Of a stretch of DNA of 64,000 bases, positions 1-64,000 are shown one piece after another. This DNA comes from Argopecten irradians. Its lineage: Eukaryota; Mollusca; Bivalvia; Pectinida; Pectinidae. A program made the position numbers and the translations under genes. The notes under the pieces were generated by a model. That model made no database searches. It saw nothing but the letters and a program-made list of their open reading frames with translations, and had not been told where the DNA came from. Positions within the stretch are counted from its first letter, which is position 1, and each line of letters starts with the position of its first letter. The DNA lies in contig NC_091138.1 of NCBI RefSeq assembly GCF_041381155.1, positions 19,407,255 through 19,471,254 on the forward strand, read 5' to 3'.

Positions 1-1574
1 GTGATATACAAAAAAATAATAAGCAGAGTCTTGTTTTTTTATTTAATTTTTGGCGCGAAAAGATTTAAATATAATGGCTGAAATTTAATGTTTCCAGTGA
101 TCCATCCTACATATAAAATGTTCACTAACAAAGAGATACAGCCTGACTTTGTCTGCTGTGGAGTTATAGTATGGCTGGACCTATAAGTTAACATATCTAT
201 AATTTTAGATCAAGTTGATGTTTAAAACTGTTAGACTGGGAATTTGAAAGTAAATGTCACTTTTATTGAGACTGAATTAATCAATGAACTATATGTTTTA
301 TACCAAACGAAACGTTATAAATGTCATCCTTATGTTTGAAACGAATTCTTTCTAGGCACGTAGCAATGTGCAAAATTAACTTTTATGACTGAATAGGTCT
401 AAAGAAAATGATGTAAGACTTCTATTTCCTCAAATTTTAACCTTGGGTGATTTTTTCTTGTGGATGAGTAAGTATTATAAAATCAGAGACTTCACTTCAG
501 TTTCTTCACATAAACAGTTCGGAACTTATTGAAACCTAAATCATTATGACTCTTCATTCTACCAAAATATGTTTTTCCCACTATCAAAGTGAGCAGTTTA
601 CTAGAGGATCAATTCCAAACTTTAGGTTGACATTGACTTCCTGTATACACCTCTGTACATAAATATCACTGTGATCGCCCGACCAAATTAATTGCCGATT
701 TTCGTCGCCTCAGAAGCACTTATTCAGTGAATATGTCAGAAAAGATTAATTTCGCCATATAACATTACATAGACCCCTTTCTTCGATGTCCCTTTAACAC
801 ACTCCTCTCATTACTTCAGGTGTATCAAAGGTAGTAGACTTTTTGACTTCAAACTATTCAATTTCCAGTTATTCAATACAATTATTTTGTCAATGTGTAC
901 CAATTACTAAGCTAGCGGTGTCAATTAAATTTCTTATCAATAGAGCAGACCATTTAGGTTATCTATTGAATTTAAAATTAAAATTTCGTTCATGTGCTAG
1001 AATTTCATCTGAAATTAAAAATTTACAGGTTAATCACTTCTAAACCGTTTATATGTATTCATTATCCCTGCTATGTTATGGTAGTAAATAGATTTTCTGT
1101 GGTTAAGACTTTGAGGTTTAAATAAATCACAATGCTGATCTACTGAAAAAAGTTCTTAGTTCAGTGATTTTGTTTTCATTTTTAAGATATCATTTTAAAG
1201 GAGTCTGTGGTATATTGTTTAATCATGATACAATGTAACATATTGTTGATGTATATTTTACAAACTTTCTCACACCACATTCGGTGCCATTAATATGACA
1301 AGATGTCTGTTAATGTAGTCATTCACCACTTGTAAACTTGTGATAATATTACTCTCTGCTCTTTTATAGATTGTTTTGCTATGTCAGATACAAGAACATT
1401 TATTTAGGAAACAGGTCATGAGATGTTCAAATGAATTGCAGTAATGAATGTATTTAGAAGAATAGAGGTTGTGAAGTCGGTAAGATGTGGACATCTCTTG
1501 GTACATATTTGACAGGAAGTAAATAGTGTTAATGTAGCAATACATGTATAAATTTACATTTTGTTTATTTGCAG
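1..1574. other. No recognisable gene (intron or 5' flank)
   Basis: AT-rich sequence with only short, low-complexity ORFs. The CH-domain gene that follows opens in mid-domain, so its first exons should lie here or before the window. I could not find an exon with a matching CH-domain N-terminus and convincing splice sites. Confidence 0.4.
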
Positions 1575-4500
1575 TTTATGCACTGGAGATTGGTTTATCA
1601 AACTTTTACAAAAACACACTGGGATTACAAGCCTGCAACAAGAGGTAAATGAACAATATATAAACAGTCTATCATAGGGTGGATACACTACCAAGTTAAA
1701 ACCAAGGGGATGTCTTGTGAGTGATTTATAATTGATTTCCAAGCTCATTTATTCTTGTAATGTTCAAAATTGTGTTACTTTAATGTAAAATTAGGCTCTT
1801 AATCTTAGGGAATAAAAATCAACATAGTACTCAAGTTGAAAAGTTCTGAAAGTATGAATACATATTTTTTTGTTATTTGCAATTTTAAGTTTTGCATTTT
1901 AGGATAAAACCGACCAGGTGAAAACATTATTAGAAGCAGTAGATGAAAAATTAGCTGTTGAACAAGGGATTATCAAGTAAGTACAAAGTCTATTTCAAAT
2001 GTTACATGGACACATGAACTATGCTCTTTGAAACAAATATGAATAACCTTTACTACAAGCAATGTGTATGTACAAGTTTGGTGATAATCTAATCTTTCCA
2101 ATCTAAACACTTTTGACATATCTGTATATAATATGTTCAAAATATTTTATACTACGTGTATTATGATAGTTAAATTTGTCAGTATGATTTTAGTGTGGTT
2201 TATATCTTTTCATATCTCTACATTATTTTTTCAAGTTTTTACAAAATTTTATTTCAATACAGATCTGTAAATTGAAATAGATAATACAAGGCAATGCCTT
2301 TGTAATTTCCCCTTAATTGTGCATAATGGTATAGGCTGCACAGTAAATTTAATCATATTCATATCAATATTTGTCCAAAGTAATTTTCTGTATTGCTAAT
2401 ATGTATTGTAAAAGTACATGTACATGTTTAAGACATTGTAATCATTTTGCTCCATGGTCCGTATGTGCATTGATAGCTACAATGTGTAAAACAATGGATA
2501 TAAACCTGGTCATACTTGAGTAATCTTTTATTCAGCACCAGGGTCATTGTAGAGATTAAACAACGCCAGGTATTTTACCAATCAAAAAACATTCCTGTAA
2601 TTCAAAACATTGGGCTGGATTATGTGTATTATATATTGTACAGGTCATTTAGGCAGATTTAAACTTCTGAATTATCTGGGAACTGATGTCACACAGTTTA
2701 TCATGACAGCTAACGTGCGGATTACCTTTGTTTCAGTCCTGCCGAAGTTGTCGATGGAACAATCGACGAGCATACGTTGATGATATATATCTCTCTGCTA
2801 CAGAGAAAGGTTTGTTTATAATTGGTGAATTTTAAAATAAGAAATTAGCTTAATCTTAATTGGGAATTTGTTGTCAAAATGAAACAAACATTTAGTTTGA
2901 AGTATCATCAGCATTGACTCTTGTATAAAATGATTGTCATAATATTAGAAAAATTTTATAACGATAAAGAATTATGACTTTACTATTGCCATTGAAGCTA
3001 AAATTATATCTGTCATTTAATTGCAAATATATCTTACTGAAATCATTATTCATTATATTCACTATAGAATGTATTGCATTTCATTGATACAGGTAGGAGG
3101 AAATGAATCTGTTGAAAATGGCGATCACAATCCAGGCATTTCAGAACAGGTTAGTTGATACAAAAATCAGGTATTTACCTCATTTTACCGAAGTCATTGG
3201 TTTTATCTTGGTATATGGACTGGATAACGAGTTATCCTCGGTTAGAATCCCTACATGTGTTTTATCACTGAGCAGTATTCATGTACTCTTATGTTACAGT
3301 TGGCTAAGTTGTTTTTAAGCGTCTGACATGACATGATCTTTCTTAAGGCATGAGTGAAAAAGATTCTTAAGGAATGAGTGAAAAAGAGCTACTTAGTGCC
3401 GTTAATTAGCTTTACCTTCATGCAAGAAGTAAAGAAAGACATTGGATCAAACTAGTTGCTAGTAAGATTAAGGGAAAAGGAACAGAGGTCAAGTAGTTCT
3501 AATATGTTTGCCTATTAATCTAGATTCCATTGTGACACTATTATGGGAAACGAACATTTAAAGTGCAACCCTGAACTGTTAGCTAGCTTTAGTGTTGATA
3601 CCTATAGCATTATGTCCTGCAATGGTTGAACAAATTAGTCTATCGAAGTTTATATTGAAAAAGGATTATTAATATCTTGATTTTTTTTTATTTTCAATTT
3701 AGGGATTACCTGATTGGCACCATATGTCCAATGGAAACGTTCATGATGATCAACTAAGTGCAACTTCTGGTTCCATTTCTCTAACCTCTGGGTACAATCC
3801 AAGTGATTCGGATAGAAAAGATAGTGATCGGAGGTCTCCCAGTCGTGACAGATCAACAACCTCGGGGTATAGCGGTATTTCTGGTCAAAGTGACATTGAT
3901 CGCCGACAACGTGGAAGTGATCGCTTGAGAGACAGTTTTGATAGAAAGCAAAGAAAGAGAAGTCCTGGAAGTCCCGGTTTACAACGTCCTCGCAGTCACC
4001 GAGTTATCATGGCGGAAATGAAGGAAAAGCTCGATGTTGAGCAAAGAAAGAAAGAAAGAGAAGAAGCAGAAAGGCAACGAAATGAAGAGGATGAAAGAAG
4101 AAGAAAAGCAAGACTGGAAATTGGTATGAGCCGAGATATGGGCGGGACACCAGGAAATAGAATATCTAGTGAGGATACAAGGCAGATAGGAGAAAGAAAT
4201 TCTTTCTCAGAACAACCTCAATTGATAAGTGCAAATCCTCAGTTATTTCAAGGAATGGGCGGTGTTCCAATTTTCGTCATGCCTAGCCAAGGACCACAAG
4301 CCATGCTTTTGCTTCAGGCTCTTCAACAGGCGCGCCAAGAGGTCAACTTTCACGATACAGAGAAATATTCATCCTCTGATCAGACTTTGCCAAAGTTACA
4401 TACTTTGTTAGATTTGGATGCTGTTGATGAATATAGTCCAATTGTAAATGCAAATGGTGGAGAATCACTTGAATATATTGAAGAATCGCCAGCAAAAAAG

Positions 4501-7500
4501 TCAAGCATTGAATCACCAAGAAGGGGATCACCGAGGAGAGACTCTCCAAGAAGGGAATCTCCAAGGAGGGAATCTCCGAGTCCAAGAAGGGAGTCACCTA
4601 GAAGGGATTCCTCTAGGAGGGAATCACCACGAAGGGAATCTCCAAGAAGAGTGTCCCCAGGAAGGGAATCCCCAAGAAGAGCTGGATCACCTGAATTCAT
4701 ACCAAATAAGCGAGGAATTTTAGAGGTTGTTCATGATCCACTGGAATCAAAAGATGAGATGACAGATTTATCTACAACTGGGAGTGAAGCTGAACAAAGA
4801 CGATTCCCCAGAGTTGATTTAACAGAACCCGTAAAAGCGATCATTGAGAAAGAAAGGAAATCTCCGAGAGATCGTAGTCGAAGTAAATCACCTCGAGAAC
4901 GAAGGTCGCTTACACCTGGAACTTCTGACAATGAAGACTTGACTGACAAATCCCAAGAAGATGAAACAGTACCCAAATCTATACTTAGAAATAAACGTAC
5001 CAGTCCAGAAAGAGCTAGTCGACACGACACGACAACTCCAGGAGGTACTTTCGATAAGCTCCGACCTGATCACTCGCCGTCTTTAGGGAGAAGATCGAGT
5101 CCAGATAGGTCATATCGAGAACATTCTTCAGGAGAAAGATCTCCAGCATATCCTCTATCCGATGGCGAGGAAACCTCAGGTACTAGGGACAATTCTCCTG
5201 GACGAAACATCAATAATGCAGATCCGAACAGACGTCTGGTTCGTGTTTTGAACAGGGAGCTAGAACTTTTACGTTTAAAAATGGATGTTCTTGAGCGAGC
5301 TAATATGTCGGAAGACACTGACTTAGAAAATCTAGAAAGTGTTACTACAAAATTATCCGAGAAAGTGAAAGAAACTCTTAATAAAGCAACATCTTCTCCA
5401 AGGAGACGGCAATCCCCTGAACCAACTAGGGGACGCAGATCTCCTGATTATGAACGCGGACGGATGTTTTTGAAGAAAGGGATTGATTCTCCGCCTCGAT
5501 CTAGTTCTGACAATAGGCCAAGTCGAAGACGTACATCTCCGGAAAGATCATTAGATAGTCCACGGTCACATAGTGTTGGCGACAAAATTCACGAGGATAT
5601 GGATGGTCAAATGACATATTCGCCTTTAACACGTGGAAGGCCTATTAATCTTGGATACACTAGTCCCATACGGAATGTCTCGGAAGAAATCTGGGGAATA
5701 AATCTTTCTGACTTGGATTCAGGCTTTGATCCTGATAGAATGAGGAAGTGGAAGAAGTTGGCATCCATGGATAATGTTACAGATCGGGAAGTTGTTCAGC
5801 TGAAACAAGGCCTAGCCTCGGCTGTATCAGAAATTGACATTTTACAAGCAAAGTTAAATAACGCTAATGCAGAAATCCAGGCTAAAATGTCTAAAACAAG
5901 TGACGTTTTGAATGACTGTCGTTCACATTTAGGAAAAGCTCAAGCAGAAAATATGGAATTACGCACACAACTTGAGAAAGAACGCACACGAAATGACACC
6001 CTAGAAAATCGTATAAGGGATGCAGATGGTAGTCTTAACGCTGCTAAATCAGCCAATGACGACTTAGAAGCAGAGTTAGGACAAACAAGGGCCCTCCTAA
6101 AGGGGACAAGTAAAAAGGATATACCTACACTCCAGTCCCTTATGGATGAGAGGGATGGATTACTCGAGGTTCTGGCCAGTACACAGAAAGAGAACACTAG
6201 ACTTGTTCAGGTATGTTACCTTATACTATTATTAAAACAAACATCATGTTAAGAACAATAAATTGCGCGAAAGGTAAAAATGTAACACATACTAATTATG
6301 TGAACTTTTGTGTAAAATATTATTTAAAGAACCATACCTAGGCAAGGGCTTAAATCTATATACATAATTGACCAAGGAAGTTGTCATATTCAAAAACGAT
6401 GATGTATTAGCTAGTAGAGAAGATTTTTTTGTAATTGTTTCAATGAAATAATGATAACATAACTTTGAAATTATTTTACAAAATGTTTTTTTATGGGTTT
6501 ATTTTTCGTGGTTTTTTTTGGTGAATTTACTTCCCACCAAATTGGATTATTTTTTCAATAATGTAAACATGTATACAAATCAGAATATTCAAAGAAAATC
6601 AATTTATGTATATCACTATCTAATTCTAGACTAAACACGCAGCAGTACTAAGTGCGTAACAGTACAGAAAAGTAATTCAGCTTGATCAAGCAAATACTGC
6701 TGAACACTACTCATGAGATATCGCTAATTGATTTTGACATTTTAAAAACTATTCATTAATATAGGTTTTCGTAGAATGTTTGTTGGGTTCTGAACTTCTG
6801 ATTTAATCCTCTACTACCAACGAAATGTTATATAACATGAGAAGTCGTCTCCACGAATTAAAATTCCAAAGAAATAGATCCATGAAAATTGAGCCCAACG
6901 AAAGTAATTATTGCAAAGTATAAATTTGTATATTTTGTAAATACTTCATTGATTAAACCGATGTGAAGTACGAAGAAAAATAAGTTCCAAAAATAAATAT
7001 TTCGTTCACTTTTATTTCATAGAATATCGAGCAGAGCAAGACACGTATCCGAAAGGGGCAGACAACCGTTAATGACCTGCGGGGAATTTTAGACGAGGCG
7101 ATCAAGGAAAGGCGTCAGCTTTATGATGAAATCAAACGCCTGCAGAATGAAGGACAGTTAACACAAGTGTCGGGTATAATAGGAAAGTACATGGAGAAGG
7201 GTCTTTACGACATGGAAGAGCGACAGCAACACTTAAATGGTTATGTTACAAGAAGTCGATCAGATTCCGATGTTTCGCAGCCCTCGATGTCAGTACCTCA
7301 AGACGTCGTCCAAAGACCTGTATCACCTAGTCCTCTACGCAGGTCCATTTCCCCAACAACTGTTAATAAACAGTTGAATCCTCAACGATCAACATCACCT
7401 TCCTTGGACCGTGTTAGGAAATCGCACGGTCTGACTTCGGTCAACAGTAAATCTGCATCGTTTAACATGTCAGGAATTTCGACAAATCATTCTCTTGATG

Positions 7501-10500
7501 ATGATATTGACGATGAATATAATTATGAGGACATTTCTCCATCTGTGCCATCAAGTTTTCGTGAAATATACCCCCATCGAAGATCACGTTCCTATAAGAA
7601 TAACTTCTCATCATCAATGGAATCAGACGGCAGACGGTCGCCTTCTGACTTTAATGATATGGAAGTGCAGAAACTGATGGCGCAGCAACAACAGCCAATC
7701 GGAAGGCTCGACTTTGACAAAGATTTGGATGATAGTTATTTGGTACGAGCTCCAAAGAAAGATTTTCATCAACGATCACGTAGTCCTGGTCGGAGCAGAA
7801 GTCCGGGAGCAATGGACATATCGGAACTCAGGGATCATCGTAAACCAGTAAGGAGGCAACTTTATTACAACAGTCCCAATCGTAGCACCGGGGGTGATGG
7901 TAGCAACAAAATATACCTTGCCAAACATGATGGACGAGAGTTAATTGAAAGCATTATAGAATCGCCGGTTGATAATAGGTTCAGGGATGCTTCCCCAAGG
8001 GACAAAACTCCACCTGCAAGAAGGTCTGGGTTGGATGTTGATATAGACAACAGTAACAAAATTTTCATTGAAGCGCTGAATAGTGCGGTTCAAAAAGAAA
8101 ATGGAAAACGTTATTTTGACGATTTTGATATTAAGTCTCCAAAATCTCCAATGGATACTAGAAACACTATATTATCATCTAGTCTAGGTCAGGAAAAAGA
8201 ACGAGAAAGATCACAGAGCCCGGGCTTAAGAGGCATCTTAAAGAGTACAAAGGGAGAACAAAACTTATGCATTAAGGAAGGATTCCCACAATACAACCGT
8301 TCATTGTATTCTCGTTCTGTCTCACCTGTGAGGTCACCGAGGTCACTCTCATCAAGATCACCAAGGTCGAGGTCGCCAAAACATTCCGGCAGCGCCAAAC
8401 CACTTTTCGGTGGTGGAGCACCAAAGAGATCTGGAATTGTTCGCAATCCATCAGATCTGTTTTCGGAAGACGGTCTGTCGCCAGGGCGTTACACAACGCC
8501 GTCAACACAGTACCACCATACGCCGCTGTAAGTAAACACATAGTTCATTGCTAGAATGCTATTATTTATAATATCCGGATAATCTGTACTTTTCATCTTT
8601 TTTCATTTATTTTAGAGATATTTGTTATTGAGTAATACATCATATATTTGTATACCAGTACAGTATTTAACATGAGAAAAATCGTGTTCATAAAGACCCG
8701 CAAATCTACATTCTGCGTCAGTTATCGCATCAGTTCTCTCTCTTGATAATATCCGTAGAGTTTAATCATTGCTTGTTAGGAAGTAATGAGTTGTAATCAA
8801 ATATGGCATTATCCTAAATTTTATTTCATCAATGCTTAAGTTAGAGTAGCGTTTTAGTTTGGATGGATATGCTCAGAACTTATTAAAATCAATCGAGATT
8901 TAGTTATGAGAAACAATATTATATTGAAGCTTGAGATTACGTCCTTTTTTACATTTACTTTTATACTAACCCTTTTACATATTTAAACAAATAATTTATA
9001 GACTACTGAAAAATGTTATACTTGCTGTGAAAAGAAAGGAAGTATTTTATAATACTGATTAAAGATACAGGTTTACAAATATTTCATGTCTAAATCTACT
9101 GATACCTTTATTATTTTATAAAAATCCAAATATAAAAAAAAATCAATGTTTATGTACAAGATTGGAGCAATGAAGATTTTTAGTATGTTAAGAGTACTAA
9201 ATACATTTTAATGCCAATAAGACTTTATTATTGGATTTTTTAATTAGTCTTCCTTTACGTTCACAGCGGGTGTAGCTATGCCTTACATAACAGCTTTGAG
9301 TTTACGATAGTAGAATCAAGGATTTTATTATACGACCAGCTGAGATATAGTTTGATATAAGATCCGATCAAAAAGACTAAAGATCATTTAAGGAAATCTT
9401 AATAACACAAATAAATTGTGACAAATGAATTTATTTCGAGTACATGTATATGTATCATAAATTGTATACTTTTTATATACTTTTTATATCATTTAATATC
9501 GATATTTTATTCCAATTTAAACTATATCTCATCTCACACTAAAGACTGTGAACATATCTCATTTGGTAAATCATTATGTCCCCGCCACAACGAAAATTTA
9601 CCTTTTTCGAATGAACGGAAACAAAAGAAAAAAATATTCATACGCATTTCTTTGCAGAATATCCATCATCAAATGCAGAAAAAAATACATTATTACTGTG
9701 ATAAAAATGAACATGAAATACGTTTACAGTCTTCCGTCCAAAGGACGTTGAAGAGTAACCAACCATGTTTAGAAGAACAATATAGACCATGTTGTAAAGA
9801 AAGGAAATAGAATATAAACAAAATACATTTTTGTTTTAATTTTCAAATTTAATTTTATTCATAATAGAATTTTCATAAAAAATGTTGAGTTTTAGCTTAG
9901 GGAGCCTTTGTACCCATGACCTCTCACCTTCATGCTCCAGATGATGGAAAATAAAGCATTGTGTAATAAATATTACTGAAAAATATATCTTATTTGTCTT
10001 GCATGATTAATAGTCGTTTTCTGTTAGGGGTAAGTACTTTGTAATAATTGAAGTGTGTTAAGTGTTCCTACCCTGTTTTGATTTTCCTTATATAGACTAC
10101 ATTGTCTTTTTTTAAAATTTACCTTTCCCTGTGACATCTACGACAAAGATTAATTTGTTTTTGCCATTTTTACAATTTTGTGTTTGATTGTCGAGAATGG
10201 ATTTAAATTTTCCTTTCATCATCCCACCCATTCCCAAAGAATCTTTCCCCTTGAGCCCTGTAAGCCTTAATTACTTTTCTTACACGTACAAAACGTTAAG
10301 CCCAATATTGAAATACTTACAGGTACATTTAACTTTAACGTGATAACTGTCTTCTAAATCGCTTGAATTGATATATACGTCATTTGATTATGTAGTACAT
10401 GTACATGACGTTAACGAAATCTAGATCAAAACAATTTTGTATTATAGTTCTTACTAAAAATTATGGGTATGCTAAACATTTTGGGTATGCTATGACATAA

Positions 10501-12241
10501 ATGAGACATTGTAAATAAGATGTATTTTATGAAAGTGATTGGTCATTTTGATAGTTTTTCATATATTTACCAAACTTCTATTTCTATATTTTACTGATAT
10601 ATGTTACTATATCCAAACGCTAGATAGAGATTTTTTAGATAGTATTACGTATAAAGTTTGCATGTGACTTTATATTCCTATTCTATTGGAGCAGACAGCA
10701 ATCTTCTTCACTCTCTGAAGCAGACAGGAATTATGCTGACCTATTAATTGCAAAATATACGGGTCGTCTTGGTTTCGGTGTCTACAGCTAGCGCCACCTA
10801 TCAGCTCCTTTGGTAGGTTGGTAAAACAGATTTTTTGAGGATGTTTAAACATAATTTCATGTGCACAATTGTGTTCACATATTTTGTAATTTTTGAGTTT
10901 TATAAGTAATTCACATTTGTGGATAATTTCCCCTCACAATTCACCGGTGTCATTAAAGTAAAATAAAAACTGTCAAGCGAAAATTAATTCAACTTAGGTT
11001 AGATTTTTCAGATCATCATACCATTCAGAATGTTGATTTGCGATACTTAGTAATTGTTTAAAAATAAAAATAATTATTCTTTTTAAATGATTTGGTTCGA
11101 GATAACAATATTTTGCATGCTGTAACTGCATGGTTAGTGTCCAGTGATCTATTCAGTGTAATGTTTGTTTGGTGCGATTTCAAATTAACTCGATAACACG
11201 TCACATATCACCACATTTTTGTTTTTAACATTCTAATATAAACACACATGATCACTAAAGCACAAATATATTGATATATTGACTTCTCAGTATTGTACAT
11301 ATTAGTGAAATTTAGGAAAAACATGCATGTAATCATACAAATGTAATCGGATCTGTCAAACTATATTCAATTTAGATAGAACCTGTATAGCCGGGTATCA
11401 ATTCACCTTCCATGTATCATTTTATTTATATCTAGTACAGAGTATATTTTCTACTTTTTATTTATTTGTATTATATACCTTTATTTCAGTTTGATGTTAG
11501 ATATCGTTCTTTGGCACCATAATTTTAGTGTAGCAAGAGAGATAACTCTTGAAAATACCAGTGAATTGAAATTATGTCCTATAAAGGAATCAGGAATAGC
11601 TTCAAATAGGTTAACAGACAGTAAACTGGTTTGATTGAGGAAGGATAGTCCAATAGCTCTCTGATTGGTGATTAACTTTAAAATATGCGGTATCAGGAAT
11701 ATAATAACCTATTGGTTTGGATTAATAAATGTAACCCACTAATCAACAACCTAAAGCTATGGCATGTATTGATAACAAATGGACATAGGAGAATCAACAA
11801 TATACGGCTATGGATTTAAGGGTGGCACATCACCTGCATTAGTTACAGAAGGTTAAAACTGTAACAAAAGTTGTAGTTATACATGGGATAATGTGGTATT
11901 GATCAGCATAGGGCAATGTTAAAGCTGTGTTTCATTTTTGATCTTTCAACATAAAACCACAGTCTTAAAATAACAATAATGCATGAACATATTTTGAAGG
12001 TAATCTTTGCCAGGTTATGTTCAAATTTAATGATATAATTGATGGTTATGAAGTCATATATAATCAGCGGAGGTTCGAGATTTGTTTAGGAAACTAAGAG
12101 TATGATGTTATTTACTTTTCTGTCCTCAATTGATTTACATCAACAAAAGCATATAGTAAATGAAGTTAATTTAGTTAATGGTTTTGTGCTCCTTACAGGT
12201 CCCCAAGTTTGCGGTTGAGCAACAATTCGAGAATGAAGTGA
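1575..12241 (+). CDS. CH-domain, SR-rich, coiled-coil protein (5' partial)
   Basis: Spliced model: exons 1575-about 1645, about 1903-1977, about 2738-2809, 3094-3150, 3703-6210, 7023-8527 and 12199-12241. Each junction has GT-AG signals and keeps the frame. The three small first exons encode the end of a calponin-homology domain (DWFIKLLQKHTGI, then PAEVVDGTIDEHTLMIYISL, resembling filamin-type CH2 domains). The 2.5-kb exon encodes a Ser/Arg/Pro-rich region with tandem RRESP/RRDSP units (4500-4690), a helical stretch near 5230-5370, and a coiled coil from about 5760 that runs across the 6210/7023 junction to about 7240. More SP/RS clusters follow. I do not recognise an ortholog; CH plus coiled coil suggests an actin- or cytoskeleton-associated scaffold, which is inference. 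The last exon is uncertain: the simplest splice ends NNSRMK-stop at 12241, while another frame there stays open to a stop near 12285. Confidence 0.7.
4500..4690 (+). repeat. Coding repeat of RRESP/RRDSP units
   Basis: Short imperfect tandem units of about 15 bases (aggagggaatctcc-like) inside the large exon encode roughly a dozen Arg-Arg-Glu/Asp-Ser-Pro blocks. They leave the reverse strand open as an artefactual GDSLL-rich frame. Confidence 0.75.
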
Positions 12242-14190
12242 CGGATATATCCGTCAATAGTGGATCGGACTCCGGCCAAGAGTAGCAGTTGTTACATCTA
12301 CGTTACCATGTAGTTACTCAGTCATTGTATTATTAGATATGTAATGTGAAACTCCAGGTCGCGCGGGAGTCATAGTGAGGAGGATTTCACCTTCAGGAAT
12401 TTTTTTCTATTGAAGGAATACATATGTTATTGAACTTCTAATTCAATTCAACCATGAAATTTGTATTCTTTCTTTTAAATAACCGAGTTATCTCTCAATA
12501 CCGTTACGGCTGTGATATTTGTTAAAAGTATTTATGGAATGTTTTCCTGCCTACCAAAATACAAATGTATTTTTCTTACAGTAAATAGGAAGCACAATAT
12601 GAACACGTACGATACAGAAAAATATGTTTATTTATAACATAATGCATCCTAATTTTAAAGTATTGTTGATAATTTAAAGTGATAATACATTTAACAGGTT
12701 CAGAAATACGATTGTATATTTGCAAAGCTATGTGATGTATTTTATAGATTTAAACTGCTAGAAAATTTTCGATGATTCTTAAACGTTTTTTTTTAGAAAC
12801 TTATTTATTTAAACATATATGAATATTTACCTATATGATAGGATTTGTCAGAAGGCTGTGTTTTTAACATTCCATGTTCTATGATTCGTACTCTCTTGTT
12901 TTCAACTTTGGTGCTTGTCATTTATAAACCAATCAACTTTAACCATTTACACTGGTGGCCGGCTACATTTATAATAATAATTGATGTTTTTGTATTATTT
13001 ATCAAAGTATTTATTCTTAAATCCGTCCATTTTCTACATTTTATGATTTTTATCTTTTCTTAAAGCTTTATGCGCTTTTAGATTATGTAAATCATTTGTG
13101 AATCCGTCCACTTTAGCTTTTAAAGTTATATCATACACAATACTTATATATAGCTTATATATTGAAGGATTTTTTTTCTTAACAATGACATACATCGTAC
13201 TATTAAATTTTACCTTTAGCTTTCATTTGTCATAATACCCAGTCTAAATAATTTACATGCATAACATGCTATTTATCAAAACCAATGTATTTTAGGGTTA
13301 AGTTAGATTTTTAATTAAGTATTTTTTTGGATATGTGAAAAATATCTTATAATAAAAGTGCCATGAATATCAAAACACAGTCATGCATAAAACATTTTTT
13401 ATTTTAGTATTCATTTCAAAATTTAACATTTAAACGTCATAAAATATCTTAATATAAACTCTAGGGACTCAATATTATATTGGTAGAATAGAAGTAAAAA
13501 CATTAAATCTGTGATACCTCAGTAGTTCATGGATATTAATTTAATGTTACGGATGGAAATACTGTCATTTCTTCATCCATGTTTGCTGAAAGTCTACCGA
13601 GTATTTAAAAAGTCTTGGTGAGTCACGATTTTAAGTGCTAAAATAATTTTGTATTACCTTTATATAGTATCCTTGTCGATCTTTAACAAATAATTATTTA
13701 TTTTAATCTTGTACATTACAATATTCTTGATTTTCTTACACTTTTCAAAGACTGTGATAATAAATTTTAAATGTGTATTTAATTAGAGTTTTTGTAAAGC
13801 TTATTCATTTCTATATCATGTTAAAGTTTTTAACATCGTAATGCTTTGTCCGAATCATGAATTTAAAACAATACTTTTCTGTTGTACTGTAATTGATGAA
13901 TTCAAGAAAAGACATCAAATGCGAGAACACATGATATCTGGCAACGAATGTATCACAAAGACAAGCTGAGTTGTTGACATTTACAACTGTAGGAAACAAC
14001 TCATCTTTTCTTCTAATTTTATTTAAGCCTTTAATTATAACGAGTGTATGGAACTTACCTGGACTGACCAATGACAACAGCTAGATAAACTCAATGTTGA
14101 TTGAATGTGTTGCTAGCGATCTATTGGTTATACCTATTTGTATTATTACATTGTCAAATCTGTATTCATGAAATAAAAGTTCAATTAAAC
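12242..14190 (+). other. Probable 3'UTR of the CH/SR gene
   Basis: AT-rich, no plausible coding frame. AATAAA-type signals occur near 13350, 13757 and 14172 (aataaa in tgaaataaaagttc). The last is a reasonable polyadenylation site. Confidence 0.4.
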
Positions 14191-14599
14191 TTTAAAAAGT
14201 TTTACCATTGAATACGTTGCCATATATATATCAAAACACATTTTTCATACCGCTATGGTCTTTTAACATTATGCAAGCAGGTTTCACAATGGTCGTATTT
14301 TCGTTTTTTTTCCTTTGTTTTTTTTATTCAACCCTGTTTTATATTCTCTGCCTGGGGCCTGTCCCCTACATTTGCCATTTGACTGGGCTGCCTGGCTTCG
14401 GACTCTCCATTACGGTAAGACAAATTTGCGTACTAAAGTTATGGTAGCGTATTACTGAAAAGAAATTGAGGTTTTTCAATGTAAAACCAATTTACATGAT
14501 GTAAAACTAACAATAACTTTATGGGGTTCCACCCTTCTGTCCTCATTCCCTTTCCTCCTCAGTCATTTGTCCTCGTGGCTACATAGAGGTTTTTAGAAA

Positions 14600-15040
14600 G
14601 GGACACCATTCTATATACTCTCGTCGAGTACGAAATAAAGTACGGTAGGGAGACGGGATTCTCAAATATAATGTTTTCAGGGCTATTAAAATTGGTGTAT
14701 GTAGTGTATTTGAATTCTAAAGTTACGGTAAATATTATATCATGAAAAGTGGCTTAACATTGAAAAACTCTAATTTCCGTATAAAAGACTTCTTCTCTAA
14801 AACTTAGCACGATATATAACAAAAAATATTGCAAAGGTAGTATCTGTATGGGATGAGGATACAAAATTATACAAAGGGTGTGGCTTATCCCCTTGGGCCT
14901 GAGGGACGGGGCCAAAAGGGGTCAATGTGTTTATTTCCATATAAACGACTTTTCTCTGAAATTAAGTATGGGATAGTGCTCATATTGCGATGGTAGCATC
15001 CTTAGTGGGAATTCAAAATTGTAAAAATACTGGGACTGAC
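14600..15040. repeat. Decayed tandem repeat
   Basis: Blocks resembling 'ccgtataaaagacttcttctc' recur about 160 bases apart (14776 and 14936), each followed by related 'gcaaaggtagtat / gcgatggtagcat' and 'acaaaattat / tcaaaattgt' segments. This is a diverged tandem unit next to a TIR transposon. No gene seen. Confidence 0.4.
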
Positions 15041-15088
15041 TCTCTACCGTACGGCGGCGTATTAGGGCCACTGCAAAATTTGATTTAT

Positions 15089-15438
15089 CTTGTACGTACA
15101 AGTTATAATCTTGTACGTACAAGTTAATATCTTGTACGTACAACTTAGTATCTTGTACGTACAAGTTACTATCTTGTACGTACAACTTAGTATCTTGTAC
15201 GTACAAGTTACTATCTTGTACGTACAACCTAGTATCTTGAACGTACAACTTAGTATCTTGTACGTACAAGTTAGTATCTTGTACGTACAAGATACTGCAA
15301 GATAGTATCTTGTACGTACAACTTAGTATCTTGTACGTACAAGATACTGCAAGTTAGTATCTTGTACGTACAAGTTAATATCTTGTACGTTCACGTTAGT
15401 ATCTTGTACGTACAACTTAGTATCTTGTACGTACAAGA
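15089..15438. repeat. 21-bp palindromic array, left arm
   Basis: About 16 units of pattern CT-TGTACGTACA-A(C/G)TTAGTAT, each containing a perfect 12-bp palindrome TTGTACGTACAA with a pitch of 21 bp. The linker is most often ACTTAGTATCT. Confidence 0.9.
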
Positions 15439-15611
15439 TAGTACAATGTTGAAACTCTCGGTATTAAAGAATGTGACTGGTTTACTGTCACAATCGCATC
15501 GCATGAAGCTATACGTATATTACGTACCCTTTGTTTAAGCCAAATGGAAAAAAAGAATACCTTGCGACATTTTGTGGAGTTGTGATGCTTTGATAAGTTT
15601 CCGAACATATA

Positions 15612-16261
15612 CAGGGTGTCCCAAAAAACATGTCCCGACTTTGACGGATAATAAATTTTGCAATACTAAACTTTTTTTGAAAATTCAAAATGATTTGGAA
15701 AGCAGGAGTATCCAAATTTAACTTAATTGGGTACAAATTTACAGATTACATCGCCATTATGTGTGATGACGTCATAATAGAAATGATGATATCATTGATT
15801 ATGTCATATTTTGATGACTTTCTAGCACCATGAAGATTCATGCTGAAGTTATTAAAATCTACAATGCGATCGGAAAATCCCATACTTACATTAATGAAAT
15901 TTTATGAAAATGTCACCCAGGTATGCTGTCCATCTGCAGGAAGCAGATTTACAGAATTGTGAGGTGGTGAGGAATTTCTGGGTCAGAAGTCATCTTGTCA
16001 TCGAAAAGAAGGGCGGACACCTCGTGCCCATTCTTTAACTGAAAGTTATTGATTTTCTGAACAAAACGCAAAATTAGCGAAATATGACTTTCTCTCGATT
16101 TTCAATATAAGTCTTCACAAGAAGATATTCGTCCGGATTGTTATATATCGTTGTACAGAGCAGATTACTACCTTTCTAATGGTAAATAGATCAAATTCCT
16201 CTGTCTACCAAAACCATTTTTATAAAGCGTCAAACTCGGGATATGTTTTTGGGACACCCTG
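15612..16261. mobile_element. Nested mariner/Tc1-like element, decayed
   Basis: Ends are inverted: CAGGGTGTCCCAAAAA at 15612 and TTTTTGGGACACCCTG ending at 16261. TA lies directly outside both ends (15610-15611, 16262-16263), the mariner/Tc1 target. The interior has only short frames (one starts MKIHAEVIKIYNAIGKSHTY near 15831) and several stops, so it is non-autonomous or decayed. It sits inside the 15049-17474 element. Confidence 0.75.
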
Positions 16262-16823
16262 TACATGTAAATGTTTATAACGGAGTAATAAATATGATCA
16301 TCATTTGGACAATAATTGATGTGTGTATATATGTCTAATAAACACAAAAAAACATATGAAATAATTTGTTTTGCCTTTGTTGTCTTTGCAATCAGTGCAA
16401 TCAGTAACTCGTTCGAATTAGGGCATAATGCTTAGGATTTTTTTCGGAGGCAGTTAATTATTTTCAATACTAATATTCTGATGTAAAATAAATGCTCCAA
16501 CATTTCCAATAATGGCACCAGTATGAAGTATTTAACTTTAATTACTGAAGAAAATTACGAATTTGTTTTCTCCTCTTTTTAATAGATAAAACTTATCATT
16601 TATCGGAGATGTATCATATACATTTCATCACTAAAATATCTTATCTATAAAACAAGCGACTATACAGTTTCCTCGAAAGGAACTATACAGTGTCAGTTTC
16701 AAAATAATGCAAGTGACTATACAGTTTCAACTCATAATCCGGCAATTTCAAATTATGATTGTGAAAAAGATATTGTCCTCATTAATATATATTTATAATT
16801 TTGAATATTGTCAAATAAGTTAA

Positions 16824-17180
16824 AGATGCTCCACCGCTGACAAATGGTATTTTTTACACCATCAAAAACAGGAGCAGACGATTTTGTATTTTTCTTCAGT
16901 TAAAAAAGTTACTGACTTTACACCATTACCACCATTGAAAAGTTTGAGCTTCTAATTTTAATTCAAGTTAAAAATATGAAAAATAATTAATTGCATCCCG
17001 AAAAAATTCCGTGGCACTATATCTTATATAGAATGGAGTAATGATTGCGCATGCACCAAAGGCAAAACTAATTATTTTATGTTAGTTTTTGTGTTAATTA
17101 GACATATATATACACGATTAAACACCAATTATTGTTCTAATGATGAATATCATTTATGCTCTGTCGGCGGTGGAGCATCT
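16824..17180. mobile_element. MITE with TTAA target, nested
   Basis: Ends are AGATGCTCCACCGCTGACA and TGTCGGCGGTGGAGCATCT, flanked on both sides by TTAA (16820-16823 and 17181-17184). A TTAA target suggests mobilisation by a piggyBac-type transposase. A second, diverged copy is at 58905-59276. No coding capacity. Confidence 0.8.
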
Positions 17181-17294
17181 TTAATAAACCTGTGATCGTG
17201 CTTGAAGCAATGAAAAGTAGACAGACTATCTTTAATTACGAAAAATATCAGGCAGAGGACTCAATTCTGCGGTGATGAACAGCAGTTCAACTCA

Positions 17295-17434
17295 ACTTGT
17301 ATGTACAAGTACTAAGTTATACGTACAAGATACTATCTTGTACGTACAAGATACTAACTTGTAAGTACAAGATACTAAGTTGTACGTACAAGATACTAAG
17401 TTGTACGTACAAGAAAATAACTTGTACGTACAAG
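17295..17434. repeat. 21-bp palindromic array, right arm
   Basis: About seven units of the same TTGTACGTACAA palindrome, with linkers in the opposite orientation (AGATACTAAGT) to the left arm. This mirrors the terminal inverted repeat symmetry of the enclosing transposon. Confidence 0.85.
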
Positions 17435-18156
17435 ATAAATTAAATTATATAGTGGCCCTAATACGCCGCCGTACTACCGCTATTGCAAATCGTGGAGCCT
17501 GTTTTACTATTTCCAATTGTTTTTGTGACAATTACTTCATAAAACAGGTGCTTCCTTGTGATCTATTTTGTTGACTCATGGAAGGATATTCTTAACCAAG
17601 ATCAATAGGTACAATATACATGTATATTTCAAAGGCAGTTTTGGTTTATGCTTGAAGTTCGATAAAATGCACATCAATTTAACAGAATATTAAAATATCA
17701 GAAAAATATAAATTTGAAATACTCTTTCACATAAAAATAAAAATAAAAATAAATGAAGAAACATAATCTGGAAATCTGAATATTTCGAGAAAACATTGTT
17801 AGATTTAAATTTTAAAATAAAATCCTTTTACCATGGGGATTAGATAAAGATATCTGTAAAAATCGTATGTACTGGGCTTAAACGGTCTGTTGCCTAGAAT
17901 TTCCATTTAATTTCAACGGAATTCCGGTCTCATTCATCAACGCCGCACGTCGCGCTATTGCATAACTTAACTCGGTCCTTTGGACCAGTTGAGCTAAAAT
18001 GAGTAAATGCTATGGCAAGCCAATTTAAAATTTATTGAAGGAGCAAGGTCCATCCAGAATTTAATCGCATTATATAAGATATCTCATATTATTATATTCG
18101 ATATCGGGCCCTTCGGGTCAGGTGAGCTTTACAAATGTCTATGCAAGCGATGGGTT

Positions 18157-19900
18157 ATACGGAACTCGGGTCTGGTTCCTAGTTCCGTATAAGCTTAAAC
18201 GGAACTCGGGTCTGGTTCCTAGTTCCGTTTAAATTAAACGGAACTGAGGTCTAGGTATCAGATCCGTTTAAGAAAATCTGTGTTATAGAGATAAATTATA
18301 TAAGTTGTATCGTTCCTGAAGCTCAGAGCTAGATTCCTTTATAACATATGTAATTTATTATCTTATAAGAGGTAGAAATCCTAATAAACGGAACTCGGCT
18401 CGTTGACCAGTATTTTTGTTAAACGGAACTCGGGTCTGGTTCCTAGTTCCGTATAAGCTTAAACGGAACTCGGGTCTGGTTCCTAGTTCCGTTTAAGTTA
18501 AACGGAACTGAGGTCTAGGTATCAGATCCGTTTAAGGAAATCTGTGTTATAGATATTAATTCTGTTCTATATTATTCATGGAAGCTCTAAGTTCGATTCC
18601 TGTATATAATAGGTAATTGAACATGCAGTTAGAGATAGGAATCCTAATAAACGGAACTGCGCTCGTTGGCCAGTATGTTTGTTAAACGGAACTCGGGTCT
18701 GGTTCCTAGTTCCGTATAAGCTTAAACGGAACTCGGGTCTGGTTCCTAGTTCCGTTTAAGTTAAACGGAACTGAGGTCTAGGTATCAGATCCGTTTAAGG
18801 AAATCTGTGTTATAGATATTAATTCTGTTCTATATTATTCATGGAAGCTCTAAGTTCGATTCCTGTATATAATAGGTAATTGAACATGCAGTTAGAGATA
18901 GGAATCCTAATAAACGGAACTCGGCTCGTTGGCCAGTATGTTTGTTAAACGGAACTCGGGTCTGGTTCCTAGTTCCGTATAAGCTTAAACGGAACTCGGG
19001 TCTGGTTCCTAGTTCCGTTTAAGTTAAACGGAACTGAGGTCTAGGTATCAGATCCGTTTAAGGAAATCTGTGTTATAGATATTAATTCTGTTCTATATTA
19101 TTCATGGAAGCTCTAAGTTCGATTCCTGTATATAATAGGTAATTGAACATGCAGTTAGAGATAGGAATCCTAATAAACGGAACTGCGCTCGTTGGCCAGT
19201 ATGTTTGTTAAACGGAACTCGGGTCTGGTTCCTAGTTCCGTATAAGCTTAAACGGAACTCGGGTCTGGTTCCTAGTTCCGTTTAAGTTAAACGGAACTGA
19301 GGTCTAGGTATCAGATCCGTTTAAGGAAATCTGTGTTATAGATATTAATTCTGTTCTATATTATTCATGGAAGCTCTAAGTTCGATTCCTGTATATAATA
19401 GGTAATTGAACATGCAGTTAGAGATAGGAATCCTAATAAACGGAACTCGGCTCGTTGGCCAGTATGTTTGTTAAACGGAACTCGGGTCTGGTTCCTAGTT
19501 CCGTATAAGCTTAAACGGAACTCGGGTCTGGTTCCTAGTTCCGTTTAAGTTAAACGGAACTGAGGTCTAGGTATCAGATCCGTTTAAGGAAATCTGTGTT
19601 ATAGATATTAATTCTGTTCTATATTATTCATGGAAGCTCTAAGTTCGATTCCTGTATATAATAGGTAATTGAACATGCAGTTAGAGATAGGAATCCTAAT
19701 AAACGGAACTCGGCTCGTTGGCCAGTATGTTTGTTAAACGGAACTCGGGTCTGGTTCCTAGTTCCGTATAAGCTTAAACGGAACTCGGGTCTGGTTCCTA
19801 GTTCCGTTTAAGTTAAACGGAACTCGGGTCTGGTTCCTAGTTCCGTTTAAGTTAAACGGAACTCGGGTCTGGTTCCTAGTTCCGTTTATTAAACGGAACT
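18157..19900. repeat. 263-bp satellite array
   Basis: The start motif aaacggaactcgggtctggt recurs at 18421, 18684, 18947, 19210, 19473 and 19736: an exact 263-bp pitch, with a diverged first copy from about 18157. Each monomer contains two or three short inverted blocks, AAACGGAACT ... AGTTCCGTTT, able to form hairpins, plus a unique 150-bp part. The array ends (19800-19900) in extra copies of the hairpin block alone. Near-identity of the middle monomers implies recent amplification or homogenisation. Confidence 0.93.
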
Positions 19901-21140
19901 AGGAACTAGGAACTCGCAACCAACTTCAGCCCTCCGACAATACAAAACTCCAAATAGCCCCAAATACATTGTAACTACAATCTGTGTGGTGAAGAAAGTC
20001 AATGAAGAAAAGAAGCAGATTAAGTCAAGATTGTCTGGAAATAGTTATGGTGCCCGTGATCATCCAATTATGAATCTAAAATGCATCCTAGAGAGTTTTA
20101 TTCTTTTAAAACATATTTGGAGGAAAGTAATGAAGAAATGAAGCCGACAAAGGTTTTCTATAGGTATATACGTGTAGTAACAATGATCTTTGTAGTTATT
20201 CGTTTGACTAATTATTCAATTGCTAATAGACAAATAAGTGTTATTCATAAACTACCGGTGTATGAAATTTCAACAAAATCCACCGATTCGTTCATAATTT
20301 ATTGTCTTGAAACCAATATCTGGAAAGACAGCCGGAGAATATAGTCCCCTCCGGTTTTCACCTAACAATGAAACCATTGTTTCGATGAACTGTGAAGTGG
20401 AATATATCCTTATGGAAACAAGAAGCAATTTCAACTTATTTTATTAACATCAAACTAAAATAATACTTAAATTAGGAGACATATGCATCTTTATTGCTAT
20501 CTCGCTAACACATGCTGTAAAAACATCAAACATCACATTCAACGTGGTCACATCATACAAACGACGGGTAAACTAGCTAGCACTCCTTCTCTGCTGACCG
20601 CTAAACAGGAGAAGAATTTACCATTTTATAGACTACGATGTGCTTAGGCCAGACGTAAGACAAATATGTTATGGCTATACGTTTGGTACAAGAGGTACAA
20701 ATATCAGGTCCTGACTGCAGGACGGCAGACACACAATACTATGTTTATAACATACCCAGCACTACATTGTTATGCCCTATATCGAGATATTCGAAGTATC
20801 TATCATATACACCATCACATATGTACGTCCATTTGTCTCTTTGGCTACACAAATTACAGTTCAATCGAAGGAAGAAAAAAAATGATATAGTGTATCATTT
20901 CACTGCGTCTTGTTATATTATATTTTTATCGACATTTTTTTTTCATACATTAAAAATGGTACTAAAGTAATTATAAATCTATATTGGTTCTGTTTGTGTA
21001 GAAATTAATAACAATTTTTAAGAAGGAAAGGAATATACGAAAACCAAGCAAAAATATAATATGACATTATTTAAATGCGCCAATTCCTTTCAATACTAAA
21101 TCTTTAATATGTCTGTGATCAACTTACCAAAGCACGCCGT
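19901..21140. other. No feature recognised
   Basis: AT-rich DNA between the satellite and the GIMAP duplication. ORFs are short and not protein-like. From about 21148 the sequence resembles 34318 onward, the distal border of the duplicated GIMAP segment. Confidence 0.4.
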
Positions 21141-21286
21141 TTATAGTGACTTGTACATGTATAATAGGTTCATCGTCTAGTTAGGCATTGATCGTCGTTA
21201 TTGTTAAATAGTACTAATCCACACCCTATCATTCAGACGCTATTCCACTTATGTCTTACACAGAAGAAACTACGCCCAGTCTAAAG

Positions 21287-21457
21287 TTATTCCATTAAAG
21301 TTAACAACTGCCAGATCCCCCATCCCATTTCCGCAGCCCCCTTGATTGTTGCAAACACCGCTTCAGCTTTTGTCTTTGCTAATCTGATGCCGAGGCTTCT
21401 TTCATATTTTCTATCTATAATGTTTGAATGTTCTTGTATTCGTTGGTCTTGGTTTCT
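21287..21457 (-). pseudogene. Detached C-terminal tail of GIMAP copy 1
   Basis: On the minus strand this encodes a tail starting NQDQRIQEHSNIIDRKYE and ending KGAAEMGWGIWQ followed by LLTLME and stop. It matches the tail still joined to the third GIMAP fragment (34052-34311). A 569-bp MITE now separates it from the body of the gene, so it is probably no longer translated in frame. Confidence 0.7.
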
Positions 21458-21460
21458 TAA

Positions 21461-22029
21461 AGGGACAATTCATTCTACGATAACATTAAAATTTGTATAT
21501 ATATCGGAAAACCCCCAGTTCTAATGGAAATTAGATCAGTCGGTTTTACTGTGATATGTCAGAAAATCCCATGGTGGTGAAATGCGTGTGAAATGTTCAA
21601 ACTCACTCGCTGTCCGCCATTACACATTGTGGTCGAATATCTTGTATGCCGAACCCAGTCCCTTACTCGTAGAGTAATGCTACTTTTGTCTAGAACTGCT
21701 CAAATCGCTCTGACAGAAGTGTGTTTACCTTATTAGGTGAACTGTTTTGCCTAAAAAATCATTATATCACCTCCACAGTGGTTATGTAGTTCATTTGTTT
21801 CACGTGCGTGACTTTGGCTCGGATATTGGTACAGCGTACATATTGTACCTGCTTAATCGTATTGATCAACGATTTGTAATTACAACGGTATTAATTAAAT
21901 TACTAAACAATGACGTGGAATTTGTCAATATCTTATGTTATATGTTTCATAAGAAATGTAGAACAATACATTTATGCCATATTTTGCTTCTTGGTTATGT
22001 AAAAGATTTAGCCTGAGTGAATTGTCCCT
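21461..22029. mobile_element. MITE inserted in the last GIMAP exon
   Basis: Termini AGGGACAATTCA and TGAATTGTCCCT are inverted and flanked on each side by TTAA (21457-21460 and 22030-22033). About 150 bases of the interior recur at about 51196-51350. The paralogs at 34.2 and 34.6 kb lack it and give the empty site. It replaces the GIMAP C-terminus with KGQFTQAKSFT and a stop. Confidence 0.85.
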
Positions 22030-23941
22030 TTAAACAGAGCTGACGCTGCTGTTTTGCATCATTAGCTTGTTCCATGTATTTCTTAGCCTCCTCTTCCATT
22101 CGTTTCAAATCTCTTTTCACCATTTTGATTTCTTCTTCATCTTTCAATGACTTGTCATGTAACCTTCTTGCCATCATTTCCTTCTCTTTGGTGACATTTT
22201 TAATTTCTATTTCTGCCGATTTACTCTTTGCTTCCAAACGCTGTCGTTCATCTTGAAATTCTTTCTCTATTTGTTTTTTAATTTGATCTTTTTCTTTTTT
22301 CTTTTCTATATCTTTTTGACGTCTTATTTCTTCTTCCCTTTCACGACAAACTCTTTCTGCCGTCTTATACATTTCGTTTGTATAGTATTTACCGCCATGT
22401 TTTTCCACTAGGCCATTGACGAGATCAAAGATTTCCTTTGCATCCCTATTGCGGGATTCCTTGTCTGAAGTGTTATCGATTGCTAAGCAACGATTGTTGC
22501 ATTTTTCAATGACTCCCTTCAATGAGGGCGGGACTGTCTGCAGAAAACTTTCGATTGATCGGTTATGTTTCTCCAGCTCATCTCTCCCCGTAAACACTAC
22601 TATCATATGTTGAAACATGTCTTCCCCAAAAACTTCTGTGAAATGCTTGATAGTTTCGCTCTCTTCTGGAGTGAATCTTCCTGTCTTAAGTACCAACAAA
22701 AATGCATGTGGACCAGGCAAGGACAGACTGATACATTTTGCAACTTCCTTCAGGATTTCTGTATTGGGTACACCTGTATCGAACGCTCCTGGAGTATCGA
22801 TTAATAATATCTTCTTTCCAAGCCACAAAGCTGTAGCATCTTGACATTTTTCTGTAACTGATGAAGCTGCAAAGGTTGATCTAAATACTGTTTTTCTTAA
22901 AAAGGTGTTTCCTGTCGAACTCTTTCCAGATCCGGTCTTCCCCAGAATCACGATTCTCAAAGTATGCTGTTCTTCTATGTTACAGACACCTTTTTGAAAT
23001 AAATACATTGTTAGTATATATATATAACAGAATCAAAGGAAGTCAGATAATGTTGCAAGAGTTATTGAAAGATTGAAACAATGATATTAACATTTCGTTG
23101 AAACGACGAAGAACAAATAAATCAGTAAAACGGAATTTCCTTATTGCGAATAAAGTAAGAATAATAGAGAAACTTAGGATTTGGTATGAGATATTAATAT
23201 ATACATAATATAGTATGCAATTTTGATCAATTATCTAAACTTGTTGACTTTCCGTCTCAATAGTATCGAATGATGTTATTATGACCATTCCGTGGTCTAG
23301 ATAACGATAGAGAAGAGTGTTTTATGGAATTGTGTACCTACCTGGTGCGGTGACTTCTATCTGCTGTTCTATGCCATGGGTATTCGTAACGCCAGTATGC
23401 AGACAAGTGTCATATGCCATATCTTCAGTAACAACTATGTAAGAAGGAAAGCATTTTCCGGTTATGTTTCTTTTCTAACAATTACATTGCCGTATTTCAC
23501 GCTTCACTTAATCATTTAACATCGTAAGTACAACAACATAATTACATGTACTGTGCTAATTTAGAATTATAATGATATTTTTGTGTGCATATTTTTGCAC
23601 GTTATAATGTACTTTCGTACAACTCTTCCCTTTGACCTTAGGAAAGGTAAGCAAATAGTTACCGGAGCATAACAAGATACTCTCTACTCATAGATGTAAA
23701 ACTCACTGTCAGAGCATGTACCAAGTTCTCGTGGACTATCTTCATCGTCGATCGGATGTCTTGTGTCTTGGAATTTGTCCAGTAGATGGTTGATACATCT
23801 ATTTAAGTCATTTTTGTTTCTGTGGTCAAGAACCGTATCGTATAGTACGTCATCACTAGCGTGTGGAAATATAAGTGACAGTTCCTGCTTCAAAGTGACC
23901 TGTTGAAGTGACAATTGCTCTTCAAGCTCTGCAAGCTCCAT
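21995..23941 (-). CDS. CUE-like/GIMAP (AIG1) GTPase, copy 1
   Basis: Three-exon model on the minus strand: 23707-23941, 23342-23434 and 21995-22989. All junctions are GT-AG and keep phase 1; the product is about 440 residues. Exon 1 starts MELAELEEQL and carries a CUE/UBA-like module (LIFPHASDDVLYDTVLDH ... DLNRCINHLLD, residues about 20-60), which would bind ubiquitin if functional. Exon 2 is a 31-residue linker. Exon 3 holds the AIG1 domain: P-loop GKTGSGKS, G3 DTPG, the GIMAP box PGPHAFLLVLKTGRFTPEE and FTGRDE at G4. A charged coiled coil follows. Bivalve GIMAPs are linked to immune and stress responses (family knowledge). The C-terminus is altered by a MITE. A start within exon 3 at 23008 would fall in the intron. 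The 5'UTR exon and promoter probably lie near 27.85 kb. Confidence 0.8.
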
Positions 23942-24484
23942 AATCCGTCCCTGGAATTCAGTTCATAAGTAATTAAGTACATATTTAGCGTCGTCAAATG
24001 AACCTAATATAGTTTAAAATATAATCGTCATACGGAATGTTTCATTTTGTCAGCAAGTGATTGCACACAGACAATGGCCTTTTCTTGAAAAAAATGGCGC
24101 ACGCTCGTAGAATATTAGTAAGTAAAATGCAGGTGGTCAGTCTCAGAATGTCTTGTATCAGAAGTGACAAGCCCAGACACGCTATTATATTCGTGCAGTA
24201 GCAAAAGCACCTTGTAATTTGAGCCTTTAACAAGAACTTAGAACACATGTTAAAAAACACTCCGTTTTCTATATATGCTTTATATAATGAGAAATACTTG
24301 TATGCTTTAGGATAAGTTTAAACGCCTTAAGGCGTATATATTTTACTTGTGTCGAATACCATGCCCTAAGTAATGAGCTGCAGAGAAATGACAACAGACA
24401 GTCACAAAATGTTACCGTCGTACATTTGAAACAAAGCGCCAAAGATCCGAATAGGTCCCAGTGTTATGTATGGCACTAGTTACA

Positions 24485-25175
24485 TGTAGTTATTAAATAA
24501 GGGGGAGATAACTCATATAGCTATATTATCAATACATCCTAAGGTTATGTCATTGATTAAGGTTATAGAACTTTCTAGAATAATATCATGTATAAACATA
24601 CATGTTTGTAAACATGTTGATTATAAGTAGGGATCTAGAATGATCTATTTCCAGAAAGTTCTGTGTGTTTATTTGTTTACTGTTTTAGTTAGATATTTCT
24701 AGAAGTAGAAGGTTCTCCAATACTCTTGAATTAGGGTTTAACTATATATACTCCAGCTTCCCAAGGCTAATCATAACTGTAATGAGACCTGTAATTAGAC
24801 ATATCAAGAATTGATTCTATTGGGAGAGTTATTGTGACTTTATCTGTGGATTGTTACAACGCATTGTGTGGATTGATTCATATTGCCTGGAACTTTACAA
24901 TTTATCTGTGGACATTCATTTTCCTCGTAGAGTTGTGAATATTGTTAATTAGGAACCTGGAAGGATTAAGAATTATACCAGGACATTCACATACAGATAA
25001 GTAACACTTTAAATTATCGTATTACTCTTGTACCACCACCGATTACTTTAGATATTGTATTCCATCTCTGTATAATATTGTATATAAAAATAAATTGTGT
25101 TTTGAATTTAGCTTCTGGTTTCTCATTTCTGTTATTCTTGTTCATAACCAAATACCTGCTTAATTTTTCATAGCA
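24485..25175 (+). mobile_element. Possible solo LTR or 5' LTR fragment
   Basis: The block begins TGTAG and ends TAGCA, with near-identical flanks TTACA and TTACG. It has a TATA box (24743-24750) and an AATAAA signal (25089-25094) in LTR order. The following 'tggtggctgattgtgg' resembles a primer-binding region of Gypsy-type elements. No internal coding region is attached. The boundaries are weak; it could instead be a fragment of a cellular promoter. Confidence 0.3.
24568..24750 (+). promoter_or_regulatory. Heat-shock-element cluster upstream of a TATA box
   Basis: Three HSF-type sites are present: GAActTTCtaGAA (24568-24580), TTCcaGAAagTTC (24649-24661) and TTCtaGAAgtaGAAggTTC (24697-24715). 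A TATATATA box follows at 24743-24750. The nGAAn/nTTCn spacing is perfect in the first two. No coding region is recognised downstream on this strand. Confidence 0.6.
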
Positions 25176-25230
25176 TTACGGATAAGCGTACTATGGTGGC
25201 TGATTGTGGACACACAATCAATATTTTTTA

Positions 25231-25496
25231 CTCGTTATAATGACTTAGTATCTCGTTATAACGACTTAGTTATCTCGTTAGAAAGACTTTGTATCTCGTT
25301 ATAACGACTTAGTCATCTCGTTATAACGACTAAGTATCTCGTTATAACGACTTAGGTATCTCGTTATAACGACTTAGTTATCTCGTTATAACGACTTAGT
25401 TATCTCATTATAACGACTTAGTTATCTCGTTATAACGACTTAGTTATCTCGTTATAACGACTCACTTATCTCGTTATAAAGACTAAGTATCTCGTT
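25231..25496. repeat. 21-22-bp palindromic array (CGTTATAACG core)
   Basis: About 12 units of CTCGTTATAACGACTTAGT(T)AT with the perfect palindrome CGTTATAACG. The linker ACTTAGTATCT is identical to the commonest linker of the 15.1-kb array, although the palindrome differs. No flanking TIR pair was found. Confidence 0.9.
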
Positions 25497-26071
25497 CACA
25501 AGGTGATGTTAACGCACGACTACACGCATGACTTTGACGATTGGTCAACATGGTGCCACAAAAGCAATATTCCCTGCGCCCACAGTAATATATTTTGACG
25601 TAGAACCTTTAATATTTGCTATCTAGATCGATTGGTGATGTGTTAGATCAGATTGGAATATGTTTCTATAGTAACCATACAGGGAGTGGATTTCGCTTTT
25701 ATGTTAACCATGCTTATATGGAGCAATTCCTCTAAGAAAATATTCTATGGGGCGCGTTAGCTCCATACAAGCATATTAAGTTGTCAAAACACCGGTGTTC
25801 AAGTAGCTCAATGTGTTTGAGATTGTCGCGACGATGTTCGGAAAAGTTCGGAATGATTCGGCATCTTTCGAGCCTATTTTTTACGTGTACACGTTAAAGA
25901 TTTTTTATTTTTATAATAAAGAATACTTCCAGTGCTGCAACTTTATAAAAAGTGGTAAAATTAGAAAGTTTAAACTTCGGAGAGACGGAGAAAAATGTGT
26001 ATAGCACTTATACAGTTTTCACTATGACAAAAAGAGCGAAAGTGATAGACCATACAACTTTAAAGCCGCAC

Positions 26072-26448
26072 AATCCGTATCTTTCAGGGTCCGTAGAACA
26101 TAGAACGACAAAATATGGTAACTAAGTTGTTGTTAAAAGTTATCAACTATTCCTAAATTACAAGTCAAGAAAGTTCCGAGGTCCAAAGTTAAAAATAATT
26201 AAAAGTTTTGAAAGTCATGTAATCGTCTACATATTAAAATGGGCGCGGTATACAAATTCAAACAAATGCTCTACAGCTGCTGAGCTACCTGGTCATCGAT
26301 GATCGACCCACTCTAATCCCGCTACACATTTATATCTTTTGAACTCGGGACTTTCTTGACATGTAATTTTGGAAAAGTTAATAATGTATTGTATTATAGG
26401 TACCATAATTTTCTTTTGCTGCTTTACGAGCCCTGAAAGATACGGATT
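26072..26448. mobile_element. Foldback MITE with long inverted arms
   Basis: The ends AATCCGTATCTTTCAGGG and CCCTGAAAGATACGGATT are inverted, and similarity continues inward for about 110 bp per arm (both arms contain a 'caagaaagt(t/c)ccgag' motif). The centre (26265-26330) read on the minus strand resembles a tRNA 5' half (GTAGCTCAGCAGCTGTAGAG). No coding capacity. Confidence 0.7.
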
Positions 26449-27840
26449 CAAACTAGAAACATTTGGAACGAATGACTTATGTAGATAGACGTTATAATTT
26501 CCCGGCAGTTTGTGAAATTTTGCACTTACGTAAGTTCTAATTTTAAAACAGACAGCGTTATATCTGAATTTCTAAATATCTCACACGTCATTGTAAGCCA
26601 CAGGTGCTTAATTCACATGCATTTTTTATTAGCGAAGAAATTGATATGGTAAAATGCTCAATGTTTTCATCTACGGCCGATACTGTTATACATTTCAGTA
26701 CAAACGTCTCTATACATTTTAGAGATACAGAGATACATAGAAAATCTGTCATGAGGTTCCCTTCATATAAGATTTATGTAACGAGTTTAGAATTTGACAT
26801 GGTAGGAATGGTGAATGGTGCGTGACATTCGCGTTTGGTATCGGTTGGGTGTGTTCTATATGAAAGACATGGTGAGTGACTGTTTGTTTTGTCTTTGTAG
26901 GCTTTTTCATACCACCCGGTAATAAAAGGAAATCAACTGAACTTTGTCTCTGGTTATATTTGCTACGCCCCGGTGACATAGCATTAATACATGTTAATGA
27001 TTTTTAACTGAAGCGACAAATTGAGTACAAGGGGAAATGTTGAAATCTATTAATTTTGTAGCACATAAGCGACTTACATGCGACATTCATAATGCAGGTT
27101 ATAGTACACGCGTGTAATAAATACAATCTATGAAATAGCTTTATTGAATGGGAAAACACGGAAGTCATATGGTATATATATTGTATAATAATGTGTGTGC
27201 AATTCCTTATTATTAAAATAATAGATTGGATTATAAGGATTATAAACTAACAACAAAAACAACAGTGATTCGTTATTCAAGCATTAATTGATGCCCGTTT
27301 CTTTCTGAAATGTAGTCAATTTACTTGAATAACCATGTATAACATTAACCTGCATTCCAAATTCGGCCCTTTATATATAGTAAATATAGGGGTTTTAAAA
27401 ATTAATTATGCTAAATATTATTAGAAATATATAGACATCTATAAAATATGTGTATGCATCTTACAATGTATATAAAATGTAGATTTATGTTTCTGTTATT
27501 ATTGACATACCGTCACATTCCTGTGGTTGTACGCTTACATTTGGTTGGAGTTCATGCATGTAGATCATATTGATAACCACGAAAATATAAAATCGAAGAA
27601 AAAAATCGTCTTTATCACACAAATAACATCAAGTTAGACAAATTTGAATTCTGCCACTTACATTCACCTTCGGAAACTCAGTGTACGTAGTGTACACACA
27701 TTCAGATCTTACTACACATAAAGACAGTAATGTAACTAAACAAGCTCGGTCTGACTATATCATCGTTATCGCCACCATATATAGCTAGGCCTACGTCTGT
27801 ACGTCTGATCACAGATGTCATATAAATAAAACAATGGTGT
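26449..27840. other. Intronic or intergenic, no feature recognised
   Basis: Sequence between the foldback element and the presumed GIMAP copy-1 promoter. Blocks near 27500-27670 resemble 40680-40800, so this is part of the duplicated GIMAP segment, probably the first intron of copy 1. Confidence 0.35.
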
Positions 27841-27849
27841 ATGTAAGCT

Positions 27850-27920
27850 TACTGGCTTATATAAGTACATAAGGAGGCTGGTGATTGGTTGGGTATGTCC
27901 TTGAGACATAGTCTGAAAAT
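27850..27920 (-). promoter_or_regulatory. Presumed GIMAP copy-1 core promoter
   Basis: On the minus strand a CCAAT box (aaccaatcac, 27881-27890) is followed about 20 bases later by a TATA-like cttatataag (27856-27865). The same arrangement, plus an upstream 'attttcagacta' block, is conserved at 40904-40962 in front of copy 2. Conservation between the duplicates supports a promoter; no transcript evidence is available. Confidence 0.45.
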
Positions 27921-28177
27921 CCAAAGAAGCACGGGAAAATCCAGAATATATTTTGTTTTGGTTTGCTACACGTACCGCCATACGAATATGAGGTGATAAG
28001 TAATCTAGGCCAAAGTCCAGTATGCCTACAGTGACAAACGTCATGACTGAGGTGAAGTTCTGTTAATCATAACAAAACTTTCCTTGTTATCATAATAAAA
28101 CTGAAATTCTAATTGGTTAATTGGCTTTTCTTATGTACCTCTATGAAGCTACGAAAAGGTGACAGCATCTCTGAAAA

Positions 28178-29290
28178 AGAGGCCCAGAGGGCCTGTATCG
28201 CTCACCTGGTTGGTAATGTCAAGTTATGTTCTGAATACAGGTTCATTGTTTCTTTTCTGAAGGAATTTGAATATTTACCTCTTATTTCCCTATTGGGCCC
28301 CGCCCCTCCTGCCAACGGTGGGTCAGTGCCAAAATCTATACAAGTTCTGTTCCCCTTCCCCCAAGGATATTTGTGGCCAAATTTTGTTACAATCCATGCA
28401 GACCTCTAAGACAAGTAGCAATTTATAGGATTTAACTCTATTTCCCCTTTTGGGCCCCGCCGCTCCTGCCACGGGGGGTCAAAGCCAAAATTTATACAAG
28501 TTCTGTTCACTTCCCCCACGGATGTTTGTGGCCTAATTTTGTTACAATCCATGTAGAACTCTAGGACAATCAGCGATTTATAGGATTTACCTCTATTACC
28601 CCTATTGGTCCCCGCCCCTTCTGCCCTCGGGGGTCAGAGCCAAAATTTATACAAGTTGTGTTCCCCTTCCCCCAGGGATGTTTATGGCCAAATTTGGTTA
28701 CAATCCATGCAGAACTCTAGGACAAGTAGCGATTTATAGGATTTACCTCTATTTCCCCTATTGGACCCCGCCCCTCCTGCCCCCGGGGGGACAGAGCCAA
28801 AATTTATACAAGTTGTGTTCCCCTTCCCCCAAGGATGTTTGTGGCCAAATTTGGTTACAATCCATGCAGACCTCTAGGACAAGTAGCGATTTATAGGATT
28901 TACCTCTATTTCCCCTATTGGGCCCCGCCCCTCCTGCCCCCGGGGGGTCAGAGCCAAAATTTATACAAGTTGTGTTCCCCTTCCCCCAAGGATGTTTGTG
29001 GCCAAATTTGGTTACAATCCATGCAGAACTCTAGGACAAGTAGCGATTTATAGGATTTACCTCTATTACCCCTATTGGGCCCCACTCCTCCTGCCCCTCG
29101 GGGGTCAGAGCCAAAATTTATACAAATTCTGTTCCCCTACACCCAAGGATGTTTGTGGCCAAATTTGGTCACAATCCATGCGGAACTCTATGACTAGTAG
29201 CGATTTAAATTAAATGTTGACGGACGGACGACGGACGGACGGACGACGGACGCCGCGCCATGACATAAAGGGCCAGGTGAGCTAAAAATA
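28178..29290. mobile_element. Pearl-type (Helitron-related) element
   Basis: About six head-to-tail copies of a 157-bp core (its 'ggatgtttgtggccaaattt' motif falls at 28676, 28833 and 28990) are followed by a GACG/ACGG microsatellite (29218-29252). The ends are 'gaggcccagagggcc...gctcacctgg' and 'gggccaggtgagctaaaa'. Core repeats plus an ACGG tract is the published layout of bivalve Pearl elements, thought to be Helentron-associated and non-autonomous. The 72-residue frames in the cores are artefacts. Confidence 0.85.
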
Positions 29291-29576
29291 TCAAAGAGCT
29301 ACATAACTTATTTCTGCAATATTGTCCCTGATTGATTTCCAAAGACAGAAGTCACTGTCTCAAGAGTCTTTGCAAATAAGTCTTCATGCTGCCAGTGTGA
29401 CTGCACAAGCAACTAACATATTATTTGGTACATGTATGTATCACCTCCATCAATATTACAAACCTGCAAGTAGTATCAAGTAGTAGAAAAGATGGCGCTC
29501 GGTTTCTATTACAAATCGCGTGAGTTATGTGGTAACAAAATCAGCTAAAATGTGTGACCAATATATACATGGATAT

Positions 29577-29725
29577 ACTGAATATCAAAGAAACACAATT
29601 TAACAAAGCATGACAATTTATTGACTCGTGCCCTATCCGGGCCTCGAACTCACGATCTACGGCACCCAATCGCCTAGCCAAATATACCTGCGCCTTCTAC
29701 CACTGCGCCACATCCACGTCCCCGA
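29577..29725 (-). mobile_element. tRNA-derived SINE, minus copy
   Basis: On the minus strand a Pol III A box (TGGCGCAGTGG) and a B-box-like GAGTTCGAGGCC lie about 60 bases apart, followed by an AT-rich tail ending in 'gtgtttctttgatatt'. An inverted sister copy follows at 29784-29915. The tRNA-like part is too diverged and interrupted for a functional tRNA. Confidence 0.7.
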
Positions 29726-29734
29726 AAAAAAGAC

Positions 29735-30003
29735 GTTTCTATGACGAATAGTCGGTTCGATATGCTGACATGATCACTGTGGAATCGTGGATGTGGCGCA
29801 GTGGTAGAAGGCGCAGGTTTGTTTAGCTATTGGGTGCCGTAGATCGAGGCCCGGATAGGGCACGATTCAATAAATCGTCTTGCTTTGTTTAATTGTGTTT
29901 CTTTGATATTTAATAATTATCAAATGCACTATGTGTTGTTGATACAAAGATTTAATTTGACAATTTCCACAGTGATCATGTCAGCATATCGAACCGACTA
30001 TCA
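29735..30003. repeat. Inverted repeat flanking a SINE
   Basis: About 40 bases at 29742-29782 (containing gtcggttcgatatgctgaca) recur in reverse complement at 29967-30003. The plus-strand SINE lies between the arms. With the minus SINE outside, this gives two nested inverted-repeat levels. Confidence 0.7.
29784..29915 (+). mobile_element. tRNA-derived SINE, plus copy
   Basis: The same unit as 29577-29725 in the opposite orientation: A box TGGCGCAGTGG at about 29793, a degraded B box (TAGATCGAGGCCC), then the common tail 'aattgtgtttctttgatatt'. Confidence 0.7.
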
Positions 30004-30962
30004 CGTTTTAAATGACTTGAATACACGGATTTTATAATGGTTACATGTCATTATTTTCGGATTTTGGTGATTTTCAAATGAATTGGACATCGGCCGAGGA
30101 ACATGTACAAACACATGTAGGCCCACACTGTACCGTGTGTGTTAGCATAAAATTGCATCGTTGTTTCAATCACTTCAATATATCCTACATATATCGATTT
30201 TAAGTATTGTAAAAGCTACAACTGTAGGATTCAGTTTCATGAATAGCTTTTTCGAAGCACCCAAACACATGAAACATTGTGTAGGGGATAGTCTCCGGCG
30301 ATCACCGTAGATAGTCTAACAAACAGGACTTGTCAGTCCCGGGACTCCCCTGATCGATCTGTATTGTCGTGCGACATGTTTCGGTAAAACTTGTCCTACA
30401 CAAAGACTGTTGTTTTTCTGACATATCTTATCCATTTGCGTACAACAAAAACACAAATATGATGTACCTGTTGTAGCGAACAACATGTAGTGTTGCTGAC
30501 ACAAGACATTGCGACGTCATCGGAATTTGCCAAACTGTACATTGTACAACATTGTATATTTATCATACGCACGAAAGCATATTGCTCAAAGAGATACGGT
30601 AGTAACATAAACAATGTAACTTTTCTACATTTGTGTTTACATACGTAGATGTGCTCAAACCTATTTTGATACATGTTCCTCGAACGTACGATCAGTAGAG
30701 TACTGAAAACACCAAAGGTTTCTGATGCGGACCATCATAACTTCACCCGCGCGACTCCAAATTGTAAATTATAAATGTCTCAATAGCCAATCATGTTGTA
30801 AACACTAAATGAAAGAACAACCAGTAACTTCAATATTAAGGCCGAATGTTTATTTTTGATAAAGAGTTATAAATTGATAAAGAGTTACATTATAATATTC
30901 TCTTGCACTCCTCCATTTTCTATAAATATCAGTACAGAACATACAACTTAATATGGTGACTG

Positions 30963-31586
30963 GGAAAGGACATGAAAAAAAGAAGCGTAATGCGAACGCA
31001 ATCCTTTTGCGACATATTGCCACAAGCCCTTCACTTCTGGGTCGCGAGTTATAATCCCATGTGGAGAAGTTGCCAGGTACTAACAGCTGATCGGTGGGTT
31101 TTCGGTTCCTCCACCAACAAAACCTGACACGTCCATAAATGGTCCCATATGATAATAAGAAGTTAAATTTATACAACCAAAAATAATAAATGTTGCGTAT
31201 GAACACAATAGCATTGCATGCAATTCCAATAGTATTGCGTAGAAACGCAAAATACTATTGCGCTTAAACGCAAAAATCATTGCGTGTTAACGCAATAATT
31301 GCTGTGTACGAAGGCAATCGCATTGCATGTGATCCCAATACTATTGCGTAGAAACGCAAAATACTATTGCGTTCGAACGCAAAAATCATTGCGTGTTAAC
31401 GCAATAATAGCTGTGTACGAACGCAATAGTATTGCATGCAAGCGAAAACATGATTCTCTGCTAACGCAATAGTATATTGCGTTCACACGCAAAAGTATTA
31501 CGTTCACTTGCAATATTTATTACACCCAAAACAGTTACGAAATAATGATTGCAAACGCAATACCTTTTTTTATTCATGTCCTTTCC
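30963..31586. mobile_element. TIR element with TTGCGT...ACGCAA array
   Basis: Termini GGAAAGGACATGAA and TTCATGTCCTTTCC are inverted, each followed inward by a poly-A/T tract and TTGCG-rich sequence. The interior from about 31196 is an array of palindromic units. No coding frame is supported and no clear target duplication was seen. Confidence 0.65.
31196..31560. repeat. 22-23-bp array of TTGCGTnnnnACGCAA units
   Basis: Units such as TTGCGTTCGAACGCAA, TTGCGTAGAAACGCAA and TTGCGTGTTAACGCAA alternate with linkers AATACTA and AAATCA. A higher-order repeat of about 115 bp is visible (31240 and 31355). The linker ATACTA echoes the TAGTAT linker of the other two palindromic arrays. Confidence 0.85.
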
Positions 31587-31589
31587 TAT

Positions 31590-34035
31590 CCACCGTCTGC
31601 AATAGGCTCCCTAAACTGTCATAGCGGTGATCACACCGCGAAATCAACAAATACAAACACGTGTAATAATGCCCCGCACGTAAACAAATAACTAGTAAAA
31701 CACCAACTGACTCTCCAACGCGCTTAATGATTCCAATAGCACAGTTAATGTTTCCTATAATAAGTAGGAAAAAAAGTATTATTTACGGATCGTCAGCTAT
31801 CAATCAAACACGTCCGTGTACTGCACGTGACTTAGAATTTTGCATTATGTTCGCTACGACATTGAAATAGGTACACGTGGGTCTGCGAGTGTAGTTCTAA
31901 CTTGACAACGGTGACACCAAATTAAAACATTTCCTATGCAAATACAGCTCTGACAAATGAATTCATAATAGAATATTAGTAAATCGTTCTATTCAGAAAC
32001 ATAAAAACAACAATTACAGCCATAGAAACAACAATATCTGGATACACTTAATTAGCTTAAGTTGTATGGTCTATGATTTGTATTTTGGCATAGAAAAGTA
32101 TTTAAATTGTTTTACATATTTATCTGTGCCTCTCTAAGTTTTAAAATTTCGATATTTACCGACTTTTGTTAAGTTCGTATTCGCAAAGTTATTAAAGAAT
32201 TAAATTAAACGTTTACACGTTTAAAATAGCTCGGAAGTATCCGAACTGTTCCGATATATTTCGATCTGTACAGGTATTTCCGATATTGACCACGTGATAC
32301 GGAGGTTCCGATCTATACGATATCGCCGATGTCGATCACATGATGCAACTCTGTTTTCCAATATTACCCGAAAGTTTGAATCATGGCGTTGACAGTGGCG
32401 GTTCTTTCAAAACGTGTGATACTTCATGCGACATTTACCGCTATGTCAAAAGTATATTGGTGCTTTCATGGATCTGAACCATCATATATAAGCATCCATA
32501 TTCACACATTGTATGTTTTATGAGAGTTAACAACTTTAAATTGCCTTAATCGAATAAATCATTATACCAGGTATATCAGTTTGTTACCCGTTCACAACGC
32601 TGTGTAAATCCTCACTTAATATGGCGCTATTATACTTTTATCGAAGGAAAGACTAGAATGGTAAAGTTTCTGACAATGAACTATTACAAATGTAACTGTA
32701 CACTTTCTCTCTGGTGGATTTATTCTTCACGTCGATACCAGCAAAGATGGCAGCGATACTTGACACAAGATGGCATGACACGCCAAGTCTACATATAAAT
32801 AAAAAAACCTCACTACGATCTAGCGGAACCTTGGCCAATTCCTTGCTCTCACTATTAAAGTATATTTTGCCAAATACAAACCACACAGCAATCTACGATG
32901 CATAGACACATTTAAGTAACTAAGTTTTGTTCAACTACATGTAAAAATTGATATATAGGCATAAAAAAAATCTATTTTAAGCGGGGTGTTAAACCTGAAG
33001 GAAGTAACATTTGAAATTTCTCATCTATGAACTAATAGAATCGTTCATCCTCTTTGGTGTGAGACAGGATAATCTCAAACAAGTGTTATTCCGAGGGTTG
33101 TGATCTCCTGTCTCACCCCAAAGAGGGAAAATGATTCTTTTTTTCTATTACCCAATGGTTGATTTTAAACATATTTCTATTGTCGTAAATTATTGACAAA
33201 AGGGATTGGACACAAGTTTTGCCAACATAGTAACGTTCTCTTCCGAATACATAATATGAATATATACATAATGGACAGCAGTGAAGACAATACATATATA
33301 TGATATGAATAAACATTTTCTATTATAAGATTGAAGGAGAAAAGGGAAAGATGGGGGAGTATGGGAGGGGAGAATAGTTATTTGTTATTTATCAACTTAT
33401 AAATATTTGTTAACGTGACAATTGTGTACATAGTTATCTGACTGGCTGGGAAACACCGATCGGTTACTTCCTTAAAACGTTGTCCGTTATACACATTCCA
33501 TAGAAAACATTGCACTGGAGATCCACTCGAAACCGTTCCTTTCCTTGAAAACCTTTCAACTACACCAGGCAGCAGATACAGCTGATTTATACTGTTGACA
33601 TATGTATAACATGTAATTTATTAATAAACTAAGATACTGGGTAGATATAGGAAATGGGGTAGGATGCTTAAAATGTCAAAACCTGCCAGTACTATCAATA
33701 TAAATTTGGACTGCCTTTGCGATATCAAGGTTAGCATCATTTTCTAAATCTGCATCTCCTTTTAGTAACGTATCTAATGTGATGTCACCGGGGTACCAAT
33801 GAAGATCGTTTAATGATTAATCAATGTTAGCACGTACACAGTCTCGTGTAGCTTGTTTTTACACTAGGATAAGATAGAAAAATTGCGGATATTCCTGTCC
33901 GGGATTAAGAGAAAAAAAACTTACTTTCTAGTTCTTGGAAAAAATCTGGATATCTGTCTAGATTGCCTAAATGTAGTTATGTAGAACTGAGGAGTGTCGG
34001 GAGACTGTGTTAGCCAAAGGTTATAGGGTCAAGCT
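31590..34035. other. Intergenic, no gene recognised; one hairpin
   Basis: AT-rich with short ORFs only. A long hairpin is present at about 33041-33138, with stem 'cctctttggtgtgagacagga' pairing to 'tcctgtctcaccccaaagagg' over a loop of about 40 bases, probably a small foldback element. Confidence 0.45.
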
Positions 34036-34051
34036 ATCAAAAGACATTACA

Positions 34052-34311
34052 ATACAGTGTACTTAGTTGTCTCATAATCTTTAAAGAAAAACATTGCCAA
34101 AGCCCCCATCCCATTTCGGCAGCCCCCTTGATTGTTGTAAACACCACTTCATCCTTTGACTTTGCTAAACTGACGATGACTCTGCTTTCATATTTCTTTT
34201 CTATTACGACGTTTGAATGTTCTTGTATTCTTTGGTCTCGGTTTCTCAAACAGAGTTGACGCTGTTGTTCAGCATCTTCAGCTTGCTCCTTGTATTTCTT
34301 AACCTCCTGCT
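34052..34311 (-). pseudogene. GIMAP 3' fragment (third copy)
   Basis: On the minus strand this reads VKKYKEQAEDAEQQRQLCL, then a tail NRDQRIQEHSNVVIEKKYE and KGAAEMGWGLWQCF. It matches the coiled-coil end and C-terminal tail of the other two GIMAPs, but no GTPase domain is attached; at about 34312 it is cut by sequence resembling 21148 onward. It preserves the ancestral join between body and tail that the MITE disrupts in copy 1. Confidence 0.7.
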
Positions 34312-34511
34312 TGTGGCTTGTACATGTGTAATAGGTTCATCGTCTTAGTTAGGCAGTGTTCGCCGTTATTATTGATGGTCACCTTAGTTCATTATACATT
34401 TTTATCCGTCTAACGCTATTCCATCTATGTTAAATAGTACAAATCCACACCCTATCATCCAGACGCTATTCCAGTAATGTCTTACACTGAAGAAACTTCG
34501 CCCAGTCTAAA

Positions 34512-36340
34512 GTTATTACATTAAAGTTAACCACTGCCAGATCCCCCATCCCAAGTCCGCAGCCCCCTTGATTGCTGTATACACCGCTTCAGCTTTTGTC
34601 TTTGCTAATCTGATGCCGAGGCTTCTTTCATATTTTATTTCTATAACGTTTGAATCTTAAACAGAGCTGACGCTGCTGTTTTGCATCATCAGCTTGTTCC
34701 ATGTATTTCTTAGCCTTCTCTTCCATTCGTTTCAAATTTCTTTTCATCATTTTGATTTCTTCTTCATCTTTCAATGACTTGTCATGTAACCTTCTTGCCA
34801 TCATTTCCTTCTCTTTGGTGATATTTTTAATTTTTTCTTCTGCGGATTTACTCTTTGCTTCCAAACGCTGTCGTTCATCTTGAAATTCTTTTTCTATTTG
34901 TTTTTTCATTTGGTCTTTTTCTTTTTGTTTTTCTATATCTTTTTGACGTCTTATTTCTTCTTCCCTTTCACGACAAACTCTTTCTGCCTTCTTATACATT
35001 TCGTTTGTATAGTAGTTACCGCCATGTTTTTCCACAAGACCATTGACGAGATCAAAGATTTCCTTTGCATCTCTGTTACGGGATTCCTTGTCTGAAGTGT
35101 TATCGATTGCTAAGCAACGATTGTTGCATTTTTCAATGACTTCCTTCAATGAGGGCGGGACTGTCTTCAGAAAAGTTTCGATTGACTGGTTATGTTTCTC
35201 CAGCTCATCTCTCCCCGTAAACACTACTATCATATGTTGAAACATGTCTTCCCCAAAAACTTCTGTAAAATGCTTGACAGTTTCGTTTTCCTCTGGAGTG
35301 AATCTTCCTATCTTAAGTACCAACAGAAAGGCATGAGGACCAGGTAAGGACAGACTGATACATTTGGCAACTTCCTTCAGGATTTCTTTATTGGGTATAC
35401 TTGTATCGAACGCTCCTGGGGTATCTAATATCTTCTTTCCAAGCCACGAAGCTGTAGCATCTTGACATTTTTCTGTAACTGATGAAGCTGCAAAGGTTGA
35501 TTCTAATACGTCTTTCCTTAAAATGGTGTTTCCTGTCTCACTCTTTCCAGATCCGGTCTTACCAAGAATCACGATTCTTAAAGTATGTTGTTCTTCTGTT
35601 CAGCATGTGCCTTTTTAAAATAAATTCATTGTTTGTATTTATGTTCGATGAAGTAAGTCAGTTAGATAATATCCCAAAAGTTATTGAAAGGATTGAAACT
35701 GATATTAACTTTTCGTTGAAGCAAGAACGAACATCCCTAAAGTGAAAACATCGAAAGAGGATTCCCTTATTGCGAGCAAAGAATAATTGAATGGAAAGAA
35801 ATATTCCCTCGAGGAGAAGTAGTGAAAGTTATGCTTGTATTCGGTAATTCGGTACCATATATATGATTGCATGAAGTGTTATAAGAGCAAGCATTTTTAA
35901 ATTATTCATCCATTCCCGTTGAATGTTTCCTCTAAAAGCTATTTTTTGTTCTTGTTTTTGTTTTTAATTACCATAATATGTAGGTATTTTCGAGCTTTTT
36001 ATATAAATAGTCATATTAACTCTGTTATAATGCACAAGCGTACAACCCTTCCCATTGACACTTTTTTGGAAAAGTAATCAATAACAAGTATTAAGCAAAC
36101 CTTAATTTTAGAACGTGTAGCAAGTTCCTGTGGACTATCTTCATCGTCGATCGGATGTCTTGTGTCTTGGAATTTGTCCAGTAGATGGTTGATACATCTA
36201 TTTAAGTCATTTTTATTTGTGTGGTCAAGAACCGTATCGTATAGTACGTCATCACTAGCGTGTGGAAATATAAGTGACAGTTCCTGCTTCAAAGTGACCT
36301 GTTGAAGTGACAATTGCTCTTCAAGCTCTGCAAGCTCCAT
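34512..36340 (-). pseudogene. GIMAP copy 2, pseudogene
   Basis: A close paralog of copy 1. The CUE-like exon (about 36120-36340, MELAELEEQL...INHLLDKFQD) and the GTPase exon (34628-35595, P-loop GKTGSGKS, DTPG, PGPHAFLLVLK) remain. The exon-1 donor seen in copy 1 is lost. The 31-residue middle exon is absent. With copy-1 splicing a TGA would fall just before EQHTLRIV. Two residues are missing before DTPG. A deletion of about 26 bp after LCLR shifts the tail out of frame. The remaining 314-codon frame could still be transcribed, but loss of function is likely. Confidence 0.75.
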
Positions 36341-36487
36341 AATCCGTCCCTGGAATTTAGTTTATAAGCAATAAAGTACATAATTTGGCGTCGATAAGTC
36401 ATCAAATGAAGCAAAGTATGTTATAAAATGTAATCGATATGCGGAATGTTTAATTATTTAACGAGCGATTACACACAGACAATTACC

Positions 36488-36929
36488 TATCTGTCCCGGG
36501 GTGCATTGCGGTCCCCACAATTTCACCTTTGTAAAAGGTCCAGTGAAATTTCAAGATTCTCGAAAAAAGTATTTCGGACGCATATTAAATTCTCAAATAC
36601 ATATTGTAAGCTTCCTTTCGTATCCTTTTTCTGTAAACAACTGTCAGTTTTGACATAACACAATTTGATCATTAATATAAAATTAATCAATAACGGATTC
36701 TTTTGCGGACACACTAGATTTACTTGTACATGTAAGTAAATAGTCACGATTTGCATACGACGTCCGTCGTTTCAAAAACAATCATTTTGACGTCACATGT
36801 AAATGGGGCGCAATGTATTAAACAATCGGCATGACGTAATATTATGTGACCCGAGGTCAAAAGACGGCCAGTTCGTGAGCCGTTGACAGAGGTGAATGTG
36901 GGGACCGCAATGAACCCTAGAAAAGATTG
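36488..36929. mobile_element. Mutator-like MITE with 10-bp target duplication
   Basis: The 442-bp insertion is bounded by direct repeats GACAATTACC (36478-36487 and 36930-36939). Subterminal inverted blocks GCATTGCGGTCCCCACA and TGTGGGGACCGCAATG lie near the ends. The duplicate locus at about 24060 shows an uninterrupted 'cacacagacaatggcc' site, so the paralog acts as an empty-site control. A 9-10-bp duplication fits Mutator-like elements. Confidence 0.75.
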
Positions 36930-36984
36930 GACAATTACCGTAGCACGAGCAAAAAAAGTACGCTCGTAGATTATAAAGTAGTAA

Positions 36985-38450
36985 TAATCTACACCCTAAA
37001 TTCATTTGTGAAACTGCTGATGTCATCAAAAAACCTCTATCCATAATCGACAGGAAATCACTCGATGAATCAACATTACCAAAAGACTCGAACAAAGCAA
37101 TAGCTACACCAATTTTCAAAAAGGAGCAAAAAAAGAAGCCAATAATTACAGGCCCATCAGCCTAACCTCAGTACCATAAAAAATTATGCAACGAATAAAC
37201 AGAGATATTCTTCTTGAGCATATAGACAACCATAATCTTATACTCCACACCAGCATGGGTTTAGGCCAGGAAGATCTTGCATTACACAATTATTAGAAAC
37301 ACTTGAAGATTGGTATAGTGGACTAGACTCAGGAAGTAACATCGACGTGATATATTTAGACTTTAGTAAAGCGTTTGACAAGGTTTCACACAGATTTCTT
37401 ATCCACAAATTGAGAAGCTACAGTATTGGAGGAAAAATTCTAAGTTGGATAACTGCATTCCTGGCCAACAACGTTCAATGTGTCACACCCGTCACCAGTG
37501 GCGTACCACAAGGGAGTGTGCTAAGACCGATCATATTCCTAATTTACGTTAACGATATGTCAGATATGCTGGACTGCACAATAAAGCTATTTGCAGACGA
37601 CACTAAACTATCAGCAAAAATCACATCAGATGATGACCGTTCTAAGCTGCAAGAAAATATCAACAAAATGTGTGTCTGGACGTCGACATGGTTAATGAGC
37701 CTAAACACAGACAAATGTAAATTCTTGGAAATTGGAAACAATCTGGGAAATCACAATTACACCCTTACAACACAAGGCAACACTACTACTATCTCTCGAG
37801 TAACCATGGAAAAGGATCTTGGAGTCACTATTGACAACCAACTCAAATTCACAGCACAATGTAATGCAGCAGCCTTAAAAGCGAATAGGATGTTGGGAAT
37901 AGTGTTCCGCACCTTCACCTATATGAGTTCGACCATGTTTATTACTCTATACAAAATTTTAATTCGTCCCCATTTGGAGTACGCAACTACAATCTGGTCA
38001 CCAATGTTGACACGTGATAAAATTACACTGGAAAACGTACAAAGAAGTGCAACTAAAAGGATACCATCAATTCAAAACTTATCGTATTCAGAGCGTATCA
38101 AGAAACTCGGGCTACCAAGTTTAGAATATAGAAGAAACAGGGCAGATGTGATTCAAGTCTACAAGATTTTAAACAAAATAGACATTCTGGATTAAACAAC
38201 TATGTTCAGAGAACTAACGGTTATAGCAACTAGAGGACACTCGAAAAAAACTCTTCAAAAAACGATTTAGGCTAAACTCAACCGGAAATTTCTTCAGTAA
38301 TCGAGTAATTAAGACATGGAACTCGCTGTCAGAGGAAGTGGTTACATCACCAACGCTTAATTGCTTCAAATCCAGACTGAACAAATTGTGGGTCAACCAC
38401 CCAACCAAATTTCGACCATCGTTCTACTAGTGAGTTAGTCAACTGAGCTG
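36985..38450 (+). mobile_element. Truncated non-LTR retrotransposon (CR1/Jockey-like LINE)
   Basis: The reverse-transcriptase core lies at 37347-38195: IYLDFSKAFDKVSH (RT block A), SGVPQGSVL, the active-site motif FADD, and RPHLEYATTIWSP. The upstream stretch 36990-37346 (NYRPISLTSV, then GRSCITQLLE) is frameshifted and has a stop. The 3' part (38214-38430, NRVIKTWNSL ... FKSRLNKLWV) continues after further frame breaks. The endonuclease region is absent, so it is 5'-truncated and dead. It sits in the presumed first intron of GIMAP copy 2. Confidence 0.88.
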
Positions 38451-38559
38451 TGTATTGGTAGTATGAACTGTTAAACAACCACTAACATTTTAATTGGAGA
38501 GGTTATGTTTAACACCCAATACGGTCACCATGATGTACCGTATATGTACAAAATCAATA

Positions 38560-40850
38560 TTACAGGAACTAACGAACGATTACCAAGTGTCAAATATAGA
38601 CACCTTTTAACTCAACCGGAAGTTTTAAACAAATAGTACGCGCATGAATAGTACTATACCAGTTGAAGAAAGCATCAACGTACATCAAACAAGCCCAGAA
38701 GCTTATCAAAGATGTCATTTCAGCGATTGAGCGATTCAGTAAACTGCTGGTGATCAGTTAACACGCCTAACCTTTCAGTTGCAAAAACACATTACGCCTT
38801 GTACGAAAAAGTAAAACAATTATGTATCTTAAACTCTCTGATACGCATGGTATTCGGTCGAATCCAAACTTAACATTTGGACTCACTTGACCCCCCCACC
38901 CACACCCCCCGCTTCCACATTGATCACAAACGATCACAACAAACACCTATTTGATTTACATGTATATTATCATATCACTACAAGTATGTGTGTTTGTAAG
39001 TATGAAATGTTTTGTCCTTTGAGACCAATCTTATCCCATTGAATTCTTCGTTCAATGTACCTTCAGATATCATAAATCTCTACAGCAGTCTGATCGAACC
39101 AAAACAAACATTGTCGATGTAAATACTAGACTACCTTATAAACAGATATATTTCGCTATGTCATTGTTTTCTCAACACTTGGCCAATGGATATATATATA
39201 TATATAGTATGATTAACAGGCTTATCAGAAATGTTAAAGAAAAGATATACAAGTATAGCCCTTGTATTTGATTAAACTATAATGATTGTTTCAAGTTTTG
39301 TTTCCCAAGAACTACAATTTCTAATCTGTTTTAATACATAAATGGTCATTTGTTAATAAATCATGCAAAGTCGGTTTTTTTCAGAGAATAAATATAAAAT
39401 AAACCTTTCGAACGAATGATAAATGTAGACAAGAAGTTAAACCTAGTGACACGATTTTACATAAGCCCTATTTTTAAACATGACAGCGTTATATGTAATG
39501 TTTCATATACCATATTTACTTAGTTCGCTGATAACAGCGCACATGCATATTTATTTTATCACCAAACTACCTGTACGTATCACATCAGGTGCCCGTGGTA
39601 TATACATATAATCATAGTCGTTTATTCGTATGATATGGAAGCACGTACAAGATGTTCACTTACAACTGATACTGTTATATATCTAATTAAGTACATGGAT
39701 CAGTTTGCTTTACATTAATTGCCTTCATAAATAATGTATAAATTGGACAAGATATGCTATTAACCCGAATAGATTTGATTGTCTTACATAAATAAAAACG
39801 CTTTTTATATATATTTTAACAACCCCCCCCCCATATTTCCACATATATGGGAGATAAAAATAAACATGACAGGACAAAAAGATAACATCTGTATCACACA
39901 AAAACAAAAAGTGAGAAAAAATACATAACATAGCATGCCTAGCATGCTGAGTCAGTATGAAAAACCCAATAGTTTGATTTATTTTGGTTAACTGCTATAT
40001 TTGATAAATTGGTTTTGCAAATCTTTTGAAAAAACAAACAAAGAGTTTTGTGTGGTTGTAAATAGCTGTATATGTATTATGAACAAAAAATAGTAATAAT
40101 AATATTGGTAAGGGTGATATCCTTCGCTAAATATTTTACAAGTTATCTTCATAAATCATTTGTGTATATCTTCTTTATATTTGAACCATTTTTTTTAGAT
40201 TTTAAACAAAAAATTTTGTTTGATATAAATTATTTTTTTTACAAAAAAGTAACACTTTTGGGGAAAAAGCGAAACATAGCTCTTTGTCATCTCACCTGTT
40301 ATAAAAGGTGTGTTCATAATTTTACCCTGCATTAAAAATACACTCAGGACAGTTTTTGTCTATGTGTTCAAAATTCCGGGGAAACAGTTTTTGGGTGACT
40401 TGAACATAGCGAGTGCAGCTAGCGCCTGTTCTTATTTGTTAATAAGATTCCAGTGTCCGATTTAAGTAAAAATTAGTAAATCGTAATTCGTACCTTATTC
40501 AATCATTAAGCTTCCAATATCAAATTCAAAAACAAAAATCAAAGTTGTTTTAAGTGAAGTTGCGGCAACAAAGACCGCCCTATACGGCACCACAGTAGTA
40601 CATTTACCCTATACTATATAGCATAAATCCCCCTTTTTATATAGCATATAAGGGTTATCTTTATAATTATACTTATGCTAAAAATTATCACAAAGAAATC
40701 GTGACTATCGATCATCACGGATACTAAATACATATATATTAACAACCATTAAAAACATAACAAGTTACGCAAACTCGGATCCTGCCACTGACATTTAGAC
40801 ATTATTTCTCGGAAGAACAGTAGATATATATTGCATAACGACGAACTTAC
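38560..40850. other. Intronic or intergenic, no gene recognised
   Basis: AT-rich DNA downstream of the LINE, with a TA microsatellite near 39190. Only short low-complexity ORFs. From about 40680 similarity to the 27.5-kb region resumes. Confidence 0.35.
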
Positions 40851-40962
40851 CTCGACAACCTCCGTCTGATTAGGTTATTGTTACTGATGTCAATAAACAG
40901 GTAGGCTTATGTAAGAGGGTGGTGATTGGTTCATTGTGACCAAGTGACCTAGTCTGAAAATT
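40851..40962 (-). promoter_or_regulatory. Presumed GIMAP copy-2 promoter and 5'UTR exon
   Basis: On the minus strand: an 'attttcagacta' block, a CCAAT box (gaaccaatcacc, about 40921-40932), TATA-like cttacataag (40906-40915), then a short leader ending with a good splice donor, GAG|gtaagt (donor 40845-40850). The counterpart is at 27850-27920. The next exon would be the CUE-like exon at 36340, which has an acceptor nine bases before its ATG. Confidence 0.45.
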
Positions 40963-41431
40963 CCTGGAAGTTGTGCAATCGACCGATTGCCAGGTGCAGT
41001 ATGATACCACATGCACGTCAATACAGATATGAACAGATAGAAGAACATAAATACAGATACATAGATATACATGTATACTCAAAGTTCAGTATGACTATAA
41101 CAGGTCTACTGCGAGGCGATATTTTGGTTATCATATCATATCATTTATAAACATACGAGATTGAAACCTTCGTCATTTTTACAAACAGCAGAGTGACCCC
41201 TGTGTTTTTTATTTACAGTGTAACCTCACTGCATTATCAGTAATTCAGATGATGAAAACTCTTTTTTTTAAATTAAAAAAAAAGAAAAGATTAATGTATT
41301 TCTTAAAGATTTACAGACATCGCAGAGGGATCTTAGCGCCCACCATAGAATGCCATCTGATTGACGAACCAGTCCAAAAATGCAGTACGCACAACTAGGG
41401 ACAAAAGGGTTCCTGTGTAATTTCAGACGAA

Positions 41432-41668
41432 TCACGTCAGTACTTTTTGCAATCTGATTAAAATCATATCTTGATCTCCACGGAATGTATAACTATCAAA
41501 ATCTGAGATGGTTGTCTGTCGCCCATCTTGTCCACCGATCAGTCCCAAAATCCTACTGAAATTTTGGAGAGCCCAATCCCGATCATCAACGGTTTCCACG
41601 TCGGAAGTAAATGTTTGAAACCAAACTGCTTTGACATACGCCAATGGATTCAGACAAAATGAAAACAA
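41432..41668 (-). CDS. Unassigned ORF or exon candidate
   Basis: A 78-codon frame containing VWFQTFTSDVETVDDRDWAL, then GGQDGRQTTISDFDSY. Its composition looks more like protein than the neighbouring ORFs, but no family is recognised and no start or splice partner is clear. It lies 50 bases beyond the DPH7 stop codon on the same strand, so it may be DPH7 3'UTR, an exon remnant or chance. Confidence 0.2.
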   Translation of the reverse strand: MFSFCLNPLAYVKAVWFQTFTSDVETVDDRDWALQNFSRILGLIGGQDGRQTTISDFDSYTFRGDQDMILIRLQKVLT

Positions 41669-41721
41669 GTTACTTTAGCGTGTATATAGTTTTAGTTCTA
41701 TATTCCATATCAGTGTTTATA

Positions 41722-44700
41722 TCACAGTTTGATCTGCCACAGATGAAGCGAGTGATCATAAAAGGAACATGTTGCAACAGATTTGTTAGAGTCTTTGCTC
41801 CCTCGCCGTTCGCAATCTGTATTCCCTGAAGGAAGCAGGTCCTTGTTAACTTCTCCGGAGGTCTGTTGGCAGACGGAGGGCGGGTCCGTATAACACCAGT
41901 CAGCTCCATAGGCCAACGAGGTATGCTTATCATAATGACAAACAATCGGAAGAGGTTCCTCTGAAAAAACAGGAAGTACAAAGTCTACATGTCCTTGCTT
42001 GAAAACATGACGACGGTAGACTGGGCCCTAGAACGTCTCATAAACGATTCTTTCAATTTGATACTTCACTTTTTTTCAATCAAGTACATGACCAAATCAC
42101 GCCATTAAAAAATAATGATAAGCATAATTGGAAACGTTTCATGATCCTTGAACAAGATTTCCTTCAGTTTTCCTATTTTCTCAGTTAAGGAATAATGCTC
42201 AAAATAATTTCAAAAAAAATGGCCCTAATGAGAAATAATAAGGCTTTACGTAAACATAACTGTTATTGCAGTGGCAACAGTAAAATTGCATCTTCAAAAA
42301 TCAATTAGGATAGTTGGTATCCACACGTTTTGGTATCTACATTAGCACGATTTACACCACACAGGGCAAGCCACTGAATTAATTACAGTTATACCCTCTG
42401 TACATAAGATACATTAGAAAGTTTGTCATACCAGTCATTTTCAATTTCTAATTTCTACCATGACTATCATTTCTATAATCTCACGTACCTGTGAGGTTGC
42501 TGGCGTCTACAATATGAAAGCCGTTGTACATGGTAGCCGTGAGGATATGATGTCCAAACTCGGGCTCCCACTTCACCCTCCATATTCCCCCTCCCAGGGG
42601 CGTGGTTACTAATGGACTCCTCATCTTTCGGGTATCCCAAACCATCAAGTCTTCGTCATAGCTGTAACAGAGGAATGGGACAATGGCATAAACAAACAGA
42701 CAACTCTTTCTCACTGCGTGCCAGACAACTCTCTCTCACTGTGTGCCAGACAAACTCTCTCTCACTGTGTGCCAGACAAACTCTCTCTCACTGCGTGCCA
42801 GACAACTCTCTCTCACTGCGTGCCAGACAACTCTCTCTCACTGTGTGCCAGACAACTCTCTCTCCCTGTGTGCCAGACAAACTCTCTCTCCCTGTGTGCC
42901 AGACAACTCTCTCTCACTGTGTGCCAGACAACTCTCTCTCCCTGTGTGCCAGACAACTCTCTCTCACTGTGTGCCAGACAACTCTCTCTCACTGTGTGCC
43001 AGACAACTCTCTCTCACTCTGTACCAGACAACTCTTTCTCACTGTGTGCCAGACAACTCTCTCTCACTGTGTGCCAGACAACTCTCTCTCACTGTGTGCA
43101 CTCACCATTTGAATAACATGCTTGACTATGTAAACCAGGTTACTCGATCGATGACAAATTTACATCAAATTCATTTGCCTGGGCGAAAATTAGTTTTAAG
43201 GGTAAATATGAAGCCTTTACCAAATAGAAAAATGTATATGAGTAGGGAAATATACTTCAATCATATATATTTACATATCGAACGAAATATATCTCATCAG
43301 ATACTAATATAAGGCTTAGTAACTCAACAAGAGAAATAATAGTATCCCTTTAGTTAATCGGGAGGTGGGGTGTCCTGTAAATGGGAAAATTGTTTTTACT
43401 TCTCCCAGCATATAAATATTAATAACTGTTACAGTACACAGTACTATTGTGACATAAACTAGTTTTGCTTTATAAAAGCCTATTGTATTACCTTCCAGTA
43501 CAGAGTAGATGTTCCCTGTGTGGCGAGCTCTGTATACTTGTGACACCCATGGAATGTCTGTAGGGATACGAAACTATTTATTATAGATTTACTGACAAGC
43601 GATTAATTTCAATGCTAAACAATGCGAAAAAAATACACAAAAATGTTTTACAAATAAAATGTATTAAGATTATTGTATATGACATTTGAATTTTAACTGT
43701 TTAGTATAAAGCTAGAATCCAGGTTACCTTTTGTTTACAAAACTTGGCTGCTTTGGATCAATCCTCATATCCCAGCCCTTCAACTTACAGTCATCGCCAC
43801 CTGGAGGACCAAAAGTCAACATACATAGATAATAAAGCAGTAAAACATGTAGTAGGAGAACACTACTGAATACAACTCAAATAAAGAAACTAAATAGAAA
43901 GTAAATGGCAGGATGTGTTGGTACATCCTTTTGAATGTTCTTTGTTCCTCTCTATCCGGATTTATCTGATCATTTTCCTTGATTTGTTCCCTATGTGTGT
44001 TTTACACGTCCCATTTCATTGAGTAATATGTTAAAACGCAAATACATCGACACCTGTGCTGTTAATGACGTCAAGGATCAAGGCAACGCCAACCTTCGGT
44101 TTTGGTAAAATTATCTCGACATTAAACATCATTAACTTCAGAAAAGATCTGCCAAAATGACCTTTGACGTAAAAGTATGCGCGTGACTTTATTTTCAGAA
44201 GAGAGATATGGTTCTGAAACACATTGATGATTGCCAACTTGCTCTTGATGATGAGTCATATGACCTTGACGTTTAGCTATTTGACTTTGATATTAACCGT
44301 GCGACCTTGACGTTTACCTGTATATATGAGGTTTGTGTCCCAGTAGTTGTAGGCAGTAATCCAAGCCTCAAAGTCGTGACCTTTCCAGCTGGTAAGAGGT
44401 CGAAGGTCACTCCCGTCTACAACATGTGTGTGGATATCGCCTGTGGAAGTCGAACTACATATGTGTGTTGAAGACCTGAAGAAAAAAAGAAAACATTTGA
44501 ATTTCAAAAACATCAAGTTTATCGTCATGAGCCATTGAACAATTTGAATAAAATTGCAAAGTCTTCACTGGCTACAATGCAAGTACATATCGTTGTCCTC
44601 TAATTGTTCAGAAAGATACTAACCCATTTACACGATTTGACCAGTCAAGCGAGAGTCCGAGACAATCATCTCCAAGGTCAAAGGTCGCGACCTCAGACAT

Positions 44701-45356
44701 CTGAACTGTTTGGCTGGAAGTGCCATCTTTGTTTGTAATCATTGTGTAGATCCGTAACTGGCCGATGGAGTTGACGAGTGCCACAAAGGATCCCTGAGGG
44801 AAGGGCTTAGGGCACCATTTGATGTCCAGAATCCCCGGCATGTCCAGTGTGGTCTCAGTGGTCAGTTGCTGGCCACTGGTTAGTCTATGCACATACAATC
44901 TGCCATGTCTGGTCTGTCGTCGCTGTAATGCAGTGCTATCGTCAGACGTCTGAAATAATTACGAAAGAAAATATGGATTGAAAACTTGGGAATATTTTAA
45001 TTGTTATATTCAGTATCAAACATCAAACTATTTAAAACATCATATATCACGATAAAAAGAATCTTATGTCAATTAGCATGGCGCTTGATTCTACGTATTT
45101 TTCTGAGAACCGCGGACAATATAAGCAATGCTTCTTGGGATAAATAAAGGAAGTACTATTTTCACCTTTATTCAAGGATGAAATGTCTCTACCTCCAAAT
45201 GAAATCGGAGCAACTTACCTTAGATTCTGATTCAGAAGTGTCCAGTTGATATGTTCCACACAATAGAATGTCATGATGGCTGTCGTGGGGACACCATTCT
45301 GTAGAATCTGCACTGAACTCTGTATCTAGCGTCTGATTGGTTAAAAACGTTGTCAT
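41722..45356 (-). CDS. DPH7: Diphthine methylesterase, WD-repeat protein
   Basis: Seven-exon model on the minus strand: 45219-45356, 44624-44949, 44318-44475, 43728-43800, 43492-43557, 42489-42661 and 41722-41960. All junctions are GT-AG and the phases join without a break; 390 residues versus about 450 in human. The order of landmarks matches DPH7/WDR85: an N-terminal MTTFLTNQTLDTEFSADSTE with WCP and CGTYQL; LGLSLDWSN; HDFEAWITAYNYWDTNLIYTG; GWDMR; HSMGVTSIQSSPHREHLL; SYDEDLMVWDTR; GGGIWRVKW; LAYGADW; and C-terminal CSFYDHSLHLW. The WD repeats form a beta-propeller. The enzyme removes the methyl ester from the diphthine intermediate so that elongation factor 2 can receive diphthamide in the cytosol. 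The ATG precedes residues conserved with human, which supports the start. No disabling change seen. Confidence 0.93.
42690..43100. repeat. 25-bp minisatellite in a DPH7 intron
   Basis: About 16 tandem copies of a 25-base unit (actctctctcactgtgtgccagaca and variants) lie between DPH7 exons 5 and 6. Because 25 is not a multiple of three and the unit lacks stops, all three plus-strand frames stay open, giving long false ORFs. Confidence 0.93.
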
Positions 45357-46430
45357 GGTAATCCTGGTATGCTTTCAACGTTGTTTGTGTGATTCATCTA
45401 CCTGTATTAGAAAAAAATAATCGTTATCCATCTCTTCTGTTTCGATGTAACTGTCCTGTAATGAGTGTGATATATTTAAACCTATGGTGTTCAAGTGTCA
45501 TCAGCACAGAAATGAAAAAGTTTTGGTCCTTCCAATTAACCAATTCCTTTTCAACTACCGCCACGACTGATGCCCACATGCTCCTTTACTAGTTTGGAAA
45601 TAGGAAGAAATAGCTAGAAACCAGGCGAATAGGATGTTGTTTTTTAATACTCTATACTCGTTTCTCTCTACAGCCTCAATTGCCACTTTGTAAGTGCGGA
45701 CTCTCGCATTGTCATGTTGTAGCAAACCCTCCTCAGAGTTTATTTCGGCGTTTTCCAGCTCTCAGCTGGTCTAGTAAACGTACATTCCAGTTACTGTACT
45801 TCTCTTAAGTAAAATAATAACACATTTTGGTTTCCAACATACTGTGGCAATTACCTTGCCAACACATTGTGTCATGTACTTTTTTGTCATCTGGAACCCA
45901 AGTCTTACTGACGATATTGAGTCATAACAATGAAAAAAACCGTTTGTAGTATAGATGTAACAAAATATACTGATGCTCGATGACGAGAAGATGGTTGCCA
46001 TTTGCTTATTGCTAATGGATTTGGGAACCAAACGGACAGTTAGCTCGAATTGTCTATACCTATACCTAATCAATATCGTATTAAAGAATGACTCGACACG
46101 CCTGGAATTTAGTACCCATGTGTAAACAATGCATACAAATCGTGGCAGTCTGCACCAATCTGAAATGGGAGCGGCTACTTGTTAACCTGCCTTCTTATCT
46201 TGAAATTCTATTACCGCAAAATGTATGAGAATTGTTTTATATGTGATATTCCATTCCGTCCTCACTCAGCATCAACTGGGTTCCCAGACTCAAAAGAGGG
46301 TGTATATATCTGAAAATTAGTTACAATATACATGTACATTGTTATATGCAATATTGTAGCTCAAAAGACTTCTAGACAGATAATGATGTCGTCTAAGGTA
46401 TAGTAGGCCCGGTAGCCGAAGTTGTTCAGG
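45357..46430. other. DPH7 5' flank, no gene recognised
   Basis: Contains the DPH7 promoter region on the minus strand and AT-rich spacer. The short frames have no recognisable domain. Confidence 0.35.
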
Positions 46431-46439
46431 ATTCTTTAG

Positions 46440-48560
46440 TTGGTAAGGTTAGGGACTCTGGTGTTTTAGTGTTATGCTAGACGAGTCGACAGATGTGTCA
46501 GTTCATCAGAACATGGTTGTGTATGTTAGGGTCTTGGAGAAGGTGTTAGGTACGTTAAAGCCTTCAACTTACTTCTTAGGTATTAAGCAGTTGGCTTCGG
46601 CAACAGTAGATAGTATTAGGTCAGAGTTGTTAGAGTTGTTAGCTGACAAGGGTTTAGATGTTAGAAACATGGCAGGAGTTGCTACTGATGGTGTTTCTGT
46701 GATGGTAGGGTGTAAGAAGGGAGTTGCTACTGATGGTGTTTCTGTGATGGTAGGATGTAAGAAGGGAGTTGCTACTGATGGTGTTTCTGTGATGGTAGGA
46801 TGTAAGAAGGGAGTTGCTACTGATGGTGTTTCTGTGATGGTAGGATGTAAGAAGGGAGTTGCTACTGATGGTGTTTCTGTGATGGTAGGATGTAAGAAGG
46901 GAGTTGCTACTGATGGTGTTTCTGTGATGGTAGGATGTAAGAAGGGAGTTGCTACTGATGGTGTTTCTGTGATGGTAGGATGTAAGAAGGGAGTTGCTAC
47001 TGATGGTGTTTCTGTGATGGTAGGATGTAAGAAGGGAGTGTTGCTACTGATGGTGTTTCTGTGATGGTAGGATGTAGGAAGGGAGTTGCTACTGATGGTG
47101 TTTCTGTGATGGTAGGATGTAAGAAGGGAGTTGCTACTGATGGTGTTTCTGTGATGGTAGGATGTAAGAAGGGAGTTGCTACTGATGGTGTTTCTGTGAT
47201 GGTAGGATGTAAGAAGGGAGTTGCTACTGATGGTGTTTCTGTGATGGTAGGATGTAGGAAGGGAGTTGCTACTGATGGTGTTTCTGTGATGGTAGTATGT
47301 AGGAAGGGAGTTGTTACTCAGTTGAAGGAGGTTTGTCCAGGGTTGATAGGCATTCACTGTATTGCACATAGGTTAGATTTAGCTAGTGGTTCTGCAGCTG
47401 ATAGCATTAGGTATCGTGTCAAGTTTCAGGAGGTTCTGAACAGCATGTTCAAGTATTTTGAGTTTTCTCCCAAGAACATGGCTAGGTTAGAGGCTGTTCA
47501 GGCAGTGTTAGAGGATATGAGGTGTACAAGGCTAAAGCAGGTTTTCCACACTAGGTGGTTAAGTTTTCAAGGTAGTGTACAGTCAGTTGTTGATAATTTC
47601 TCAGTACTAGTTAGTGTCTTTCTTGAGGACAAGCCGGCTAAGGCTCTGTCTATGCACAAGCCTATCACTACTTTCAAGTTCCTGTATGTGGCTCACTTTC
47701 TGGCTGATGTGTTGAGTCATCTTTCCATTGTGTGCAAGTCTTATCAGCAGTCAGCGATAGATTTCACTGTAGTCAACCCACTCCTCCATTCTACAGTTCA
47801 GGTCATTGATGACATCAGGGATAAGAAGTGTGGGGAGAATTTGGTCAGGTTTTTACAGGTAGTGCTCCTGAGCCAATTGTAGATGATACAGGGTTGTTTA
47901 CATTTGAGTTCAAATGTCATACTATTAGGGATGGTAGTGCTCAGAGGGCAGAGGCAGTTAGTGCTTGTGAGGCGTTTGTAGACAAGGTAGTTGTAAATCG
48001 GAAGGATAGGTTCATGGAGAAGGAGGATGCAGCTACTCTGTCCAGTGTTAGCAAGTTGTTCACTCCAGGTTTGTGTTTGTCAGGTGTGTCTGTGGATGTA
48101 GTAGAGGATGTATCAGGTTATGTCAGTAGGTGTGGGTTAGGGTCAGATCTAGAGTGTAGGCAGCAGGTCTCAGGTTTCAGGGCTTTTGCTAAGGTTCAGG
48201 TAGAGTCAAATAGTGAGTGTTTTGGTACTCGGAGGGATGTAGCTAATTTAGCAATTAGGTGTAGGGATAAATTTCCTTTGTTGGCTGCGGCTGCTGAGCG
48301 GCTCCTTGTTGTACCTGTCTCTACTGTGGATTGTGCAGACAGAACCTCATCAAGACCAATCTACGAAACAGCCTTGGCCCAAAGTCTCTGGAGAACTTGA
48401 TGAGAATCTCAATCCACAGTGGAGACATAGACCTGGATGCTGCTTTTCACAAGTGGGCCTCTGCCAAGCAGAGGAGGATCCTGATGCCCCACCATTGACT
48501 AATGGAGTTCAGAGTGACTGTGTTTTGAGGATTATCTGTGAACATTGTGACTGTTAGCCT
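46440..48560 (+). mobile_element. Broken hAT-type transposase (ZNF862-like family)
   Basis: Frames in order: SGVLVLMLDESTDVSVHQNM (first catalytic Asp region), a repeated ATDGVSVMVG motif (second Asp region), IGIHCIAHRLDLASG, VFHTRWLSFQGSV, then FTFEFKCHTIR and a C-terminal dimerisation region on another frame near 48350-48460 (RNSLGPKSLENLMRISIHSG ... FHKWASAKQRR). Three frame breaks are visible: in the 45-bp array near 47035, near 47860 and near 48340. An AATAAA follows at about 48745. No N-terminal BED finger and no TIRs were identified, so this is a truncated DNA transposon or a dead domesticated copy. Confidence 0.8.
46675..47306 (+). repeat. 45-bp coding repeat of a catalytic-motif block
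   Basis: Fourteen tandem copies of a 45-base unit encoding GVATDGVSVMVGCKK. Copies 1-8 are in one frame. A two-base insertion at about 47037 shifts copies 9-14. Copies are nearly identical, with R-for-K changes in later ones. The unit covers the conserved DG-x-x-VM-G segment of the hAT catalytic core. Confidence 0.95.
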
Positions 48561-48860
48561 GTGATTAATGTGGTTTATTTGTTCAGAGACACTTCAGTTC
48601 AGTGATTGGATATATTTGTAAGTAAATGACAGTATTTATATATATTGTGTGACCATGAACAATTCAGAGAGACATTTTAGTGCATATTACAGTATGTAGT
48701 ACCTGTTTAGTACTTGTTGATTTGCATGATATGATTTGATATTGTTTATGTTAAATAAATTATTTATTGAACTGATCTTTGGTATTGTGTTTCATTGCAG
48801 ACATTATAAGTACATGTACCTAGTTACTGTATCACAGATGGTCTGAGAGACAGTTTCTAT

Positions 48861-49200
48861 TCAAGTGACATAAGATTTTAACACGTTTGAAGTCGTCTCA
48901 TGGTATGCGGCAAAAGTTGGCGAATCTGATTTTTGGCATGAAAATTGTGACGTCACAATTACAACGACATCTGTCAAAATAAGTAAATGGTAAGTTATGC
49001 ACTGAACAACACCAACTGCATTTGGTAAGCTGTGCCCTAATGACGGCCTGCCTTTAAGGTCTAAACAACCAGCTGCATCAGATGAACCTAGAATATACCA
49101 TTCAGTACCTGGCTCAGGAGTTACATCTCTTATATATTCTTCGATGCATTTGGTAATGTCACGGTGGCCATGGTGTTGCAACTTGAAAATATACAGACAA
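48861..49200 (-). CDS. Unassigned exon candidate
   Basis: A minus-strand frame with an acceptor-like 'tttcaag' followed by LQHHGHRDITKCIEEYIRDV and TPEP, then a possible donor (CCAG|gtactg, about 49112). The open frame continues to a stop at 48861. Residue composition is protein-like but I recognise no family. It may belong to a gene between DPH7 and CDK2AP or be chance. Confidence 0.2.
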
Positions 49201-49259
49201 ATTAATGAATAATGATAGAAAATCAAATCCAAATTATTTTCTTTATTATTCATTCTTTA

Positions 49260-50450
49260 TCATTCATTCGTATAGTTTGTAGCATACAAATTGTTTTACT
49301 AGTTTTAATTATTTAATCAATATAAAGTACTGTGCAACTTAAATTCATTCATCTATAGTTACTTCTTTGTTGTTAAATAATTTAGAACAATACCATTGAT
49401 ACACCAGTGCAACCAGGTAGTGTAAATTGTGATAAATGTATTTTTTTACAATTTTAAAAATTAATTAGATTTTCATGAACAATGTAAATCAAAAGTTTAT
49501 AGTAAAGCTAGTCAATAACCATTGTATAAGGACAACAACTAAAAAGATTCAATGTAAGTCTATTATAACAATTCAGTAAAAATTGTCAACAACTACCACT
49601 TTACAATTTCAAAGAATAATTTCATTGCTAAATTTATAATCAATATATAAGTATACTTCATTTTGTGTAACATAAAATTAAAAGCTAACACGTACAGCTC
49701 AAATTTGAGTAGGAAAAAAATATAATGCACAGCATTTAAAACTACTAGAAATTAACAATGAGATTTTCTGTCATAAAGTTACTTTTTAAATTGGAGACAA
49801 ATATAATTCAACACGACAATGGTCGATGGATACATTATATAGATCAAATTCAAATGAAACCAGTGCATATCTAACTTAATACAGTATTACTTTGGAATGA
49901 GGCGTGCCAAAAAATGTGCTGGTCAGATTTCCATTTATGGCCATGGTCAAACTATATGTAGGTACAAGTACCATACCATTCTGATGTCAATACAACAAAA
50001 GAAACGTTTTGTTAAAATTTGTGTTGTCCATGTATCTTTGTTTAGGCAGCCATCCAAGAGAATCCATGACAATCGGCCAGGATCCATCATATAGCTGTGG
50101 TCATTTGTGTTGGTCAATTTTTCTGAGAATTTGTGTTCTTTATCTAGAGCAGTAACTATAAATGCATACATGTTATTTACTCTAACATGATTTCACACAG
50201 GTTGTGTCCAGCAGATGATAATGTCAAATGGCAAACTGACAACAGTTTATAACAAACAATATTTCAGATTTTTCGCGAACTCCGTAAATCCAGGTGTTGT
50301 AATGATTAATGATCTTATCACATGTATCATTATGGATCACTATGACTGTTTATAATGTGTATATCCTTCCCTCTTATACACAAGTTTACATTGATTCACG
50401 TTTTACAATTCAAGAATATGAATTATCATATTAATGAAGTATGATGATGT
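49260..50450. other. AT-rich spacer, no gene recognised
   Basis: Very AT-rich with no supported coding frame. The part nearest 50.5 kb is probably CDK2AP 3'UTR. Confidence 0.35.
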
Positions 50451-50517
50451 TATGATCATGAGTAAATGGCATAAAAACTGAAAGGCCAATAAATAATGTT
50501 CTAATATCCTGCTGTAA

Positions 50518-50886
50518 TCATGTCCTGGCACTTCTTTCACACTCCATTAAACACTCGCGTACAAGTATTCTGGCATGTACAATTCCTCGCTTGAGTCGCT
50601 CCGATGATGTTTTGCTACCAGCATATGTTGGTCGAATGTCTCGACCCATTTCCTCAATAACCGACAATAGTTGGGTATATTTTGACTGATTAGCCAGTGA
50701 CAGCTGCTGTAGATGTAGCTGATGCTGCTGAGCGATCATCTGCTGTTGTGACAGCCGGATCTGTTGGGCTGGACCTGGTGGGGGCGTGGCTCTCACTTGT
50801 TGTTCACCGTCAGATCGAGGTGTGCCTGGGTTACTGATGATGGGGGTAACAGGCGAGTTTGGATTCGAAGCCACAATGTCTTTTTT
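50518..50886 (-). CDS. CDK2AP1: CDK2-associated protein 1/2 homolog (5' partial)
   Basis: The last exon (acceptor ttctgttttag directly above 50886) encodes [15 protein letters not shown], a Gln/Pro-rich linker and the conserved C-terminal domain: [20 protein letters not shown], then GSK and [18 protein letters not shown], ending ERSART. The IRPTYAGSK and GI(I/V)HAR blocks are hallmarks of CDK2AP1/DOC-1 and CDK2AP2; LLSVIEEMG is closer to CDK2AP2. In animals this small nuclear protein is a NuRD chromatin-remodelling subunit and binds CDK2. The helical domain is complete. The initiator Met must lie in an upstream exon, since the frame has no ATG at its start. A candidate start, MDKDIV near 52141-52158, repeated near 52927-52944, is only speculation. 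The gene is divergent from GET4. Confidence 0.88.
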
Positions 50887-51195
50887 CTAAAACAGAAATA
50901 AATATCTTATATAGCTCTACATAACTACACAGTTTCTCTATATGTTCTTTATCTGTGGATCACAATGAATTTTGTATCACAATGAATTTTGTGTTAATTG
51001 TTTTCACAAAAGTTACACGATTTTGTGTGTATGCATGTACATATTTATGTACATTTTATTATCTACATCTATGCGTACCTGCTGTTAATAATTACACAAA
51101 TAGTTTTTTGTGTTTATATTTGTGACATAAAACATTAACTCAATTAACACAACAAATTGTACAAATTTTTTGTTTCCCTATTGTCAGGGTAATAA

Positions 51196-51352
51196 CTTTG
51201 TCTATAACTGCTCAAATCGCTCTGAAAATAGTTTGTTTACTTATTAGGTGAATTATCTTGCCTCAAAATAATTTAATCACCTTCGCAGTGGTTATGTAGT
51301 TCATTTGTTTAACGGTGCGTGACTTTGGCTCGGGTATAGTACAGCGCCCTTA
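51196..51352. mobile_element. Partial copy of the TTAAAGGGACA MITE
   Basis: The block from 'taactgctcaaatcgctctga' to 'gcgtgactttggctcgg' matches the interior of the 21461-22029 MITE at about 80-90 percent by eye. The right end carries a 'cccttaaaggg' remnant at about 51348. It lies between CDK2AP and GET4. Confidence 0.6.
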
Positions 51353-52149
51353 AAGGGTTTATTAACATCAACATTATAATCTATATTCAGATATATACAT
51401 TTTGTAACTTTAATAAATCAGGTTTCTAATATTTATCTTCTTTGAGTCTTTGTATATATCTATATTTAATAACACAGATTTAATGAATATGAAGAAATCT
51501 TTCATACACCTGGATGTAATTATGTAATGAAAGCTATCTTTAATTACCTTTCAATCAATGAATATATGTATAAATTTCTCCAGAGACATATATCTCTGAT
51601 TTCTCTGATCTTCTACAATGACTTCAATGAAAAATAAAATCCGCAAAATACCGCTGTTATTATTATTATTCCCAGATATATAAGTCCAAACATTGTTAGA
51701 TAACTGGCAAACATTTTTTTAAAAGTTACTTAGAAATTAAATTTAAAATGTATATAATATTTTAATAATAAATTACACAATAATCACATCAATACCTAGA
51801 CTGTGTATTGCCACAAGAAAATCTTAGACATAAGATATTTGATTTATATATATATGATAGATAATTATATATAACTACTCATGCTGAAACATATTCCGAT
51901 TCATAAATGAATGGTAGCTTATGTTAGACAATTCGTCCCATTAAAATAATGCAACAATTGAATGGACGATTTGTCTTTCAATTCAAAACATTACAGTACC
52001 TCCGGCACATGTTTGAATGGGCACCGAAGTGTCCAAACTATATTGTTTGCATTATTTTTCAAACATCTCATAATATTTGCTATTTGTTAATTTAATCCAC
52101 ACTCCGGAAATCAAATCATAAATATGAAAACATAAACAAATACCACGAT

Positions 52150-52425
52150 ATCTTTGTCCATTCTTCTTTTTTGGCGAGTTTTGTCTTTTCCGGAAGTGAA
52201 ACGAAAATATTTCTAACAAATATATTTCGGAAAGGACCTTATGTGATATTTAATTTTACGTTTTCTTTACATATATTTGAACGATTAAAATTGATTTTAA
52301 AATTTATCTTTAATTCAAATTGGATTCGTAATATTACTTTTGAACACCAAACTATTTTAATAAAATGTGTATTTTGATTGCTTTCCGTTTGAATATTATA
52401 CTTGTAAATTGTATTTCCACAAAAG
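52150..52425. promoter_or_regulatory. Presumed bidirectional CDK2AP/GET4 promoter, unit A
   Basis: CDK2AP is transcribed leftward and GET4 rightward from this spacer. The sequence upstream of the GET4 exon is AT-rich, with no strong TATA at the expected spacing. The equivalent in unit B is 52936-53211. The promoter call rests on position and duplication only. Confidence 0.35.
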
Positions 52426-52535
52426 ATGGCGACCAAAAGCGGAGGCATCGACCGTGTTCTTGCAAAATGCAGAGCATGTGTCGAAGGAGGAAACTTTTAC
52501 GAAGCTCACCAGATGTATAGAACACTTTATTTTAG
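52426..52535 (+). other. Duplicate GET4 first exon (upstream copy)
   Basis: Identical in coding content to exon 1 at 53212-53321 ([20 protein letters not shown], then [17 protein letters not shown]) with the same gtaaac donor. It has no private second exon. It can work only as an alternative first exon spliced to 55946, or be skipped. Splicing it to the next exon 1 is not possible without an acceptor there. Confidence 0.8.
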
Positions 52536-53211
52536 GTAAACATTTTTTGAAAATGTCGCTTACATTATGATACCCAGGATTGATTACAATTTCGTTTTAT
52601 TTGAGGTCAACGGATAGCCTTTGGCTTTGGCTGTTTTGGTGACGTCTGCTAACTTTTTTCTGGCATGTTCTATATCCGAGACGTGGCTTCAGATTAAGCG
52701 ACATAGCCTTAAAGTTGGCGATAACTTTAAAATAATGCATAATTGAATGGACGATTTGTCTTTCAATTCAAAACACATTACAGTACCTCCGGCACATGTT
52801 TGAATGGGCACCGAAGTGTCCAAACTATATTGTTTGCATTATTTTTCAAACATCTCATATATTTGCTATTTGTTAATTTAATCCACACTCCGAAAATCAT
52901 ATCATAAATATGAAAACATAAACAAATACCACGATATCTTTGTCCATTCTTCTTGTTTGGCGAGTTTTGCCTTTTCCGGAAGTGAAACGAAAATATTTCT
53001 AACAAATATATTTCGGAAAGGACCTTATGTGATATTTAATTTTACGTTTTCTTTACATATATTTGAACGATTAAAATTGATTTTAAAATTTATCTTTAAT
53101 TCAAATTGGATTCGAAATGTTACTTTTGAACAACAAACTATTTTAATAAAATGTGTATTTTGATTGCTTTTCGTTTGAATATTATACTTGTAAATTGTAT
53201 TTCCACAAAAG

Positions 53212-56200
53212 ATGGCGACCAAAAGCGGAGGCATCGACCGTGTTCTTGCAAAATGCAGAGCATGTGTCGAAGGAGGAAACTTTTACGAAGCTCACCAGAT
53301 GTATAGAACACTTTATTTTAGGTAAACATTTTTTGAAAATGTCGCTTACATTATGATACCCAGGATTGATTACAATTTCGTTTTATTTGAGGTCAACGGA
53401 TAGCATTTGGCTTTGGCTGTTTTGGTGACGTCTGCTAACTTTTTTCTGGCATGTTCTATATCCGAGACGTGGCTTCAGATTAAGCGACATAGCCTGAAAG
53501 TTGGCGATAACTTGGCATCATCAAGCCTTTACTCGTATGTTCATATCTATTGTGACTATATAGTGACAAATAAAAAGTTTCTGTAGAGTAAACAGCATTT
53601 CCCATGTTGCAATATGGCAGAATACAAACAACATTTTTGGTTTGGGTTTAAAAAAGGAAGAAATAATATGAATCATGCACGGCATGGGAATAGCGAAGCT
53701 CTCCTTGTTTATTTTCTGTTTCAAATACACTTGTAGAAGACATAATTTAAAAGGATGTACTTTAAAGTAGATCTAGTATGTCATTGTGACATAATGATTG
53801 TCAAGCATGATATAACTGTTAGGCCTAATTTAAACAGAAACCAAACATTCGAAAGATTGCGGTACAATATATAGTTTAACGTTGAAACGACGCAAACAAT
53901 ACGCACAACGGAATAGTTAAATGATAAATATAATATTCAGATCTGATTAAATACTGATGACAAAGTTAAAAACTTCATGTCTACAGCAAGAATAACATCC
54001 CCTACTGACATTCAGGTATGTGTCAAAGCCATGTTTGATGGGAATATTTTTTGACTAGACATAATCAATGGTTCGTTGCGTCTGATTGGGTTTCTCACAC
54101 CTTTATAGAAGGAGCTTGAAGTAGTGGAAAAGTCAATCAGAAGGTGATATTTATTCCGCTACAACAGTAGCTAGCTTAGGTTTAATGAATGATTTGGGCT
54201 TCATGTAATTTACTTTTATGTATGTGCTTTCATTTGAAGCATAAAGATACATTATTTAAAAATATTTAGTACTTTGGCAGGGATAAATCTAGCTCTGACT
54301 TTGGCAGGGATAAATCTAGCTCTGATTTATTACCGGCCTAAATTCCCCATTTGAAGCTAAAAAATTATCGTTTTTGAAACAAAATTTCCCCTGTGACTTA
54401 TTTTCCATGAAATGTTTTAGACTTTTGTTTGCAAATTTCTTCATATTTATCATATAGCTACTGCAGTTTTATAATAAATTCAAATTTTTCATTATTGAGC
54501 TCAAAATCTTGCTTTACTAAATTTAAAAATTAAATTACCTAGTTGTTTTACAGTACTTTTTCGTCAAAATGAATATAATTTTGGACCAAGATAAGAAGAT
54601 TCAAATTCCCCTATATTTTGCTAAACTTTTCCCCTATTTTGAAAAAAGGGTAGTTTTCCCCAAAACCTAGATTGATCCCTGTTTGGAGTGATTTATGTTT
54701 TCATTAAGAAATGGTGCTAAATGAAATTTTTATTTGCTTAAGGAAAAAAATCCTTTTTGCTAAGCAAAATTGAGAGTTAGCGTGAGCAGCCAGGACTATG
54801 ACTATGAACTATATCTAAAGGTCATTCTCCATTTCTGGACTGAAAATTCTAAAGCGGCAGCTATATAGGTTCATAGTACATGATAAAACAGCTTTTATCA
54901 GTTAAGATTTAACAAAAAAATAATGATAAAAAAAAAATGTGGGATTCGAGCAGGGTATTAGAATTATACCTGATGCCCCTATTGCATATATGCATGTTGT
55001 GCATAATCTTAAAAGTGTACAAAAAATAAACAATCGCCGCAGTGTCAACAAACAGGAGAGAAGACAATGCAGTGACTGACCAGACCGGGATTCAAACACA
55101 GCACCTTCAAACACTAACTGAATGCCGACTGAACTACTTGGTTAGCTGACGATTGAGTCAGTTCAATCCTGCTACACTCCTCTCTCCTATTTCGGCCTCA
55201 AAGACATACAAGATCCTGGCCCTATACCACCACCTTGGTATTTTACAGGGAAAAGTACTCATTACTGTACATGTGGAGTGCCACAACCAAGAATGAGACC
55301 CAGGTTCCTTGTGAAAAACTATGGCTCTAACGACTGAGCCAAATAAGCATGCTCTTTTGCAATTAGCTAGAGTCGTAGTTTTTTACACCTTGTTTTGATT
55401 CCTGGTTGGCACACTTTACTGGAATCATGGGTACATGTATTTTATGCCTACATATACCCCATTCTTCCCATGTTTTGGGTGTTATTAGTTTAACTTCCTT
55501 TATTAACAGCCAGGGTCATGTAAGGATGTGCCAGCTTTGTTGGTAGGGAAAGCCGGAGTTCTTTGAGAAAAAACGTTGAACCACTGACCAGCGGTCAGTA
55601 CGTACCTGGCAACTGCCACACATATACATGAGATTCAAAATCAAGACTCAGAGGTGGAGGGCATGTGGCCATGGTAATATGTTGAGAATTCAGCCACTGC
55701 AGCCCAACCATTCTTCCACATTGCAAACTGACTTCATCCTTCCTAGCGTATTTTCCTTGACATATGACACACCTCATTTTTGACTTTGCGTTAAGTGTTG
55801 CCTATGTGATTAATGCTTTATGCGAGACACATGACTGTAATCTATATATATACAGTGGATCAAATTTGAATTGACATTTTACAAAAAAACAACAACATGT
55901 AACCAATGTAGACATAGTCCAATGTTCTTTTTGTATTATTTGCAGGTATAAGGGGCAAAAGAAATACACAGAGGCCTTGAATTTACTTTACAATGGATCA
56001 TTGACTCTTCTGCAACACAACCAGGTACATAGAAGTATAGGTATTTTCGTATTTCTTGGATTGTCTTAATTGCTAGATTGACCTCATGAACTGCATAACT
56101 GCACCGAATAATTTGTATTGCTATTAAATATCTTTGGAGTATGGAGATCTAGATCTTGATCAAATACTAAATACTGCAACTTTAAAAGGATTAATAATAC

Positions 56201-59200
56201 ACATAACCTACTGATTTATCATTAAAAGTATTTAAAATTAAATTGATTTATGATGACAGATATTAATTGATAAATTTTCCATTGGATGAACTATTTGATT
56301 ATAGCCTTAGCTTACTATGAAGTGTAATTGAATAGCAACATACCTTATCTTTGCAAATTTTTCTTGGAACATGTTTGTCCGATTGTACGGTACTTTTAAT
56401 GTTCTATTATATAATTCACTCCATGCACATATATCAAATGACCAGAGCTTCACCTTTTAGTTGCACAAAAACGCTTTATTCATTAATTTATTTGTTTGTC
56501 ATCCTGGTCAGTCACACATATTTATAGTACATCATTTATTTATTGTAGCATTCCAGCGGAGCAGACTTAGCCATGCTGATGATTGAGCTTCTGAACACAT
56601 CCATGACTCCTGCTACTGAGGATACCATTGGTGTGTAGATATATAGGATCTCATTTGCTGTCATGAAGTGGTGCCAGTTGTTGTCTCATATAAACCTCAT
56701 TGTAGAATTCATTGCATAAGATAAACACATTGATAAATCAGAAATTTGTTCATTTAAACAAATATGCTTGGGTGGATATGAGAAAAGGAAAAATATTTAG
56801 AGATTGTTATAAAAAGAATACTAAACAGTTGAAACTCGTGATGAACTTGTACCAAATTCTTGACTTGTTTTAATTTACCTAATTGTTTTGATGGCACCAA
56901 CAAGACTTTTCACTATTATAGTAATAGTATACAGTATGGGAAGCCATGTCATCAAAATTAGGATTCTTTACATTTTGGAAAAACAATTTCATTTAAAAGT
57001 GTGTAGTTTTGTCAACCTCAATACAGTGGATACATTCCTAGAGTAGTGACATGTCAAAACTGACAATCCATGCACTAATCTATGTCTACAACCCACAGTA
57101 TTTAAGTTGACTAAAAACTTGCTCTTGAAAGAAATCACTTATACAAATATATAGGATGCAGAAAAGATGTATCAAACCACAAAACAATCGGTTCAATAAA
57201 CTGTTAGTTATAGTACAATTGTTATGTGAAGTTTGATGTGTATGGTATCGTTGATCGAGTGGATTCTCCACACTGATATATTCAAGTACACTTAAAAACT
57301 CAAATAGTCAAATTAGATCATATTTATTTGTTCCACCAACCTTGATAATAATTATCTTAAAATTTGTAAATTAAATTATAAATTATTTAAATAAATTTAG
57401 AAAATAAATGGTTTTGTGATCTTAGTCTGATCCATGTCCAAGTGCGTTAATGATGTTCTGATCTGATTCCATTCTTTCAGATAAGGTAGTGAGATTATTT
57501 CGTGCCATGAACCCAGACTGCCCAGAGCGTCACCATTACATGGTATCCTCCATCAGGTGGTCAACAAAATCAGACAACCAGCAGCACAAGCTAGGACATC
57601 CCGAGCTTCACCAGAGGATAGGCAGACTGTTCTGGGAAGGTCAATATTGTTCTATTGGAATGTTTAGATCTGGATAAAGGAAAATCTTAATAATGGAATG
57701 ATGTGAATTATGATTTTATTACATTTATAGTCAAATAAGTGAACATTTGATAAAAAGGCACTGTGACGTTATTGTCTCAAAATCTGACACATTTAAAAAA
57801 TTGAAGGAAATGTTTAGATTCGCTAGTCGAGAGTAAACAATTCATGTTATGTAAAATTCATCAGTATGTACATATGTCTGTAAGGTGAACACAGTATGTT
57901 CAAATCAATTTTTAGTCATGTATTTCTGTAGAGTTTGACCTACTTTAGCAAGCTGACCAATAGGACAAAGAACGAATAATTCCATATATATGTACTCTTT
58001 ATGTTCATCTGATAATTCTTTGTTGAATTTGTCTTTGTAGAGAAAAACTATGTCCAAGCCAGGTATCACTTCCTCCATTCAACAGATGGTAAAGGCTGTG
58101 CAACGATGTTGATTGAGTACCACCTTATGAAAGGATATACCTCCGAGGTGGACATGTTTATAGCGCAGGCTGTGTTACAGTAAGTTGTCATTGAAATTGT
58201 CTAAGGAGGAAAAATATATTAACATTGGGAAATAAGTGCAAATTTTTGTTCCTCATTTAAGCAGACATAGGTTAATTCGACATAATTCTGAGATTCATCA
58301 TAAAAATGATAATGCAGTAAATAAAGTATAAGTCACTTTACAAGTAAAAAGTAGTTAATTCAAAAGTAAGAAACAAAAAATGTTCAGATCACATCCTAAT
58401 GATATGCATCATTTTATGCCCCTTCCATGAAATAGGCATATGTATAGTGTTACCTATGTCTACTGAATCCCGTCCCGCATGTATGCCTTAAGATAGTGTA
58501 CTTACCGGTATATCAGGTATCTGCGAATATACAAAGTTATAATTGAAGTCTTGTATATAAAAAAAATACTGCTTTTGTTTTGTTTCAGATATTTGTGTCT
58601 CCAGAATAAAGAAACAGCGAATGATGCGTTTCAGACGTATACCCAGAATCATCCTCAGGTGAGAAGAGGATCACCCTATGTCCATCCACTTCTCAACTTT
58701 ATATGGTTCCTATTGTTGGCTCTGGATGGGTAAGTAAAAGAAAGAAAACAACAATATCTAGCAATATAAATGTTCATGTCTTTGAATTAGTTTATTTTTG
58801 TAAGTCTTTAAATTTCTTTTACTTGTTCTGAATATTGTCTACATATTTTATCTCTGAACATCAATTTTACAAACATCATAAAACTAAAGTATCTTATAAT
58901 TTAAGATGCTCCACCACTGACCACAGCTGACAAATGATATCTTTTGTCTATCAAAACACAAGCAGACAAATGATTATTTTTTTTAGTTACAAAAGTTACT
59001 TACTTTACATTAATATCACCACTGAAAAGTTCGAGCTTCTAATTTTACTTCCAGATAAAAAAAATTATAAATAATTAATTGCATCTCGAAAAATTCTGTG
59101 GCACTATGTCCTATATTGAATGAACTACTGATTGCTGAATGCACCAAAATCAAAATAGATTATTTTATATTATTTATTGTGTTAATTTGACATATATACA

Positions 59201-62200
59201 AATGTATACAAAATTAAACACCAATTATTGTTAAAATTATGAGTATCTTTTATGCTCTGTCGGCTAAGGGGAATCTCTAATCTAATATGTCCTATTCATA
59301 AACTTAACCATTATATTCATATGTAAAGACATTTTTGATGCTGTGAAACAGCATTCTTAGGTACGCTCGGAGAGCCTGTGCATATCAAAACAATGAAACC
59401 ACTCTGCGATGAAAATTAAAAGTTGTTTTGTTCATTTCAAGTAATACTTGATGGTATGAAAAAATAAAACCCCAATATTCAAAACCACAGACATAGAATT
59501 TGTACATATGTATACACCATGGATGGAGTGTTTTAAGTGTTCAGTTGGGACTCTATGATATTTGTATTACTCCGAGAACACTGGTCTCCCGAAAATCACG
59601 AACAACGCCTTCTTCGCTGTCTTCCACCGACTTTCGGTGGATTTTGGATTGTGTATGTTTATTTAAATTTTACGTAATTCATGCTAATGATCGATTATTG
59701 TAATCAAATGTTAGGAAGGTAACTGCAAAAGAAAGTTATTATAACGCTTATAAAGTTTTTTGTGTTGGTTGTATTGACGAACTATATCTGAGATATTATT
59801 GCGCAGTAAAAGTTAATAGTTTTGAGTACGTGCCTCCTCCCTTAATCTGTCACTGGGAGTTCTGTCTTATGTTTATCGACAACTGCGGGATATTGAAAGG
59901 GAAAAAGTACCAAATCTATCAACATAAACTTACAAAATATAATGATAATATAGATCTATTTATGTACTAGCAACTTAAAAGAACAAATGAACTTATATTG
60001 CCGGGTAATGTACGGTGGCCTTATGAAGACTTGCTAAAGTCCGATGTGTTGCAGGAAGTTTTCTTGATGATAGTGTTCTTATGAATTCAAAAGAAATTTG
60101 ACTGTTATAAGTAACCAAATAATGTACCCTTTACTTCACAAACATATATGGCCATGTTTTACTATAAGTCAAAAGTCGGCAAAGCAAAACTCACGATAAA
60201 TGTTCTGCACGATAATATCTCACCAACCAGTTACTCTTAGGCTTACGAAGACTTGCTAAAGTCCGATACATTAGATGAAGTTTTCTTGATGTTAAGGGCT
60301 AGCGTTCTTGTGAATTTAAAAGAGATACATTACATGAAGTTTTCTTGATGTTAACGGCTAGCGTTCTTGTGAATTAAAAAGAAATCCGAGTGATATACGT
60401 AATGAAATAATGTACTTTTTATTTGGCAAAAGTATCTGGCCATGATTTATTAGTCAAAAGTCGTCAAAGCAACCCATGTTAGTTTTCAGGAAACCAAAAC
60501 ATATCCGGAAATGGTAATATTTCTAATGTTATATTTTTTCCGAAAATATTCTTCAATGTTAAGTGGATATTAAGATACGAAAATGTTTACTATTATTTTT
60601 TTGTGTTTGAAGAGACATTGATGAAATTGATAATTTAGCAATTAATAAAGAATTATAAAAAAACGATACTCAGATTCTGAACGGTTTCTTTGGTGTTGAA
60701 ATCGTTATTTCAAAAATAATTTAGAAATAAAATTTATTACAGATATTTCAGGATAATAAGTTATTCAACTTATTGTTCTTGAAAAACTTCAAATATCATA
60801 AAATAAATACGGTATATCGTAAATATTTTTTTATTAAACTCCGAAATTCAACACTGCACACTTATGTATAGTTTACTAAACTCTATATTTAAATGAAAAA
60901 CCAATTTCTTTATTCCTTTGTTTGAGTCCTTCATTCATAGCATCTATGAGTGGCCTTGGCACTTTGATTTTATCAGACTAAAAATGTTTATCGCGCCGAA
61001 GTTAAATACCTTATGTGCAATATATCAAACTTTTCAATGAACTTTTGATATCAAAGTAATGTAATTTTGTAAGAATAGTCTTGAATGTTTTGTTTGCTAC
61101 ACGACAAAGTTTGAACACTAAACATGATTATGCATTATAGCCTTAGATTAATAATAATATTATACATATTGGCATTATTTTTACAGGGGACGCCTTACAG
61201 TGTTTACTATCTTGTGTGAAAAATATGAAACATCTATAAAAAGAGATCCTACATACAAAGAGGTAATGAATTGATAAATAGAATAATATTTTTCATAAAT
61301 TCTTTATTTAATTAATTTTGAGTTTGATTCATACTTGGTAGCTCACTCTTGACTTTTCACTTTGATGTGAGAAATTTTTTATAAAAGCTGCAGTAAATAC
61401 ATTACTATTTACCCTAGACTACTTCATTTAATTTGGTTTATATATATATTTATATATAAAGAGAACCAAGAGTGATGTTACATGTACAACATGTTTGTAT
61501 TAACAGTATCATAAACTAAAATTAGCAAATTGATTTATCAGAATGTCATGCGAGTGTTTCATGTAAAATTGTCATTATAATTGTTCAAACAAATATTAAT
61601 GATATGCCAATTTTCATATTATTTTTTCAGTACTTAGATAAAATTGGACAGGTGTTTTTTGGAGTTCCTCCGCCAAGAGCACCATCTCAGGGACTTATTG
61701 GTAAGTAAAGACAATCTACAATATAGTTAACGCAATTTAACATTCATTTTAGATAAGAACAATTTCAGTATTACATCGACTCCATCCCAGAACTAAGAGC
61801 TTTGTTAGGGGTACCATACATACATGTAGATATAAAAGTCTTACTATGGAGTCCAGAATTCAGGAAGATATCTTAATTAATTTTGATGCAAAGGTATTTC
61901 ATTGAAAATGATAGACTCAGTTAAAACTGCATGGAATTTCTACCCATATGTAGCATAAGGAGAACTACATTTAGTATTTTGTAAAAAAAAAAGTATTACC
62001 ACATCCATTAAACAAATCATATGTTTTCTTTTCTAACACAAGAACATGTACAGTGCATGTATATGTAAAATACTTGGTCTATATTATACATATACTCAAA
62101 CCATTTTGTAAAATCATATTTATATGCTTATTGCTGTCCATATTTCTTTGAATCTTGTCCTTAAAGAATCTTCACTTAAATTTCAAGGCACTGAACTCCT

Positions 62201-62416
62201 ATAAAAATCCAAACATACACTTTCTAACACTGAATACTAATTTGTAACAGTATAGTGCATTTTCGTCCTTACATTATTGCAGGTAACTTGATCCAGAGTC
62301 TGTTTTCTGGGGGAGATGAGGATGAAGATATGATGCAGGTATCCTCCTCAAGCTGGGGAAGTATGGGCAGCAGTATGACCACTTCAAAGGAAATCAACCA
62401 AGTGGAACTTGATTAA
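53212..62416 (+). CDS. GET4: GET4/TRC35, tail-anchored protein targeting factor
   Basis: Nine exons: 53212-53321, 55946-56024, 56549-56630, 57481-57639, 58041-58179, 58589-58729, 61187-61262, 61631-61700 and 62283-62416. All have GT-AG signals and compatible phases; 329 residues (human 327). Landmarks follow human GET4 in order: [119 protein letters not shown] and an acidic, Ser-rich C-terminus ending VELD. It forms an alpha-helical repeat solenoid that, with UBL4A and BAG6, hands tail-anchored proteins to the TRC40/GET3 ATPase in the cytosol. The 5' end lies in a recent tandem duplication. Introns carry several MITEs. No defect seen. Confidence 0.95.
54278..54681. mobile_element. MITE-like element with CAGGGAT termini
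   Basis: The left end CAGGGATAAATCTAG (54278, duplicated 27 bp later at 54305) and right end CTAGATTGATCCCTG (54667-54681) are near-perfect inverted repeats. A CAGGG terminus is common in hAT elements, but no 8-bp duplication is clear. It lies in GET4 intron 1. Confidence 0.55.
55060..55200 (-). mobile_element. tRNA-like SINE fragment
   Basis: On the minus strand 'aagtagttcagtcggcattcag' resembles a Pol III A box region and 'gtgtttgaatcccggtc' a B box. The sequence is diverged and lacks a tRNA fold I can draw. In GET4 intron 1. Confidence 0.4.
58905..59276. mobile_element. Second copy of the GATGCTCCACC MITE
   Basis: Starts GATGCTCCACCACTGACC after TTAA and shares most of the 16824-17180 sequence: 'gcagac', 'aaaagttcgagcttctaatttta', 'ataattaattgcatc' and 'tatgctctgtcggc'. 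The right end is more diverged. It lies in GET4 intron 6. Confidence 0.7.
60015..60400. repeat. Diverged local duplications in GET4 intron 6
   Basis: 'gaagacttgctaaagtccgat' occurs at about 60027 and 60246, each followed by 'gaagttttcttgatg'. A closer tandem copy of 'gaagttttcttgatgttaa(g/c)ggctagcgttcttgtgaatt' spans about 60278-60376. Confidence 0.7.
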
Positions 62417-64000
62417 GTCAACCACATCATTTAATTATCAAATTTATATCTATTATGTATGTGATTGTTAACTAGAAGGTATGCACACAAACTAAAAGTG
62501 AATGAATGGACACCATAGAAAGTGAAAATCAGTCACTTGAGATGCCTGTTCTGAAGTTTTTGTGTGGCTTCAAATGTTTCAAGTTCTAGAAGAAAATAAA
62601 TGTTTGCTCTTAGTTTTAATTACTTCAAGGTATGTGAGTATAATATTCTTCATCATAAATGATGTACAAGTATCTAGATCATTTGATCTTATATTAATTC
62701 TGAGAATGTTCAGAAAGTCCTCAATACATTTGATATTTTACTAGTTTGAGTTCAACAAATTTCTTGAGAGTTTTATCAGTTTATGTTGAACATTCTTTTC
62801 ATGCTGATGTTAAATACATTTCTTTACATTTATCAGTATGTGTAAATAACTCACAATACAGTTGCCTGTTATGGTTGGGTCTAATAGTATAATTTATTTC
62901 ATTTGCATTACAATAACTGTATGACATGAAATTTTTCATCGTGTAAAAACTACTATTATTTTTATGGTTGTTTTGAAACCATGAATATTGAAGCAACAAA
63001 TCTATATCGCATATATTTTCACTATTGCTCCATTGGCTAATCACAAATACTTCTATCAACGAAATTATTTGAAAGCTCTAAACCAGGAAATTAAGAACAC
63101 ATGAATGTTTTATGTTATATTTGTCTGTCAAGATTTGGTTCTCCCTACCTACCTTCCAATAAGTACAATTAGTACAGACTGACAATCCTAAGATGAGATA
63201 ATATGCATTTTTTCTATAGCTAGAAGACCAATGTATAAGAAATTATTTTCGGAATTGTGAAAAGCATATTTATATCTGGATTACTTTAACAAGAAATCTG
63301 TATTTGGATTTTCATAGCTTACTTCTAATCACAATGCATAATTTTATTAGAGCAATGATTTTTTTAATGTTAGTTTCAGATTTGACGTAGTTATGGATAC
63401 TAACTATAAAATAACAGCTATGCAAATATAGTTTGTACAGTACCATATTCAATATACAATTGTATATGTTAATCACTGTGGCTGGTCCATAGAGGTAGAT
63501 GTTCATACAGATGGGTGAAACAATTGTCTAGGTTCATCAATAGAACAATTAGATGAATTGCTTTGGATTTATAATGGAATTTTATATTATGACTATAACT
63601 AGTATATAGCTGTTCAAATTTTTATCATATTGTTTTACTGAAAGTAATATTCAAGTGTTACACTTGAAAAGTATAATAAGTTTGTGAAAGCTATCAATTG
63701 GTAGGAAATGAAAAACTTCTTTTGGAAAATACAGTCTATTGTAATATTACATTTTCATGTATTATAAAACATATTGCAACAAAATCATAGCTTAAATATG
63801 GGTTTACATGCTAAATGTTCTATTGAGAATGTTACAAATCCAATATATTGTTACTACTGGAATTAAACATTTTCTATGGGAAAATATTAAGACAGAACGA
63901 AGGGATGATCAGTAGTGCAATGATTCTAGTAAGAATACAGATTTGCTCTGATTAAACAACCACAAAAAATTCAACATGGTTTCATATTCCTCATTATAGC
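62417..64000 (+). other. GET4 3'UTR and downstream, no other gene
   Basis: AT-rich, no supported coding frame. AATAAA at 62595-62600 is an early polyadenylation signal for GET4; further A-rich signals lie downstream. Confidence 0.5.

Follow-up and report, generated by a model that had tools for sequence, protein, structure and literature searches.

Palindromic tandem arrays in Argopecten irradians as probable subterminal repeats of related IS3EU-type transposon families

Results

A complete DNA transposon contains the 15-kb array

The window, a 64,000-bp stretch of the Argopecten irradians genome, carries two arrays of short palindromic cores, both of them where a first-pass annotation of the same DNA had placed them (Table 1). 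The array at 15 kb is the subterminal repeat array of a complete DNA transposon with terminal inverted repeats (TIRs), a target-site duplication (TSD) and an inverted partner array, so the TIR context considered in that annotation is present. Arms at 15049-15213 and 17310-17474 are complementary at 91% and correspond to the ends of the 2424-bp element. Exact TGTACGTACA was found in 14 of the 16 cores of the left array, and 13 of the 15 steps between cores measured 21 bp, the other two being 31 bp. The 11-mer ACTTAGTATCT occurs five times as an exact match on the + strand of this array; other junctions read AGTTACTATCT, AGTTAGTATCT, AGTTAATATCT and similar. The right-hand array, the reverse complement of the left one, was absent from the first-pass annotation.

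Table 1. Positions of the transposon features within the window.
Feature	Position	Strand	Evidence or remark
Left target-site duplication CTACCG	15044..15049		identical 6 bases at 17474-17479; end scan TIR 14/14, TSD 6/6
Complete non-autonomous IS3EU-type transposon, family 1, 2424 bp, TACGGCGGCG...CGCCGCCGTA	15050..17473	+	inverted ends TACGG..CCGTA and TSD
Left terminal segment, family 1, 41 nt from tip to first core	15050..15090	+	family 2 segment equally long
Left subterminal array, family 1, 16 TGTACGTACA-type cores, pitch 21	15091..15440	+	
Remnant of family 1 transposase gene start	15474..15608	+	95/113 identical to L081 gene start, E 3e-26, plus a 15-bp piece
Nested insertion at TA, ends CAGGGTGTCCC / GGGACACCCTG	15610..16263		sequence, and alignment break against other family 1 copies
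Extra stretch, missing from the other family 1 copies compared	16824..17180		alignment to those copies
Right subterminal array, inverted partner of 15091-15440	17294..17432 (or 17437)	-	
Right terminal segment, family 1, 41 nt	17433..17473	-	
Right target-site duplication CTACCG	17474..17479		
Family 2 terminal segment, TATGGTGGCTGATTGTGGACACAC..., 41 nt to first core	25192..25232	+	similar termini adjoin arrays in L039, L017 and L045; more diverged in L025
Family 2 subterminal array, CGTTATAACG-type cores, pitch 21-22	25231..25496	+	
Family 2 body	25491..25674	+	common to three other family 2 copies, 79-87% identity

Within the element, the nested insertion is one that we take to be a Tc1/mariner-like MITE, and the extra stretch further right is partly similar (72-75%), in inverted orientation, to the body of the element itself. 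The gene remnant next to the left array aligns over 113 bp at 84% identity, one frame reading SHEAIRILRTLCLSQME where the transposase has THEAIRIFHTLGLSQLE. Since this remnant of the gene start is retained, the window element descends from a transposon encoding a PF24764 transposase. Rfam and tRNA scans of the 64-kb window returned no matches.

This family is referred to as family 1. Its 23-bp terminus gave 315 exact matches in the genome (156 + 159), with none for a reversed-pattern control, and among the matches listed there were many +/- pairs lying 0.1-2.6 kb apart. A perfect 6-bp TSD flanked six of the seven end pairs from the 20 loci examined, L009 being the sole miss; for family 1 this amounted to five of six pairs (CTACCG, CATTAC, GGTTTT, ATTTTC and GGGAAG).

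The regular 21-bp pitch would suit nucleosome-excluding or structural minisatellites that exist independently of transposons. For the 15-kb array this explanation, which we consider highly improbable, is contradicted by its position inside a TIR element with a TSD, and the satellite and nucleosome readings were dropped on that ground. Helitrons and Helentrons are rolling-circle elements that are not known to have TIRs or a TSD, and such an identity was ruled out by the TIRs and TSD of the window element. Oyster Helitrons and Helentrons share with the present elements the property of being mobile and carrying short tandem arrays, as described for them in PMC7492417 and PMC11136912.

The 25-kb array follows a related terminus

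The array at 25 kb begins behind a single identified end, with the tip TATGGTGGC. The exact 11-mer ACTTAGTATCT is found once in this array (+ strand), ACTTAGTTATCT being commoner with five copies. Alignments of two other family 2 copies to a third (L017-L039 and L017-L045) end at the tip or within three bases of it. Perfect dimers of the CGTTATAACG family were found at 12 places in the genome, with 42 matches. The far end of the family 2 element was sought and not found; comparison by eye of the 12 perfect-dimer places with the listed PF24764 matches revealed no transposase gene adjoining CGTTATAACG arrays. Two loci (L003 and L029) represent a third variant, in which the ends are TACGGAAG and the cores CGTAATAACG.

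When the terminal segments of families 1 and 2 were compared, none of 2000 shuffles scored as well, and the same held once the first 5 nt were omitted; for the right-hand family 1 segment against the window family 2 segment with the tip removed, 2 of 2000 shuffles were as good. The family 2 terminus, known at one end only, is thus related to that of family 1 along the 41 nt that precede the array. This similarity agrees with the relationship between the two arrays that the first-pass annotation had proposed.

The linker is shared between families and varies within family 1

The pattern ACTTAGTATCTN{8,16}ACTTAGTATCT, in which two linkers are separated by 8-16 nucleotides, matched 478 times in the 846-Mb genome and three times when reversed. 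By hand count, with near variants assigned to their class, 85 of the 100 matches listed had TGTACGTACA-type cores and 15 had CGTTATAACG-type cores, and no further core class was present among them. Requiring a purine after the linker left 8 of the 478 matches, all of them in a single 27-bp array that lacks a palindrome.

Core and linker variation was quantified in non-overlapping family 1 loci (403 units, 17 loci), where non-consensus letters made up 8.2% of linker and 1.4% of core positions, the linker variation being mostly confined to positions 2, 3 and 6. The picture for family 2 was mixed: in 21-bp units (75 units, 7 loci, excluding L003 and L029) the linker deviated at 3.9% and the core at 5.6%, and in 22-bp units (87 units from 9 loci, L003 and L029 included) the values were 12.2% and 5.6%. 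The commonest linker of the 21-bp units was ACTTAGTATCT in both families (143 of 403 units in family 1, 49 of 75 in family 2), and the consensus cores of the two families differ at 6 of 10 positions. The contrast between fixed and variable positions is only suggestive because its Fisher p value is 0.076 and mirrored positions were counted as independent.

The 11-mer counts in the two window arrays bear out a shared linker, though as one among several variants in each. A shared linker joined to a replaced symmetric core, as the first-pass annotation had described, is what the consensus sequences of the two families display; its further claim that linkers stay constant while cores change was not borne out, and the observation was real but somewhat overstated. 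The survey did not find the arrays to be unrelated, but linkers did vary more than cores within family 1. As judged from the aligned units, the linker is the conserved part only between families and not inside family 1.

Neighbouring cores of family 1 were 21 bp apart in 408 of 459 pairs; those of families 2 and 3 were 21 or 22 bp apart in 198 of 209 pairs, in agreement with the 21-22-bp pitch noted initially for the two window arrays. This pitch is consistent with sites arranged along one face of the helix.

Family 1 transposase genes lie directly behind the arrays

A PF24764 profile search of the genome gave 153 matches. A longer version of the family 1 terminus was found at 91 places, one of which (L081, on C5) precedes a PF24764 match by 3.8 kb. 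Transposase genes were located at C5:8412077 (L082) and C5:8349127 (L081), 62 kb from each other, each directly behind a TGTACGTACA/ACTTAGTATCT array. At L081, a copy of the non-autonomous type comes first; behind it lie a terminus that is imperfect, about 58 array units (2329-3497) and the gene, whose ATG is at 3568. L082 has the canonical terminus (692), 34 exact cores (first at 733, last at 1426) and the same gene (ATG at 1497). The distance from the start of the last core to the ATG is 71 bp at both loci. A right end after the gene was not found within about 4.5 kb in L082 and L083 or within 1.8 kb in L081.

At both L081 and L082, splicing of a GT..AG intron gives a predicted protein of 385 aa. 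Its first exon of 276 aa matched PF24764 (E 1e-26), the IS481 model (1.1e-6) and the IS3 model (0.0014), the two NCBIfam scores being weak matches far under the cut-offs of those models. D131, D190 and E230 are invariant across four sequences. No zinc-domain or THAP Pfam match was obtained in the 276-aa exon, and a PDB profile search returned only integrase chains (E about 0.09).

The location of the arrays between terminus and start codon, together with the identical 71-bp spacing, would also be expected if they were operators through which a regulator acts on the transposase promoter and had no role in transposition. Non-autonomous copies, the window element among them, nevertheless keep inverted arrays at both ends without a working gene, and we regard a purely regulatory role as quite improbable.

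The NCBIfam IS481 model was also tried as a route to the transposase and dropped, 63 matches having been scored out of 2151 candidates. Array words were searched for in 30 loci from these matches and none was found; among 13 such loci that were translated, four (L047, L061, L069 and L071) had long frames, which looked retroelement-integrase-like by eye.

Diverged transposase genes are preceded by other arrays

A search with the family 1 exon yielded 130 genome matches, two at 99-100% identity, one at 60%, with further matches at 43-53% and at roughly 40% or lower. For three relatives, 431 bases upstream were analysed. The 60% relative (L084) has a terminus-like TATGGTAAGCGTATTAGG situated 62 nt from the first core, compared with 41 nt in families 1 and 2, then two GGCGGCCGC(C) cores (GGCGGCCGCC) 23 bp apart, joined by the linker ACTTAATTTATCT, in which ACTTA..TATCT is kept; its last core starts 111 bp before the ATG. 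In L085 (49%), three units 22 bp apart (ACGTGATCACGT, ACGTGCTCACGT and ACGTGAGCACGT) stand behind eight AAAAATATTTTT. In L086 (51%), TACGGAAGCGTATTTAGG is followed after 42 nt by seven TGCYCGGGCA-like units with a pitch of about 21 bp (21-27).

The longest palindrome of the unit was equalled in 66 of 20000 shuffles for family 1, 187 for family 2, 126 for L084 and 3 for the 22-bp unit of L085. The second L085 unit was marginal (1051/20000), and the near-palindrome of L086 was not unusual by this test (13336/20000). Two of the three further transposase genes (49-60% identical) thus have other palindromes directly upstream, the third having a near-palindrome. The modular pattern envisaged in the first-pass annotation accordingly recurs across several transposase lineages.

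The arrays of L085 and L086 persist without the ACTTAGT/TATCT linker. This argues against the linker (ACTTAGT + TATCT) being the protein site and the palindromes being spacers or hairpin by-products, as does the free variation of linker positions 2, 3 and 6 in family 1 next to a nearly fixed core. Such an arrangement would account for the linker word common to both core classes and for TATCT, which precedes nearly every family 1 core and also ends the family 1 terminal segment; we judge it to be distinctly unlikely.

Passive expansion is another explanation, in which slippage or template switching in transposon ends is followed by homogenisation within families, and cores differ through ancestral drift. 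Array length does vary widely, from 4 exact cores (L010 and L038) to the roughly 58 units of L081, single arrays repeat a private core variant (for example C2:34607223-34607546) and rearranged copies exist. Drift fits poorly with a family 1 core that is tighter than its linker and yet differs from that of family 2 at most positions, with a commonest linker word that is identical between families despite their differing cores, and with the palindromic or near-palindromic units, spaced 21-23 bp, that other transposase lineages carry at the corresponding position. Passive expansion therefore seems unlikely to us.

A 40% relative (L076 and L078) is associated with TATGGTGGCTGATTACGG ends and GTCGAC repeats. 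This terminus class has 468 genome matches (control 0) and includes a 4589-bp GTCGAC-family element, L080, with a perfect 6-bp TSD (AAAAAT). Behind the gene of L078 lies an end 88% similar to the L080 end; the same end piece sits before the gene in L076, not after it, so the link between GTCGAC arrays and transposase rests on L078. The left end of the GTCGAC-type transposase copies was sought and not found, and a 32% relative (L077) showed no tandem array in 6 kb. Between L082 and L076, 38 of 118 residues (32%) are identical in the N-terminal part and 72 of 158 (46%) in the catalytic part.

Discussion

Family 1 is placed with IS3EU (IS3EU/GingerRoot) by its ends, TSD and transposase, and family 2 probably belongs there too, by the one end found. 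IS3EU elements are described as having TA..TA ends and usually a 6-bp TSD (PMC10045372), and fungal IS3EU families as having TAYGG..CCRTA ends, TIRs over 30 bp and a 6-bp TSD (PMC12730594). The TACGGCGGCG..CGCCGCCGTA ends and 6-bp TSD of the window element are alike, as is the IS3/IS481-like DDE transposase, seen for family 1 in the L081 and L082 genes. A difference lies in the 21-23-bp palindromic subterminal arrays, which the literature searched does not mention for IS3EU; the families may be catalogued outside it, for instance in Repbase reports. Searches for the array words as literal text in the literature gave only papers unrelated by title, and both words had 0 matches in viral contigs.

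The closest parallels in layout come from foldback elements. In Galileo, the THAP domain of the transposase is reported to bind repeats in the long TIRs, and its families have about 40 bp of tip in common, with cross-binding weak or absent in most tests (PMC3688188). Galileo/Foldback elements of the P superfamily thus resemble the present families in their long, internally repetitive TIRs, shared tips of about 40 bp and family-specific repeats, as far as they are described there (PMC3688188). They differ in having a P-type transposase with THAP, whereas here the transposase is of integrase type; membership of the P superfamily was ruled out by the integrase-core match and the lack of a THAP match in the exon. 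The short palindromic units with a shared linker are a further difference. Tetris, a foldback transposon of Drosophila virilis, likewise has tandem repeats within its TIRs and tips common to another element, but its units are about 220 bp long and the abstract describing it (PMC4079207) includes no palindrome switch.

Taken together, the arrays are probably the subterminal repeats of two related IS3EU-type families and would be bound by each family's own transposase, with cores that co-diverge with the protein and with tips and a linker that outlast them; the binding part of this reading is drawn from the layout and from Galileo. The families would be cut-and-paste transposons with TAYGG..CCRTA ends, a 6-bp TSD and a PF24764/IS481-like DDE transposase, and the palindromic cores candidate homodimer sites for the N-terminal DNA-binding part of each family's enzyme. 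Repetition about every two helical turns could align several dimers on one face, which may aid the recognition and pairing of ends. Because the array sits between terminus and start codon, it may also control the transposase gene. The family split would then represent a switch of the core together with the DNA-binding part, the catalytic tip being kept and the linker retained for longer than the core.

A more general proposal is tentative, and we hold it to be somewhat short of an even chance: each lineage would have a private palindromic array between terminus and gene, and families would split when the palindrome, mirror-symmetrically, and the DNA-binding part are replaced in concert; the tip and the two-turn pitch would persist, as would the linker to begin with. 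If this is true, the genome holds a natural series of switches in DNA-binding specificity (cores with GTACGTAC, GTTATAAC, GCGGCCGC, GTGATCAC and GTCGAC) that keep one sister family from mobilising another. How sister families evade each other's transposases, and how a dimeric protein and its palindromic site change jointly, can seldom be followed within a single genome. In this case transposase genes and candidate sites are no more than about a hundred bases apart at identities of 99%, 60% and about 50%, the link being looser for the 40% relative, and the question is testable with small DNA-binding domains because genes and sites are so close at several depths. A class of palindromic minisatellites would be explained as transposon ends and not as independent satellites. 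Across the lineages, the array words are TGTACGTACA, CGTTATAACG, GGCGGCCGCC, ACGTGATCACGT and TGCCCGGGCA.

Arrays and linker words beyond family 1

At L085, the locus of a transposase 49% identical to that of family 1 (IS3EU-type transposons with palindromic subterminal arrays), the AAAAATATTTTT array (n = 8) comes first and is followed by an array of the ACGTGATCACGT type (n = 3). This double array might represent a switch of the palindromic core caught half-way. The linker word ACTTAGTATCT was also found joined to a non-palindromic partner, GTAACAAAAATATAAA, on C12 of the A. irradians genome. CgiSat43 from Crassostrea gigas, entered in Table 1 of PMC8268682 with a 21-bp monomer, an AT content of 66.7% and no Repbase match, equals the family-1 unit containing ACTTAGTATCT in length and AT content and is at most a possible lead.

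Positions of arrays, repeats and ORFs
Feature	Location	Description
Double array, L085	C11:10638290-10638720	two successive, differing palindromic arrays before one transposase gene
Linker-word array	C12:8314573-8314799	27-bp unit, ACTTAGTATCT-GTAACAAAAATATAAA
263-bp tandem array	window 18154-19900	6.5 copies, containing 40-bp units
TTGCGT..ACGCAA array	window 31185-31441	near-palindromic cores, ~22-bp pitch
157-bp repeats	window 28273-29252	GACGGACG tail
157-bp repeat, L081	L081 6074-6656	
P-loop ORFs	window 21995-23008 and 34628-35572	pair resembling each other, with P-loops of the GKTGSGKS type
ORFs with expansion	window 46474-47882	in-frame 45-bp expansion, ~14 copies reading VATDGVSVMVGCKKG

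Other repeats and ORFs

The 40-bp units within the 263-bp array end in the inverted repeats TTAAACGGAACT and AGTTCCGTTTAA, and no TA..TA ends with a 6-bp TSD were found in its surroundings. Around the TTGCGT..ACGCAA array, only a weak TIR/TSD candidate was detected (TIR 10/12, TSD 5/6); this array perhaps belongs to a further family of the palindromic-array transposon kind. The GTCGAC element L080 (4.6 kb) carries long TIRs packed with GTCGAC repeats, measuring ~370 bp in the alignment to locus L076, and its terminus class has 468 matches genome-wide. The ORFs with the 45-bp expansion may encode a hAT-like protein, and the P-loop ORFs may be GIMAP/AIG1-like. At each of the two family-1 transposase genes, the 157-bp repeat of the window recurs on the downstream side.
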